From the NCBI GenBank assembly GCA_026391075.1, contig JAPLES010000064.1, positions 1 through 39,377 of the forward strand: DNA of 39,377 nucleotides. Reading direction: 5' to 3'. A program made the position numbers and the translations under genes. A model generated the notes under the pieces. The model was not told the origin of the DNA. It searched no databases and saw only the letters and a program-made list of their open reading frames with translations. This DNA comes from Bacteroidota bacterium (GTDB taxonomy: Bacteria; Bacteroidota; Bacteroidia; Chitinophagales; LD1). The stretch's first letter is position 1. Every line of letters begins with the position of its first letter. Positions 1-39,377 of the stretch are shown here, piece after piece.

Positions 1-1
1 A

Positions 2-670
2 CAGTCGTTAGGGAATGTTGATAGTCTTGAATTTCATCTTTCATCAACCGATACTGCAGGTGGATTTGGGATGAACAACCCTGCCTACTTTGCAATGGAT
101 TATTTGATTACTGCCGATACAGCTTACGCACAACCAACCGCAAACGATGATGCGGTAAATACCACTTATTTAAACGATACAGTGATTGCTGTGCTTGCCA
201 ACGATGTAGGTTTAATCGCAAATCCTTACACGGTAGAATTGTTGAGTGCGCCACTTATTCCGGGTGCTACCGCTACTGTGGAGAATAATGAAATTCATTA
301 CACACCTGCTGTAGGAATTGTTGCTTCAGATTTACTCGTGTATCGTGTGTATGATGCGTTAGGTGCAAGTGATACGGCTGTTGTTTCTATTAACGTAACA
401 GGTATTACCGGGTTTGATGAAATTGCGGATGTGGCTGCAAAGATTTATCCGAATCCGTTTTCTGAAAGTTTCGAGTTTCAAGTTTCGAGTTTCGAGTTGA
501 ATACAAATAGCACAATTCAAATTTTTGATGCAACAGGAAAAGAGATTGTGAAACAGCAACTTCAAACTCCCAACTTAGAACTTCAAACTTCGAACTGGAG
601 TTCAGGAATTTATTTTCTGAAGATGAGTTCAGATCAAGGAATACTGGTTAAGAAAATTGTGAAACAATAA
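2..670 (+). CDS. T9SS-exported surface protein, DUF4465-type C-terminus (5' partial)
   Basis: The frame is open from base 2 and the true start lies upstream, so only the C-terminal 222 residues are visible. The first residues before ATG 71 continue into a stretch ending GGFGMNNPAYFAMDYLI, which resembles the end of DUF4465 domains found beside BtuB genes in Bacteroidota. A cadherin/Ig-like module follows (TANDDAVNTT ... VLANDV), then a T9SS type A sorting domain with IYPNPF and a final GIYFLKM strand, ending in VKQ. It should cross the outer membrane by T9SS and be anchored at the surface. It heads the visible cobamide operon, 12 bases before the next gene. From memory, related accessory proteins of Bacteroides (BtuH type) bind B12; direct binding here is inference. 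Two period-7 repeats lie in the sorting domain. Confidence 0.75.
   Translation, partial: QSLGNVDSLEFHLSSTDTAGGFGMNNPAYFAMDYLITADTAYAQPTANDDAVNTTYLNDTVIAVLANDVGLIANPYTVELLSAPLIPGATATVENNEIHYTPAVGIVASDLLVYRVYDALGASDTAVVSINVTGITGFDEIADVAAKIYPNPFSESFEFQVSSFELNTNSTIQIFDATGKEIVKQQLQTPNLELQTSNWSSGIYFLKMSSDQGILVKKIVKQ
467..501 (+). repeat. Heptamer tandem repeat (AGTTTCG-like) in a T9SS domain
   Basis: Units of 7 bases read AGTTTCG, AGTTTCA, AGTTTCG, AGTTTCG and then decay. Because 7 is not a multiple of 3, the protein repeats every 7 residues, giving SFEFQVSSFEL in a loop of the type A sorting domain. Neither strand of the unit makes a stop codon. Confidence 0.85.
560..594 (+). repeat. Degenerate heptamer repeat (CTTCAAA-like) before the last sorting-domain strand
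   Basis: Five consecutive units are CTTCAAA, CTCCCAA, CTTAGAA, CTTCAAA and CTTCGAA. They encode LQTPNLELQTSN directly before the WSSGIYFL strand of the T9SS type A domain. Confidence 0.8.
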
Positions 671-682
671 TTCCTCAGACGA

Positions 683-1699
683 ATGAAAATTAAAGCTTTA
701 GAACAATGGAGAATCCTCTTAACCCCCTTTAGAGGGTTGGGGGTTTTCTTTTGTTTTTCGGTAAACGCTCAATTTGCGCCTGCTGCAGATATGATTGGTA
801 CAACTGCTATTTCAAAAGATAGCGCTGTGTTTGTTGAATGGGCAAACGCTTGTGCTATTCAACGTGGTTACTTAGATATTGCAACTCCGGATTCTGGCTT
901 TGCAAATTATGGTGATGGAAACTCTGCCATAGGAACGGCAGGGCAAAACGGCTTTGTAAGTTTGGGAGATGGAGGAACAGCAACACTCACTTTTCAAAAT
1001 TCAATTTACAATGGACAGGGTTTCGACTTTGCTGTTTTTGAAAACGGATTTTATACCGCAAGTCCGCTTGCATTTTTAGAGTTTGCGTTTGTTGAAGTAA
1101 GCAGCGATGGAAATAATTTCTTCCGCTTTCCTGTTACTTCAAACATTCAGGATAGCTCGCAAATTCCAATGAGCGGAGTTGATTGTTCGTTCGTAAATAA
1201 TCTTGCTGGCAAGTATGTTTTTGGTTATGGCACTCCTTTCGATTTAGAAGAATTGAAAAATGAAATTGGATTAGATGTAAATCACATCACCCATGTTCGT
1301 TTGATTGATGTGGTTGGTTCTATCAATAATCAATACGCTACTCACGACCAATACGGACACAAGATAAACGACCCGTATCCAACTCCGTTTCCTTCGAGCG
1401 GTTTTGATTTAGATGCGGTGGGAGTTATTAATCAAGTGAATGCTTCCGCTGTTGAAGAGTTGAAGGTTGCGAGTTACGGGTTACGAGTTTTTCCAAATCC
1501 ATCTTCAACTGATAACGTTACTTTGAAAGTGGACGAAGGATTGGTAGGAGCAAAATTGAAAGTGTTTGACATTACAGGGAAAACTTTAAACGAAGAGCGA
1601 ATCCAATCTCAATACTCAATACTCAATACTCAATACTATTCCAAAGGAATCTACTTTCTCTCTATCGGCAATCAAACGACTAAGCTCATCATCGAATGA
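683..1699 (+). CDS. T9SS type A surface protein of the cobamide uptake operon
   Basis: A 338-residue exported protein. An N-terminal signal ends near SVNAQ (about residue 30), a globular beta-rich domain spans about residues 35-250, and a T9SS type A sorting domain starts at VFPNPSS and ends with GIYFLSIG and KLIIE. The globular part contains GFDFAVFENGF and DLDAVGVIN. I recall this family as a common neighbour of DUF4465 and BtuB in Bacteroidota B12 loci, but know no settled name. The gene starts 12 bases after the upstream gene and overlaps btuB by 4 bases (ATGA), so it is almost certainly co-transcribed. The signal-peptide core is encoded by a G/C palindrome and the sorting domain holds two heptamer tracts. 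A role in catching or handing over cobamide at the surface is inferred from context. Confidence 0.8.
   Translation: MKIKALEQWRILLTPFRGLGVFFCFSVNAQFAPAADMIGTTAISKDSAVFVEWANACAIQRGYLDIATPDSGFANYGDGNSAIGTAGQNGFVSLGDGGTATLTFQNSIYNGQGFDFAVFENGFYTASPLAFLEFAFVEVSSDGNNFFRFPVTSNIQDSSQIPMSGVDCSFVNNLAGKYVFGYGTPFDLEELKNEIGLDVNHITHVRLIDVVGSINNQYATHDQYGHKINDPYPTPFPSSGFDLDAVGVINQVNASAVEELKVASYGLRVFPNPSSTDNVTLKVDEGLVGAKLKVFDITGKTLNEERIQSQYSILNTQYYSKGIYFLSIGNQTTKLIIE
715..745 (+). repeat. Palindromic CCCCCTTTAGAGGG-type repeat inside a signal peptide
   Basis: AACCCCC at 721-727 pairs with GGGGGTT at 739-745, and CCTCT at 715-719 with AGAGG at 731-735, giving two competing hairpins. It resembles a dispersed intergenic palindrome common in this phylum. 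Here it is in frame and encodes ILLTPFRGLGVF, the hydrophobic core of the signal peptide. Confidence 0.6.
1465..1492 (+). repeat. Degenerate heptamer repeat (GGTTACG-like)
   Basis: Units are GGTTGCG, AGTTACG, GGTTACG and a decayed AGTTTTT. They encode KVASYGLRV, the linker just before VFPNPSS that opens the T9SS type A sorting domain. Confidence 0.65.
1604..1638 (+). repeat. Heptamer tandem repeat (AATACTC) in a T9SS domain
   Basis: Three exact AATACTC units (1611-1631) are flanked by the near-copies CAATCTC and AATACTA. They encode QSQYSILNTQYY just before SKGIYFL, the same structural place as the 560-594 tract in the preceding gene. Confidence 0.9.
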
Positions 1700-3564
1700 A
1701 AACAGTAACAACATTTCTGTTTCTTATTTGCTTGCTTACTGCGCAAGCAGAAAGAAAAGACACAGTCATGTTAGATGAAGTAGTGAAGATTGAAAAGTTG
1801 TCTTCCAATAATTTTCAATCTCCATTTACTGAGATGAAATATCAGAACGGAAAAAGATTGAGTGATGTGTTAGGAGAATTTTCATCGGTGTATGTAAAGA
1901 ACTATGGAGTGGGGCAACTCTCGTCTATTGCTGTTCGCGGAACTTCTGCTTCGCAAACAGAAGTGCAGTGGAATGGAATAAAATTGAATTCACCTTCGCT
2001 TGGTCAATGCGACCTTTCGCTTTTCACCTTGGGCATGCAACAAGATTTGCAACTAGTTCGCACTGGTTATCGCGGAACAATCGGAGGAACTTTGCAAATG
2101 AATAATGTATTGAAAATCGATTCGGGCATTTCTGCCAACTTAAGTTTGCGTGCAGGAAGTTTTAAAACGTTTGAAGGAATTGGTTCAGTTCAATATGCGC
2201 GCAAAAACATTTCAGGCACTTCTAGTTTCAGCTATCTAAGTGCTGAAAATAATTTTCAGTTTCAGAATATTTTTAAAGAAGGGCATCCTTATCAGACGCA
2301 AACAAACGCTGTTGTTCGTCAACTTTCGTTTTTACAACAGCTTGGCGGCAAAATAAATTCACACAACGAACTGAACTTTAATTTGTGGCTTACAGAAGCG
2401 GACAGGCAAATTCCACCGATAATGAGTAAGGATGCAGCAAGTGAAAGTCAATATGATTATTCGTTGCGCTCCATGTTAAACTGGAAAGCAAAATATAAAT
2501 TGCTGAAGTTGAGCTTTACTTCTGCTTACATTCAGGATAAACTTCGCTATAAAAATACTGAAGCATTGATAGATGAAACATCGTTGATGCAGGCATTCAG
2601 AAATGCTTTCACCACTACTTATTCCTTCCCTTTCAATTTAGTTTTGAATGCTGAATTAAATTATGATTTGGAACGCGCCAATGTTCGCGCTTATGGCGAA
2701 GCAAAGTCAAGAAATATTTTCGGAATGAAATTTTATACCGATTACTACTTAACGAATGGCTTGAAATTTCATTTCGGATTTAGAGAAGATATTGTCGGCA
2801 AAAAACCTTCTGTATTTGCGCCTGAACTCGCTATTAATTTTTCAAAGCGAACAAAGGATGCGAAGCATTCTTTCAGCAGTGCAGTTATCGCATCACGCAA
2901 TTTTCGTTTCCCTACTTTAAACGATTTGTATTGGGTTCCCGGTGGAAATTCTGATTTAAAAAATGAACGAGCATGGAACGGTGAACTGAATTTTAAATAT
3001 GCGAATCAAAAGTATTTCGACATTTCGTTGAATGGTTTTTGTCTTTATGTAGATGATTGGATTCAGTGGATTCCGCAGGGAAATATTTGGATGCCTGTAA
3101 ACTACAAGCGCGTTTTATCGCGCGGGTTTGAAGCAAGCTTACATGCCACAAACGACAAGCACAACCCAAAAAGGTTTGCGATTCATTTTAATGCTTCTTA
3201 CACTTTTACTAAAACAACCAACCTTGATGCGGCTAATGAATTTGACCAATCTGCAGGTATGCAGTTGATTTATGTGCCGCTTCATCGGGTAGTAGCCGGA
3301 GTTCAACTGCAGTACCGCAAATTTTATTTGCGCTCGGTAAATAGTTTTGTAAGTCGTGTTTTCACTTCCACCGATAATGTACAATTTCTCAAAGGATATT
3401 TTCTTACTGATTTAGAAGCAGGTAAGGATTTTACCATTGACAAGTATGAAATAGGAATGTCGTTTCGTGTCAATAATTTGGCAAATGCTTCATATCAAAA
3501 CGTAGCACAACACGCCATGCCGGGAAGAAATTTTGAAGGAACACTTAGATTTAAATTTGACTGA
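1696..3564 (+). CDS. btuB: TonB-dependent outer-membrane receptor, BtuB-like (cobamide)
   Basis: A 622-residue outer-membrane receptor. The signal peptide ends near residue 18. A TonB-box-like DTVMLDEVVK segment (about 22-31) comes next, followed by the plug domain with LSSIAVRGTSASQTEVQWNG and SPSLGQCDLSLF. A beta barrel then runs to a C-terminus ending TLRFKFD, with a terminal aromatic pattern. The length matches BtuB (about 600) rather than the much longer SusC receptors, and there is no N-terminal carboxypeptidase-like extension. It overlaps both neighbours (4 bases upstream, 1 base downstream). Together with the adjoining BtuG-like, BtuF, BtuC and BtuD proteins it forms a complete import path, taking energy from TonB. 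Another corrinoid or metal chelate as substrate is possible, but the surrounding accessory genes favour B12. No riboswitch is visible because the operon head is outside the window. Confidence 0.85.
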   Translation: MKTVTTFLFLICLLTAQAERKDTVMLDEVVKIEKLSSNNFQSPFTEMKYQNGKRLSDVLGEFSSVYVKNYGVGQLSSIAVRGTSASQTEVQWNGIKLNSPSLGQCDLSLFTLGMQQDLQLVRTGYRGTIGGTLQMNNVLKIDSGISANLSLRAGSFKTFEGIGSVQYARKNISGTSSFSYLSAENNFQFQNIFKEGHPYQTQTNAVVRQLSFLQQLGGKINSHNELNFNLWLTEADRQIPPIMSKDAASESQYDYSLRSMLNWKAKYKLLKLSFTSAYIQDKLRYKNTEALIDETSLMQAFRNAFTTTYSFPFNLVLNAELNYDLERANVRAYGEAKSRNIFGMKFYTDYYLTNGLKFHFGFREDIVGKKPSVFAPELAINFSKRTKDAKHSFSSAVIASRNFRFPTLNDLYWVPGGNSDLKNERAWNGELNFKYANQKYFDISLNGFCLYVDDWIQWIPQGNIWMPVNYKRVLSRGFEASLHATNDKHNPKRFAIHFNASYTFTKTTNLDAANEFDQSAGMQLIYVPLHRVVAGVQLQYRKFYLRSVNSFVSRVFTSTDNVQFLKGYFLTDLEAGKDFTIDKYEIGMSFRVNNLANASYQNVAQHAMPGRNFEGTLRFKFD

Positions 3565-4601
3565 TGAACAGAATAACTCCGTTGCTCATTCTTCTCGCCT
3601 GTATTTCATCTTGTCATAAAGACAAAACTCCTGATTTGCCTAAGAGCAAAGGAGTTTACATCATTAACGAAGGCAACTTTGGTTTCGGAAATGCCGATGT
3701 TTCATTTTACAACCCCGAAACAAAAACAACTACTAACGATTTATTTAAAACAGTGAATGGCTATTCGCTTGGCGATGTGGAGCAAAGCATGTATATCAAA
3801 GATTCGGTGGCGTTTATTTTGGTAAATAATTCTGCGAAGATTGAGATGGTGAAGATTCCGTCATTTCAAAAAATCAGAACCATTACTATAAGTGGTTCTT
3901 CACCACGTTATATTCTTCCGGTTGATGATAGCATTGCATACGTTACCGAGCTGTACTCAAATAAAATTCATGTCATTAATTACCAAACAGGAAATCTGAA
4001 AGCAGATATTTCAGTGCCGCAATACACCGAGCATTTAGTGCGTGTAGATGAGTATGTTTTTGCCGAAGGCAAAAAGATTTACTCCAATCCCTCTTCAGAA
4101 GGGGCTGTTTACAGAATAAGAATTGCCGACAATACTTTTGTTGACAAAAAGGAATTTGCCGGTGATGCTGGTGGAATAGTGCAGGACAAGAACAAAAATA
4201 TTTGGATTGCTCTTGATGAAGATTCAGCAACAAACACCAAAGCATCACTTGTTTGTCTTGATAAAAATCTGAACATGGTTGCTCAATATTCAATGAGTAG
4301 TTTTGGTCTTCATCCGAATCATTTGTGTATTGAAGGAAATGGAGAAATACTTTTTTTTCTGGCAAACAAAAATATTTACAACACGTCTATTTCAAATCTA
4401 CAACCTACTATTCTCTTTACCTCAACTGCCTCTAATGTTTATTCAATGGATGTTGACCCGGCAAACGGAGATTTCTATTTAAGCGATGCCTTGGATTATG
4501 TTCAGTCGTCACATATTTATCGTCACGACAAAACAGGAACTTTGATTCATTCTTTCACTGCCGGAGTTATATCAGGCAATTTTGCTTTTACACATGAGTA
4601 G
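3564..4601 (+). CDS. btuG: BtuG-like YncE/DUF5074 beta-propeller surface lipoprotein
   Basis: A 345-residue lipoprotein whose signal ends in LLACISSC, with the probable lipidated Cys at residue 17. The mature part starts with GVYIINEGNFGFGNADVSFY, the hallmark opening of the YncE-like/DUF5074 seven-bladed propellers of Bacteroidota. Repeated blade strands such as SSPRYILPVDDSIAYVTELY and SNKIHVINYQTG follow. In Bacteroides thetaiotaomicron the homologous BtuG sits on top of BtuB and binds B12 extremely tightly, so the same job is likely here; that is family knowledge plus gene order. The start codon overlaps the btuB stop by one base (TGATG), which suggests translational coupling. The stop overlaps the btuF start by 8 bases. 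The symbol is by similarity only. Confidence 0.8.
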   Translation: MNRITPLLILLACISSCHKDKTPDLPKSKGVYIINEGNFGFGNADVSFYNPETKTTTNDLFKTVNGYSLGDVEQSMYIKDSVAFILVNNSAKIEMVKIPSFQKIRTITISGSSPRYILPVDDSIAYVTELYSNKIHVINYQTGNLKADISVPQYTEHLVRVDEYVFAEGKKIYSNPSSEGAVYRIRIADNTFVDKKEFAGDAGGIVQDKNKNIWIALDEDSATNTKASLVCLDKNLNMVAQYSMSSFGLHPNHLCIEGNGEILFFLANKNIYNTSISNLQPTILFTSTASNVYSMDVDPANGDFYLSDALDYVQSSHIYRHDKTGTLIHSFTAGVISGNFAFTHE

Positions 4602-5748
4602 GAAATGGTTATTGGTTATTGGTTATTGGTTATTGGTGGCTTCATGCCATCAAAGAGTTTCTCATAAGGAAGAAACTAAAACGCATTGCATAAAAGAAGC
4701 ATCGTTTCCTATAAAATACGCAAAAGGTTTTTCTATTGATTACTACAATGGCTTCAAAGTAATCACCGTAAAAGATTGGAGAGATACTGCGAAAATATTT
4801 GCTCAGTATGTTTTGCTTCCGCATGGAAAACCGGCACCGGTTGATTATGCGGATGCAGTTTTGTTAGATACTCCCTTGCGAAAAGTAATTTGCATTTCTA
4901 CCAACCATATTTCTGCATTGGCGCAATTGGGATTGGTTGATTCCATTGGAGGTGTTGCAAATGTTGCACTCATTTATAACAAAGAAGTCGTTGCACGGGT
5001 TCAACAAAATAAAATACCTGATGTGGGCAGGGATGATTTGAACTACGAAAAAATAGTGGAGTTGAATCCGTCTTTTGTTTTCACTTCCGGCAATTGGGAT
5101 GGTGGCGATAAAATGAAAATAAAATTGAATTCGCTGCACATAAAATCTGTTTTGAATTTAGATTACATGGAGCAAGAGCCACTAGCCCGCGCTGAATGGT
5201 TGAAGTTTGTTGCTACGTTCTATGATAGAGAAAAAGAAGCCGACAGTATTTTTCAAGAGCTCGAAAAAAACTATTTGACTCTGAAAGAAAAAGCAAAATC
5301 TGTTTCAGCAAAGCCATCTGTGTTTGCAAATATTCCTTTTAAAGAAATTTGGTACATGCCGTGTGGCGAGAACTATATGGCTAAACTGATTGCTGATGCG
5401 GGTGGAGATTTTTTATGGAAGGATGCAAAAGCAACTAATGGTTTAAATCTTAATTTGGATTACGAAGCGGTCTACGCGAAAGCTGCTGATGCTGATATAT
5501 GGTTGTGTAATGGTTTTGCAGGTTCTCTGTCAGAAATAAAAGCTGCTGATAAAAAGAACACTTTTTTCAAAGCTTATAAAACAAAGAATGTTTTCAATAA
5601 CGATAAACGAAACACACCAAGCGGTGGTTTTGATTTTTGGGAAAGTGGTGCGTTGACTCCTGATAAGGTATTAGCTGATTTGATTTTTATTTTTCATCCT
5701 GAACTCTTCCCTAATCACGAATTGTATTACTACCGAAAGCTGAAATGA
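4594..5748 (+). CDS. btuF: ABC transporter substrate-binding lipoprotein, BtuF-like
   Basis: I chose ATG 4594, giving 384 residues and an 8-base overlap with the preceding gene; a TTG at 4582 would add only four residues. A lipoprotein signal, WLLVIGYWLLVASC, puts the lipidated Cys at residue 18. The body is a TroA/FecB-type two-lobe binding protein: lobe one has KVICISTNHISALAQLGL and SIGGVANVALIYN, then DVGRDDLNYEKIVELNPSFV, and lobe two has the conserved tail GGFDFWESGALTPDKVLADL. It should bind cobamide in the periplasm and deliver it to BtuC/BtuD, whose genes follow directly (ATGA overlap with btuC). The signal-peptide core is encoded by four perfect GGTTATT heptamers, so a one-unit gain or loss would shift the frame right after the N-terminus. 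Confidence 0.85.
   Translation: MSRKWLLVIGYWLLVASCHQRVSHKEETKTHCIKEASFPIKYAKGFSIDYYNGFKVITVKDWRDTAKIFAQYVLLPHGKPAPVDYADAVLLDTPLRKVICISTNHISALAQLGLVDSIGGVANVALIYNKEVVARVQQNKIPDVGRDDLNYEKIVELNPSFVFTSGNWDGGDKMKIKLNSLHIKSVLNLDYMEQEPLARAEWLKFVATFYDREKEADSIFQELEKNYLTLKEKAKSVSAKPSVFANIPFKEIWYMPCGENYMAKLIADAGGDFLWKDAKATNGLNLNLDYEAVYAKAADADIWLCNGFAGSLSEIKAADKKNTFFKAYKTKNVFNNDKRNTPSGGFDFWESGALTPDKVLADLIFIFHPELFPNHELYYYRKLK
4607..4634 (+). repeat. Four perfect GGTTATT heptamers in the btuF signal peptide
   Basis: Exact units lie at 4607-4613, 4614-4620, 4621-4627 and 4628-4634, followed by a partial GGT. The seven codons of the cycle are G-Y-W-L-L-V-I, all hydrophobic or aromatic, so the repeat itself makes the membrane-spanning core of the signal. 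Confidence 0.95.
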
Positions 5749-6764
5749 TTCGCAACAGAAATATTTTTTTGTTTATCGCTTTCGCATTTTGTGTGATTGC
5801 AGTTTTTTTTCTGCAACTCATACTCGGTTCCGTTTCTATTCCATTTTCAGAGGTCGTTTCAATTTTAATTCATAATACTTCAAGTAGTGAAGCTTGGAGA
5901 AATATTGTTCTAGAATCGCGCCTGCCTGCTGCACTTGCAGCGCTGCTTGCAGGCGCAGGGTTATCAGTTAGCGGCCTGCAAATGCAAACCATGTTCCGAA
6001 ATCCTGTTGCAGGTCCTTATGTGTTAGGTATAAGCGCTGGGGCAAGTTTTGGAGTGGCAGTTTTTATTCTTGCAGCCAGCGCATTTGGAGTTACTGAAAT
6101 TCATTTGCTAAGTAGTTGGAGTATCATCATAGCTGCTGCCGTTGGTGCTGTGTTTATTTTCTTCATCAACTTTCTTATTTCATTTCGGCTGAACGATGTA
6201 GTAGCTCTTCTTATAATCGGCTTAATGATTGGTGGCGGTATCAGTGCTTTGATTGAAATTATGCAATCATTTTCCAGCAACGAGGCGTTAAAGAATTACG
6301 TTCTGTGGACCTTCGGTAGTTTTCGTTATGTGGATACGAATCAAATTTTCTATCTGGCTTTAGTTGTTGTAATTGGTGTAGTGTTTTCATTTTTTCTTTC
6401 CAAGCCGCTTAACCTTTTATTACTTGGAGATACTTATGCAACAAGCACTGGACTAAATATTCGTGTTGCAAAAATCTTGATAGTTCTATGCACAAGTATT
6501 CTTGCCGGTAGCATTACCGCTTTCTGTGGACCAATTGGTTTTGTTGGTTTGGCTGTGCCGCATATTGCACGTTCTGTTTTTAAAACTGCGGACCATAAAA
6601 TTCTTACTCCTGCATGTGTATTAATCGGTGCTGTCATTTGCGGTTTGTGTAACGTCATCGCATCTACTCCTGGCTCTGATAATGTGTTGCCGGTTAATGC
6701 TATTACATCATTGCTTGGCGCGCCTGTGGTTATTTGGATAATTCTTCGTCAACGTAAATTTTAA
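5745..6764 (+). CDS. btuC: FecCD-family ABC transporter permease, BtuC-like
   Basis: A 339-residue inner-membrane permease with about ten hydrophobic segments, the usual length for FecCD/BtuC. Family motifs are easy to see: RLPAALAALLAGAGLSVSG near residues 62-80, MQTMFRNPVAGPYVLGISAG just after, FCGPIGFVGLAVPHIAR near 260-276, and a C-terminal TSLLGAPVVIWIILR. It should form the translocation path for cobamide as a dimer with two BtuD subunits. It starts on the btuF stop (ATGA) and its stop abuts the btuD ATG with no gap, so the three transport genes form a coupled block. FecCD permeases also carry siderophores and heme; substrate is assigned from the operon, not from this protein alone. Confidence 0.9.
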   Translation: MIRNRNIFLFIAFAFCVIAVFFLQLILGSVSIPFSEVVSILIHNTSSSEAWRNIVLESRLPAALAALLAGAGLSVSGLQMQTMFRNPVAGPYVLGISAGASFGVAVFILAASAFGVTEIHLLSSWSIIIAAAVGAVFIFFINFLISFRLNDVVALLIIGLMIGGGISALIEIMQSFSSNEALKNYVLWTFGSFRYVDTNQIFYLALVVVIGVVFSFFLSKPLNLLLLGDTYATSTGLNIRVAKILIVLCTSILAGSITAFCGPIGFVGLAVPHIARSVFKTADHKILTPACVLIGAVICGLCNVIASTPGSDNVLPVNAITSLLGAPVVIWIILRQRKF

Positions 6765-7499
6765 ATGAAACTGAAAGCAGAAAAATTGAGTATCGGTTAC
6801 GGAAATGATAATACCATCTTCCCCGAAATTTCTTTTGTTGCAGATGAAGGAGAAATGATTGCCTTGCTTGGAGTTAACGGCATCGGTAAATCTACTTTGC
6901 TTAGAACCATTTCAGGACTGCAAAAAAGTGTGAACGGAACTATTTCAGTAGGCGAGAAGCCGTTGGAAGGTTTAACGGTGCAGGAAAGAGCAAAACTCAT
7001 CAGCATTGTTTTAACCGAGAAGATTTTCGTTGATAATATTTCTGTTCGAGACTTTGTTTCTCTTGGTCGCATGCCTTATACAAGTTGGCTTGGAAATTTA
7101 GCAGATGAAGATTTACAAGAGGTGGAGACGGTAATGGCTATTATGAAAATGCAGAGGTTGCAGGCCAAACTGTTCAATCAAATCAGCGATGGAGAAAAAC
7201 AAAAAGTTCTCATTGCTCGTGCACTATGTCAGCAAACTCCGGTTATTATTTTGGATGAGCCAACTGCCTTTCTTGATTTCAGAAATAAAAAGGAAATTTT
7301 GGAATTGCTTTCTTCTGTTTCAAAAGACTTGAAGAAGATTGTAATTCTATCTACTCATGACATTGAAGCATCAGTACAGTATTGTAGTAAATGTTGGCTG
7401 ATGACCGAAGAGAAAAAATTTGTGGAGATAGCGCGAAGTGAAAATTTTACCAGCGAAGTAATGAGTCAATTGTTCATTGAATCAAACCGCCACTCTTAA
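6765..7499 (+). CDS. btuD: ABC transporter ATP-binding protein, BtuD-like
   Basis: A 244-residue ATPase that powers the BtuC permease. Walker A GVNGIGKST is at residues 36-44, the signature is SDGEKQK at about 141-147 in place of the usual SGGQ, Walker B VIILDEPT is at 160-167, and the switch His lies in STHD. The usual Q-loop glutamine is not obvious: the segment reads ISIVLTEK (residues 79-86), a form I recall from other Bacteroidota members of this FecE/HmuV/BtuD subgroup. It is the last gene of the operon. Its 3' end overlaps the convergent response regulator gene by 4 bases, and no terminator hairpin is visible between them. Confidence 0.88.
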   Translation: MKLKAEKLSIGYGNDNTIFPEISFVADEGEMIALLGVNGIGKSTLLRTISGLQKSVNGTISVGEKPLEGLTVQERAKLISIVLTEKIFVDNISVRDFVSLGRMPYTSWLGNLADEDLQEVETVMAIMKMQRLQAKLFNQISDGEKQKVLIARALCQQTPVIILDEPTAFLDFRNKKEILELLSSVSKDLKKIVILSTHDIEASVQYCSKCWLMTEEKKFVEIARSENFTSEVMSQLFIESNRHS

Positions 7500-7987
7500 C
7501 TTGCCTGCCGGTAAGCAAGTTCGTCATACATGTTTTCGATGAAGTAGATAGAGAGTTTATTTTTTACTTCAATTGATTTTTTGATCGAAACAAAAAAATC
7601 AACCAACTTCTTAAAGTCGGCTGGTTTCTGCATGTAGCCATCAGCTCCAAGGCGATAACACTCAATCATATCTTTTTTGTAATCGCTGTTGGTTACAATA
7701 ATTACGGGAGTCATTTCCAAATCCAAATCGGTCTTTATTTTTTCGAGTACTTCTTTGCCACTAACCTTCGGCATATTCAAGTCAAGCAAAACTAAATCAA
7801 ACTTTTTGTCAATGATTTTTGATGTGTCGAGCATCTCACAAGCTTCCTCACCATCATAGGCGTATTCCAATTCAATACAATCACCTAATTCAGCTTCTTT
7901 GATAGCCTCTTGAATTAAACGAACCTCAGCAGGATTATCTTCCACTAAAAATAAACGATAAGGTTGGGTGCGAACAACTGACATCAT
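7496..7987 (-). CDS. Single-domain response regulator (Rcp1/CheY-like)
   Basis: A 163-residue receiver with no output domain. The acidic pair is E16-D17 (LVEDN), the predicted phosphorylated Asp is D69 in LLDLNMP, the switch Thr is T99 in PVIIVTNS, and the conserved Lys is K121 in MQKPAD. The variable alpha4 region DYKKDMIECYRLGADGY matches the Rcp1-like class often partnered with phytochrome or hybrid histidine kinases. No kinase gene lies beside it, so its partner is elsewhere. Two adjacent ATG codons can start it. The gene stands alone, convergent with and overlapping btuD by 4 bases, and followed on the other side by an intergenic region with period-7 repeats. Confidence 0.85.
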   Translation of the reverse strand: MMSVVRTQPYRLFLVEDNPAEVRLIQEAIKEAELGDCIELEYAYDGEEACEMLDTSKIIDKKFDLVLLDLNMPKVSGKEVLEKIKTDLDLEMTPVIIVTNSDYKKDMIECYRLGADGYMQKPADFKKLVDFFVSIKKSIEVKNKLSIYFIENMYDELAYRQAS

Positions 7988-8101
7988 GTTTCTGATTTTG
8001 GTTACACCAAATGTAAATTCAAATTAGGCTCACGGTTCGTGCACTTATAAAACTGTACTTGTTGAAAAGGCGCTGTATAGCTTTTAAAAAGGACACCTTG
8101 A

Positions 8102-8136
8102 GGAATGCTGAATGCGGAACTCTAAATTCAGAATGA
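8102..8136. repeat. Degenerate intergenic heptamer repeat
   Basis: Five units, GGAATGC, TGAATGC, GGAACTC, TAAATTC and AGAATGA, share a (G/A)AATnC-like core. They lie between the response regulator and the terminator of the TlpA-like gene. The period matches the coding heptamers of the cobamide operon. Confidence 0.55.
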
Positions 8137-8144
8137 ATAGAAAC

Positions 8145-8183
8145 AAAAATGCGGAAATGAATCTTTGTATTCACTTCCGCATT
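8145..8183 (-). terminator. Intrinsic terminator of the TlpA/DUF4369 gene
   Basis: Arms at 8148-8162 and 8169-8183 pair over 15 bases with one mismatch around a 6-base loop. On the minus strand the hairpin is followed by TTTTTGTTTC and starts about 20 bases after the stop of the gene ending at 8204. Confidence 0.75.
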
Positions 8184-8203
8184 CAGCTATTCAAATTTCT
8201 GAA

Positions 8204-9691
8204 TTATTCTGTTCCTTCCTGTTTATCATCATCGTTTACTTTCATAAGCGACTTAGGTTTGTAGCTCGGATTTTCCAAATGCAGAATATAATCTTCCACT
8301 TGGTCGGCACTTATTCTTCTTGCCTTAATTACTTTTTCAGAATCGAGAATGTAAATCTGCGGAGTGCTTTGAATATCCCACTCATAACGGAAATTGCTGT
8401 GGCGTTTTGAATCACAAACGTTTGTCCAGTCCAAATTGTTTTTTTGAATAAACTCAATCCAGTCTTTGTAGTTTTCAATTTCCATGATGGCAGGACAGTA
8501 ACCACCTACATCAATTCCCTTCTTTTTTAAATTGTGATACGCTTCTATAAGTACAGGAAGTTCCTTTTTGCAGTGACCGCAATCCGGGTCCCAGAAAGCA
8601 AGAATGGTGTACTTTGCTTTAATGTCCTGTAATGATTTCCATTGCGTTTCGGTTGAATCGGTAGGTAGAATTAAACGCTGTGCTTTTTTGCCAACCAATA
8701 CTGGATCTAATCGTGTAGCGCGGTCGCATATTTTAAACCGTTTTGCAGTATCAATCCATGGTGTAAATTCTTGATTGCAGAAATATTTTTTACCAAAGTG
8801 AACATAGGCCGCATCAAAACCCATGATTTTTGAATTCGCCATTTCATTAAAAACATAAGTGAGGATGTAACGATACAATTCATTCTTCTTATCTGTTTTG
8901 TTGATTAAATCATCACCGGCAACAATAATTGAATCGGGAACTTGCACCACTGTTTGGGTAAAGAAGGTTTTCATTTTGTTATGAAAAACAGGACAACGCA
9001 AGAGCCGCTCGTCTTTCAAATCAACATTATCCCAATAGTGCGCTTTGTAAAAACGCCATTGCCAAGCCGAGTCAACAATTTTTCCGCTTGCATCTCTTGG
9101 TGCATCCGGCACCTCCACATCTTTCATTGCACGAAGTAATTTGCCATAAAACAAATCGGGCGATTTTGTCATCACTGCATTACGTTCTGCTTTTACCTCC
9201 TTGTCAATTTGAACTAACTGCATTCTAAACACTTCTTTATCTTTCGTTTCTTTTGCCGCTTTATAAAGGTTGTTGAGCGAATCGGAAGCTACCTTCATTC
9301 TGCCCAGATATTTCATGTCATCGTAGAACAAAGAATTTTCTACCGAGCCGCTCACTTTAATATGTCCCGTCAAATCGTTGGTATCGGTTTCAAGAATAAA
9401 AACAGATTCGCTGATAATAAATTCGAAGTAACGATTATTGAGTGCCGGAAAAACGGCAAGATAAACTCCACCTGGTAAAGTAGTATCTGCTTTGAGAACA
9501 AGCGTTCCTTTCTTGTCGAATTCAAAAGTGTCTTTTACATACTGCTTGTCTCCATAATAGTTGGCAAGAATCATTTTAGAATTTTCAAGTCCCTTAACCG
9601 AGAGTTTAATGTTCATCGGTTTCGAATTGGTAGCAAAAGATAAGGCTACGGCTAAAACTGCTAGGATAGTAGATGTGATTTTTTTCTTCAT
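8204..9691 (-). CDS. Exported DUF4369/TlpA-type thiol-disulfide protein
   Basis: A 495-residue secreted protein with a signal peptide ending near residue 22. Residues about 28-115 look like the DUF4369 beta domain (MNIKLSVKGLENSKMILAN). A helical middle, probably DUF5106-like, spans about 115-330 and contains SLFYDDMKYLGRM. A C-terminal thioredoxin fold has FWDPDCGHCKKELPVL, with the redox pair C371/C374 and TPQIYILDSE carrying the cis-Pro. The family is abundant in Bacteroidota and is thought to act in the periplasm in disulfide reduction or cytochrome c maturation-like roles; the substrate is unknown. It is monocistronic, with its own terminator hairpin. Confidence 0.82.
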   Translation of the reverse strand: MKKKITSTILAVLAVALSFATNSKPMNIKLSVKGLENSKMILANYYGDKQYVKDTFEFDKKGTLVLKADTTLPGGVYLAVFPALNNRYFEFIISESVFILETDTNDLTGHIKVSGSVENSLFYDDMKYLGRMKVASDSLNNLYKAAKETKDKEVFRMQLVQIDKEVKAERNAVMTKSPDLFYGKLLRAMKDVEVPDAPRDASGKIVDSAWQWRFYKAHYWDNVDLKDERLLRCPVFHNKMKTFFTQTVVQVPDSIIVAGDDLINKTDKKNELYRYILTYVFNEMANSKIMGFDAAYVHFGKKYFCNQEFTPWIDTAKRFKICDRATRLDPVLVGKKAQRLILPTDSTETQWKSLQDIKAKYTILAFWDPDCGHCKKELPVLIEAYHNLKKKGIDVGGYCPAIMEIENYKDWIEFIQKNNLDWTNVCDSKRHSNFRYEWDIQSTPQIYILDSEKVIKARRISADQVEDYILHLENPSYKPKSLMKVNDDDKQEGTE

Positions 9692-9760
9692 AATTTGATT
9701 TTAAACGCTGCCAAAAATATCCGAATTCCTTATAAGTACTGTACCAACTAAGCGCTGTTG

Positions 9761-9782
9761 TCAGTTAAAAAAACTTAACTGA
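9761..9782. other. Perfect 8-bp inverted repeat between divergent genes
   Basis: TCAGTTAA (9761-9768) and TTAACTGA (9775-9782) are separated by six bases in the 288-base gap between the divergent TlpA-like and OmpA-like genes. It could be an operator or a weak hairpin. Nothing else stands out in this gap. Confidence 0.35.
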
Positions 9783-9979
9783 AAATTTTCGGATTAGAGT
9801 TTGCTTCAACACTTAATCTTAGTTACAAAAATCAATGTTTAGTTGCAAGTGCATTTTCCCTTACGCAAAAATTTGATGCTTCGATTGTATCTAATAAAAA
9901 GCATTCCACGTTTTCTGTTGATATTGATGAGCGTGAACTCTGCTATTTTATTTTCCATTTGTAGTATAAAGAATCAATC

Positions 9980-11896
9980 ATGAATAAATTTATTGTTCCC
10001 TTTGTTTTAATGTTTCCGCTTTTTTCTTTTTCGCAAGTAACTACTAAAGAAAATGCCAAAGGGAAAGCCAAAGAATTATTTGATAAAGCCGATAATAGTT
10101 TTGCTTTTGGCAAATTGTTTTTAGCCGATTCGCTTTTGCACGATGCTGTAAAAGAGAAGGATAATTTTATAGATGCCTGGATGCTGCTGGGTCAAATCAA
10201 TTTAGAATATCTCAAAAATTTTGAAGAAGCAAGAAAGGCTTATGAAAAAGTAAAGTTGTTACAAGCCAATTATTTAAGCGATGTAGATTTTCAGTTAGCA
10301 AGGTGTAATATGAATTTGGGAAATTATTCTGCATCTAAAACTTTGCTTACTTCTTTTTTGCATCAGGAAAAATTAGTGGCCACCGAAAGAATTCAAGCAG
10401 AAAAATATTTGACTGATTGCGATTTTTCAACTCAAGCAGTTACACACCCGGTAGATTTTAAACCCACGAATTTAGGCGGTAACGTAAACAGTTCGGCCGA
10501 TGAAAGTATGCCTTCTTTAACTGCCGATGGAAAGTATTTGTATTTCACGCGCCACTTTGGACAAGGCGCTCTTCAGGATGAAGATATTTTCATTTCGCTG
10601 CATACCAGCGCAGGTTTTGCTCCCGCAATAAGTGTGGGTGATATGATAAACACCGAACGGTTTATTGAAGGCGCGCAAAGTATTTCGCCAAGCGGCAAAT
10701 ATTTGTTCTTCACTTCTTCCGATAGACCCGATGGTTTAGGGCGTGCAGATATTTATATAAGCCGAAAGGTGGGTGATATTTGGGAGCGACCAAACAATAT
10801 GGGATCACCCATTAATACAGCCGGTTACGAAACGCAACCTTGCATTAGTGCCGATGGTAAGCAATTATTTTTCTCCGCCATTCGAGCTAACGGAAAAGGT
10901 GGTTGCGATATTTGGGTGAGTTATTTAAATGCCGATGGCACCTGGAATCAACCCGAAAATTTAGGCGATAGCATCAATACACCATTCGATGAAATGCGTC
11001 CGTATATTCATCCCGATGGTAACACGCTTTATTTTTCATCGAACGGATTACCTGGTTTGGGCAACTACGATATTTATGTTAGCCACAAAAATGCAAATGG
11101 TAAATGGGGCACGCCCGAAAACCTTGGTTACCCTATCAACACAGCCGGAGATGAATTAGGAATTTATGTAACTGCCGATGGCGAACATGCATTTTTTGCA
11201 GGCGAGCAAAAAGATAGCAGAGGGCAAATGGATATTTACACGTTTGATATGCCCGCGCATTTGCGTCCCGGCTATACCACGTATGTAAAGGGAAATGTTT
11301 TTGATAATGAAAGCCGCGAACCTGTTCAAGCAAATGTGCACGTATATGATCTGGAAACAGGAAAACTCTTTAGCACTTTTTCAACTGATCGAGTAAACGG
11401 AAATTTTCTTTCTACACTTCCTGCAGGTAGGAATTACGCAATAGAAGTAATGCGCGATGGCTACCTTTTCTTTTCAAAAAATATTTCGTTGAAGGATGTA
11501 AAAGAAGGAACGCCTTTTGAAATTGATATAGCGCTCAGCAAAATTCGAGTAGGAGAGAAGGTTGTGCTCAACAATATTTTTTTCGATTCCGAAAAATTTG
11601 AATTGAAAAAAGAATCCGCTTCGGAACTTTCGATTGTGATGAAGATGTTGGAAAAAAATCCCTCTATGAAAATTGAAATTGGCGGGCATACTGATAACAC
11701 AGGTAGCGATGAGAAAAATAAATCATTATCAGAAAGCCGGGCAAAAAGTGTTTACGAATATTTAGTAAACAAAGGAGTAGCTGCCGAAAGATTAAGCTAC
11801 AAAGGTTATGCAGCATCTAAACCTATTGCGGCTAATAACACGGCAGAAGGCAAATCGAAAAACAGAAGAACAGAGTTTGTAGTGCTGGCTATTTAA
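9980..11896 (+). CDS. TPR-PD40-CRD-OmpA envelope protein, PorE-like
   Basis: A 638-residue exported protein with four regions. After a signal peptide ending near residue 19, TPR-like helices span about 25-145 (ALLHDAVKEKD-like repeats). Five PD40/WD40-like beta-propeller blades follow at about 165-425, with INTAGYETQPCISADGKQL and DIYVS signatures. A carboxypeptidase-regulatory-like beta sandwich occupies about 435-505 (YVKGNVFDNESREPVQANV). A C-terminal OmpA domain (about 525-635) has the peptidoglycan-contact motif GGHTDNTGS and SESRAKSVYEYL. This is the exact domain order of PorE, the T9SS component that links the trans-envelope complex to peptidoglycan, but Bacteroidota carry many paralogues. 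It is not in an operon with other por genes, so the PorE role is only possible. Its 3' end overlaps the convergent sirtuin gene by 4 bases. Confidence 0.85.
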   Translation: MNKFIVPFVLMFPLFSFSQVTTKENAKGKAKELFDKADNSFAFGKLFLADSLLHDAVKEKDNFIDAWMLLGQINLEYLKNFEEARKAYEKVKLLQANYLSDVDFQLARCNMNLGNYSASKTLLTSFLHQEKLVATERIQAEKYLTDCDFSTQAVTHPVDFKPTNLGGNVNSSADESMPSLTADGKYLYFTRHFGQGALQDEDIFISLHTSAGFAPAISVGDMINTERFIEGAQSISPSGKYLFFTSSDRPDGLGRADIYISRKVGDIWERPNNMGSPINTAGYETQPCISADGKQLFFSAIRANGKGGCDIWVSYLNADGTWNQPENLGDSINTPFDEMRPYIHPDGNTLYFSSNGLPGLGNYDIYVSHKNANGKWGTPENLGYPINTAGDELGIYVTADGEHAFFAGEQKDSRGQMDIYTFDMPAHLRPGYTTYVKGNVFDNESREPVQANVHVYDLETGKLFSTFSTDRVNGNFLSTLPAGRNYAIEVMRDGYLFFSKNISLKDVKEGTPFEIDIALSKIRVGEKVVLNNIFFDSEKFELKKESASELSIVMKMLEKNPSMKIEIGGHTDNTGSDEKNKSLSESRAKSVYEYLVNKGVAAERLSYKGYAASKPIAANNTAEGKSKNRRTEFVVLAI

Positions 11897-12582
11897 TTTT
11901 CAGTCAACAAGAGATTGACCAAATAATCTACACCTATCGTAGCTTTTTCATTGATGAATTTTAGGTGAGGAACACGAGGCAGGGGTATATCATTAGCATC
12001 AATCAGCCATTTTGGAATTTCGTAACGGGTATAATTAACTAAACCCGCAGCGGGGTAAACCACCAATGAAGTTCCCACCACAATAAAGATATCTGCATCA
12101 CGAACAATAGGAGCAGCAGTTTCCATCAGCGGTACTGCTTCGCCAAACCAAACAATGTGAGGTCGCAATTGCGCGCCTCTTTCACATACATCACCTTCTA
12201 AAATATCTTTGTTCCAATTGTAAATCAAATTTTCATCCACACAGCTTCGCGCTTTCAAAAGTTCTCCGTGTAAATGAATCACATTTGCAGAGCCAGCACG
12301 TTCGTGTAAATCATCAACGTTTTGCGTTATGACGGTTACATCATATTTTCTTTCGAGTTCAGCTAGCGCAAAGTGCGCGCGATTGGGCTTGCGTTCGAGC
12401 AATTGCTTTCTGCGCTGGTTATAAAAATTCAAAACCAATTGTTGGTTATTATTCCAACCTTCAGTCGAAGCCACATCTTCCACTCTGTGATTTTCCCATA
12501 AGCCGCCAGAGTCGCGAAATGTTTTAATGCCGCTTTCGGCACTAATACCTGCACCCGTAAGCACAACAATTTTAGTTTTCAC
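11893..12582 (-). CDS. cobB: NAD-dependent protein deacylase, sirtuin (CobB-like)
   Basis: A 229-residue Sir2 enzyme that removes acyl groups from lysine using NAD+. GAGIS at 10-14 and FRD near 22-24 bind NAD, QNVD is at 87-90, the catalytic His is H105 in HLHGE, and VVGTSLVVYPAAG near 168-180 closes the Rossmann fold. Y54 and R57 (FYNQRR) match the Tyr-x-x-Arg pair that lets SIRT5/CobB-type sirtuins take succinyl or malonyl groups. Only two cysteines (C114 and C133) appear where many sirtuins have four for zinc, so the zinc site looks degenerate. It lies 44 bases downstream of a small exported-protein gene on the same strand and may be co-transcribed with it. Confidence 0.9.
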   Translation of the reverse strand: MKTKIVVLTGAGISAESGIKTFRDSGGLWENHRVEDVASTEGWNNNQQLVLNFYNQRRKQLLERKPNRAHFALAELERKYDVTVITQNVDDLHERAGSANVIHLHGELLKARSCVDENLIYNWNKDILEGDVCERGAQLRPHIVWFGEAVPLMETAAPIVRDADIFIVVGTSLVVYPAAGLVNYTRYEIPKWLIDANDIPLPRVPHLKFINEKATIGVDYLVNLLLTEN

Positions 12583-12626
12583 AATAAATTTTGGAGAGAT
12601 TAAATTTACGAATAAACAAGAGATGC

Positions 12627-13019
12627 TTATCGCGAACGAACATTCAAATTAGCAGAGGTAAGATAAGTGCCACTACCTGTAAAAACTTTAACACGATAGT
12701 TACCGGGGTCAAACATGACCATCTCTTTCCAGGCAAAATTCCAAGTAGGCAAAACACGTTGTGGCAAACGCGATATCTCTTCTTCGGTACCTTCTTCGCT
12801 TAAATAAAAAACTCTAAAGTCAAGTTTATCAGTGTTGAAATAGTCTTCGGTTTTTAATAGAAATTTAAGCACCCCGCCATCGCCATCTACCATAAACGAA
12901 TTGGAAACCATTTCGGGTTTGCCTTCGCTGTTTACATCCTCACAAAACACTAGTGAATATTGCGCACTGCCTAATTGAGCTATACAGAAAAACACGAAAA
13001 GGAAAAAATATTTTTTCAT
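12627..13019 (-). CDS. Small exported protein of unknown function
   Basis: A 130-residue protein with a clear signal peptide, MKKYFFLFVFFCIAQLGSAQ, and a mature domain of about 110 residues rich in beta-strand patterns (MVDGDGGVLKFLLKTED, FDPGNYRVKVFTGSGTYL). The ending resembles an Ig-like or C2-like sandwich that finishes on a surface strand, with no T9SS sorting motif and no lipobox. I do not recognise the family. It is the first of two minus-strand genes, with the sirtuin 44 bases downstream. A role in the periplasm or at the outer membrane is likely only because of the signal. Confidence 0.75.
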   Translation of the reverse strand: MKKYFFLFVFFCIAQLGSAQYSLVFCEDVNSEGKPEMVSNSFMVDGDGGVLKFLLKTEDYFNTDKLDFRVFYLSEEGTEEEISRLPQRVLPTWNFAWKEMVMFDPGNYRVKVFTGSGTYLTSANLNVRSR

Positions 13020-13210
13020 AGGTCTGTATTTTTATTGATGTCGAAGATAGGTGTGCAAGAAGAAACAATTGTTACTGTTTTCTTCACTTCATTGTTATCG
13101 TTCCATAATAACCTACACCGCTTGCATTTGTTTTACGAGGCAGAACACAAGATGTTCAGCGCCTTATATTTGTTTAGCACTTCTTTATTTCATTTGCGCA
13201 AATCTTTATC

Positions 13211-14293
13211 ATGAAAAAAGTAATTTTTCTTTCCTCTTTGATTTGTCTTTGGTTAATATGCTGCAAGCACAAGAACCTATCTGCTACTGTTGCTGTTTCT
13301 TCAACCGATTCTTCTGCTATTCATTTTGCCAATGAAAAACATTTGAAAAATGTAAAGCAATTGAGTTTTGGAGGAGAAAATGCAGAAGCCTATTTCAGTT
13401 TTGATGATTTGAAGTTGACCTTTCAGCATACCGATAAACCACATGGGTTAATGTGTGATCAAATTTTTTGTTTGAATCTGCAAGATTCTTCAAAACATTT
13501 AATAAGCACCGGAAAAGGGCGAACTACCTGTTCGTTTTTCTTGCCTGGCGATACACAAATACTTTATGCTTCTACGCATTTGCATTCAGATTCTTGTCCC
13601 GCAGAACCTGCTCATGTGCATGGTAAATATCTTTGGCCCATTTATGCTGATTACGAAATTTTTATTGCCGATTTGAAAGGAAACATTGTAAAACAGTTGA
13701 CCAAGAATAAATTCTACGATGCCGAAGCGGTAGTTTCGCCAAAGGGAAATAAAATACTTTTTACCAGCGACCGAAGTGGCGATTTGGAACTATATACCAT
13801 GAACTTAGATGGAAGTAACGTGAAGCAAATTACCAAGGAATTGGGTTACGATGGTGGTGCAAATTTTTCACCTGATGGTTCGCAAATTATTTGGCGGGCA
13901 TCGCATTTTGATACAGACTCTGAACGAGTTGAATACGAAGAGAACTTGAAAAAGCATTTGGTTTCGCCAATGAAAATGGAATTGTTTATTGCCAATAGCG
14001 ATGGAACCAACCGCAAGCAGTTGACCAATTTGGGCGGTGCTAACTGGGCTCCCAACTTTTCGCACGATGGCAAAAAAATAATTTTCAGCTCTAATCATAA
14101 ATCAAAAGCAATTCCATTTAATCTGTACTTTGTCAATACCGATGGAACAAATCTGGAACAGTTGACGTACGATAAAGTGTTTGATGCTTTTGCCATGTTT
14201 TCGAACGATGGAAAGAAATTAGTTTGGTGCAGTAACCGAAACAATGGCGGAACGCGGGAGACCAATATTTTTATAGCAGATTGGTTAGACTGA
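13211..14293 (+). CDS. PD40 (TolB-like) beta-propeller lipoprotein
   Basis: A 360-residue protein with a lipoprotein-type signal (LICLWLICCKHK, lipidated Cys at about 17-18). Residues about 50-355 form PD40/WD40-like blades with the repeated pattern SPDGxxIxW or SxDGKKIIFSS: examples are VSPKGNKILFTSDRSGDLEL, FSPDGSQIIWRASHF, FSHDGKKIIFSSNHK and FSNDGKKLVWCSNRN. The fold matches the C-terminal propeller of TolB, but there is no TolB N-terminal domain and no Tol/Pal genes nearby. Proteins like this are common in Bacteroidota and their ligands are mostly unknown. The gene is single, and the 6S-like RNA starts about 130 bases after its stop. Confidence 0.82.
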   Translation: MKKVIFLSSLICLWLICCKHKNLSATVAVSSTDSSAIHFANEKHLKNVKQLSFGGENAEAYFSFDDLKLTFQHTDKPHGLMCDQIFCLNLQDSSKHLISTGKGRTTCSFFLPGDTQILYASTHLHSDSCPAEPAHVHGKYLWPIYADYEIFIADLKGNIVKQLTKNKFYDAEAVVSPKGNKILFTSDRSGDLELYTMNLDGSNVKQITKELGYDGGANFSPDGSQIIWRASHFDTDSERVEYEENLKKHLVSPMKMELFIANSDGTNRKQLTNLGGANWAPNFSHDGKKIIFSSNHKSKAIPFNLYFVNTDGTNLEQLTYDKVFDAFAMFSNDGKKLVWCSNRNNGGTRETNIFIADWLD

Positions 14294-14390
14294 TAAAACA
14301 TGCGATAGAATGTGGAGAAATATTTTTGACCGCCATGCTTCTAAGTTTGAATTCGGTTTCTACATTCACTTCCAGTTCTTTGATAATTCT

Positions 14391-14418
14391 AAAATTCCGA
14401 ATTCTACATTCTGAATTT
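14391..14418. repeat. Degenerate intergenic heptamer repeat upstream of the 6S-like RNA
   Basis: Units AAAATTC, CGAATTC, TACATTC and TGAATTT share an ATTC core every 7 bases. Looser copies go back to about 14349. The tract covers the place where the promoter of the following RNA should be, including TACATTCTG at 14405-14413, a rough match to TAnnTTTG. Confidence 0.5.
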
Positions 14419-14424
14419 TCAAGA

Positions 14425-14640
14425 TACGCCCACACAGACCGATGCGTTAGATGGATAATTATTACAGAACCGGGCTTAAGTTGCAACGTTAATGGCGGGT
14501 CGCAATCATCCCGATAGCAATATCGGGATGGTCTTCGTCCAAAAAACAAGTTAACAGCGAATTACAGCAATGTTGCTAAGCCCAAATCCTGACTTGAGAT
14601 GCGTCTTAACGTCAGCATCTGTGTGGGTTTTTTATTTTTT
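14425..14640 (+). ncRNA. ssrS: Candidate 6S RNA (6S-Flavo-like) with intrinsic terminator
   Basis: A long-range fold is visible by eye. CCCACACAGA (14429-14438) pairs perfectly with TCTGTGTGGG (14618-14627). After a 6x6 internal loop, CGTTAGA (14445-14451) pairs with TCTTAACG (14604-14611) with one bulge. Then comes a symmetric 20x20 open bubble (14452-14471 and 14584-14603), closed by GGGCTTA (14472-14478) with TAAGCCC (14577-14583) and GCAAC (14483-14487) with GTTGC (14572-14576). GTTAA/TTAAC (14488/14551) and a 10-bp apical hairpin (14507-14530) finish it. A T-rich tail, TTTTTTATTTTTT, follows the closing stem, which fixes the strand as plus. A closing stem, large central bubble and apical stem in about 200 bases is the promoter-mimic plan of 6S RNA, which binds housekeeping RNA polymerase. 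Identity is inferred from structure only. A short palindromic repeat could account for the apical hairpin alone, not the rest. Confidence 0.65.
14507..14530. repeat. 10-bp hairpin CATCCCGATA/TATCGGGATG
   Basis: Perfect arms flank a GCAA loop. The sequence resembles the dispersed ATCCCGAT palindromes found in Bacteroidota genomes and here forms the apical hairpin of the 6S-like RNA. Confidence 0.7.
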
Positions 14641-15409
14641 ACAGCAACCTTTTTATAATCTTCAATTGGTGAGAATACTTTTTCAAGCATGCATTATGAA
14701 TGCCAAAGTGATCGAGTTTATCAATACGCACTTTACCCGAGGCATGAATAATTTTATTGTCCTTTAAAATAATTCCTACATGAATTATTTTTCCCTCCTC
14801 GTTATTAAAGAAAGCCAAATCGCCAGGCAACGTTTCCTCAATAAAATTTACAATTGCCCCTTGTTCTGCTTGCTGGTAAGCATCGCGTTTTAATTGAACG
14901 TTCATAAATTTAAAAACCAACTGGGTAAATCCTGAACAATCAATACCAAATGGTGAGCGCCCTCCCCACAAATAGGGAGCATTAAGATAGCGCATAGCTA
15001 CACGTTCTAACAGCGCATTTGTTTTTCCATCGGCCGTAATTGACTGACCGTTGTATATAAATTTCTCTTTGCCAATCTTAAAATTTATGCCATCAAAAAA
15101 AGGTAGGGAACTTCCTGCAACAATGGGCACCGAATCGGAACCTGATGCGGCCGTTCCCGATAACTCCATTGAAATACCACAATTGTTTTCACTAATACTA
15201 CGGAAGTCTTTTTCGATTAATTCATGAAACTGGTTACCGTCTATCCAACCTTGATAACCATCGTAACTACATTCTATCTGCAACCAATTTTTTTGTTCAT
15301 TAATAACCGAAAATGTTTCGCCAAATAAGAGCTGTGAAATCAATTCGCTTTTATGCGAAGGTTCACTTCTAACCGGAATGATACTTAAATGACCTATACC
15401 GTATTTCAT
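14639..15409 (-). CDS. SH3-NlpC/P60 cysteine peptidase (C40 family)
   Basis: A 256-residue peptidoglycan hydrolase. An N-terminal bacterial SH3-like domain covers about 5-65 (VRSEPSHKSELISQLLFGE, GWIDGNQ). A middle linker follows, and the NlpC/P60 catalytic domain covers about 130-250, with C158 in GIDCSGFTQ, H210 in HVGIIL and H222 in HASG. Enzymes of this layout cut gamma-D-Glu/diamino-acid stem peptides, often during muropeptide recycling. No signal peptide is apparent at MKYGIGHLSI, which points to a cytoplasmic recycling role like YkfC, though the start could be further upstream. The stop codon overlaps the last T residues of the 6S-like RNA on the opposite strand, so the two transcripts converge. 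Confidence 0.85.
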   Translation of the reverse strand: MKYGIGHLSIIPVRSEPSHKSELISQLLFGETFSVINEQKNWLQIECSYDGYQGWIDGNQFHELIEKDFRSISENNCGISMELSGTAASGSDSVPIVAGSSLPFFDGINFKIGKEKFIYNGQSITADGKTNALLERVAMRYLNAPYLWGGRSPFGIDCSGFTQLVFKFMNVQLKRDAYQQAEQGAIVNFIEETLPGDLAFFNNEEGKIIHVGIILKDNKIIHASGKVRIDKLDHFGIHNACLKKYSHQLKIIKRLL

Positions 15410-15504
15410 CTATACCGAAAGTAATAACCATTAGCGGTTTTGATTTATCTGATTACTTTTATGTATCTACACTTTTTTGTGGGTATTTCGAAAGTGTATT
15501 TTTT

Positions 15505-15512
15505 TATGTTTG
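15505..15512 (+). promoter_or_regulatory. Candidate -7 box TATGTTTG for the PKD adhesin
   Basis: A perfect match to the Bacteroidota TAnnTTTG element about 94 bases before the adhesin start. A TTTG at 15476-15479 could be the -33 element, but the 25-base spacing is longer than the usual 17-23. Confidence 0.4.
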
Positions 15513-15605
15513 TAATTATTGGAAAACTGCAGCACAATAGTTTGCAACGGAATAAATGTTTTAACGCTCTTTTGTTAGATAACTCAATGAACTAATTTTA
15601 CCCTG

Positions 15606-18600
15606 ATGTATATGAGAATGAATCCTGCCGCTATCATGCGTTGTTTTGTATTTGCACTGTTGTCTTTCTGTTTTACATCCCTAAACGCACAATGTAATTT
15701 TGTGTTTGGGCAAAACACAGTTGGTTGTGTGTCGTTATACTTGGCAGCATTAGCGCAAGAAACGGATAGTGCTACGGTAGTAGAACGCATTTGGACACTC
15801 ACAGGACCAACAGGAATTATTTTTACCAGCACTGTTGGAACAAATATTCCACAGTTTGATTATTTGATTGGCGATTCAGGTAGCTATTGCCTCACCTTGC
15901 GCAGTAGAAATGCTGCAGGTAACGTTTGCACCATTCAAAAGTGTGGAATTTATGCTGCGGCTTTACCTCATCTTGATTTTAGTTTTTCTCCAACTTTAGG
16001 TTGCGCGCCACTACTAGTTCAGGCGGTTTGTAATTCAACAGCAGGCAGTGGAACCATTGACTCGGTAGTAATTGATTGGGGCTGTGGAAGCCCTTACATA
16101 GGTACAACCTGTAATGGTGCTCCTATCCCACATTCTTATAACTGCCCACCCGGTTGTTACAAGGTTACCACAGTAGTAAGAAATACTTTTGGATGTTACT
16201 CCGATACCTCGTATCTAAACAAGATTTGTATTATTCCTAAGCCGCATGTTTTTTTTACCGCAAATATTACCACAGTTAATTGCACCACTACTCCTTTACC
16301 AGTAACTTTTACAGCAGATCCTACGGGCTTACCCTGCACTACGTACCATTGGTATGTAAACGATTCCTTGATTTACTCCGATTCGCTTTCCAATATATTT
16401 CAACACACCTTTCCGGTTGACCCATATTGTTACGATGTTAAATTAATAGTTACTCACTGCACCGGTTGCAGCGATTCTAGTACTCGGTTAGGATACATTT
16501 GCGTGCGCGATTTTCCAGTGATTAACTTCACTTCAAATGCCGATTCGGGATGTTATGCACCAGGAGACCCGTTCACGCTTATCTTAACCAACACGTCAGG
16601 AGCACCAGCGCAATTAACATGGAGTTTAAATGGCCCGGGCGCAGGCGGTCCTTTGGTTGTTCAATCCCCACAAACTGGCGGCTCGGCAAGTTGGAATCTA
16701 AGTACTCCGGGTATTTATTATGTAACAACATCGGGAACATTTGGTGCCGGTTGTACTACTTCGTTACCGTCTCAGCAAGTAATTGTTATTAGTGCCAAGC
16801 CAAATATAACTTTCACCACTGCCGATACTTTTAGTTGCAAGTTACCATACTTGGTTCATTACACTGCTTCGGGTTGTCCGAGTTGTGCACTAACATGGCA
16901 GGCAAATGGAGGATCTCCATCATCGGCCTCCGGTACAAATTTCAACACAACCTACAGTACCAATAATAATTTTGTAACAAGTTTAACGGCTGTAGATCCG
17001 AATGGATGTTCGTCAACCGTTACACAACAGTTAGTACGAACCAGACCATTGATTGGTAAAATTGGTTTTAACAAGGCAAAAGGATGTTCCCCTGTGTGTG
17101 TAACTTTTGACGATCTAACTAACGTGACCTTGCTGAATACAACCATCGCATCAGCCTGTTGGAGTTTTCTTGGACCAGTGAGTGTTCCCGTAATTCCAGG
17201 TGCATGTAAGGATACGATAAAGCGTTGTTTTGTAGACACTGGTTGTTATGCGGTGCAATTAGCTGTAACTACCGTTTCGGGTTGTACGGACACTGTTATT
17301 TTAGTGGATACTATTTGTGTAGGGGCAAAACCTATTTGCTCTATGAACGCCAGCCCGAATTCTATGTGCTTTGAAGCAGATTCGGTACATTTTGTCTTTG
17401 GTTGTACTAACTCTTTTGATCGAATTTTTTGTGATTTTGGAGATGGGGTAGCGGGTAATTTTTACACGCCTGATTTTTTCCATATTTATCAGGATACCGG
17501 TACCATTACAACCACTTGCTTTGCCTATAAGGATAGTTGCTCTTCCGATTCCTTTAATTTTGTTGTAAATATTTTTCCGCCAATAACCAAGTTCTTGGAT
17601 TCTACTTTTTGTGGCATGGGCGACACCGTATTTCTTTATAACAAGAGTATAGGTGCCACTAATTATCTATGGACATTTTGCAATGGAATTACATCTACCC
17701 TGCAAAACCCGCATGTCATACTTCCGCCATGTGATACTTGTAGTGTTAAACTTCAAACGCATAGCAGCGTTACCGGGTGCGACCATGAAAAAATACGAGT
17801 GATTTCCACTGCTTGTGATAGTGTGGCACTAACCCCTTTAGATACTATAGGCTGTCTGAATTTTACGGTAAAATACTATAACATATCCAGTAGTAAGACA
17901 CCAAGTTTTACCAGGTGGGATTGGGATACTTCTGCTATTACCGGCAATGGGCTAAACTGGACTGGTGCAGGTACTTCGGGAGGAGACCCTGTAAACCATA
18001 TCTACACAACGGCAGGAATTTTTGGTATTGCACTTAGAAATAAATCAGCCGCAGGATGCATAGATACTGCTTACGGTTCTGTAACCATTTGTGATTTGAT
18101 TCCTGAATTTGGACCATATTCTGTTTGTTTGCCTTTACCCATTTGTTTTACTAATTCTACTGTAGATCAATATTGCGCAATTACATCTTGGTTATGGGAT
18201 TTTGGTGATGGTACTACCGATACGGTTCAAAGCCCTTGCCACGTATTTGCTACCCAGGGAACGTATACCGTAACTCTAGCAGTAACAAATAGCGCAGGGT
18301 GCACCCGCACAGTTGTTCATGATGTTATTGCTTCATCACCTATTTTGATAAGCTACGATATTGATACTTTGCTGTGCGAAGGGTCAAATGTTTGCGCTAC
18401 CAATAGTTCACAAAATAATCTTCAATTCAATTGGCAAATATCTGGAGGTGCCACACCTATTCAGTCTCTGCTCTATGCTCCATGTTTTAATTTTCCGGCA
18501 GGGGCAGGCGATTACGATTTACATTTAAATATTTCGGCTTTAGGATTATGTACTGTTGACGATTATAGGACCATACATGTTCACAATCCTATTGCTGCTG

Positions 18601-21461
18601 GTTATGCCAGTCAAGATACTATCATTTGCCCTAATCCACCGCAATTGATTTCTTTCTACGATACCTCGCTATACACAGACCCTGATCCGCTCGGAACTAG
18701 AATTTGGGATTTTGGAGATTCGTCATACGCCTACGCAAATCCAGCAAATCACATTTATAGTTCACCTGGAAGATATGTTGTTACTTTGACAGTAACCACA
18801 GCAGATGGTTGTTCCGATATGGATACAATCGAAGTTATTGTAGTGTTAGGTCCTTTCGGTTCGTTAATTGTTGCGCCAACTGGAATGTGTGCATGCAAAG
18901 ATTCCATTACCTATACCCTTTCTACTTATAACGCGAATTGCGTTAAAGTTTTTACAGGATGTCAGGCATATGTTTCAACATATTGTCCTATTTCTCCAAT
19001 AGGCACCGAAACTAATCCAACAAACTTTAGCTTCAATTATTCTTTTTGTTTGACAGATACTTGTCAAGCGCAGGTTCTTTTTCAAGATGCCAGCGGTTGC
19101 CAGGTGGTTTTGGATAAACCATTTTTGTTGATTGACTCACCTGTGGTAAAATTTAGATTTGATAATTATGGGGTTTGCGTGGATGGAATAGTTTGTTTCT
19201 TTGATAATACTACTTATACGCTTCCTTCAAATCATTCCTTTACAGTTCAACGGCTTTGGGACTTTGGTGACCCTGCTTCAGGATCACTTAATTTTGACAA
19301 TGCTGCAAACCCTTGCCATTACTATGCAGGACCGGGAGGTTATAACGCAAAACTTTACATCTGGAGTAATTTAGGCTGTTTCGATTCAATAATAAGTAAC
19401 GTGGTTGTTGTTCCTGAGTTTCCAATTGCCGGCTCTTATGCCGATGATTCGTTGGTGTGTGCCAATAGTCCCATTTGTTTTCACGACTCCTCGTGGATTT
19501 ATCCTTTAACTGGTGCCGATTATTGGGTGTGGGATTTTGGTGACTCGCATATTGATACTACTCACTCTCCTGATATTTGCCATACCTATACTACAGGTGG
19601 ATACTACCGCGTAACTATGTGTGTGTATGATAGCATTGGTTGCCCCGATTGCGATTCGTCTATCGTGATTCGTGTAATTGATAACCCGATTGCAAATGCC
19701 GGTGGCGACCAAGCAATATGCAGGGGTTATACTACTATGCTGAATGGTTCAGGAGGAGTTGCTTGCCATTGGGAGCCGACAAGTTTAGTGTCGAACCCTG
19801 ATATTTGTAACCCGTTAATTACTTTGTTTAATGATACATACATTGTTTTGATAGTTACCGACCAATACTTATGTGCCGATACGGATACTGTGCAATTGAC
19901 TATATCCTATGTAACTGCGTCCTTCAATGTGGGTACTACTTTCTGTACAGATGATACGGTATGCGTTACCGACAACTCGAGTAGTTTTAACGGCTTACTT
20001 ACAAACTGGCTTTTTGATTATGGTGATGGAGACACTTTGATGGGAACTTATGTTTGTCACTACTACACCAATCCAGGTAACTACGACATTGTTGAAACTG
20101 CGATAAATGAACATGGATGTTTTGATACCGCAATGCATTCCATTCTAGTGTGGCCAAGCCCGCAAGCTTTATTTTCATTAAACGATACTGTGATTTGCGC
20201 GAATCAGCAGATATGTCCGTTGAATTTATCTACCAGCGTTTCGCCTATTTTAAATACGGATTGGAACTACGGATTTAATCAAGGAGGATTTAACGGGGCA
20301 AATTCTCCGTGTCATACATTTACTCCGCCTTTCTTCCCAACTTTTGATGTTTCATTGGCAATTACCGATCAAAATGGCTGTCATGATACTGCAGTAATTG
20401 TGGTTACAGTAAATGAATTACCAAATGCAAACTTTGCATGGACTACTTCTTGCGAAGATCAAGACATGCCATTATCGAGCACTTCAGTTCAAGGTGATGC
20501 ACCAATTGCGGTTTGTGAATGGACAATTTGGTTAGGCGCTACACCGCCAACTCTTGATAGCAACTGCAATACATCATTCCATTTTCCTCCGGGTTCTCAC
20601 GATGTGCAATTAGTAGTTACTGATTTGAATGGTTGTAGTGATACAATTATACAAACCGTGCTTACTGATTCGCTATCGCAGTTAGTTATTTATCCCGGTG
20701 ATACCACCATTTGTTTAGGTACTTCAGTTGACTACGCAGTTAGTGGAGTATTTGATCACATAACCTGGACTCCAAATATTTGGATAAGCGATGCTACTTC
20801 AGCAAATGTTACTATTAGTCCTTTAGCTGATATAGGATACATTGTAAGTGCAGTGAACGGAGTTTGTAATTCGGCAAGCGATACATTTACGATTCAAACT
20901 ATTCAGCAGATTCCAATTCAGGTGGAGGCTACTCCTGATCATATTGTTCTTGGTTTAAGTTCAAATTTGGCTTCTCAATATCCCGGCCATGTAGATAGTA
21001 TTGTCTGGACTCCTGATGAAACATTGGATTGTCATGCTTGTCCAAATCCTATTGCTACACCATTTCAAACAACTACGTACACAGCTACCATTTATTATAG
21101 CCGAAATGGAGTTACGTGTACTAGTAGTGCCTCTGCAACCATAGATGTACTAGGCACATGTGATGGAAGAAGTATTTACGTTCCCAATACCTTTACTCCA
21201 AACGGTGATGGACTAAACGATGTATTCATGATTCGCGGTTTACCTATAGCCAAGATCAATTATTTTAGAATATTCGACCGATGGGGGAAATTGATTTTTG
21301 AAGCTACGAATGGAGAAGGAAATAATCCACGTTGGGCATGGGATGGAAATGATATGCAAGGTGGGAAACTAAATCCTGCAGTGTTCGTTTACACCTATGA
21401 AATAGAATGCGTAAATCACGATATTTTTTCCGGCCACGGTAACGTAACCCTTGTAAGATAA
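15606..21461 (+). CDS. Giant Cys-rich PKD-repeat adhesin with T9SS type B sorting domain
   Basis: A 1951-residue secreted protein. The signal peptide ends near SLNAQ, and nearby ATGs at 15606, 15612 and 15618 are all possible starts. The rest is Ig/PKD-like modules, with WDFGD-type motifs near residues 862, 1032, 1214 and 1307 and LFDYGDGD near 1470. The C-terminal 100 residues form the gliding-motility-type (CHU_C, type B) sorting domain: VPNTFTPNGDGLNDVF, then IFDRWGKLIFEA and WAWDGNDMQGGKLNP. It is exceptionally rich in cysteine, with 13 in roughly the first 190 mature residues, and repeats such as SPCHVF and NSAGC recur. Its partner PorP/SprF gene starts 5 bases downstream, the standard pairing for SprB-like type B substrates. 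A role in adhesion, gliding or biofilm is likely; the ligand is unknown. Confidence 0.88.
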   Translation: MYMRMNPAAIMRCFVFALLSFCFTSLNAQCNFVFGQNTVGCVSLYLAALAQETDSATVVERIWTLTGPTGIIFTSTVGTNIPQFDYLIGDSGSYCLTLRSRNAAGNVCTIQKCGIYAAALPHLDFSFSPTLGCAPLLVQAVCNSTAGSGTIDSVVIDWGCGSPYIGTTCNGAPIPHSYNCPPGCYKVTTVVRNTFGCYSDTSYLNKICIIPKPHVFFTANITTVNCTTTPLPVTFTADPTGLPCTTYHWYVNDSLIYSDSLSNIFQHTFPVDPYCYDVKLIVTHCTGCSDSSTRLGYICVRDFPVINFTSNADSGCYAPGDPFTLILTNTSGAPAQLTWSLNGPGAGGPLVVQSPQTGGSASWNLSTPGIYYVTTSGTFGAGCTTSLPSQQVIVISAKPNITFTTADTFSCKLPYLVHYTASGCPSCALTWQANGGSPSSASGTNFNTTYSTNNNFVTSLTAVDPNGCSSTVTQQLVRTRPLIGKIGFNKAKGCSPVCVTFDDLTNVTLLNTTIASACWSFLGPVSVPVIPGACKDTIKRCFVDTGCYAVQLAVTTVSGCTDTVILVDTICVGAKPICSMNASPNSMCFEADSVHFVFGCTNSFDRIFCDFGDGVAGNFYTPDFFHIYQDTGTITTTCFAYKDSCSSDSFNFVVNIFPPITKFLDSTFCGMGDTVFLYNKSIGATNYLWTFCNGITSTLQNPHVILPPCDTCSVKLQTHSSVTGCDHEKIRVISTACDSVALTPLDTIGCLNFTVKYYNISSSKTPSFTRWDWDTSAITGNGLNWTGAGTSGGDPVNHIYTTAGIFGIALRNKSAAGCIDTAYGSVTICDLIPEFGPYSVCLPLPICFTNSTVDQYCAITSWLWDFGDGTTDTVQSPCHVFATQGTYTVTLAVTNSAGCTRTVVHDVIASSPILISYDIDTLLCEGSNVCATNSSQNNLQFNWQISGGATPIQSLLYAPCFNFPAGAGDYDLHLNISALGLCTVDDYRTIHVHNPIAAGYASQDTIICPNPPQLISFYDTSLYTDPDPLGTRIWDFGDSSYAYANPANHIYSSPGRYVVTLTVTTADGCSDMDTIEVIVVLGPFGSLIVAPTGMCACKDSITYTLSTYNANCVKVFTGCQAYVSTYCPISPIGTETNPTNFSFNYSFCLTDTCQAQVLFQDASGCQVVLDKPFLLIDSPVVKFRFDNYGVCVDGIVCFFDNTTYTLPSNHSFTVQRLWDFGDPASGSLNFDNAANPCHYYAGPGGYNAKLYIWSNLGCFDSIISNVVVVPEFPIAGSYADDSLVCANSPICFHDSSWIYPLTGADYWVWDFGDSHIDTTHSPDICHTYTTGGYYRVTMCVYDSIGCPDCDSSIVIRVIDNPIANAGGDQAICRGYTTMLNGSGGVACHWEPTSLVSNPDICNPLITLFNDTYIVLIVTDQYLCADTDTVQLTISYVTASFNVGTTFCTDDTVCVTDNSSSFNGLLTNWLFDYGDGDTLMGTYVCHYYTNPGNYDIVETAINEHGCFDTAMHSILVWPSPQALFSLNDTVICANQQICPLNLSTSVSPILNTDWNYGFNQGGFNGANSPCHTFTPPFFPTFDVSLAITDQNGCHDTAVIVVTVNELPNANFAWTTSCEDQDMPLSSTSVQGDAPIAVCEWTIWLGATPPTLDSNCNTSFHFPPGSHDVQLVVTDLNGCSDTIIQTVLTDSLSQLVIYPGDTTICLGTSVDYAVSGVFDHITWTPNIWISDATSANVTISPLADIGYIVSAVNGVCNSASDTFTIQTIQQIPIQVEATPDHIVLGLSSNLASQYPGHVDSIVWTPDETLDCHACPNPIATPFQTTTYTATIYYSRNGVTCTSSASATIDVLGTCDGRSIYVPNTFTPNGDGLNDVFMIRGLPIAKINYFRIFDRWGKLIFEATNGEGNNPRWAWDGNDMQGGKLNPAVFVYTYEIECVNHDIFSGHGNVTLVR

Positions 21462-21466
21462 GCACT

Positions 21467-22522
21467 ATGAAAAAACTTTTATCGAAAATCATTCTTGTAG
21501 TAGTTGTGTTTTGTACAACCATACTGAATGCGCAAGACATTCACTTTTCACAATACAATTCATCGCCAATGGCTTTAAATCCTGCATTGGCGGGAATGAA
21601 CCAATGCGATTATCGAGTGTATTTAAACTTCAGAACACAATGGCTCACCGTGTCTGATGGGAATACCTATCGCACCTTTGCAGGAGGAGCGGATATGAGT
21701 ATAGGTAAGGTGACCAAGTACAACAGTTTTGCTGGAATTGGCATTTCATTTTTCAGTGATCAGGCGGGTTCTATCAATTTTAATTCGAACCGCGTTGACG
21801 TTTCATTTGCGTACCATTTTATGTTGAACCGAAAGGGAACCATGCAAATTTCGGCAGGCCTGCAAGGTGCATTTAATCACAGAAGCATTGACCCTTCGAA
21901 AGCAACTTTCGATTCGCAGTTTGATCCGAGCACAGGAATTCCTGACCCGGCTGGTCAACGCGAAAGTTTTGGAAGAACCAAAGTGATGTTTGGTGATGCA
22001 GGTTTAGGTTTATTATATAGCGCTATTGTAAAAGGTGGAACTAATTTTTATTTCGGGTTTGCATTAAGTCATATTAACCAACCCAAAGTTTCTTTTTATC
22101 CAAGCGGGCAAAATGCGAGTTCAACAGCTAACGAACGCTTGGCTATGAAGATTACTTTGCACGGAGGTGCAGCTATACCAATTGGTGCTAGATTAACAGT
22201 GATGCCAAATGTTTTGTTTTTGAAACAAGGCCCTTCGTATGAGTTTAATGTAGGCTGTAATTTCAAAACGGCTTTGGGCAATCACCCGGCAACAAGTAAA
22301 ACTGCGTTGCATTTGGGTGCACAATATCGTGGTTTGTTAGACGCTGTAATTATTCTGGCCCGAGTGGATGTAAAAGGATTTAGCTGCGGATTGAGTTACG
22401 ATATAAACGTTTCCAAGTTATTGCCTGCTTCTAAATCCGTTGGAGCGCCAGAAATTTCATTGATGTATCAGGGTTGCGCGCGTAAAAAACCCCGCCCGGG
22501 ACATTGCCCGGTTATGTTCTAA
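21467..22522 (+). CDS. PorP/SprF family T9SS outer-membrane protein
   Basis: A 351-residue barrel protein with a signal peptide ending near LNAQ. The family opening DIHFSQYNSSPMALNPALAG is unmistakable, followed by NLNFRTQW-like strands and a SYDINVSKL C-terminal segment. PorP/SprF proteins are outer-membrane partners that bind the type B sorting domain of a neighbouring giant substrate and hold it at the surface or help its export. This one follows the adhesin gene after 5 bases, so it is its presumed partner and translationally linked. The C-terminal tail ends YQGCARKKPRPGHCPVMF, with two cysteines, which is a little unusual. It converges on bshB1 with 15 bases between the stops. Confidence 0.9.
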   Translation: MKKLLSKIILVVVVFCTTILNAQDIHFSQYNSSPMALNPALAGMNQCDYRVYLNFRTQWLTVSDGNTYRTFAGGADMSIGKVTKYNSFAGIGISFFSDQAGSINFNSNRVDVSFAYHFMLNRKGTMQISAGLQGAFNHRSIDPSKATFDSQFDPSTGIPDPAGQRESFGRTKVMFGDAGLGLLYSAIVKGGTNFYFGFALSHINQPKVSFYPSGQNASSTANERLAMKITLHGGAAIPIGARLTVMPNVLFLKQGPSYEFNVGCNFKTALGNHPATSKTALHLGAQYRGLLDAVIILARVDVKGFSCGLSYDINVSKLLPASKSVGAPEISLMYQGCARKKPRPGHCPVMF

Positions 22523-22537
22523 TAGAGTTATTGATCA

Positions 22538-23254
22538 TTATAACAACTGAGTTAAATCAGTAACTCCTACCATTCTGTTCACGCTGAATGCTTCTGCATA
22601 CTTTACTCCTATTGGAACTCCGTAATAATTATCGCGCGATTTTACAAACTCAAGAAATTCGGGTGAGGAAATAAAAGTGCTTTTCTCTTTTGAAGCAGGA
22701 TTGTGAAACTGCGATTTAAACGCGCGAATGCATTCCATTTTCTTTAGGAAGTAATCGGAAATGTCCACTACAAAATCGGCTTGCTGATGCAATGCCTGCT
22801 GATAATTGTAAACAACTTTTGGTCTGAACGCCTCTTGCTTCTTTCCTTTCAATTTGGATTCAATTTTTGCCAAGCCCGAAAGGAAACAGGCATCGCGTAC
22901 TAACTCAGCGGCTTTACCATGGTCGGGATGGCGGTCGTATTTGGCATTGGCCAAAACAATTGCTGGACGATACTTGCGAATCAATTTGATGACAGCTAAC
23001 TGATGTTCTTCATCGTTTTGAATATAACCATCACGCAAACCAAGATTCTCACGCGCATGAACGCCCATAATTTTTGTAGACGCTTCCACTTCCTTTGCAC
23101 GAATTTTTGCTGTGCCTCGTGTGCCGAGTTCACCTCTGGTTAAATCAACAATACCGACTTTACTGCCGAGGGCAATCTGTTTCATGATAGTTCCCGAACA
23201 ACTGAGTTCCACATCATCGGGGTGAGCGGCAAAGGCGAGTATATCTAATTGCAT
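22538..23254 (-). CDS. bshB1: Bacillithiol biosynthesis deacetylase BshB1
   Basis: A 238-residue zinc deacetylase of the LmbE/PIG-L family that takes the acetyl group from GlcNAc-malate to give GlcN-malate in bacillithiol synthesis. Zinc and catalytic residues are visible in AHPDDVE (H11, D13, D14) and in DRHPDHGKA (H109, H112). LTRGELGTRGT and the substrate-binding NLGLRDG are typical of BshB1 rather than the mycothiol enzymes. The C-terminal stretch FKSQFHNP and KYAEAF also match. It is the last gene of a three-gene minus-strand block, 12 bases after the DUF1569 gene. Bacillithiol is made by many Bacteroidota; no bshA or bshC lies in this window. Confidence 0.92.
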   Translation of the reverse strand: MQLDILAFAAHPDDVELSCSGTIMKQIALGSKVGIVDLTRGELGTRGTAKIRAKEVEASTKIMGVHARENLGLRDGYIQNDEEHQLAVIKLIRKYRPAIVLANAKYDRHPDHGKAAELVRDACFLSGLAKIESKLKGKKQEAFRPKVVYNYQQALHQQADFVVDISDYFLKKMECIRAFKSQFHNPASKEKSTFISSPEFLEFVKSRDNYYGVPIGVKYAEAFSVNRMVGVTDLTQLL

Positions 23255-23266
23255 AGGTTTTGTTTT

Positions 23267-23722
23267 TTAAACTCCGAACTGTTTTAAATGATGATTCAAA
23301 TGTTTTACCAATAAATCGCGCCATTGTTCTTTTGATAATGTTCCGAACATAGGATGCGGTTTTACTTTTTCTGCTTCGCGCTCATTAAACACATCGAGCA
23401 TCTTCTTCAAAAATTCCAACTCCGTATAAAAATCTCTTGGCTTGCTGCCTTCTTTATTTTGATTGAGTTCCGTGGCTGTCGCTGCTCCTTTAGGGAAGCC
23501 CGGCAAAACATATACAGCCGCAGGGAAAATGATTTTGTTCCATAAGAAATTCGATTTGTCTATAGCGGGTTTCATACCTAAACAAATGCGGAACGCATCG
23601 TTCATGTGCGTAAGCATTTGCGTTACGTTCATGCTGCCCCATGCGGCTTTTGAATCGGGGGTAAGTTTACCGAGGCGCGCAACAAATTGCTGTTTCGCTT
23701 CTTCGCTAATAGTATTACTCAT
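23267..23722 (-). CDS. DUF1569 / DinB-like four-helix protein
   Basis: A 151-residue protein starting at MSNTISEEA; an ATG four codons upstream is possible but less likely. The pattern of helical segments with MTQMLTHMNDAF-like residues, MNVTQMLTHMNDAFRICLG, and a C-terminal WRDLLVKHLNHHLKQFGV matches the DUF1569 branch of the DinB/YfiT superfamily. His residues in the first (THMND) and last (HLNHHLKQF) helices are placed as metal ligands of that fold. Some DinB-fold proteins are thiol (bacillithiol or glutathione) transferases, and this gene lies 12 bases upstream of bshB1, so a bacillithiol-dependent activity is an attractive but untested idea. Confidence 0.75.
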   Translation of the reverse strand: MSNTISEEAKQQFVARLGKLTPDSKAAWGSMNVTQMLTHMNDAFRICLGMKPAIDKSNFLWNKIIFPAAVYVLPGFPKGAATATELNQNKEGSKPRDFYTELEFLKKMLDVFNEREAEKVKPHPMFGTLSKEQWRDLLVKHLNHHLKQFGV

Positions 23723-23749
23723 GTTGCAAATCAATCGAATTTTTAAGAA

Positions 23750-24613
23750 TTACGCTTCCGGAATTTCCTGCATCATTTCACTGCGTATGTACATGTAGAA
23801 ATAGAAAGTAGAAATGCCCGCAAACAAATGCCAAAGCGAATGCGGCTGAATAAAACTGTTTTCGTTGCACAGCAGTTTGTAAACATCAAAGCCAAACCAC
23901 ATCACCGCAAAAAGAATAGAAGCAATAGAAGCTATCAGGTAATAGCCGTTTGTTTTTCCGGGGTCTTTCTTTTCTACTACAATGCCGAAAACAATAATGG
24001 TAAAGATGATACTGAGCACTGAATAATTTTCGTAACCGTGAGGAAGAAAGAAAGTAAAGAGCAAATAAAGAATTGAAAATGCAATAACAACCGTTGTGGT
24101 GCTCTTGGTATGTTTCACATTTGAAGGCACGCCAATGCTGAGCAGCCAAACCCGATGAGTGAAATACATCAGCGGGAAAAGCGAAAGCGAATAGACAGAT
24201 GAAAAATCCAAACGGCTCGCAAATTCAATTAATGAAGAATGAAACAAAGTGCTGGCGCAAAAAATGTAAAGCATAATACAACCGAGCATAATGCTGTAAA
24301 AAGGATTGGCTGAAATGATGTTGTATTTGTTGCGCTTGTTTTGGTCTTTCCAACCTCTGCGCAAGATAGCTATACCTACAAACCAGTAAATAAAATTGCT
24401 GAAGGTGTTTATCGGTTGACGAATCGTCTTCGACATATCGGTATGCTCGCAAAAGAAAGTATTGATATCGCTTGAGGTGTTGAAACTGTTCCAGATGTTG
24501 CGGTAAGGAAGAATATTATTAATGAACCAGATGCCCGATGCAAAGGCAATAGCAAAGGCGATTATCACCGCTAGTCGCCTGCCCGAAAATTTAAGCACCT
24601 TAAAACGAATCAT
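23750..24613 (-). CDS. CREST-superfamily membrane hydrolase, alkaline-ceramidase-like
   Basis: A 287-residue integral membrane protein with about seven hydrophobic segments. Conserved ceramidase-family residues stand at family spacing: CE at 55-56, INTFSN at 68-73, S121 and H125 in STLFH, D136 in LDF, and H258/H262 in PHSLWH. The S-x3-H-x10-D and H-x3-H spacing is the same as I recall for the zinc site of human ACER3 (S77, H81, D92, H217, H221). It is likely a zinc amidase of the inner membrane acting on ceramides or related lipids; Bacteroidota make sphingolipids, so such a substrate would be at hand. It is the first gene of the block with DUF1569 and bshB1 (27-base gap). Other CREST members hydrolyse different lipids. 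Confidence 0.7.
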   Translation of the reverse strand: MIRFKVLKFSGRRLAVIIAFAIAFASGIWFINNILPYRNIWNSFNTSSDINTFFCEHTDMSKTIRQPINTFSNFIYWFVGIAILRRGWKDQNKRNKYNIISANPFYSIMLGCIMLYIFCASTLFHSSLIEFASRLDFSSVYSLSLFPLMYFTHRVWLLSIGVPSNVKHTKSTTTVVIAFSILYLLFTFFLPHGYENYSVLSIIFTIIVFGIVVEKKDPGKTNGYYLIASIASILFAVMWFGFDVYKLLCNENSFIQPHSLWHLFAGISTFYFYMYIRSEMMQEIPEA

Positions 24614-24731
24614 TGCTTTTGGTTAAGTAAAACGGAAAGTAAAAACCTGCTTCGTAATTTACACTATGCCGGTAGATTTCTGCTTTTGTTGCATCTGCTG
24701 TTTTAGCCGACCACTGTTAGGGAAAAATCAT

Positions 24732-24761
24732 TTTGAAAGTTCGCTTTGTTCGATATTTTCG
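24732..24761 (+). promoter_or_regulatory. Candidate promoter of etfBA
   Basis: TTTG at 24732-24735, an 18-base spacer and TATTTTCG at 24754-24761 (one mismatch to TAnnTTTG) would start transcription about 20 bases before etfB. This fits the Bacteroidota vegetative promoter. Confidence 0.45.
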
Positions 24762-24786
24762 CACCGCAATTTTTAAAACAACATAC

Positions 24787-25527
24787 ATGAAGATACTCGT
24801 TCCCATAGCTAAAGTTCCCGATACAACTTCTAAAATCGCTTTCAACGACAACAACACCAAGTTCAGTCCAGATGGTGTTACTTTTATTATGAACCCTACC
24901 GATGAGTGGTATGCACTCGTTCGCGCTATTGAATTGAAAGAAAAACAAGGGGGTGAAGTAGTGGTGATTCACGTGGGTCTTGCCGATAGCGAACAAATTA
25001 TTCGCAAGGCATTAGCCATTGGTGCTGATAAAGCGGTTCGCGTTGATGCTGACCCTACGGATGCTTATTTCGTAGCAGCACAAATTGCAGCTCATGCAAA
25101 AACTGAAAACTACGATTTGATTATTGCAGGTAAAGAAACCATTGATTACAACTCGTATGAAGTAGGTGGAATGATTGCTGAATTGCTTGACTTACCTTGT
25201 GTAGCTCTCGTTCAGAAATTAGATATTGAAAATGGTGTAGCTACTATCAAGCGCGAAATTGAAGGTGGAACGGAAACAGTAGAAGCAAAATTGCCATTGG
25301 TAATTTGCGCACAAAAAGAATTAGCAGAAGCACGCATACCAAACATGAAAGGAATTATGGGTGCAAGAACAAAACCTTTAACGGTTGTTCCTGCCGATGC
25401 AACGGAGAAGCTGACTACTGTAGTTAACTATTCTCTTCCTGAAAAAGCGAAGGAGTGCAAATATGTTCAGCCCGATAACGTAGCTGAGCTTGTAAGATTA
25501 CTTCACGAAGAAGCGAAGGCGATTTAA
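24787..25527 (+). CDS. etfB: Electron transfer flavoprotein beta subunit
   Basis: A 246-residue protein when started at MKILVPIAKVPD; an ATG 18 codons upstream is in frame but adds an unrelated, promoter-overlapping stretch. The N-terminal fold with ALEL-like helices, EQIIRKALAIGADKAVRV, and AGKETIDYNSYEVGGMIAEL (AMP-binding loop region near 118-137) is typical EtfB/FixA. It forms a dimer with EtfA to carry electrons from acyl-CoA and other dehydrogenases to the quinone pool by way of ETF:quinone oxidoreductase. It is followed by etfA after 44 bases and preceded by a promoter-like site. Confidence 0.95.
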   Translation: MKILVPIAKVPDTTSKIAFNDNNTKFSPDGVTFIMNPTDEWYALVRAIELKEKQGGEVVVIHVGLADSEQIIRKALAIGADKAVRVDADPTDAYFVAAQIAAHAKTENYDLIIAGKETIDYNSYEVGGMIAELLDLPCVALVQKLDIENGVATIKREIEGGTETVEAKLPLVICAQKELAEARIPNMKGIMGARTKPLTVVPADATEKLTTVVNYSLPEKAKECKYVQPDNVAELVRLLHEEAKAI

Positions 25528-25535
25528 GCAGGATT

Positions 25536-25570
25536 TAAATAATCAATCATCATTAATAAATAATCAATCA
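25536..25570. repeat. 14-bp direct repeat just before etfA
   Basis: TAAATAATCAATCA occurs at 25536-25549 and again at 25557-25570, a 21-base period, ending one base before the etfA start codon. It fills most of the etfB-etfA gap. Confidence 0.7.
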
Positions 25571-25571
25571 C

Positions 25572-26549
25572 ATGGCGGTTCTAACTTTTGTAGAAATATC
25601 GGAAGGAAAAATAAAGAAGGCATCGGTGGAAGCGGCTTACTATGGCTCTAAAGTAGCAACGCAATTAGGCACCGATTCGGTGGCCATTGTTTTAGGTGCT
25701 GCAAGTGCCGAAGAATTAGCAACGCTTGGAACAGTAGGAGTGAAGAAAGTGCTTCATGCTAACGATGCGCGTTTCAACAACTTCGATTCAAAAGCATTTT
25801 CAAAAGCTGTGGGTGAAGCAGTGAACGCAGCAGGCGCAAATGTGCTGGTGCTTTCGTTCAACCAAAACGGAAAATTATTAGCACCGCGTTTGAGCGTTCG
25901 CTTAAAGGCTGGCTATGTGCCGGGCGGTGTAGAGTTGCCTGAGTTTAACGGAGCAACAGCAACGGTTAAGAAAAATGTTTTCTCGGGTAAAGCAACAGCA
26001 CACTATCAATTGAACACCGAAAAGAAAGTAATTGCGGTAAATCCGAATTCGCTTTCACCGGTAAGAGGAACAGGAACAGCAGCAGTAGAAGCATTTGCTA
26101 CTACCTTAACTGATGCCGATTTTTCAACCGTAGTAAAAGGAGCCGATTTAATTGTTGGTGAAATTCCATTGAGCGAAGCAGAACTCGTAGTATCTGCAGG
26201 TCGTGGTTTGAAAGGACCTGAGAACTGGGGAATGATTGAAGAACTTGCAAAATTATTAGGTGCAGCAACTGCCTGTTCGCGCGCAGTAGCCGATGTGGAC
26301 TGGAGACCTCACCACGAGCACGTTGGTCAAACCGGTTTAACTATTCGCCCGAATCTTTACATAGCGGTGGGTATTTCAGGAGCTATTCAACACTTAGCAG
26401 GAGTAAACGGTTCTAAAGTTATTGTGGTGATTAACACCGACCCTGAAGCACCTTTCTTTAAAGCAGCCGACTATGGTATTGTAGGCGATGCTTTTGTAGT
26501 AGTGCCGCAGTTGATTGCTGAGATTAAAAAATTAAAGGCGGCTCATTAA
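25572..26549 (+). CDS. etfA: Electron transfer flavoprotein alpha subunit
   Basis: A 325-residue FAD-binding partner of EtfB. The N-terminal half contains ATLGTVGVKKVLHAND and the PRLSVRLKAGYVPGG region. The conserved FAD domain in the C-terminal third shows SAGRGLKGPENWG near 208-220, GQTGLTIRPNLYIAVGISG near 256-274, and NTDPEAPFFKAADYGIVGD near 290-308. All are hallmark EtfA motifs, and the length is normal. It carries the redox-active FAD that takes electrons from dehydrogenases. Expression is probably joined with etfB through a 44-base gap made of a direct repeat. A strong hairpin terminator stands 18 bases after the stop. Confidence 0.95.
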   Translation: MAVLTFVEISEGKIKKASVEAAYYGSKVATQLGTDSVAIVLGAASAEELATLGTVGVKKVLHANDARFNNFDSKAFSKAVGEAVNAAGANVLVLSFNQNGKLLAPRLSVRLKAGYVPGGVELPEFNGATATVKKNVFSGKATAHYQLNTEKKVIAVNPNSLSPVRGTGTAAVEAFATTLTDADFSTVVKGADLIVGEIPLSEAELVVSAGRGLKGPENWGMIEELAKLLGAATACSRAVADVDWRPHHEHVGQTGLTIRPNLYIAVGISGAIQHLAGVNGSKVIVVINTDPEAPFFKAADYGIVGDAFVVVPQLIAEIKKLKAAH

Positions 26550-26566
26550 GTTATAAGCCACACATA

Positions 26567-26606
26567 AAAATGTCATGCTTCGATTCAGTTCGGCATGACA
26601 TTTTTT
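26567..26606 (+). terminator. Terminator of etfBA; repeat-like hairpin
   Basis: AAAATGTCATGC (26567-26578) and GCATGACATTTT (26593-26604) form a perfect 12-bp stem around a 14-base loop, followed by more T residues. The start TGTCATGC is shared with the palindrome at 26642, which hints at a dispersed repeat used as terminator. Confidence 0.75.
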
Positions 26607-26641
26607 ATTTTACTCTCCGTTTTACGGACTCTGGAGGGAAA

Positions 26642-26702
26642 TGTCATGCTGAGCTTGTCGAAGCATCTTTTCGCTTCACTCTTCGACAGGCTCAGAGTGA
26701 CA
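26642..26702. repeat. Dispersed palindromic repeat, 22-base imperfect arms
   Basis: Arms at 26642-26663 and 26681-26702 pair around a 17-base loop, with small mismatched triplets. The core contains GAGCTTGTCGAAG and CTTCGACAGGCTCA, a dispersed intergenic repeat type I recognise from many Bacteroidota genomes. It contains no plausible gene; short open frames across it are accidental. Confidence 0.75.
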
Positions 26703-26804
26703 TGGTCTTTCATTTTCAACTTAGGTTTTTAAAATGGAGAGGCAGGTTTTTTATTTTCGAAAATCGCTTTACATTTCGTTAGCATTGCAATACATTAAGC
26801 AGGA

Positions 26805-27395
26805 ATGAAAAAAATTGAACTCGACATTTTGCAGCTTTCACACAGCGTAACACAGAACCATTCGTATGCAGTGGTGATGGGCGAAGTGGGAGGCACGCGC
26901 AGATTGCCGATAGTGATTGGTGGTTTCGAAGCGCAGGCAATAGCCGTGGCGCTCGATAATATGAAACCATCGCGCCCGCTCACGCACGACTTAATGAAAA
27001 CCATGTGCGATACCTTCGGTATTGAAATTGAATACATCTACATTTCGAAATTGATAGACGGGGTTTTTTATTCGAACCTCGTGTGCAAACGCGATGCAGA
27101 TTTTTTTGAAATTGATTCGCGTACGAGTGATGCGTTGGCACTGGCGGTTCGTTTCGATTGCCCTATTTATGTAGAAGAAGGAGTGCTGAACGAAGCGGGT
27201 GTAGAAGCCGACCCTAACGAAGAACATGCCGTTACTGCCGAAGAAGAAAAAGAAATAGCTGAGTTAACTACTCCCACCACTAACTATACACAAATGACTG
27301 CCCCTGAATTGCAGATTCATTTGAAAGCTGCTTTAGATAATGAAGACTATGAACTTGCCGCGCGCATTCGCGATGAGCTGAATAAGAGGAAGTAG
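26805..27395 (+). CDS. Bifunctional nuclease (DUF151) with C-terminal UVR motif
   Basis: A 196-residue protein. The N-terminal 130 residues are the BFN/DUF151 fold: RRLPIVIGGFEAQAIAVAL near 32-50, then RPLTHDLMKTM near 57-67 and SRTSDALALAVRFDCPIYV near 105-123. After an acidic linker, residues 163-196 form a UvrB/UvrC (UVR) helix-hairpin with LKAALDNEDYELAARIRDEL. In plants and some bacteria BFN proteins have RNase and DNase activity; the UVR motif mediates protein contacts. The combination is widespread in Bacteroidota and its biological role is not settled. The gene stands alone after the repeats that follow etfA, with TACATTTC upstream as a weak -7 box. Confidence 0.88.
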   Translation: MKKIELDILQLSHSVTQNHSYAVVMGEVGGTRRLPIVIGGFEAQAIAVALDNMKPSRPLTHDLMKTMCDTFGIEIEYIYISKLIDGVFYSNLVCKRDADFFEIDSRTSDALALAVRFDCPIYVEEGVLNEAGVEADPNEEHAVTAEEEKEIAELTTPTTNYTQMTAPELQIHLKAALDNEDYELAARIRDELNKRK

Positions 27396-27406
27396 GTTTC
27401 TCAGCA

Positions 27407-27621
27407 CTACTGTTTTGAATCATTCATTTGCTGAAGATACTTTGCTAGTAATTTGTTATTCGAAGTATCTTTTTCAGCAAGGTATTTTGAATAAATACTC
27501 GGATAATCTTTCAACACCTTTAGCATATAATCATTGTCAACAGGATAAAGCATAGAAGTGCGTGTATCTATTACGAATAGTTTCTTATAAAAATGCCCTG
27601 TGGCTTGTGCTATTTCAGTAC
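27407..27621 (-). pseudogene. Out-of-frame C-terminal continuation of the neighbouring exported protein
   Basis: Read on the minus strand in the frame one base off from the upstream gene, this stretch is open for about 72 codons with protein-like content, including GTEIAQATGHFYKK, LFVIDTRTSMLYPVD and KDYPSIYSKYLAEKD, and ends in MNDSKQ and TAG. It begins right at the stop codon (27622-27624) of the upstream gene. One missing A near 27621-27627 would restore a single frame of about 269 residues. It has no start of its own. It may be a real frameshift mutation, a programmed frameshift or a sequencing error. Confidence 0.6.
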
Positions 27622-28215
27622 CTATTCACCCCATGCACCAGCTATTTGAACACCATTAGTAATTTGATTTTTGTAGAATGCGAGAAATCTTCCCATGGTA
27701 ATAACGGGATTATAAAAGGACTGCAATTTCAAACGTTCTAGATTTACATAGCATCGTGCACCAACGGAGTATATCCAGGCATCCATCTTCAATGCGTCTT
27801 TAGAAATACAATCGTCCGTTGGCTTAAACATTACATTTCCCCCTACACCGTTTTCGTAGTCATAAGTTGACCTTACTTTCACGTTTAAATTACACTTCAA
27901 AGAAGGGTGTTTAGATTTAATTTCATCTAAATTCATGTAAAGTCCGTTCGGCAATATTTTATCAGTCAAAGTTTCGTCATAAAAAATTTCAGTGTCAACT
28001 GTTTTAGATTTGTCAACCCAAGTATTTTGCTCAGCTAAATTTGGCTGATTCAAACCAAGTAATTTGGCTTTAAGCGCAACGTACTCTTGTGTATCAATAA
28101 GTCCTTTTGAATACAAATCTTTGTAAAGCTGAAGTTTGGTTACAATAGAATCTGTTTGGGTAATAGTTACTTGCCAAAAGCAGAAAGAAAAGAGGAAGAA
28201 GAAATATTTTTTCAT
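27622..28215 (-). CDS. Exported protein with SHOCT-like segment, probably frameshifted
   Basis: A 197-residue product as it stands. The signal peptide runs to about residue 20 (FFLFSFCFWQVTITQ). A short helical SHOCT-like segment follows at about 27-52 (LQLYKDLYSKGLIDTQEYVA), a motif often found near the end of membrane-linked proteins but here at the front. The rest is an unrecognised beta-rich domain with two cysteines (KCNLNV, DDCISKD). The protein ends abruptly at AGAWGE, and a well-formed coding sequence continues in another frame to 27407, so the complete protein was probably near 269 residues. It is the last of three minus-strand genes after the nucleosidase and a small lipoprotein. 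No function is assigned. Confidence 0.7.
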   Translation of the reverse strand: MKKYFFFLFSFCFWQVTITQTDSIVTKLQLYKDLYSKGLIDTQEYVALKAKLLGLNQPNLAEQNTWVDKSKTVDTEIFYDETLTDKILPNGLYMNLDEIKSKHPSLKCNLNVKVRSTYDYENGVGGNVMFKPTDDCISKDALKMDAWIYSVGARCYVNLERLKLQSFYNPVITMGRFLAFYKNQITNGVQIAGAWGE

Positions 28216-28270
28216 GGAATGAATTTAAAAATACTCCGTAACACATCCCTCACTTCTCCGAAACATACTT

Positions 28271-28609
28271 TCACATACCATCCATGCTGTTGGGGGTAAA
28301 TTCAAACACGCGTTTGGTATCGTCTTTTTGTAAAAATGTAAGTGTGCATTTATCGTTTCCTTCCCATTCAAAGCTGATGGTTTTATCGCTGAGGTCGCTG
28401 CCGTAAAACTCAAAGCTGATATTTCCTTTCAGCCCTTTGCCTTCGGCTTTTATATCGGTTACCCATGGCGAAACCGAAGCATCGCGTTTACCCGAAATAG
28501 AAATTTTGATTTCACCATTTGGCGAGTTACTTACCACGGCATCTTTTTTTTCCTGACTACAAGAGGAGAGGAGCATAACCGAAATAACAAGGAGTATTAA
28601 TTTTTGCAT
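28271..28609 (-). CDS. Small lipoprotein of unknown function
   Basis: A 112-residue lipoprotein with a signal ending LLSSC (lipidated Cys at 17). The mature domain of about 90 residues alternates charged and hydrophobic residues as in a beta sandwich (GEIKISISGKRDASVSPWV, ISFEFYGSDLSDKTISFEWE) and ends FEFTPNSMDGM. I do not recognise the family. It lies 40 bases downstream of the nucleosidase gene and 55 bases upstream of the frameshifted gene, so all three may share a transcript. Anchoring in the inner or outer membrane cannot be told from the sequence. Confidence 0.7.
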   Translation of the reverse strand: MQKLILLVISVMLLSSCSQEKKDAVVSNSPNGEIKISISGKRDASVSPWVTDIKAEGKGLKGNISFEFYGSDLSDKTISFEWEGNDKCTLTFLQKDDTKRVFEFTPNSMDGM

Positions 28610-28649
28610 GGCTTTGGTTTTAGAGAGAATGAAGATGAGGAAATTGGTT

Positions 28650-29414
28650 TTAAAACTGTGCGTAAATATTCCTCACCACCTCCACTGAATAGCGGCTCGA
28701 TATTTTTTTGATGAACACAGGAAAGTCAATGTGCGACTGCTCATCGGCAGCATCAGATATAGTTCGGATAATGGTAAACGGTAAACCGTATTCATAACAA
28801 ACCTGCGCCACAGCCGCGCCTTCCATTTCTACACACAACACTGCAGGAAGTTTTTCAAGCAACGCATGTTTATCAGCAGCATACGAAAAGAATTTATCTC
28901 CGCTAGCAATGTCACCAACCACTAATTTAGGAGATGTAATGTTGAACGCTGCTAACTCTTCATCACTAATAACTTCGTGCAGTTGTTTTGTTTCAAGCAA
29001 AGCATTCACTGCTTTTGTAGCTGTGATTAATTGTTCGTGTCCGCATTCAAAATAAGTTTTGCCCAACAGCGGAATTTCAAAACGCGGCATTAATGGTTGC
29101 GCATCCATATCGTGTTGTATCAAACGTTTCGCAATAACAATGTCACCTATATTCAAATCTTCATTGAGCGCGCCTGCCACACCGGTAAAAATCAATTCGG
29201 TAATGTTGAATTCAAGAATAAGATTCGAAACGGTGGTTGCCGCTGCCACCTTCCCCCATCGCGAAAACACCACTACGGTTTTAATACCGTTGAGTGTTCC
29301 GCTGTAATATGTGCGCATGCCGCGTGTAAATTCTTTCACATCACTCAGCAGTTCCACCACTCCGTTTATCTCTTCGTGCATGGCACCCATAATGCCTATC
29401 ATTCTTTCTGTCAT
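28650..29414 (-). CDS. mtnN: 5'-Methylthioadenosine/S-adenosylhomocysteine nucleosidase
   Basis: A 254-residue enzyme that cleaves adenine from methylthioadenosine and S-adenosylhomocysteine, clearing by-products of SAM use. MIGIMGAMHEEI (5-16) carries the catalytic acid glutamate, FTGVAGALNEDLNIGDIVIA (77-96) binds the nucleoside, VEMEGAAVAQVC (195-206) has the ribose-binding E198, and IRTISDAADE (216-225) has the catalytic Asp D221. The MTN motif order and spacing match E. coli Pfs. The gene starts with ATG at 29414 or at the methionine four codons in. It leads a minus-strand group of three. No luxS or speE is in the window, so the wider methyl cycle is not shown. Confidence 0.92.
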   Translation of the reverse strand: MTERMIGIMGAMHEEINGVVELLSDVKEFTRGMRTYYSGTLNGIKTVVVFSRWGKVAAATTVSNLILEFNITELIFTGVAGALNEDLNIGDIVIAKRLIQHDMDAQPLMPRFEIPLLGKTYFECGHEQLITATKAVNALLETKQLHEVISDEELAAFNITSPKLVVGDIASGDKFFSYAADKHALLEKLPAVLCVEMEGAAVAQVCYEYGLPFTIIRTISDAADEQSHIDFPVFIKKISSRYSVEVVRNIYAQF

Positions 29415-29536
29415 TTGATAAACGTAATAAAAGTTTCCATCGGCAAAATGTTATAGGCTGTTAAAGCACTCTTCGGTTGAAAGGCTTGTTTATGGAATTT
29501 CCCTCAAACATTCATCTTTGATTTAAATTTAGAAAC

Positions 29537-31081
29537 ATGAAAAAACACTTCCTGCTTTTGTTTGCCTCCACAACATTCTTGTTGAACGCGCAAACAAATC
29601 TCCCAACTAAAAAAATTACAGTATTTAAAAATGCCACCGCCATGCTGGTAAAAGAAGGAACTGCTCCGTTGAAAAATGGAAACGTTTCGCTTCCTATTCC
29701 GCAGCAAACTTTGTTCGGCACTTTTTTTATTGGTGCGTCAAAAGATAATTCGGTAAAAAATATTGTCTTCAAAACCGATACACTCAAGAAGAAAGCGCAC
29801 AGCAGTTCGGTGTGGCAATACCTTGCAGGCAACTTGAATAAACAGGTTACTCTTCATTACACGCCAACAACGGGAATTGATAAATCTGTTTCGGGCACTG
29901 TGCTCGATTACGATTTATATACGGGTGTTATGAAATTTAAAGATGATGGAGGAAAAACAATGATTATGCACGTGGGGCAGATTTATGATGCCACGTTTAA
30001 AGAAGATCCTTCTGCATTCTATATAGCAGATAGTGTGAAGCGAATGATGGTGCTCAAATCAGAAAAGGCAACAGATAATATTTCGTTGCAGGAAATTTAT
30101 ATGACAGGCGGCATCAACTGGATTCCTTCTTACTATTTGAAATTGAAAGACGATAAAACTGCGCGCCTCGAAATGAAAGCCGTGGTTGAAAATTATTCTG
30201 AAGACTTTAACGATGCTGAAGTGGAATTGGTAGTGGGTGCGCCACAAATGCTTTACAGCAATAAGTTCGACCCTATGATTTACGACTACATTACTTCCGA
30301 TGGAAATAATTTTGCAAATAACGATTACCGCGCAAAAGGCGGTTACATGCAAATGAATGCTTTAACCGCTACTGCTGAAACTGCGGCAGATGGTGCTTAT
30401 TTTGAAAATGAATTTTCTACAAACGGAGAAAAAGCCGGTGATATGTATATCTACAAACTCGGTAAAATTTCGTTGCCTAATCAAAGCAAAGGTTCGTTTC
30501 CAATATTTGCAGGTAACGTAGAATACAAAGACAAATACGAAGGCAGTATTTACGATATCACGAATTATTACAACACGCGTTACGTTCCTCAGGACGATAA
30601 ACCGTTCGATATTTTTCATTCGCTTGAAGTCAAGAATACTTCTGCTGTTCCGCTCACTACCGCATCGGTTATGGTAGTAAATGAAAAAGACCAGTTCATT
30701 GCACAAGATGAATTGAAATATACTCCGGTAGGCGCTACCAACAATATTCGTTTGTCAAAAGCTATTGACATCATCATGAAAAATTCGGAAGAAGAAAAAA
30801 ATCGGGAAGACAATGCGAAGAAGATTGGCAAGACCAGTTACAGCAAAGTAATTTTGAAAGGAACTGTTAACGTAGATAATTTTCAAAATAAGGAAGTAAT
30901 CGTTTCGGTTACTAAAACATTGAGCGGAACGGTGCTCATTTCAGGAAACGATGGCAAAATTACCAAAGTGAATTCTTACAACTACATTAACCCGAGTTCA
31001 AACATAAAATGGGAAGTAAAACTCAACGCCAATGAAAAGAAATTGTTGACCTACGAGTATGAAGTGTTTTTTATCCCATAA
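29537..31081 (+). CDS. Exported DUF4139-like protein
   Basis: A 514-residue exported protein with a clear signal peptide (FLLLFASTTFLLNAQ). The N-terminal 140 residues are beta-rich (KITVFKNATAMLVKEGTAPL), resembling the start of DUF4140/DUF4139 proteins, where a short strand opens with an IxVYxxxA-type motif. A middle stretch, IYMTGGINWIPSYYLKLKD, is the closest match to the DUF4139 core (YxxxxxxWxPxYdl), and the C-terminal half is a beta sandwich ending LLTYEYEVFFIP. There is no coiled-coil between the two parts as in longer mucoidy-inhibitor A relatives. No T9SS signal or lipobox is visible. Function is unknown and the gene seems monocistronic, with CATCTTTG 16 bases upstream as a weak -7 box. 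Confidence 0.7.
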   Translation: MKKHFLLLFASTTFLLNAQTNLPTKKITVFKNATAMLVKEGTAPLKNGNVSLPIPQQTLFGTFFIGASKDNSVKNIVFKTDTLKKKAHSSSVWQYLAGNLNKQVTLHYTPTTGIDKSVSGTVLDYDLYTGVMKFKDDGGKTMIMHVGQIYDATFKEDPSAFYIADSVKRMMVLKSEKATDNISLQEIYMTGGINWIPSYYLKLKDDKTARLEMKAVVENYSEDFNDAEVELVVGAPQMLYSNKFDPMIYDYITSDGNNFANNDYRAKGGYMQMNALTATAETAADGAYFENEFSTNGEKAGDMYIYKLGKISLPNQSKGSFPIFAGNVEYKDKYEGSIYDITNYYNTRYVPQDDKPFDIFHSLEVKNTSAVPLTTASVMVVNEKDQFIAQDELKYTPVGATNNIRLSKAIDIIMKNSEEEKNREDNAKKIGKTSYSKVILKGTVNVDNFQNKEVIVSVTKTLSGTVLISGNDGKITKVNSYNYINPSSNIKWEVKLNANEKKLLTYEYEVFFIP

Positions 31082-31169
31082 ACAATTTCGCATTCTGTTT
31101 TATTGATAGATACACATCAGCGTTTTATTTCAGATAATTACGAACAACATTAGCAATAGAAATTAATTG

Positions 31170-31748
31170 ATGAAGAAATTCTACTTGTTGTTATTTTGCT
31201 TTTCAGTTTTTTGCCATTCCTCTTTCGCGGGAGGTAATGATTCTGTATCTGCTAAAAATGATTCTTCCAACTTATTTGGAATTACGAACATCCACTGGAT
31301 GACACTTGACCAGGCACAGGAGGCTCAAAAGAAAAACCCGAAAAAGATATTCATGCACGTTTACGCTACCTGGTGTCGTTGGTGTAAAATGGAAGATTCG
31401 GTTGCTTTTCGCAATAGTCAAATAGCAGATTACATCAACCGAAATTTTTATCCCGTAAAATTCAATGCCGAAACCAAGAGCACGGTAACGTTTAAAGGCA
31501 AGCCGTTTAATTTCATTAAAGACGAAAACTATTTTGTGAATGAACTTGCTCCATATTTACTCAATGGCAGAATGAGTTATCCGGGTACCGTAATTTTGGA
31601 TGAGTCGACAAACGTGATGAATGTGCGCAACGGTTACATTGAGCCCGTTTACCTTGAATTAGTTCTCAACTATTACGGCAGCAACTCTTACAAAGAAATG
31701 AAACTGGAAGATTTCGATGATGGGTTCATTGGAAAAATTCAGGAATAA
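31170..31748 (+). CDS. Exported thioredoxin-fold protein (WCRWC)
   Basis: A 192-residue protein; ATG 31170 is preferred over an adjoining TTG. The signal peptide ends near SSFA (residue 20). The fold carries KIFMHVYATWCRWCKMEDSV, with redox cysteines C69 and C72 in a WCxWC arrangement of the thioredoxin_7/DUF255 kind, and MSYPGTVILDES with the cis-Pro. The lone CxxC and the signal suggest a periplasmic disulfide reductase or isomerase. It is followed after 92 bases by a lipoprotein methionine sulfoxide reductase; the pair could work as reductant and enzyme, which is inference. The insert between the CxxC and cis-Pro (about residues 85-145) is typical of DUF255-related proteins. Confidence 0.8.
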   Translation: MKKFYLLLFCFSVFCHSSFAGGNDSVSAKNDSSNLFGITNIHWMTLDQAQEAQKKNPKKIFMHVYATWCRWCKMEDSVAFRNSQIADYINRNFYPVKFNAETKSTVTFKGKPFNFIKDENYFVNELAPYLLNGRMSYPGTVILDESTNVMNVRNGYIEPVYLELVLNYYGSNSYKEMKLEDFDDGFIGKIQE

Positions 31749-31840
31749 TCTCTTGCTACTTTTTTTTATTTTTTCAGAAGTATCTTGCCTTACTTTGTAA
31801 GGAATCTATTTGTATTTCGACAAAAGATAAAAGACAAAAC

Positions 31841-32350
31841 ATGAAAAAATCATTTTTAGTTTTAGGCAGCGCGGTGTTGATGCTTACATCATGCGCGCAA
31901 AAGAATTCAACCATAAAGAGCCAAATCAAACCAATAACTATGAGTAACTCGAACGACACTACACCAATTGTAAAGACAGAGGAAGAATGGAAAAAATTTC
32001 TTACAGCCGAGCAATATGAAGTGCTCCGCGAAAAAGGAACAGAGCGTGCTTTCACGGGGAAGTATTATTTAAACAAAGAGAAAGGAGTTTATGTATGCGG
32101 TGCTTGCGGCAGTGAATTATTTACCTCCGATATGAAATTCGATTCGCATTGCGGCTGGCCAAGTTTCGATAAAGAAATTGCAGGCGGTAAAATCAAAACA
32201 CATATTGATACTACTTTCGGAATGGTGCGCACAGAAATTATGTGCGCTAAATGTGGCGGGCATCTTGGTCACTTGTTTGATGACGGAGCAACTGAAACCG
32301 GTCAACGCTATTGTGTCAACTCGCTTTCGCTTGACTTTAAAAAACAGTAA
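31841..32350 (+). CDS. msrB: Peptide-methionine (R)-S-oxide reductase MsrB, lipoprotein
   Basis: A 169-residue enzyme that reduces methionine R-sulfoxide in proteins. The zinc ligands C86 and C89 (CGACG) and C135 and C138 (CAKCGGHLGH) are intact. The catalytic Cys is C158 in RYCVNSLSLDF and a second Cys, C104 in SHCGWPSFD, is placed to resolve the sulfenate. The N-terminus is a lipoprotein signal, LMLTSC, with lipid Cys at 18, so this enzyme works outside the cytoplasm, where bacteria need protection against oxidants; most MsrB proteins are cytoplasmic. It follows the exported thioredoxin-fold gene. The 3' end overlaps the convergent Nudix gene by 14 bases. Confidence 0.92.
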   Translation: MKKSFLVLGSAVLMLTSCAQKNSTIKSQIKPITMSNSNDTTPIVKTEEEWKKFLTAEQYEVLREKGTERAFTGKYYLNKEKGVYVCGACGSELFTSDMKFDSHCGWPSFDKEIAGGKIKTHIDTTFGMVRTEIMCAKCGGHLGHLFDDGATETGQRYCVNSLSLDFKKQ

Positions 32351-32984
32351 TTCGCTCCGATATAAAAACAAACTCGCTTAGCATAATAGCAGTAGCTCCC
32401 CAAATAATGTGCTCGTTAAAAATGTAAGCGGGCACATGCACTGTGCTGCCATCGAACAATTTTATTTCGGTTCGGAGGTTTACATTTTTGTTATCGAAGA
32501 AAAACGAAACAGGAATCTCGACTACTTTTTCTACTTCGTTTTGTGGGGGAACAAATTTTTCAAAACCCGTTGCAAAACCTATCGAAGGAGAAACCAAAAA
32601 ATTGCTTGGAGGAATATAGAGTTCACTCAAACCTCCTATTACTTCAATTTTATTTCTGTCAATTCCTATCTCTTCAAATGTTTCGCGCAGCGCTGTTTCC
32701 AATAAATCGGCATCGCTAATATCTTTCTTACCACCGGGAAAACTCATTTGTCCGCTATGAACACCTTCATATTTTTTTCGCTGCGTAAAAGCAATATGCA
32801 ACTCATTCTTTTTTTCAAAGAGCAATAACATCACACCGCTTAAGCGCGGATTGTTGGCGAGTATTTCTTCTTTAGTTAATCGTGGACGATAAGAAGGTGC
32901 CATGCGATATTGTGCTTCTTCACCAGGCAATGGCTTCTGTAATTCCTGTTTTAATTTTTCAATAAATATTTTGTCAAACTTCAT
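32337..32984 (-). CDS. Nudix hydrolase, CoA pyrophosphatase type
   Basis: A 215-residue hydrolase. The NudL/UPF0035 signature HSGQMSFPGG (76-85) precedes the Nudix box with LLETALRETFEEIGI (94-108), where R100, E101, E104 and E105 bind the metal. IAFTQRKKYEGVHSGQ is the usual lead-in. Homologues cut CoA and acyl-CoA into phosphopantetheine and 3',5'-ADP; other nucleotide diphosphates cannot be excluded. The first glutamate position of the canonical box is an aspartate or shifted (GGKKDISD), as in many members of this subfamily. The gene stands alone, convergent with msrB and with a 14-base overlap. Confidence 0.88.
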   Translation of the reverse strand: MKFDKIFIEKLKQELQKPLPGEEAQYRMAPSYRPRLTKEEILANNPRLSGVMLLLFEKKNELHIAFTQRKKYEGVHSGQMSFPGGKKDISDADLLETALRETFEEIGIDRNKIEVIGGLSELYIPPSNFLVSPSIGFATGFEKFVPPQNEVEKVVEIPVSFFFDNKNVNLRTEIKLFDGSTVHVPAYIFNEHIIWGATAIMLSEFVFISERITVF

Positions 32985-33064
32985 ATGGCAATTTTAGTTT
33001 TTCATTTTTCAATAGCCGCAATTTTTTCTCTTTCATTTGAATTACAATTTTACCTGCGAAGAAT

Positions 33065-33072
33065 TATCTTTG
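33065..33072 (+). promoter_or_regulatory. Candidate -7 box TATCTTTG of the coiled-coil gene
   Basis: A perfect TAnnTTTG element 40 bases before the start codon. TTTG at 33036-33039 is a possible -33 element, again with a 25-base spacer as for the box at 15505. Confidence 0.45.
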
Positions 33073-33112
33073 AGTTCCTTTTTTACACACAACTGATTTT
33101 AAACTACTACTC

Positions 33113-34225
33113 ATGCTATCGCGATTTACTGCTACAGGCGTAACTGCTGACGACAAAGAAGTTCTTCTTGCTTATGAATTAAGAGAAGAGGAATTTAAAG
33201 TTAACCTCTACATCATTCCTAAAAAATCATTGAAAGGCGATGCGCTTCAACTGCTCGAAAAAAATTGGGTAGAAGGTGAGGCATTTGAATTTCCGAAAGG
33301 AACAAAAGAAGTGGCTCCGAAATTACAAGGTGAAGAATCTATTCTTCCTTCGGATATACGATCTGAAGAATCGGGTAAAATACGCACCAAGCAAAATGAA
33401 TGGGCTTATACTTTACTCACTGCAAAGTTGTGGGAGAGTTATTTACTCGAATTAGAAGAACTGAAAAAGAAAGCAACAGAACTTACGCAGTATGACCGTC
33501 AACTTTTTGATGATGCAAAATCTTTTTGGGAGCGTGTACTTGAGCATCGGAAGGAGCGCGATATTTCGCAAGAGAGTTTAGACAAAATAAAAGATGATGT
33601 CAATTCTGTTTTTGAAAAACTAAAGACTTTCCGCAAAACGGAGAATGCAGAATTCGAAGCTACTTCAGCAAAGTTGCGCGATGAAGTAATTGCAAAGTTG
33701 GAAGCACTTCGCGGTCGTGTAAATGAAAAAGCAAATTTTAAAGCATTACAGGAAGAGCATAAAACAATCCAAAACGAAAGCAGAAAGAACCGTTACTCAA
33801 AATCTGATGATGCTTTGGTTCGCAAAAATCTGGATTCTCTTTTTCAGTATATCAATGAACAGCGCAATCTTTTCTTCAACGACCTTAATGCTAACCGTAT
33901 AAAAGGATTGAATGAAGTAATTGACAAAATGGAATCATCGCTCAATCGCGATAAAAAGGATTTGGAGTACATGAATCAAAAACTCACGAGCAATAAAATT
34001 TCTTCACTCGAAATGCAATTGATAAAAGTGAAGCAAAACATGTTGAATGAAACCATGTCTTCTAAGGAAGAAAAGTTAAAAGATATTCGCTCTACACTTG
34101 AACATCTTTTAAAACAAACCGGCAAGGGCAAGAAAAAGGAAGTGAAAGAAGAAACTAATAAAGAAGAAACAGTTGCTCAATCTGCTGAGCCGGGAGATGC
34201 TCCTAATCCTTCAGCAGGAGAATAA
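33113..34225 (+). CDS. Cytoplasmic coiled-coil protein (DUF349-like in appearance)
   Basis: A 370-residue protein with no signal peptide. Residues 1-90 form a small beta domain (LLAYELREEEFKVNLYIIPKK). Residues about 95-340 are almost entirely helical and highly charged, with long coiled-coil segments such as EAFEFPKGTKE to KDIRSTLEHLLKQTGK and repeated FWERVLEHRKERD/KLKTFRKTENAEF spacings. The pattern of a Trp/Phe in each helical unit resembles DUF349 proteins, but I am not certain of that family. The C-terminal 40 residues are low-complexity, charged and Glu/Lys-rich (KKKEVKEETNKEETV). A good TATCTTTG box precedes it, and it ends 20 bases before a strong hairpin shared with the convergent glutamine synthetase gene. 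Confidence 0.72.
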   Translation: MLSRFTATGVTADDKEVLLAYELREEEFKVNLYIIPKKSLKGDALQLLEKNWVEGEAFEFPKGTKEVAPKLQGEESILPSDIRSEESGKIRTKQNEWAYTLLTAKLWESYLLELEELKKKATELTQYDRQLFDDAKSFWERVLEHRKERDISQESLDKIKDDVNSVFEKLKTFRKTENAEFEATSAKLRDEVIAKLEALRGRVNEKANFKALQEEHKTIQNESRKNRYSKSDDALVRKNLDSLFQYINEQRNLFFNDLNANRIKGLNEVIDKMESSLNRDKKDLEYMNQKLTSNKISSLEMQLIKVKQNMLNETMSSKEEKLKDIRSTLEHLLKQTGKGKKKEVKEETNKEETVAQSAEPGDAPNPSAGE

Positions 34226-34245
34226 ACTTCGAACCTTTTAAAAAT

Positions 34246-34283
34246 AAAAACAGCGTCCCGCAGAATTGCGGGACGCTGTTTTT
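34246..34283. terminator. Bidirectional terminator between convergent genes
   Basis: Perfect 17-base arms (34246-34262 and 34267-34283) around a GAAT loop carry GCGTCCCGC and GCGGGACGC cores, with A residues before and T residues after. It therefore works in both directions, ending the coiled-coil gene on plus and glnN on minus. Confidence 0.92.
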
Positions 34284-34302
34284 ATTTTCGGTCATCTACA
34301 TC

Positions 34303-36495
34303 TTATCTGATGAACAACATCTCACGATACTTCGGCATTGGCCAAATGTTATCGTCAATAATTGATTCAAGAGCATCAACATTGCTTCTGATTTCACCAA
34401 ACAACGGTATTACTTTGTCGCAGTATGCTTTCGATGCATCGCTGGTAGATTTTGCATGATGTGCTTTATCGGTAGCCACGCTCATTTTATCTACGGTAGT
34501 TTTAATTGCGTTTACGCGCAATGCAATTTCGGTTACAATTTCTTTCTGTGCTTTTGATGAAGAAGCTGCAACACCCGCTTCTTTCAATCCTTTAATGTTC
34601 AGCAATAGATTGTTCATGTAAGTCAAAGCAGCAGGCATAATCTGATTGGTGGCTATGTCGGCAAGAATTCTTGCTTCGGCATCAATCTTAAGTGTGTAAC
34701 TGTGGTGAAGAATTTCTACACGCGCTTCTAATTCTCTGTCGGTGTAAATTCCGGTGCTTACCAAAACTTCTTTCGCTTTTTTAGAATTGTAAAAATCTAA
34801 AGCGTAAGGAGTTGTTTTCACATTGCTGAGTCCACGCTTCTTCGCTTCTTTTTCCCATGCATCGCTGTAACCATCACCTTCAAACAAAACTCGTTTGCTA
34901 TCAGTAATGTATTGACGAAGCACACGCATGATTGCTCCTTCTTTTACTTCACCACCTTTTACCAGTTTGTCAACTTCTGCTTTGAAATCTAAAAGTTGCT
35001 TACCAACTATGGCATTCATAATGGTCATTGGCAAAGCGCAGTTTGCAGAAGAACCTACCGCGCGGAATTCAAATTTATTTCCAGTGAAGGCAAACGGAGA
35101 AGTTCTGTTGCGGTCGGTATTATCCAACATCACATCAGGAATTTTGTTGTGGATGTCTAGCTTCAGATTTGCGTTTGACTGCTCATCATATTTTCCTTTC
35201 GATACACGCTTCTCAATTTCGTTCAACACATCGCTCATATAAGAACCTGTGAAAACAGAAATGATAGCAGGTGGAGCTTCGTTAGCACCAAGGCGGTGGT
35301 CGTTGTTTGCAGAAGCAATAGAAGCGCGAAGCAAATCGCTGTATTCGTTTACCGCTTTAATTACGTTCACAAAAAATGTAAGGAACAGCAAATTATTTTT
35401 CGGAGTTTTTCCGGGAGAAAGAAGATTCGTTCCGGTATCGGTACTCATACTCCAGTTATTGTGCTTGCCGCTTCCATTGATTCCCGCAAATGGTTTTTCG
35501 TGAAGAAGAACACGCAGTTTATGTCTGCGCGCAATACGCTCCATCAAATCCATTAATAAAGAGTTGTGGTCAACCGCTACGTTCACTTCTTCAAACATAG
35601 GCGCGCATTCAAACTGTGCAGGAGCCACTTCATTGTGACGAGTACGGACAGGGATGCCGAGTTTATGACACTCTGTTTCAAAATCTAACATGTAAGCGTA
35701 AACGCGCTCAGGAATAGAACCGAAATAATGATCTTCGAATTGTTGGCCTTTTTGCGGAGCAGCGCCAACCACTGTTCTGCCTGCAAACATCAAATCCTGA
35801 CGCTGATAGAATAACGCTTCATCAATCAAAAAATATTCCTGCTCCCAACCAAGCGTAGCGACAACGCGTGTTGCTTCTTTATCAAACATGTTTACGACAG
35901 GCAAAGCTGCTTGCTCTAAGAAGTGTGATGATTTTAAAAGCGGTGCTTTATAATCTAACGATTCACCAGTGTATGAAATAAAAATAGTAGGAATGCAAAG
36001 AGTTTTTCCATCGCCAATTTCCATAATGAAAGCCGGAGAACCCGGGTCCCAGGCTGTGTAACCACGCGCTTCAAAAGTTGCACGAATACCTCCACTCGGA
36101 AAAGAAGAAGCATCGGGCTCTTGTTGAACCAATGCATCGCCACTGAAAACTTCAACTGCTCCATCGCCCTTCGGCATAAAGAACATGTCATGCTTTTCAG
36201 CAGTTAAACCTGTGAGCGGTTGAAACCAGTGTGTGTAAGAAGTAGCACCTTTTCCCATTGCCCAACTTTTCATTCCCGCTGCAACAGCATCAGCTATTTC
36301 GCGGCTGATTTTAGTTCCTGCTTTAATAGCACCTTTCACTGCTTTGTAAGCATCTTCTGAAAGGAACTCGCGCATAGCGCTGTCGTTAAATACATTAGAG
36401 GCATAATAATCGGAAACCTTCGTTCCTGCTATGCGTGGCGGAACTACTTCGCGGTTTACTACCGTTTGCACGGCATTTTTACGGGCTGTTGACAT
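34303..36495 (-). CDS. glnN: Glutamine synthetase type III (GlnN)
   Basis: A 730-residue enzyme starting at MSTARKNAVQ; the next ATG upstream would lie before the putative promoter and adds ten unlikely residues. It makes glutamine from glutamate, ammonia and ATP. GSIII marks are YTHWFQPLTGLTAEKHDMFF near 97-116, the glutamate/ATP site KPFAGINGSGKHNNWSMSTD near 334-353, and NRTSPFAFTGNKFEFRAVGS near 470-489. The length is that of the large type III subunit (about 730 residues) found in Bacteroidota and cyanobacteria, not the 440-470 of GlnA. It is monocistronic between a strong bidirectional terminator and a TACTTTTG box. No nitrogen-regulator gene is nearby. Confidence 0.95.
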   Translation of the reverse strand: MSTARKNAVQTVVNREVVPPRIAGTKVSDYYASNVFNDSAMREFLSEDAYKAVKGAIKAGTKISREIADAVAAGMKSWAMGKGATSYTHWFQPLTGLTAEKHDMFFMPKGDGAVEVFSGDALVQQEPDASSFPSGGIRATFEARGYTAWDPGSPAFIMEIGDGKTLCIPTIFISYTGESLDYKAPLLKSSHFLEQAALPVVNMFDKEATRVVATLGWEQEYFLIDEALFYQRQDLMFAGRTVVGAAPQKGQQFEDHYFGSIPERVYAYMLDFETECHKLGIPVRTRHNEVAPAQFECAPMFEEVNVAVDHNSLLMDLMERIARRHKLRVLLHEKPFAGINGSGKHNNWSMSTDTGTNLLSPGKTPKNNLLFLTFFVNVIKAVNEYSDLLRASIASANNDHRLGANEAPPAIISVFTGSYMSDVLNEIEKRVSKGKYDEQSNANLKLDIHNKIPDVMLDNTDRNRTSPFAFTGNKFEFRAVGSSANCALPMTIMNAIVGKQLLDFKAEVDKLVKGGEVKEGAIMRVLRQYITDSKRVLFEGDGYSDAWEKEAKKRGLSNVKTTPYALDFYNSKKAKEVLVSTGIYTDRELEARVEILHHSYTLKIDAEARILADIATNQIMPAALTYMNNLLLNIKGLKEAGVAASSSKAQKEIVTEIALRVNAIKTTVDKMSVATDKAHHAKSTSDASKAYCDKVIPLFGEIRSNVDALESIIDDNIWPMPKYREMLFIR

Positions 36496-36522
36496 ATAGT
36501 TTTTGGTTTTGGTTAGCGGGCG

Positions 36523-36530
36523 CAAAAGTA
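36523..36530 (-). promoter_or_regulatory. Candidate -7 box TACTTTTG of glnN
   Basis: Read on the minus strand this is a perfect TAnnTTTG, 28 bases before the glnN start and with a TTG element 25 bases upstream. Start of transcription should be near 36516, giving a short leader of about 20 bases. Confidence 0.45.
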
Positions 36531-36603
36531 ACTTTATAGCTTAAACGACTACACCCAACTTCAGGATTTTATAAACAAAATTTCCTAAAAGGGTGGAAAA
36601 TGA

Positions 36604-36632
36604 AAGGAGTGAAGCGGATAAATGGACTCCTT
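36604..36632 (-). terminator. Weak hairpin after the membrane protein gene
   Basis: AAGGAGT (36604-36610) and ACTCCTT (36626-36632) form a 7-bp stem with a 15-base loop in the gap after the stop of the minus-strand membrane protein, followed on that strand by TCATTTTCC. It is only a possible terminator. Confidence 0.3.
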
Positions 36633-36670
36633 GTGTAGCATTTTACTAAAAAAATGATGGAGCGGCTTAA

Positions 36671-37966
36671 TTATTTGTTAGATATCTTTTTTTCTAAACT
36701 AACGAAGAAAAGCAAACCAAGAAATAGAAAAGGAGATGCAATAACACGATAATGAACGATTGCTCCCGCAACAGGAACCGTTAGCCCGATGGCAATATAA
36801 ATGAGGAATGCAAAGGTGAAGAAGAAAACAGCCGGTAGAGATTTTTCCTTTTTAGGAAGTTTGAAATAACGAATCAACAGATACAAAAGAAGAAGGATGA
36901 AGGCAAAGTTTTCAAAAGCAAATAGAAACTGGAAAGCATTGTTCTTTTCCCAAATGAAAGGACGAAGAATGCTATTGACAACAGCAGCAGGAGTTATAGA
37001 GAACAATTGCGTACAGTTAGCGGAAAAAATACGTTGGTCTATTAAACTGCCTGCATTTTCCTGTAAAGCCAAAAACACAAACTCGTTTCGCTTGTCAATT
37101 ATTTTTTCGCAAAGTGAAGATGATTTGGAAGCGAGAATGCAGATAGCTATCAACCAAAAGCAAATGACTATTGCTCCTGTTCTTCGTTTTGAAAACGGTG
37201 TTTCCTTAATCAGAAATAATTGAAGAGTTAAATAAATTCCAGTGGCCGCAATAAGGCAAAGGAAAACTGCGGGCTTTATAAATAGGAGAAGAGAAAAGAA
37301 AATAAGCGAAACTATGCGCAGTAAAACTTTATCGAAACAGGTCAGCAGATAAATTCCTAAGCCCAAGCAAGTGAAGAGCAGTGATTCTTTTAATAAACCC
37401 GAACTCCAGAAAACAACCGAAGGAAGAAGATAAATAGGAATACAAAGCAGTAGAGGAGTTGTTATGAAATATTTGAGAAGAGATTTGAATAAACCCGTTA
37501 AGCCGATGAAACAAAAAAAGTTGAAGAAGAGTGTGTTAATGAAAATATTGCTGTACGAAAGGTAATTGAGTAAAACGTTCAATCGAATGATGAACGTATT
37601 GTCAGTAGCTGCATCGGCAGAGGTGTGACTGAAATATTGTGTGTGTACCAAATAGCTGAACGCATCGGCATCGTAAGCACCATAGCCACTCATTATTTTT
37701 AACCAGCAATGGAAATTTTGAAACAAAACCTGCGAAATAATTTTGCTGTCGTTGAAGTAGCGATAGATATCTGCTTTGCTGGGGTCGGTGTAGTAATAAG
37801 TGTAAATGAGCGTGAGGCAAATGCCAGCTGTAACTTTGATCAGAAAGAAAAAGGCAAAATGTTTTCTGCTGATGTTTTCTGTTTCAAAGAATTTCCATTT
37901 GAAAATGAGCCATAGAAAAAGCAACAAATAAAAAGCGTAAAGCACCGAATGAATAAAGAGATTCAT
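36671..37966 (-). CDS. Polytopic inner-membrane protein of unknown function
   Basis: A 431-residue protein with about ten to twelve hydrophobic segments, beginning with MNLFIHSVLYAFYLLLFLWL. A large segment near residues 60-140 is polar and likely outside the membrane (TDPSKADIYRYFNDSKI, DADAFSYLVHTQYF). The motif LLPSVVFWSSGLLKESLLF (about residues 180-198) is shared by many polysaccharide-related membrane proteins of Bacteroidota (Wzy/EpsG-like polymerases and glycosyltransferases), but I cannot assign a definite family. The gene is divergent from a flippase gene with 62 bases between starts, which supports a role in surface polysaccharide assembly; that is inference. Confidence 0.72.
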   Translation of the reverse strand: MNLFIHSVLYAFYLLLFLWLIFKWKFFETENISRKHFAFFFLIKVTAGICLTLIYTYYYTDPSKADIYRYFNDSKIISQVLFQNFHCWLKIMSGYGAYDADAFSYLVHTQYFSHTSADAATDNTFIIRLNVLLNYLSYSNIFINTLFFNFFCFIGLTGLFKSLLKYFITTPLLLCIPIYLLPSVVFWSSGLLKESLLFTCLGLGIYLLTCFDKVLLRIVSLIFFSLLLFIKPAVFLCLIAATGIYLTLQLFLIKETPFSKRRTGAIVICFWLIAICILASKSSSLCEKIIDKRNEFVFLALQENAGSLIDQRIFSANCTQLFSITPAAVVNSILRPFIWEKNNAFQFLFAFENFAFILLLLYLLIRYFKLPKKEKSLPAVFFFTFAFLIYIAIGLTVPVAGAIVHYRVIASPFLFLGLLFFVSLEKKISNK

Positions 37967-38028
37967 TGAGCCAAAATCAGAAATTATTTTTGAACGAGAC
38001 TTCTTATTTTGCGCAAAATATTTTTTGA

Positions 38029-39243
38029 GTGCAAAAAGAAATCGTAAGCACGGTTATTATTCGAGGGGCAAGTACGGCACTTAATTTTTTGATTGTGCTT
38101 CTCATAGCCCGACATGCGGGTCCTGCGGTGAAGGGTGATGTTACGCTGCTGATTACTATTCTTTACTTCTTTATTTTCTTCAGTAATATTTTGGGCGGAC
38201 AGGCATTGGTTTATCTGATACCGAGAAATAAAGTTGAGTTATTGGTGGTGCCTGCTTATTGTTGGAGTTTGCTTATTTCTTTTGTTGGTTTTGTTTTTTT
38301 GAAAAGCACTTTGCTGATTCATGCCGCGCATATTCCTGCTATAACCGTTCTTAGTTTTCTGAGTTCGCTTATTTATATCCATCAAACTATTCTGCTTGCT
38401 AAGAAGAAAATCAACACGGCAAATATTGTTACGGTTTTAGCGGTGCTCATTCAATTGACTGGTGTGCTTTGTTGTTTTTATTTTTTGAACATACACGATG
38501 TGTATGCTTATATCTGGTCGTCACTGGCGGCTTATGTTATTGCTGCAGGCATCAGCTTTTTTATGATTTGGCATTTGGTGAGCTTTAAAGATTTTGTAAA
38601 ACATTTTTCGGTGGTAGAACTGAAAGAATCTTTCCGTTATGGTTTTCTGTATCAACTTGCTGAAATTCTTCAGCTCTTTAACCTGCGTTACTATTTCTTT
38701 CAACTCGGTTTGCAGCAGGGACCTCAATATCTCGGTATCTATTCTATAGGTATTTCGATTTTGGAAGCGGTGTGGATTATACCGCGTAGTATTTCAACGG
38801 TGCATTATGTTTCTACCTCCAACAGTAATGAAGTAAAAAAGGAATTGCAGCGCACGGTTCGTTTGCTTAAACTGAGTTTACTCAGTTGCGGGGCGCTGTT
38901 GCTGGTTATTTATTTTGTTCCTGCCTCGGTTTATACTTTTGTTTTTGGTGAAGGGTTCAGAGATGTGAAACACAGTATCCGTTTTCTGTTTCCGGGTATT
39001 TTCATCTACAATATCTTTATTGTTATCAGCAGTTTTTACACGGGTATAGGCAGGTATTTGCCTATGCTGGTTTCGAGTTTTGCGGGAACGGTTACGCTTG
39101 TTGCGCTAAGTTTTTTACTGATTCCAAAATATGTAATGAGCGGTGCGGGCTTAGCGGCTTCGGGTTCGTTTGCGGTGGCTTCGGTTTTGCTTTTGCTGTT
39201 TTTTGTGGTGGAGCAGAAGCCGGGGTTTGACGGCAGACAATAG
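38029..39243 (+). CDS. Wzx-like oligosaccharide flippase (MATE/MVF superfamily)
   Basis: A 404-residue inner-membrane protein with about twelve hydrophobic segments. TVIIRGASTALNFLIVLLIA at the front and RHAGPAVKGDVTLL next are typical of the polysaccharide-export flippase family, as are the mid-protein SFRYGFLYQLAEILQLFNL and the C-terminal VSSFAGTVTLVALSFLLIPK. It should flip lipid-linked sugars across the inner membrane. The start is GTG at 38029, because an in-frame TGA directly precedes it. It is divergent from the preceding membrane protein, so the promoter region of 62 bases is shared. After its stop there is only a dispersed hairpin and no recognisable gene in the last 130 bases. Confidence 0.82.
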   Translation: MQKEIVSTVIIRGASTALNFLIVLLIARHAGPAVKGDVTLLITILYFFIFFSNILGGQALVYLIPRNKVELLVVPAYCWSLLISFVGFVFLKSTLLIHAAHIPAITVLSFLSSLIYIHQTILLAKKKINTANIVTVLAVLIQLTGVLCCFYFLNIHDVYAYIWSSLAAYVIAAGISFFMIWHLVSFKDFVKHFSVVELKESFRYGFLYQLAEILQLFNLRYYFFQLGLQQGPQYLGIYSIGISILEAVWIIPRSISTVHYVSTSNSNEVKKELQRTVRLLKLSLLSCGALLLVIYFVPASVYTFVFGEGFRDVKHSIRFLFPGIFIYNIFIVISSFYTGIGRYLPMLVSSFAGTVTLVALSFLLIPKYVMSGAGLAASGSFAVASVLLLLFFVVEQKPGFDGRQ

Positions 39244-39261
39244 ATGGTAGACCGCAGAAAG

Positions 39262-39291
39262 CATCAGGGTCCCGAGGCGGAGACCCTGATG
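39262..39291. repeat. Palindromic repeat after the flippase gene
   Basis: CATCAGGGTC (39262-39271) and GACCCTGATG (39282-39291) form a perfect 10-bp stem with a 10-base loop. No T-run follows on either strand, so it looks more like a dispersed palindrome than a terminator. The remaining bases up to 39377 show no supportable gene. Confidence 0.6.
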
Positions 39292-39377
39292 AGAAGAAGA
39301 AGTTTTATAGGCTTGAAATCCGTTTTGTGAGTTACTGCTGTTGTTATTTTGGATACAGCCGATGACGTTTTGGAAGC

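Follow-up and report, generated by a model that had tools for sequence, protein, structure and literature searches.

In the window, by which we mean the whole analysed stretch of 39,377 nucleotides, an RNA gene on the plus strand is flanked by a PD40 beta-propeller gene (13211-14293, plus strand) and a convergent NlpC/P60 gene (14639-15409, minus strand). The initial annotation had proposed a 6S-type RNA between these two genes, and the gene coordinates agree with that placing. They also agree with its remark that the RNA tail runs over the opposing NlpC stop: the U-rich tail TTTTTTATTTTTT (14628-14640) overlaps the stop of the NlpC reading frame (14639-14641, minus strand). Near the RNA there is also a Sir2-family gene on the minus strand (11893-12582), and positions 15606-22522 of the window hold the gene of a PKD protein (1951 aa) bearing a type IX secretion signal of the CHU_C kind, and then a PorP/SprF gene.

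The plus strand of 14425-14640 has a minimum free energy (MFE) of -75.4 kcal/mol, compared with a mean of -50.0 for shuffled sequences (z -5.83), and none of 200 dinucleotide shuffles folds as low. The minus strand of the region also folds (z -4.41); the U-tail is absent there, and both the Rfam and the family models match the plus strand.

A closing stem, a large central bubble and an upper arm make up the structure, as in the 6S class. The closing stem had been drawn in two parts, and in the consensus these are P1a (9 bp) and P1b (10 bp). The bubble is symmetric as drawn, but the 25-genome consensus makes it 18x18 and not 20x20; the single-sequence MFE pairs a few bases within it. The second stem of 7+5 pairs is present in the fold as GGGCTTA/TAAGCCC and then GCAAC/GTTGC. 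The drawing, right up to this point, fails at the apex, where instead of a simple hairpin we find a conserved internal loop (GCGGG/ATTA), the P4 stem and, beyond it, two hairpins (P5 and P6) that meet in a junction. The parts of the gene are the following, all on the plus strand.

14361-14369, plus: predicted -7 promoter element TACATTCAC, a TAnnTTTG variant (excess of TAnnTT[TC] in family loci)
14375-14383, plus: boxA-like element GTTCTTTGA at the predicted transcript start (family loci and 16S leaders)
14384-14428, plus: leader of the predicted precursor, containing a weak hairpin (fold of 14374-14645)
14429-14627, plus: body of the 6S-type RNA, Bacteroidales-1 / 6S-Flavo homologue (fold, Rfam, family models, covariation)
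14429-14437, plus: 5' arm of the closing stem P1a, partner 14619-14627 (100% of cells paired; 8 of 9 pairs never vary)
14444-14453, plus: 5' arm of P1b, adjoining the bubble, predicted pRNA template, partner 14602-14612 (98.0% of cells paired; two-sided changes in 5 of 10 pairs)
14454-14471, plus: 5' strand of the bubble (consensus structure)
14472-14475, plus: 5' arm of P2, partner 14580-14583 (family alignment)
14483-14494, plus: 5' arm of P3, partner 14565-14576 (family alignment)
14491-14499, plus: 5' side of the internal-loop motif, AATGGCGGG, with the 3' side GAATTACA at 14559-14566 (invariant in 25 family sequences; recurs class-wide)
14505-14532, plus: apical hairpin P5, variable in sequence and length (6 of 6 pairs changed on both sides)
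14533-14550, plus: hairpin P6 with the nearly invariant loop CTTCGTCCAAAAAACAAG (family alignment)
14584-14601, plus: 3' strand of the bubble, predicted non-template side (consensus structure)
14589-14615, plus: alternative 3' hairpin CTGACTTGAG/CTTAACGTCAG, which excludes P1b (folds in 25 of 25 family members)
14628-14640, plus: U-rich terminator tail TTTTTTATTTTTT (sequence and family alignment)

The internal loop AATGGCGGG/GGATTACA (14491-14499 with 14559-14566) recurs across the class, roughly at the place expected for a -33-like contact, and is possibly a site for sigma region 4; three spurious short matches were left out of this class-wide comparison. Inspection by eye of Bacteroidales-1 and 6S-Flavo sequences showed no counterpart of the P6 hairpin with its loop CGTCCAMAAAAC; a similar hairpin occurs in family f36 (L124, L125). 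A pattern that includes the P6 loop matched 23 contig stretches, from metagenome-assembled Bacteroidota, 4 of the 23 being Chitinophagales. The sequence conservation of the apex (the GGCGGG/GGATTACA loop and the P6 loop) exceeds the level usual for 6S RNAs, which hints at an extra function.

Covariation and homology

How well is this structure conserved? A DNA search of 60 relatives matched 25 genomes, all of family f1, and the family model finds one copy in 25 of the 30 f1 genomes. That model does not find the RNA in G003, G010, G012, G028 and G029, of which G010 is 96% complete and the other four 69-80%. In the family alignment of 25 sequences, 98.1% of the 1175 cells hold standard pairs, and 22 of the 47 pairs have two-sided changes. 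The cells with two-sided changes number 137, compared with 39.0 in shuffles, and none of 500 shuffles has as many; when the partners are slid as a control (six slides), pairing falls to 31-47%. The signal is carried by P1b, P3, P4 and P5, while P1a is weak evidence alone because it is nearly invariant. The initial annotation had named covariation in relatives as a check, and the paired arms do covary strongly. The locus looks like a real and strongly conserved small RNA gene of the 6S kind. As in the 6S class it is a stand-alone gene, with one copy in each family genome where it was found and neighbours mostly not conserved: among the 25 loci (the window's own included, some shortened by contig ends), a PD40 gene flanks 7 and an NlpC gene 3.

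A scan of the window at the Rfam gathering scores gives no match. Below them, the full model of RF01693 (Bacteroidales-1, model positions 1-179) matches the window RNA with 36.3 bits (E 1.5e-4 in 451 nt), not reaching its gathering cut-off of 60 bits, and this match is its sole one in the window's own genome up to E 10 (E 2.9e-4). RF01685 (6S-Flavo) has no match in that genome, scanning the 451 nt with it up to E 10 gave none either, and no other Rfam 6S model matches the window RNA. These are the Rfam comparisons that had been suggested at the outset, and the 6S-Flavo match elsewhere in the genome that would have counted against the candidate was looked for and not found. The accompanying remark that genomes of this branch often go without a 6S call holds for the relatives, since none of the 60 reaches the RF01693 cut-off.

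We used two models of our own, R1 from 23 family sequences only, and R2 from 26 diverse sequences, none of them from family f75. In G165, R1 hits at E 5.8e-13 the Bacteroidales-1 RNA to which RF01693 gives 184 bits (the E-values of R1 and R2 are rough), and at E < 1e-5 it finds 17 of 24 loci in other families, loci that had been picked because the Rfam models or R1 found them. Whole-model homology of the window RNA to Bacteroidales-1 is found in both directions. Of the five 6S-Flavo sites in f75, R2 finds those of G123 and G159 and misses those of G192, G222 and G251. RF01693 and RF01685 overlap on the same RNA in two genomes, G080 and G222, which makes both of them and the window RNA look like members of a single 6S family spread across Bacteroidia, most of which the Rfam cut-offs miss. 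Covariation, the two-way homology to Bacteroidales-1, and the finding of 6S-Flavo sites by R2 all support the 6S-type interpretation first given to the locus.

Among 198 genomes of the class Bacteroidia, R2 has a match in 55 (13 of them training genomes), as opposed to 14 for RF01693 and 7 for RF01685 at E <= 0.001, which fills an annotation gap. In the order set, 72 of 198 genomes have an R2 match (15 of the 72 in training). Of the 55 class genomes, 54 have a single match; the two matches in G104 (G104:C93:5481-5672 and G104:C37:11968-12152) are possibly two 6S paralogues. At 80 non-training loci, 88.9% of cells pair and 47 of 47 pairs have two-sided changes, in an alignment fitted to the structure, which favours this result.

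An alternative hairpin in the 3' strand

In 6S RNA of the E. coli type, pRNA synthesis unwinds the stem that adjoins the bubble, and the 3' strand of that stem and the 3' bubble strand then form a 9-bp hairpin (PMC8876501, in excerpt). The corresponding pairing in the window joins 14589-14598 to 14605-14615 and overlaps the 3' arm of P1b. The 3' strand folds into an alternative hairpin of this kind in 25 of 25 family members, with a median z of -4.04 versus 0.18 for the 5' strand. Blocking the 5' strand in silico, as a pRNA would, gives a hairpin of 9-12 bp in all 25; P1a is kept in every one of them and P2 in 24 (G019 loses P2). In 13 of the 25 the free MFE already favours the alternative hairpin over P1b, which places the two states at similar energies. 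Taken by itself the hairpin covaries weakly: pairing holds in 86.2% of cells, 3 of 10 pairs have two-sided changes, and values at least as high as those observed turn up in 21-77 of 500 shuffles.

Outside f1 the 3' hairpin is patchy, with 8 of 22 loci at the 5% level and none for the 5' strand. A second, class-wide set gives 16 of 80 loci at the same level, a count in which each strand included one P2 base too many, and again none for the 5' strand. The hairpin is absent in all five genomes over the RF01693 cut-off, which are presumably Bacteroidales.

A boxA-like element upstream of the RNA

BoxA is a signal known from ribosomal RNA. The boxA-like 9-mer GTTCTTTGA has one copy in the window where 0.62 are expected, which is unsurprising, and the weight of the boxA case therefore rests on the relatives. 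Counting the 24 readable family loci (L009, where the contig leaves 25 nt upstream, is left out), the exact 9-mer is present in 18, compared to 0.06 expected from the flanks, and GTTCTT[TC][GTC][AC] lies upstream of the RNA in all 24. At 23 family loci, between 17 and 92 nt separate the start of the box from the RNA. In 22 of the 24, a TAnnTT[TC] element stands no more than 18 nt ahead of the box (1.22 expected from the flanks), an excess that is partly post hoc because the pattern was chosen after viewing the sequences; its spacing to the box is mostly -13 or -14. TTG occurs 18-21 nt further upstream, at the -33 distance, in 11 of the 24 (0.19 expected), with none in the window's own promoter. 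Since TAnnTTTG spans -12 to -5 (PMC9723704, in excerpt), the predicted transcript start falls at or adjoining the box, and the transcript seems to begin with a boxA signal. As the promoter we also considered canonical TAnnTTTG in the 90 nt ahead of the box, and rejected it, since it occurs at 2 of 24 family loci against 0.9 expected.

Outside the family, the strict form GTTCTTTGA is found at 0 of 25 loci, [GT][CT]TCTT[TC]NA at 2 (0.94 expected), and G[CT]TCTTT at 6 (0.53 expected). This last pattern was chosen after viewing sequences, and we applied it to 80 other Bacteroidia 6S loci, a set previously unseen except for G123 and G159: it lies within 110 nt before 31 of them, the reverse complement before 3, and the reversed pattern before none. 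It is absent at the 6S loci of families f11 (0/14) and f17 (0/16). Related sequences are not independent, and thus such per-locus counts overstate the number of events. In genus g4 (L020, L021, L022, L024) a strong leader hairpin followed by TTTTT can be seen by eye between the box and the 6S body; by eye it is like an intrinsic terminator that a Nus complex would have to pass.

The same 9-mer is present in 29 of 30 16S leaders of the window's own and related genomes (30 loci from 33 matched places), so the 6S box is identical to the rRNA leader box. Its first 7 bases are those of the published boxA GYTCTTTAANA, a gamma-proteobacterial consensus (PMC5725501, in excerpt). A -7 element adjoins the box in just 3 of the 29 16S leaders, which speaks against the box being a promoter part. 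For tmRNA, the box lies within 110 nt upstream at 15 of 16 family loci, with the sixteenth at -113; 16 of the 17 tmRNA loci with a box have the -7 element adjoining, and in 15 of the 17 the spacing is exactly -12. The tmRNA loci L245-L266 of family f1 (e.g. G000:C20:6500-6867) carry TAnnTTTG-N4-GTTCTTTGA, so that the tmRNA transcripts, too, would be predicted to begin with a boxA-like sequence. Before RNase P RNA the box is absent at 15 of 15 readable family loci, a count without the G013 locus (55 nt). Outside the family, G[CT]TCTTT stands at 3 of 11 RNase P RNA loci and at 1 of 7 tmRNA loci; the box thus also occurs beyond rRNA, tmRNA and 6S.

Could GTTCTTTGA be a promoter part or a favoured transcript start, and not boxA, in front of what would still be a 6S RNA? 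Its fixed spacing to the -7 box, at tmRNA and 6S loci alike, is what one would cite for such a reading, but the 16S leaders carry the same 9-mer nearly always and the adjacent -7 element seldom, the agreement with the published boxA extends over seven bases (PMC5725501, in excerpt), and the family RNase P RNA loci do without the box. We find this reading rather unlikely, and retain boxA.

Identity, proposed working and known systems

6S RNA imitates an open promoter and holds back RNA polymerase. Taken as a whole, the observations are very probably best explained by a trans-acting 6S RNA that works as proposed below. An accident of folding or a pseudogene relic hardly deserves credence: the folding of a single sequence is weak evidence by itself, but here z is -5.83, the pairs covary in relatives, and 25 of 30 f1 genomes have a copy. 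Nor do we give much room to a cis-acting element, either the 3' UTR of the upstream gene or the leader of a neighbour. The RNA does sit after a gene of its own strand and before a convergent one, but it has a promoter motif and a U-tail of its own, the next gene downstream runs in the opposite direction, and the neighbours are mostly not conserved; we rejected the cis-regulatory reading on this synteny (PD40 at 7/25 loci, NlpC at 3/25), and regard it as very improbable. A conserved structured RNA with a function other than 6S is improbable too, if less so. Rfam calls Bacteroidales-1 a 6S RNA just as 'suggested', a 2010 table left its role open (PMC2864571, in excerpt), and the apex is conserved beyond the need of polymerase mimicry; against this, the locus is shared with the 6S-Flavo model, the bubble is symmetric and accompanied by a release-type hairpin, and pRNAs are reported for Bacteroides 6S (PMC7366714, in excerpt).

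We thus return to the 6S reading: by homology and plan the RNA is, as far as sequence can tell, a 6S RNA, and its apex, alternative hairpin and leader make it a new variant. The gene would be transcribed from a promoter whose -7 box lies just upstream of the boxA element, and the precursor would begin at or adjoining GUUCUUUGA, be elongated by the same Nus (NusB/S10) complex as rRNA, and then be trimmed. The mature RNA would offer its bubble to sigma-A RNA polymerase as if it were an open promoter, keeping the enzyme off real promoters. When nucleotides return, the polymerase would use the 5' strand of the bubble and the 5' arm of P1b as template for a short pRNA, and the freed P1b 3' arm and 3' bubble strand would snap into the 9-12 bp hairpin, ejecting the RNA. 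For the phylum, B. thetaiotaomicron 6S and its pRNAs have been seen by dRNA-seq (PMC7366714, in excerpt), the equivalence of that 6S to the RF01693 locus being an assumption, and a 6S transcript is reported for F. psychrophilum (PMC9723704, in excerpt).

The alternative 3' hairpin in all family members and the boxA at the predicted transcript start look like new features; in the open-licence literature, which omits many papers, we found no paper that brings together boxA, 6S RNA and antitermination. We lean slightly towards a wider proposal, in which 6S, rRNA and, at least in f1, tmRNA form a boxA regulon in many Bacteroidia, with transcripts that begin at GUUCUUUGA or adjoining it and are made by Nus-modified polymerase, and in which f1 6S RNA is released through an E. 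coli-type 3' hairpin that Bacteroidales-1 proper lacks. If this is true, the 6S brake on polymerase is itself made by rRNA-type elongation machinery, which ties the brake to ribosome synthesis. The proposal offers a testable link from the rRNA antitermination factors to 6S as a global regulator of polymerase, and to tmRNA. The analysis of the window RNA also unites RF01693 and RF01685 in one family, and it gives a prediction of the 6S RNAs that may be released in the E. coli manner.

With E. coli 6S RNA (SsrS) the window RNA shares the closing stem, the central bubble and, by prediction, a 3' hairpin that excludes the stem adjoining the bubble (PMC8876501, in excerpt); the two differ in that no Rfam match connects SsrS to the window RNA, and the excerpt of that paper does not mention a boxA leader. 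The rRNA leader boxA of Nus-complex leaders is the identical 9-mer in the 16S leaders of the own and related genomes, whereas the window box stands at the predicted start of a small RNA gene and adjoins a -7 box. 6S-Flavo (RF01685) has the bubble and the internal loop in common with the window RNA, and a 3' hairpin like that of the window, AAACUUGU/ACGAGUUU, occurs in three genomes; its apex, however, is smaller, and its model has no match to the window RNA. Compared with Bacteroidales-1 (RF01693), the window RNA has the extra apical hairpin P6, a score of 36.3 where the cut-off is 60, the 3' hairpin that 5 of 5 genomes over that cut-off lack, and a boxA-like leader, in place of which five loci over the cut-off carry TAnnTTTG in the 60 nt preceding the RNA. 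What the two share is the full-length alignment, the bubble plan with its ACCGnG/CnCAAAUC edge, and the AATGGCGGGC/GGATTACA internal loop.
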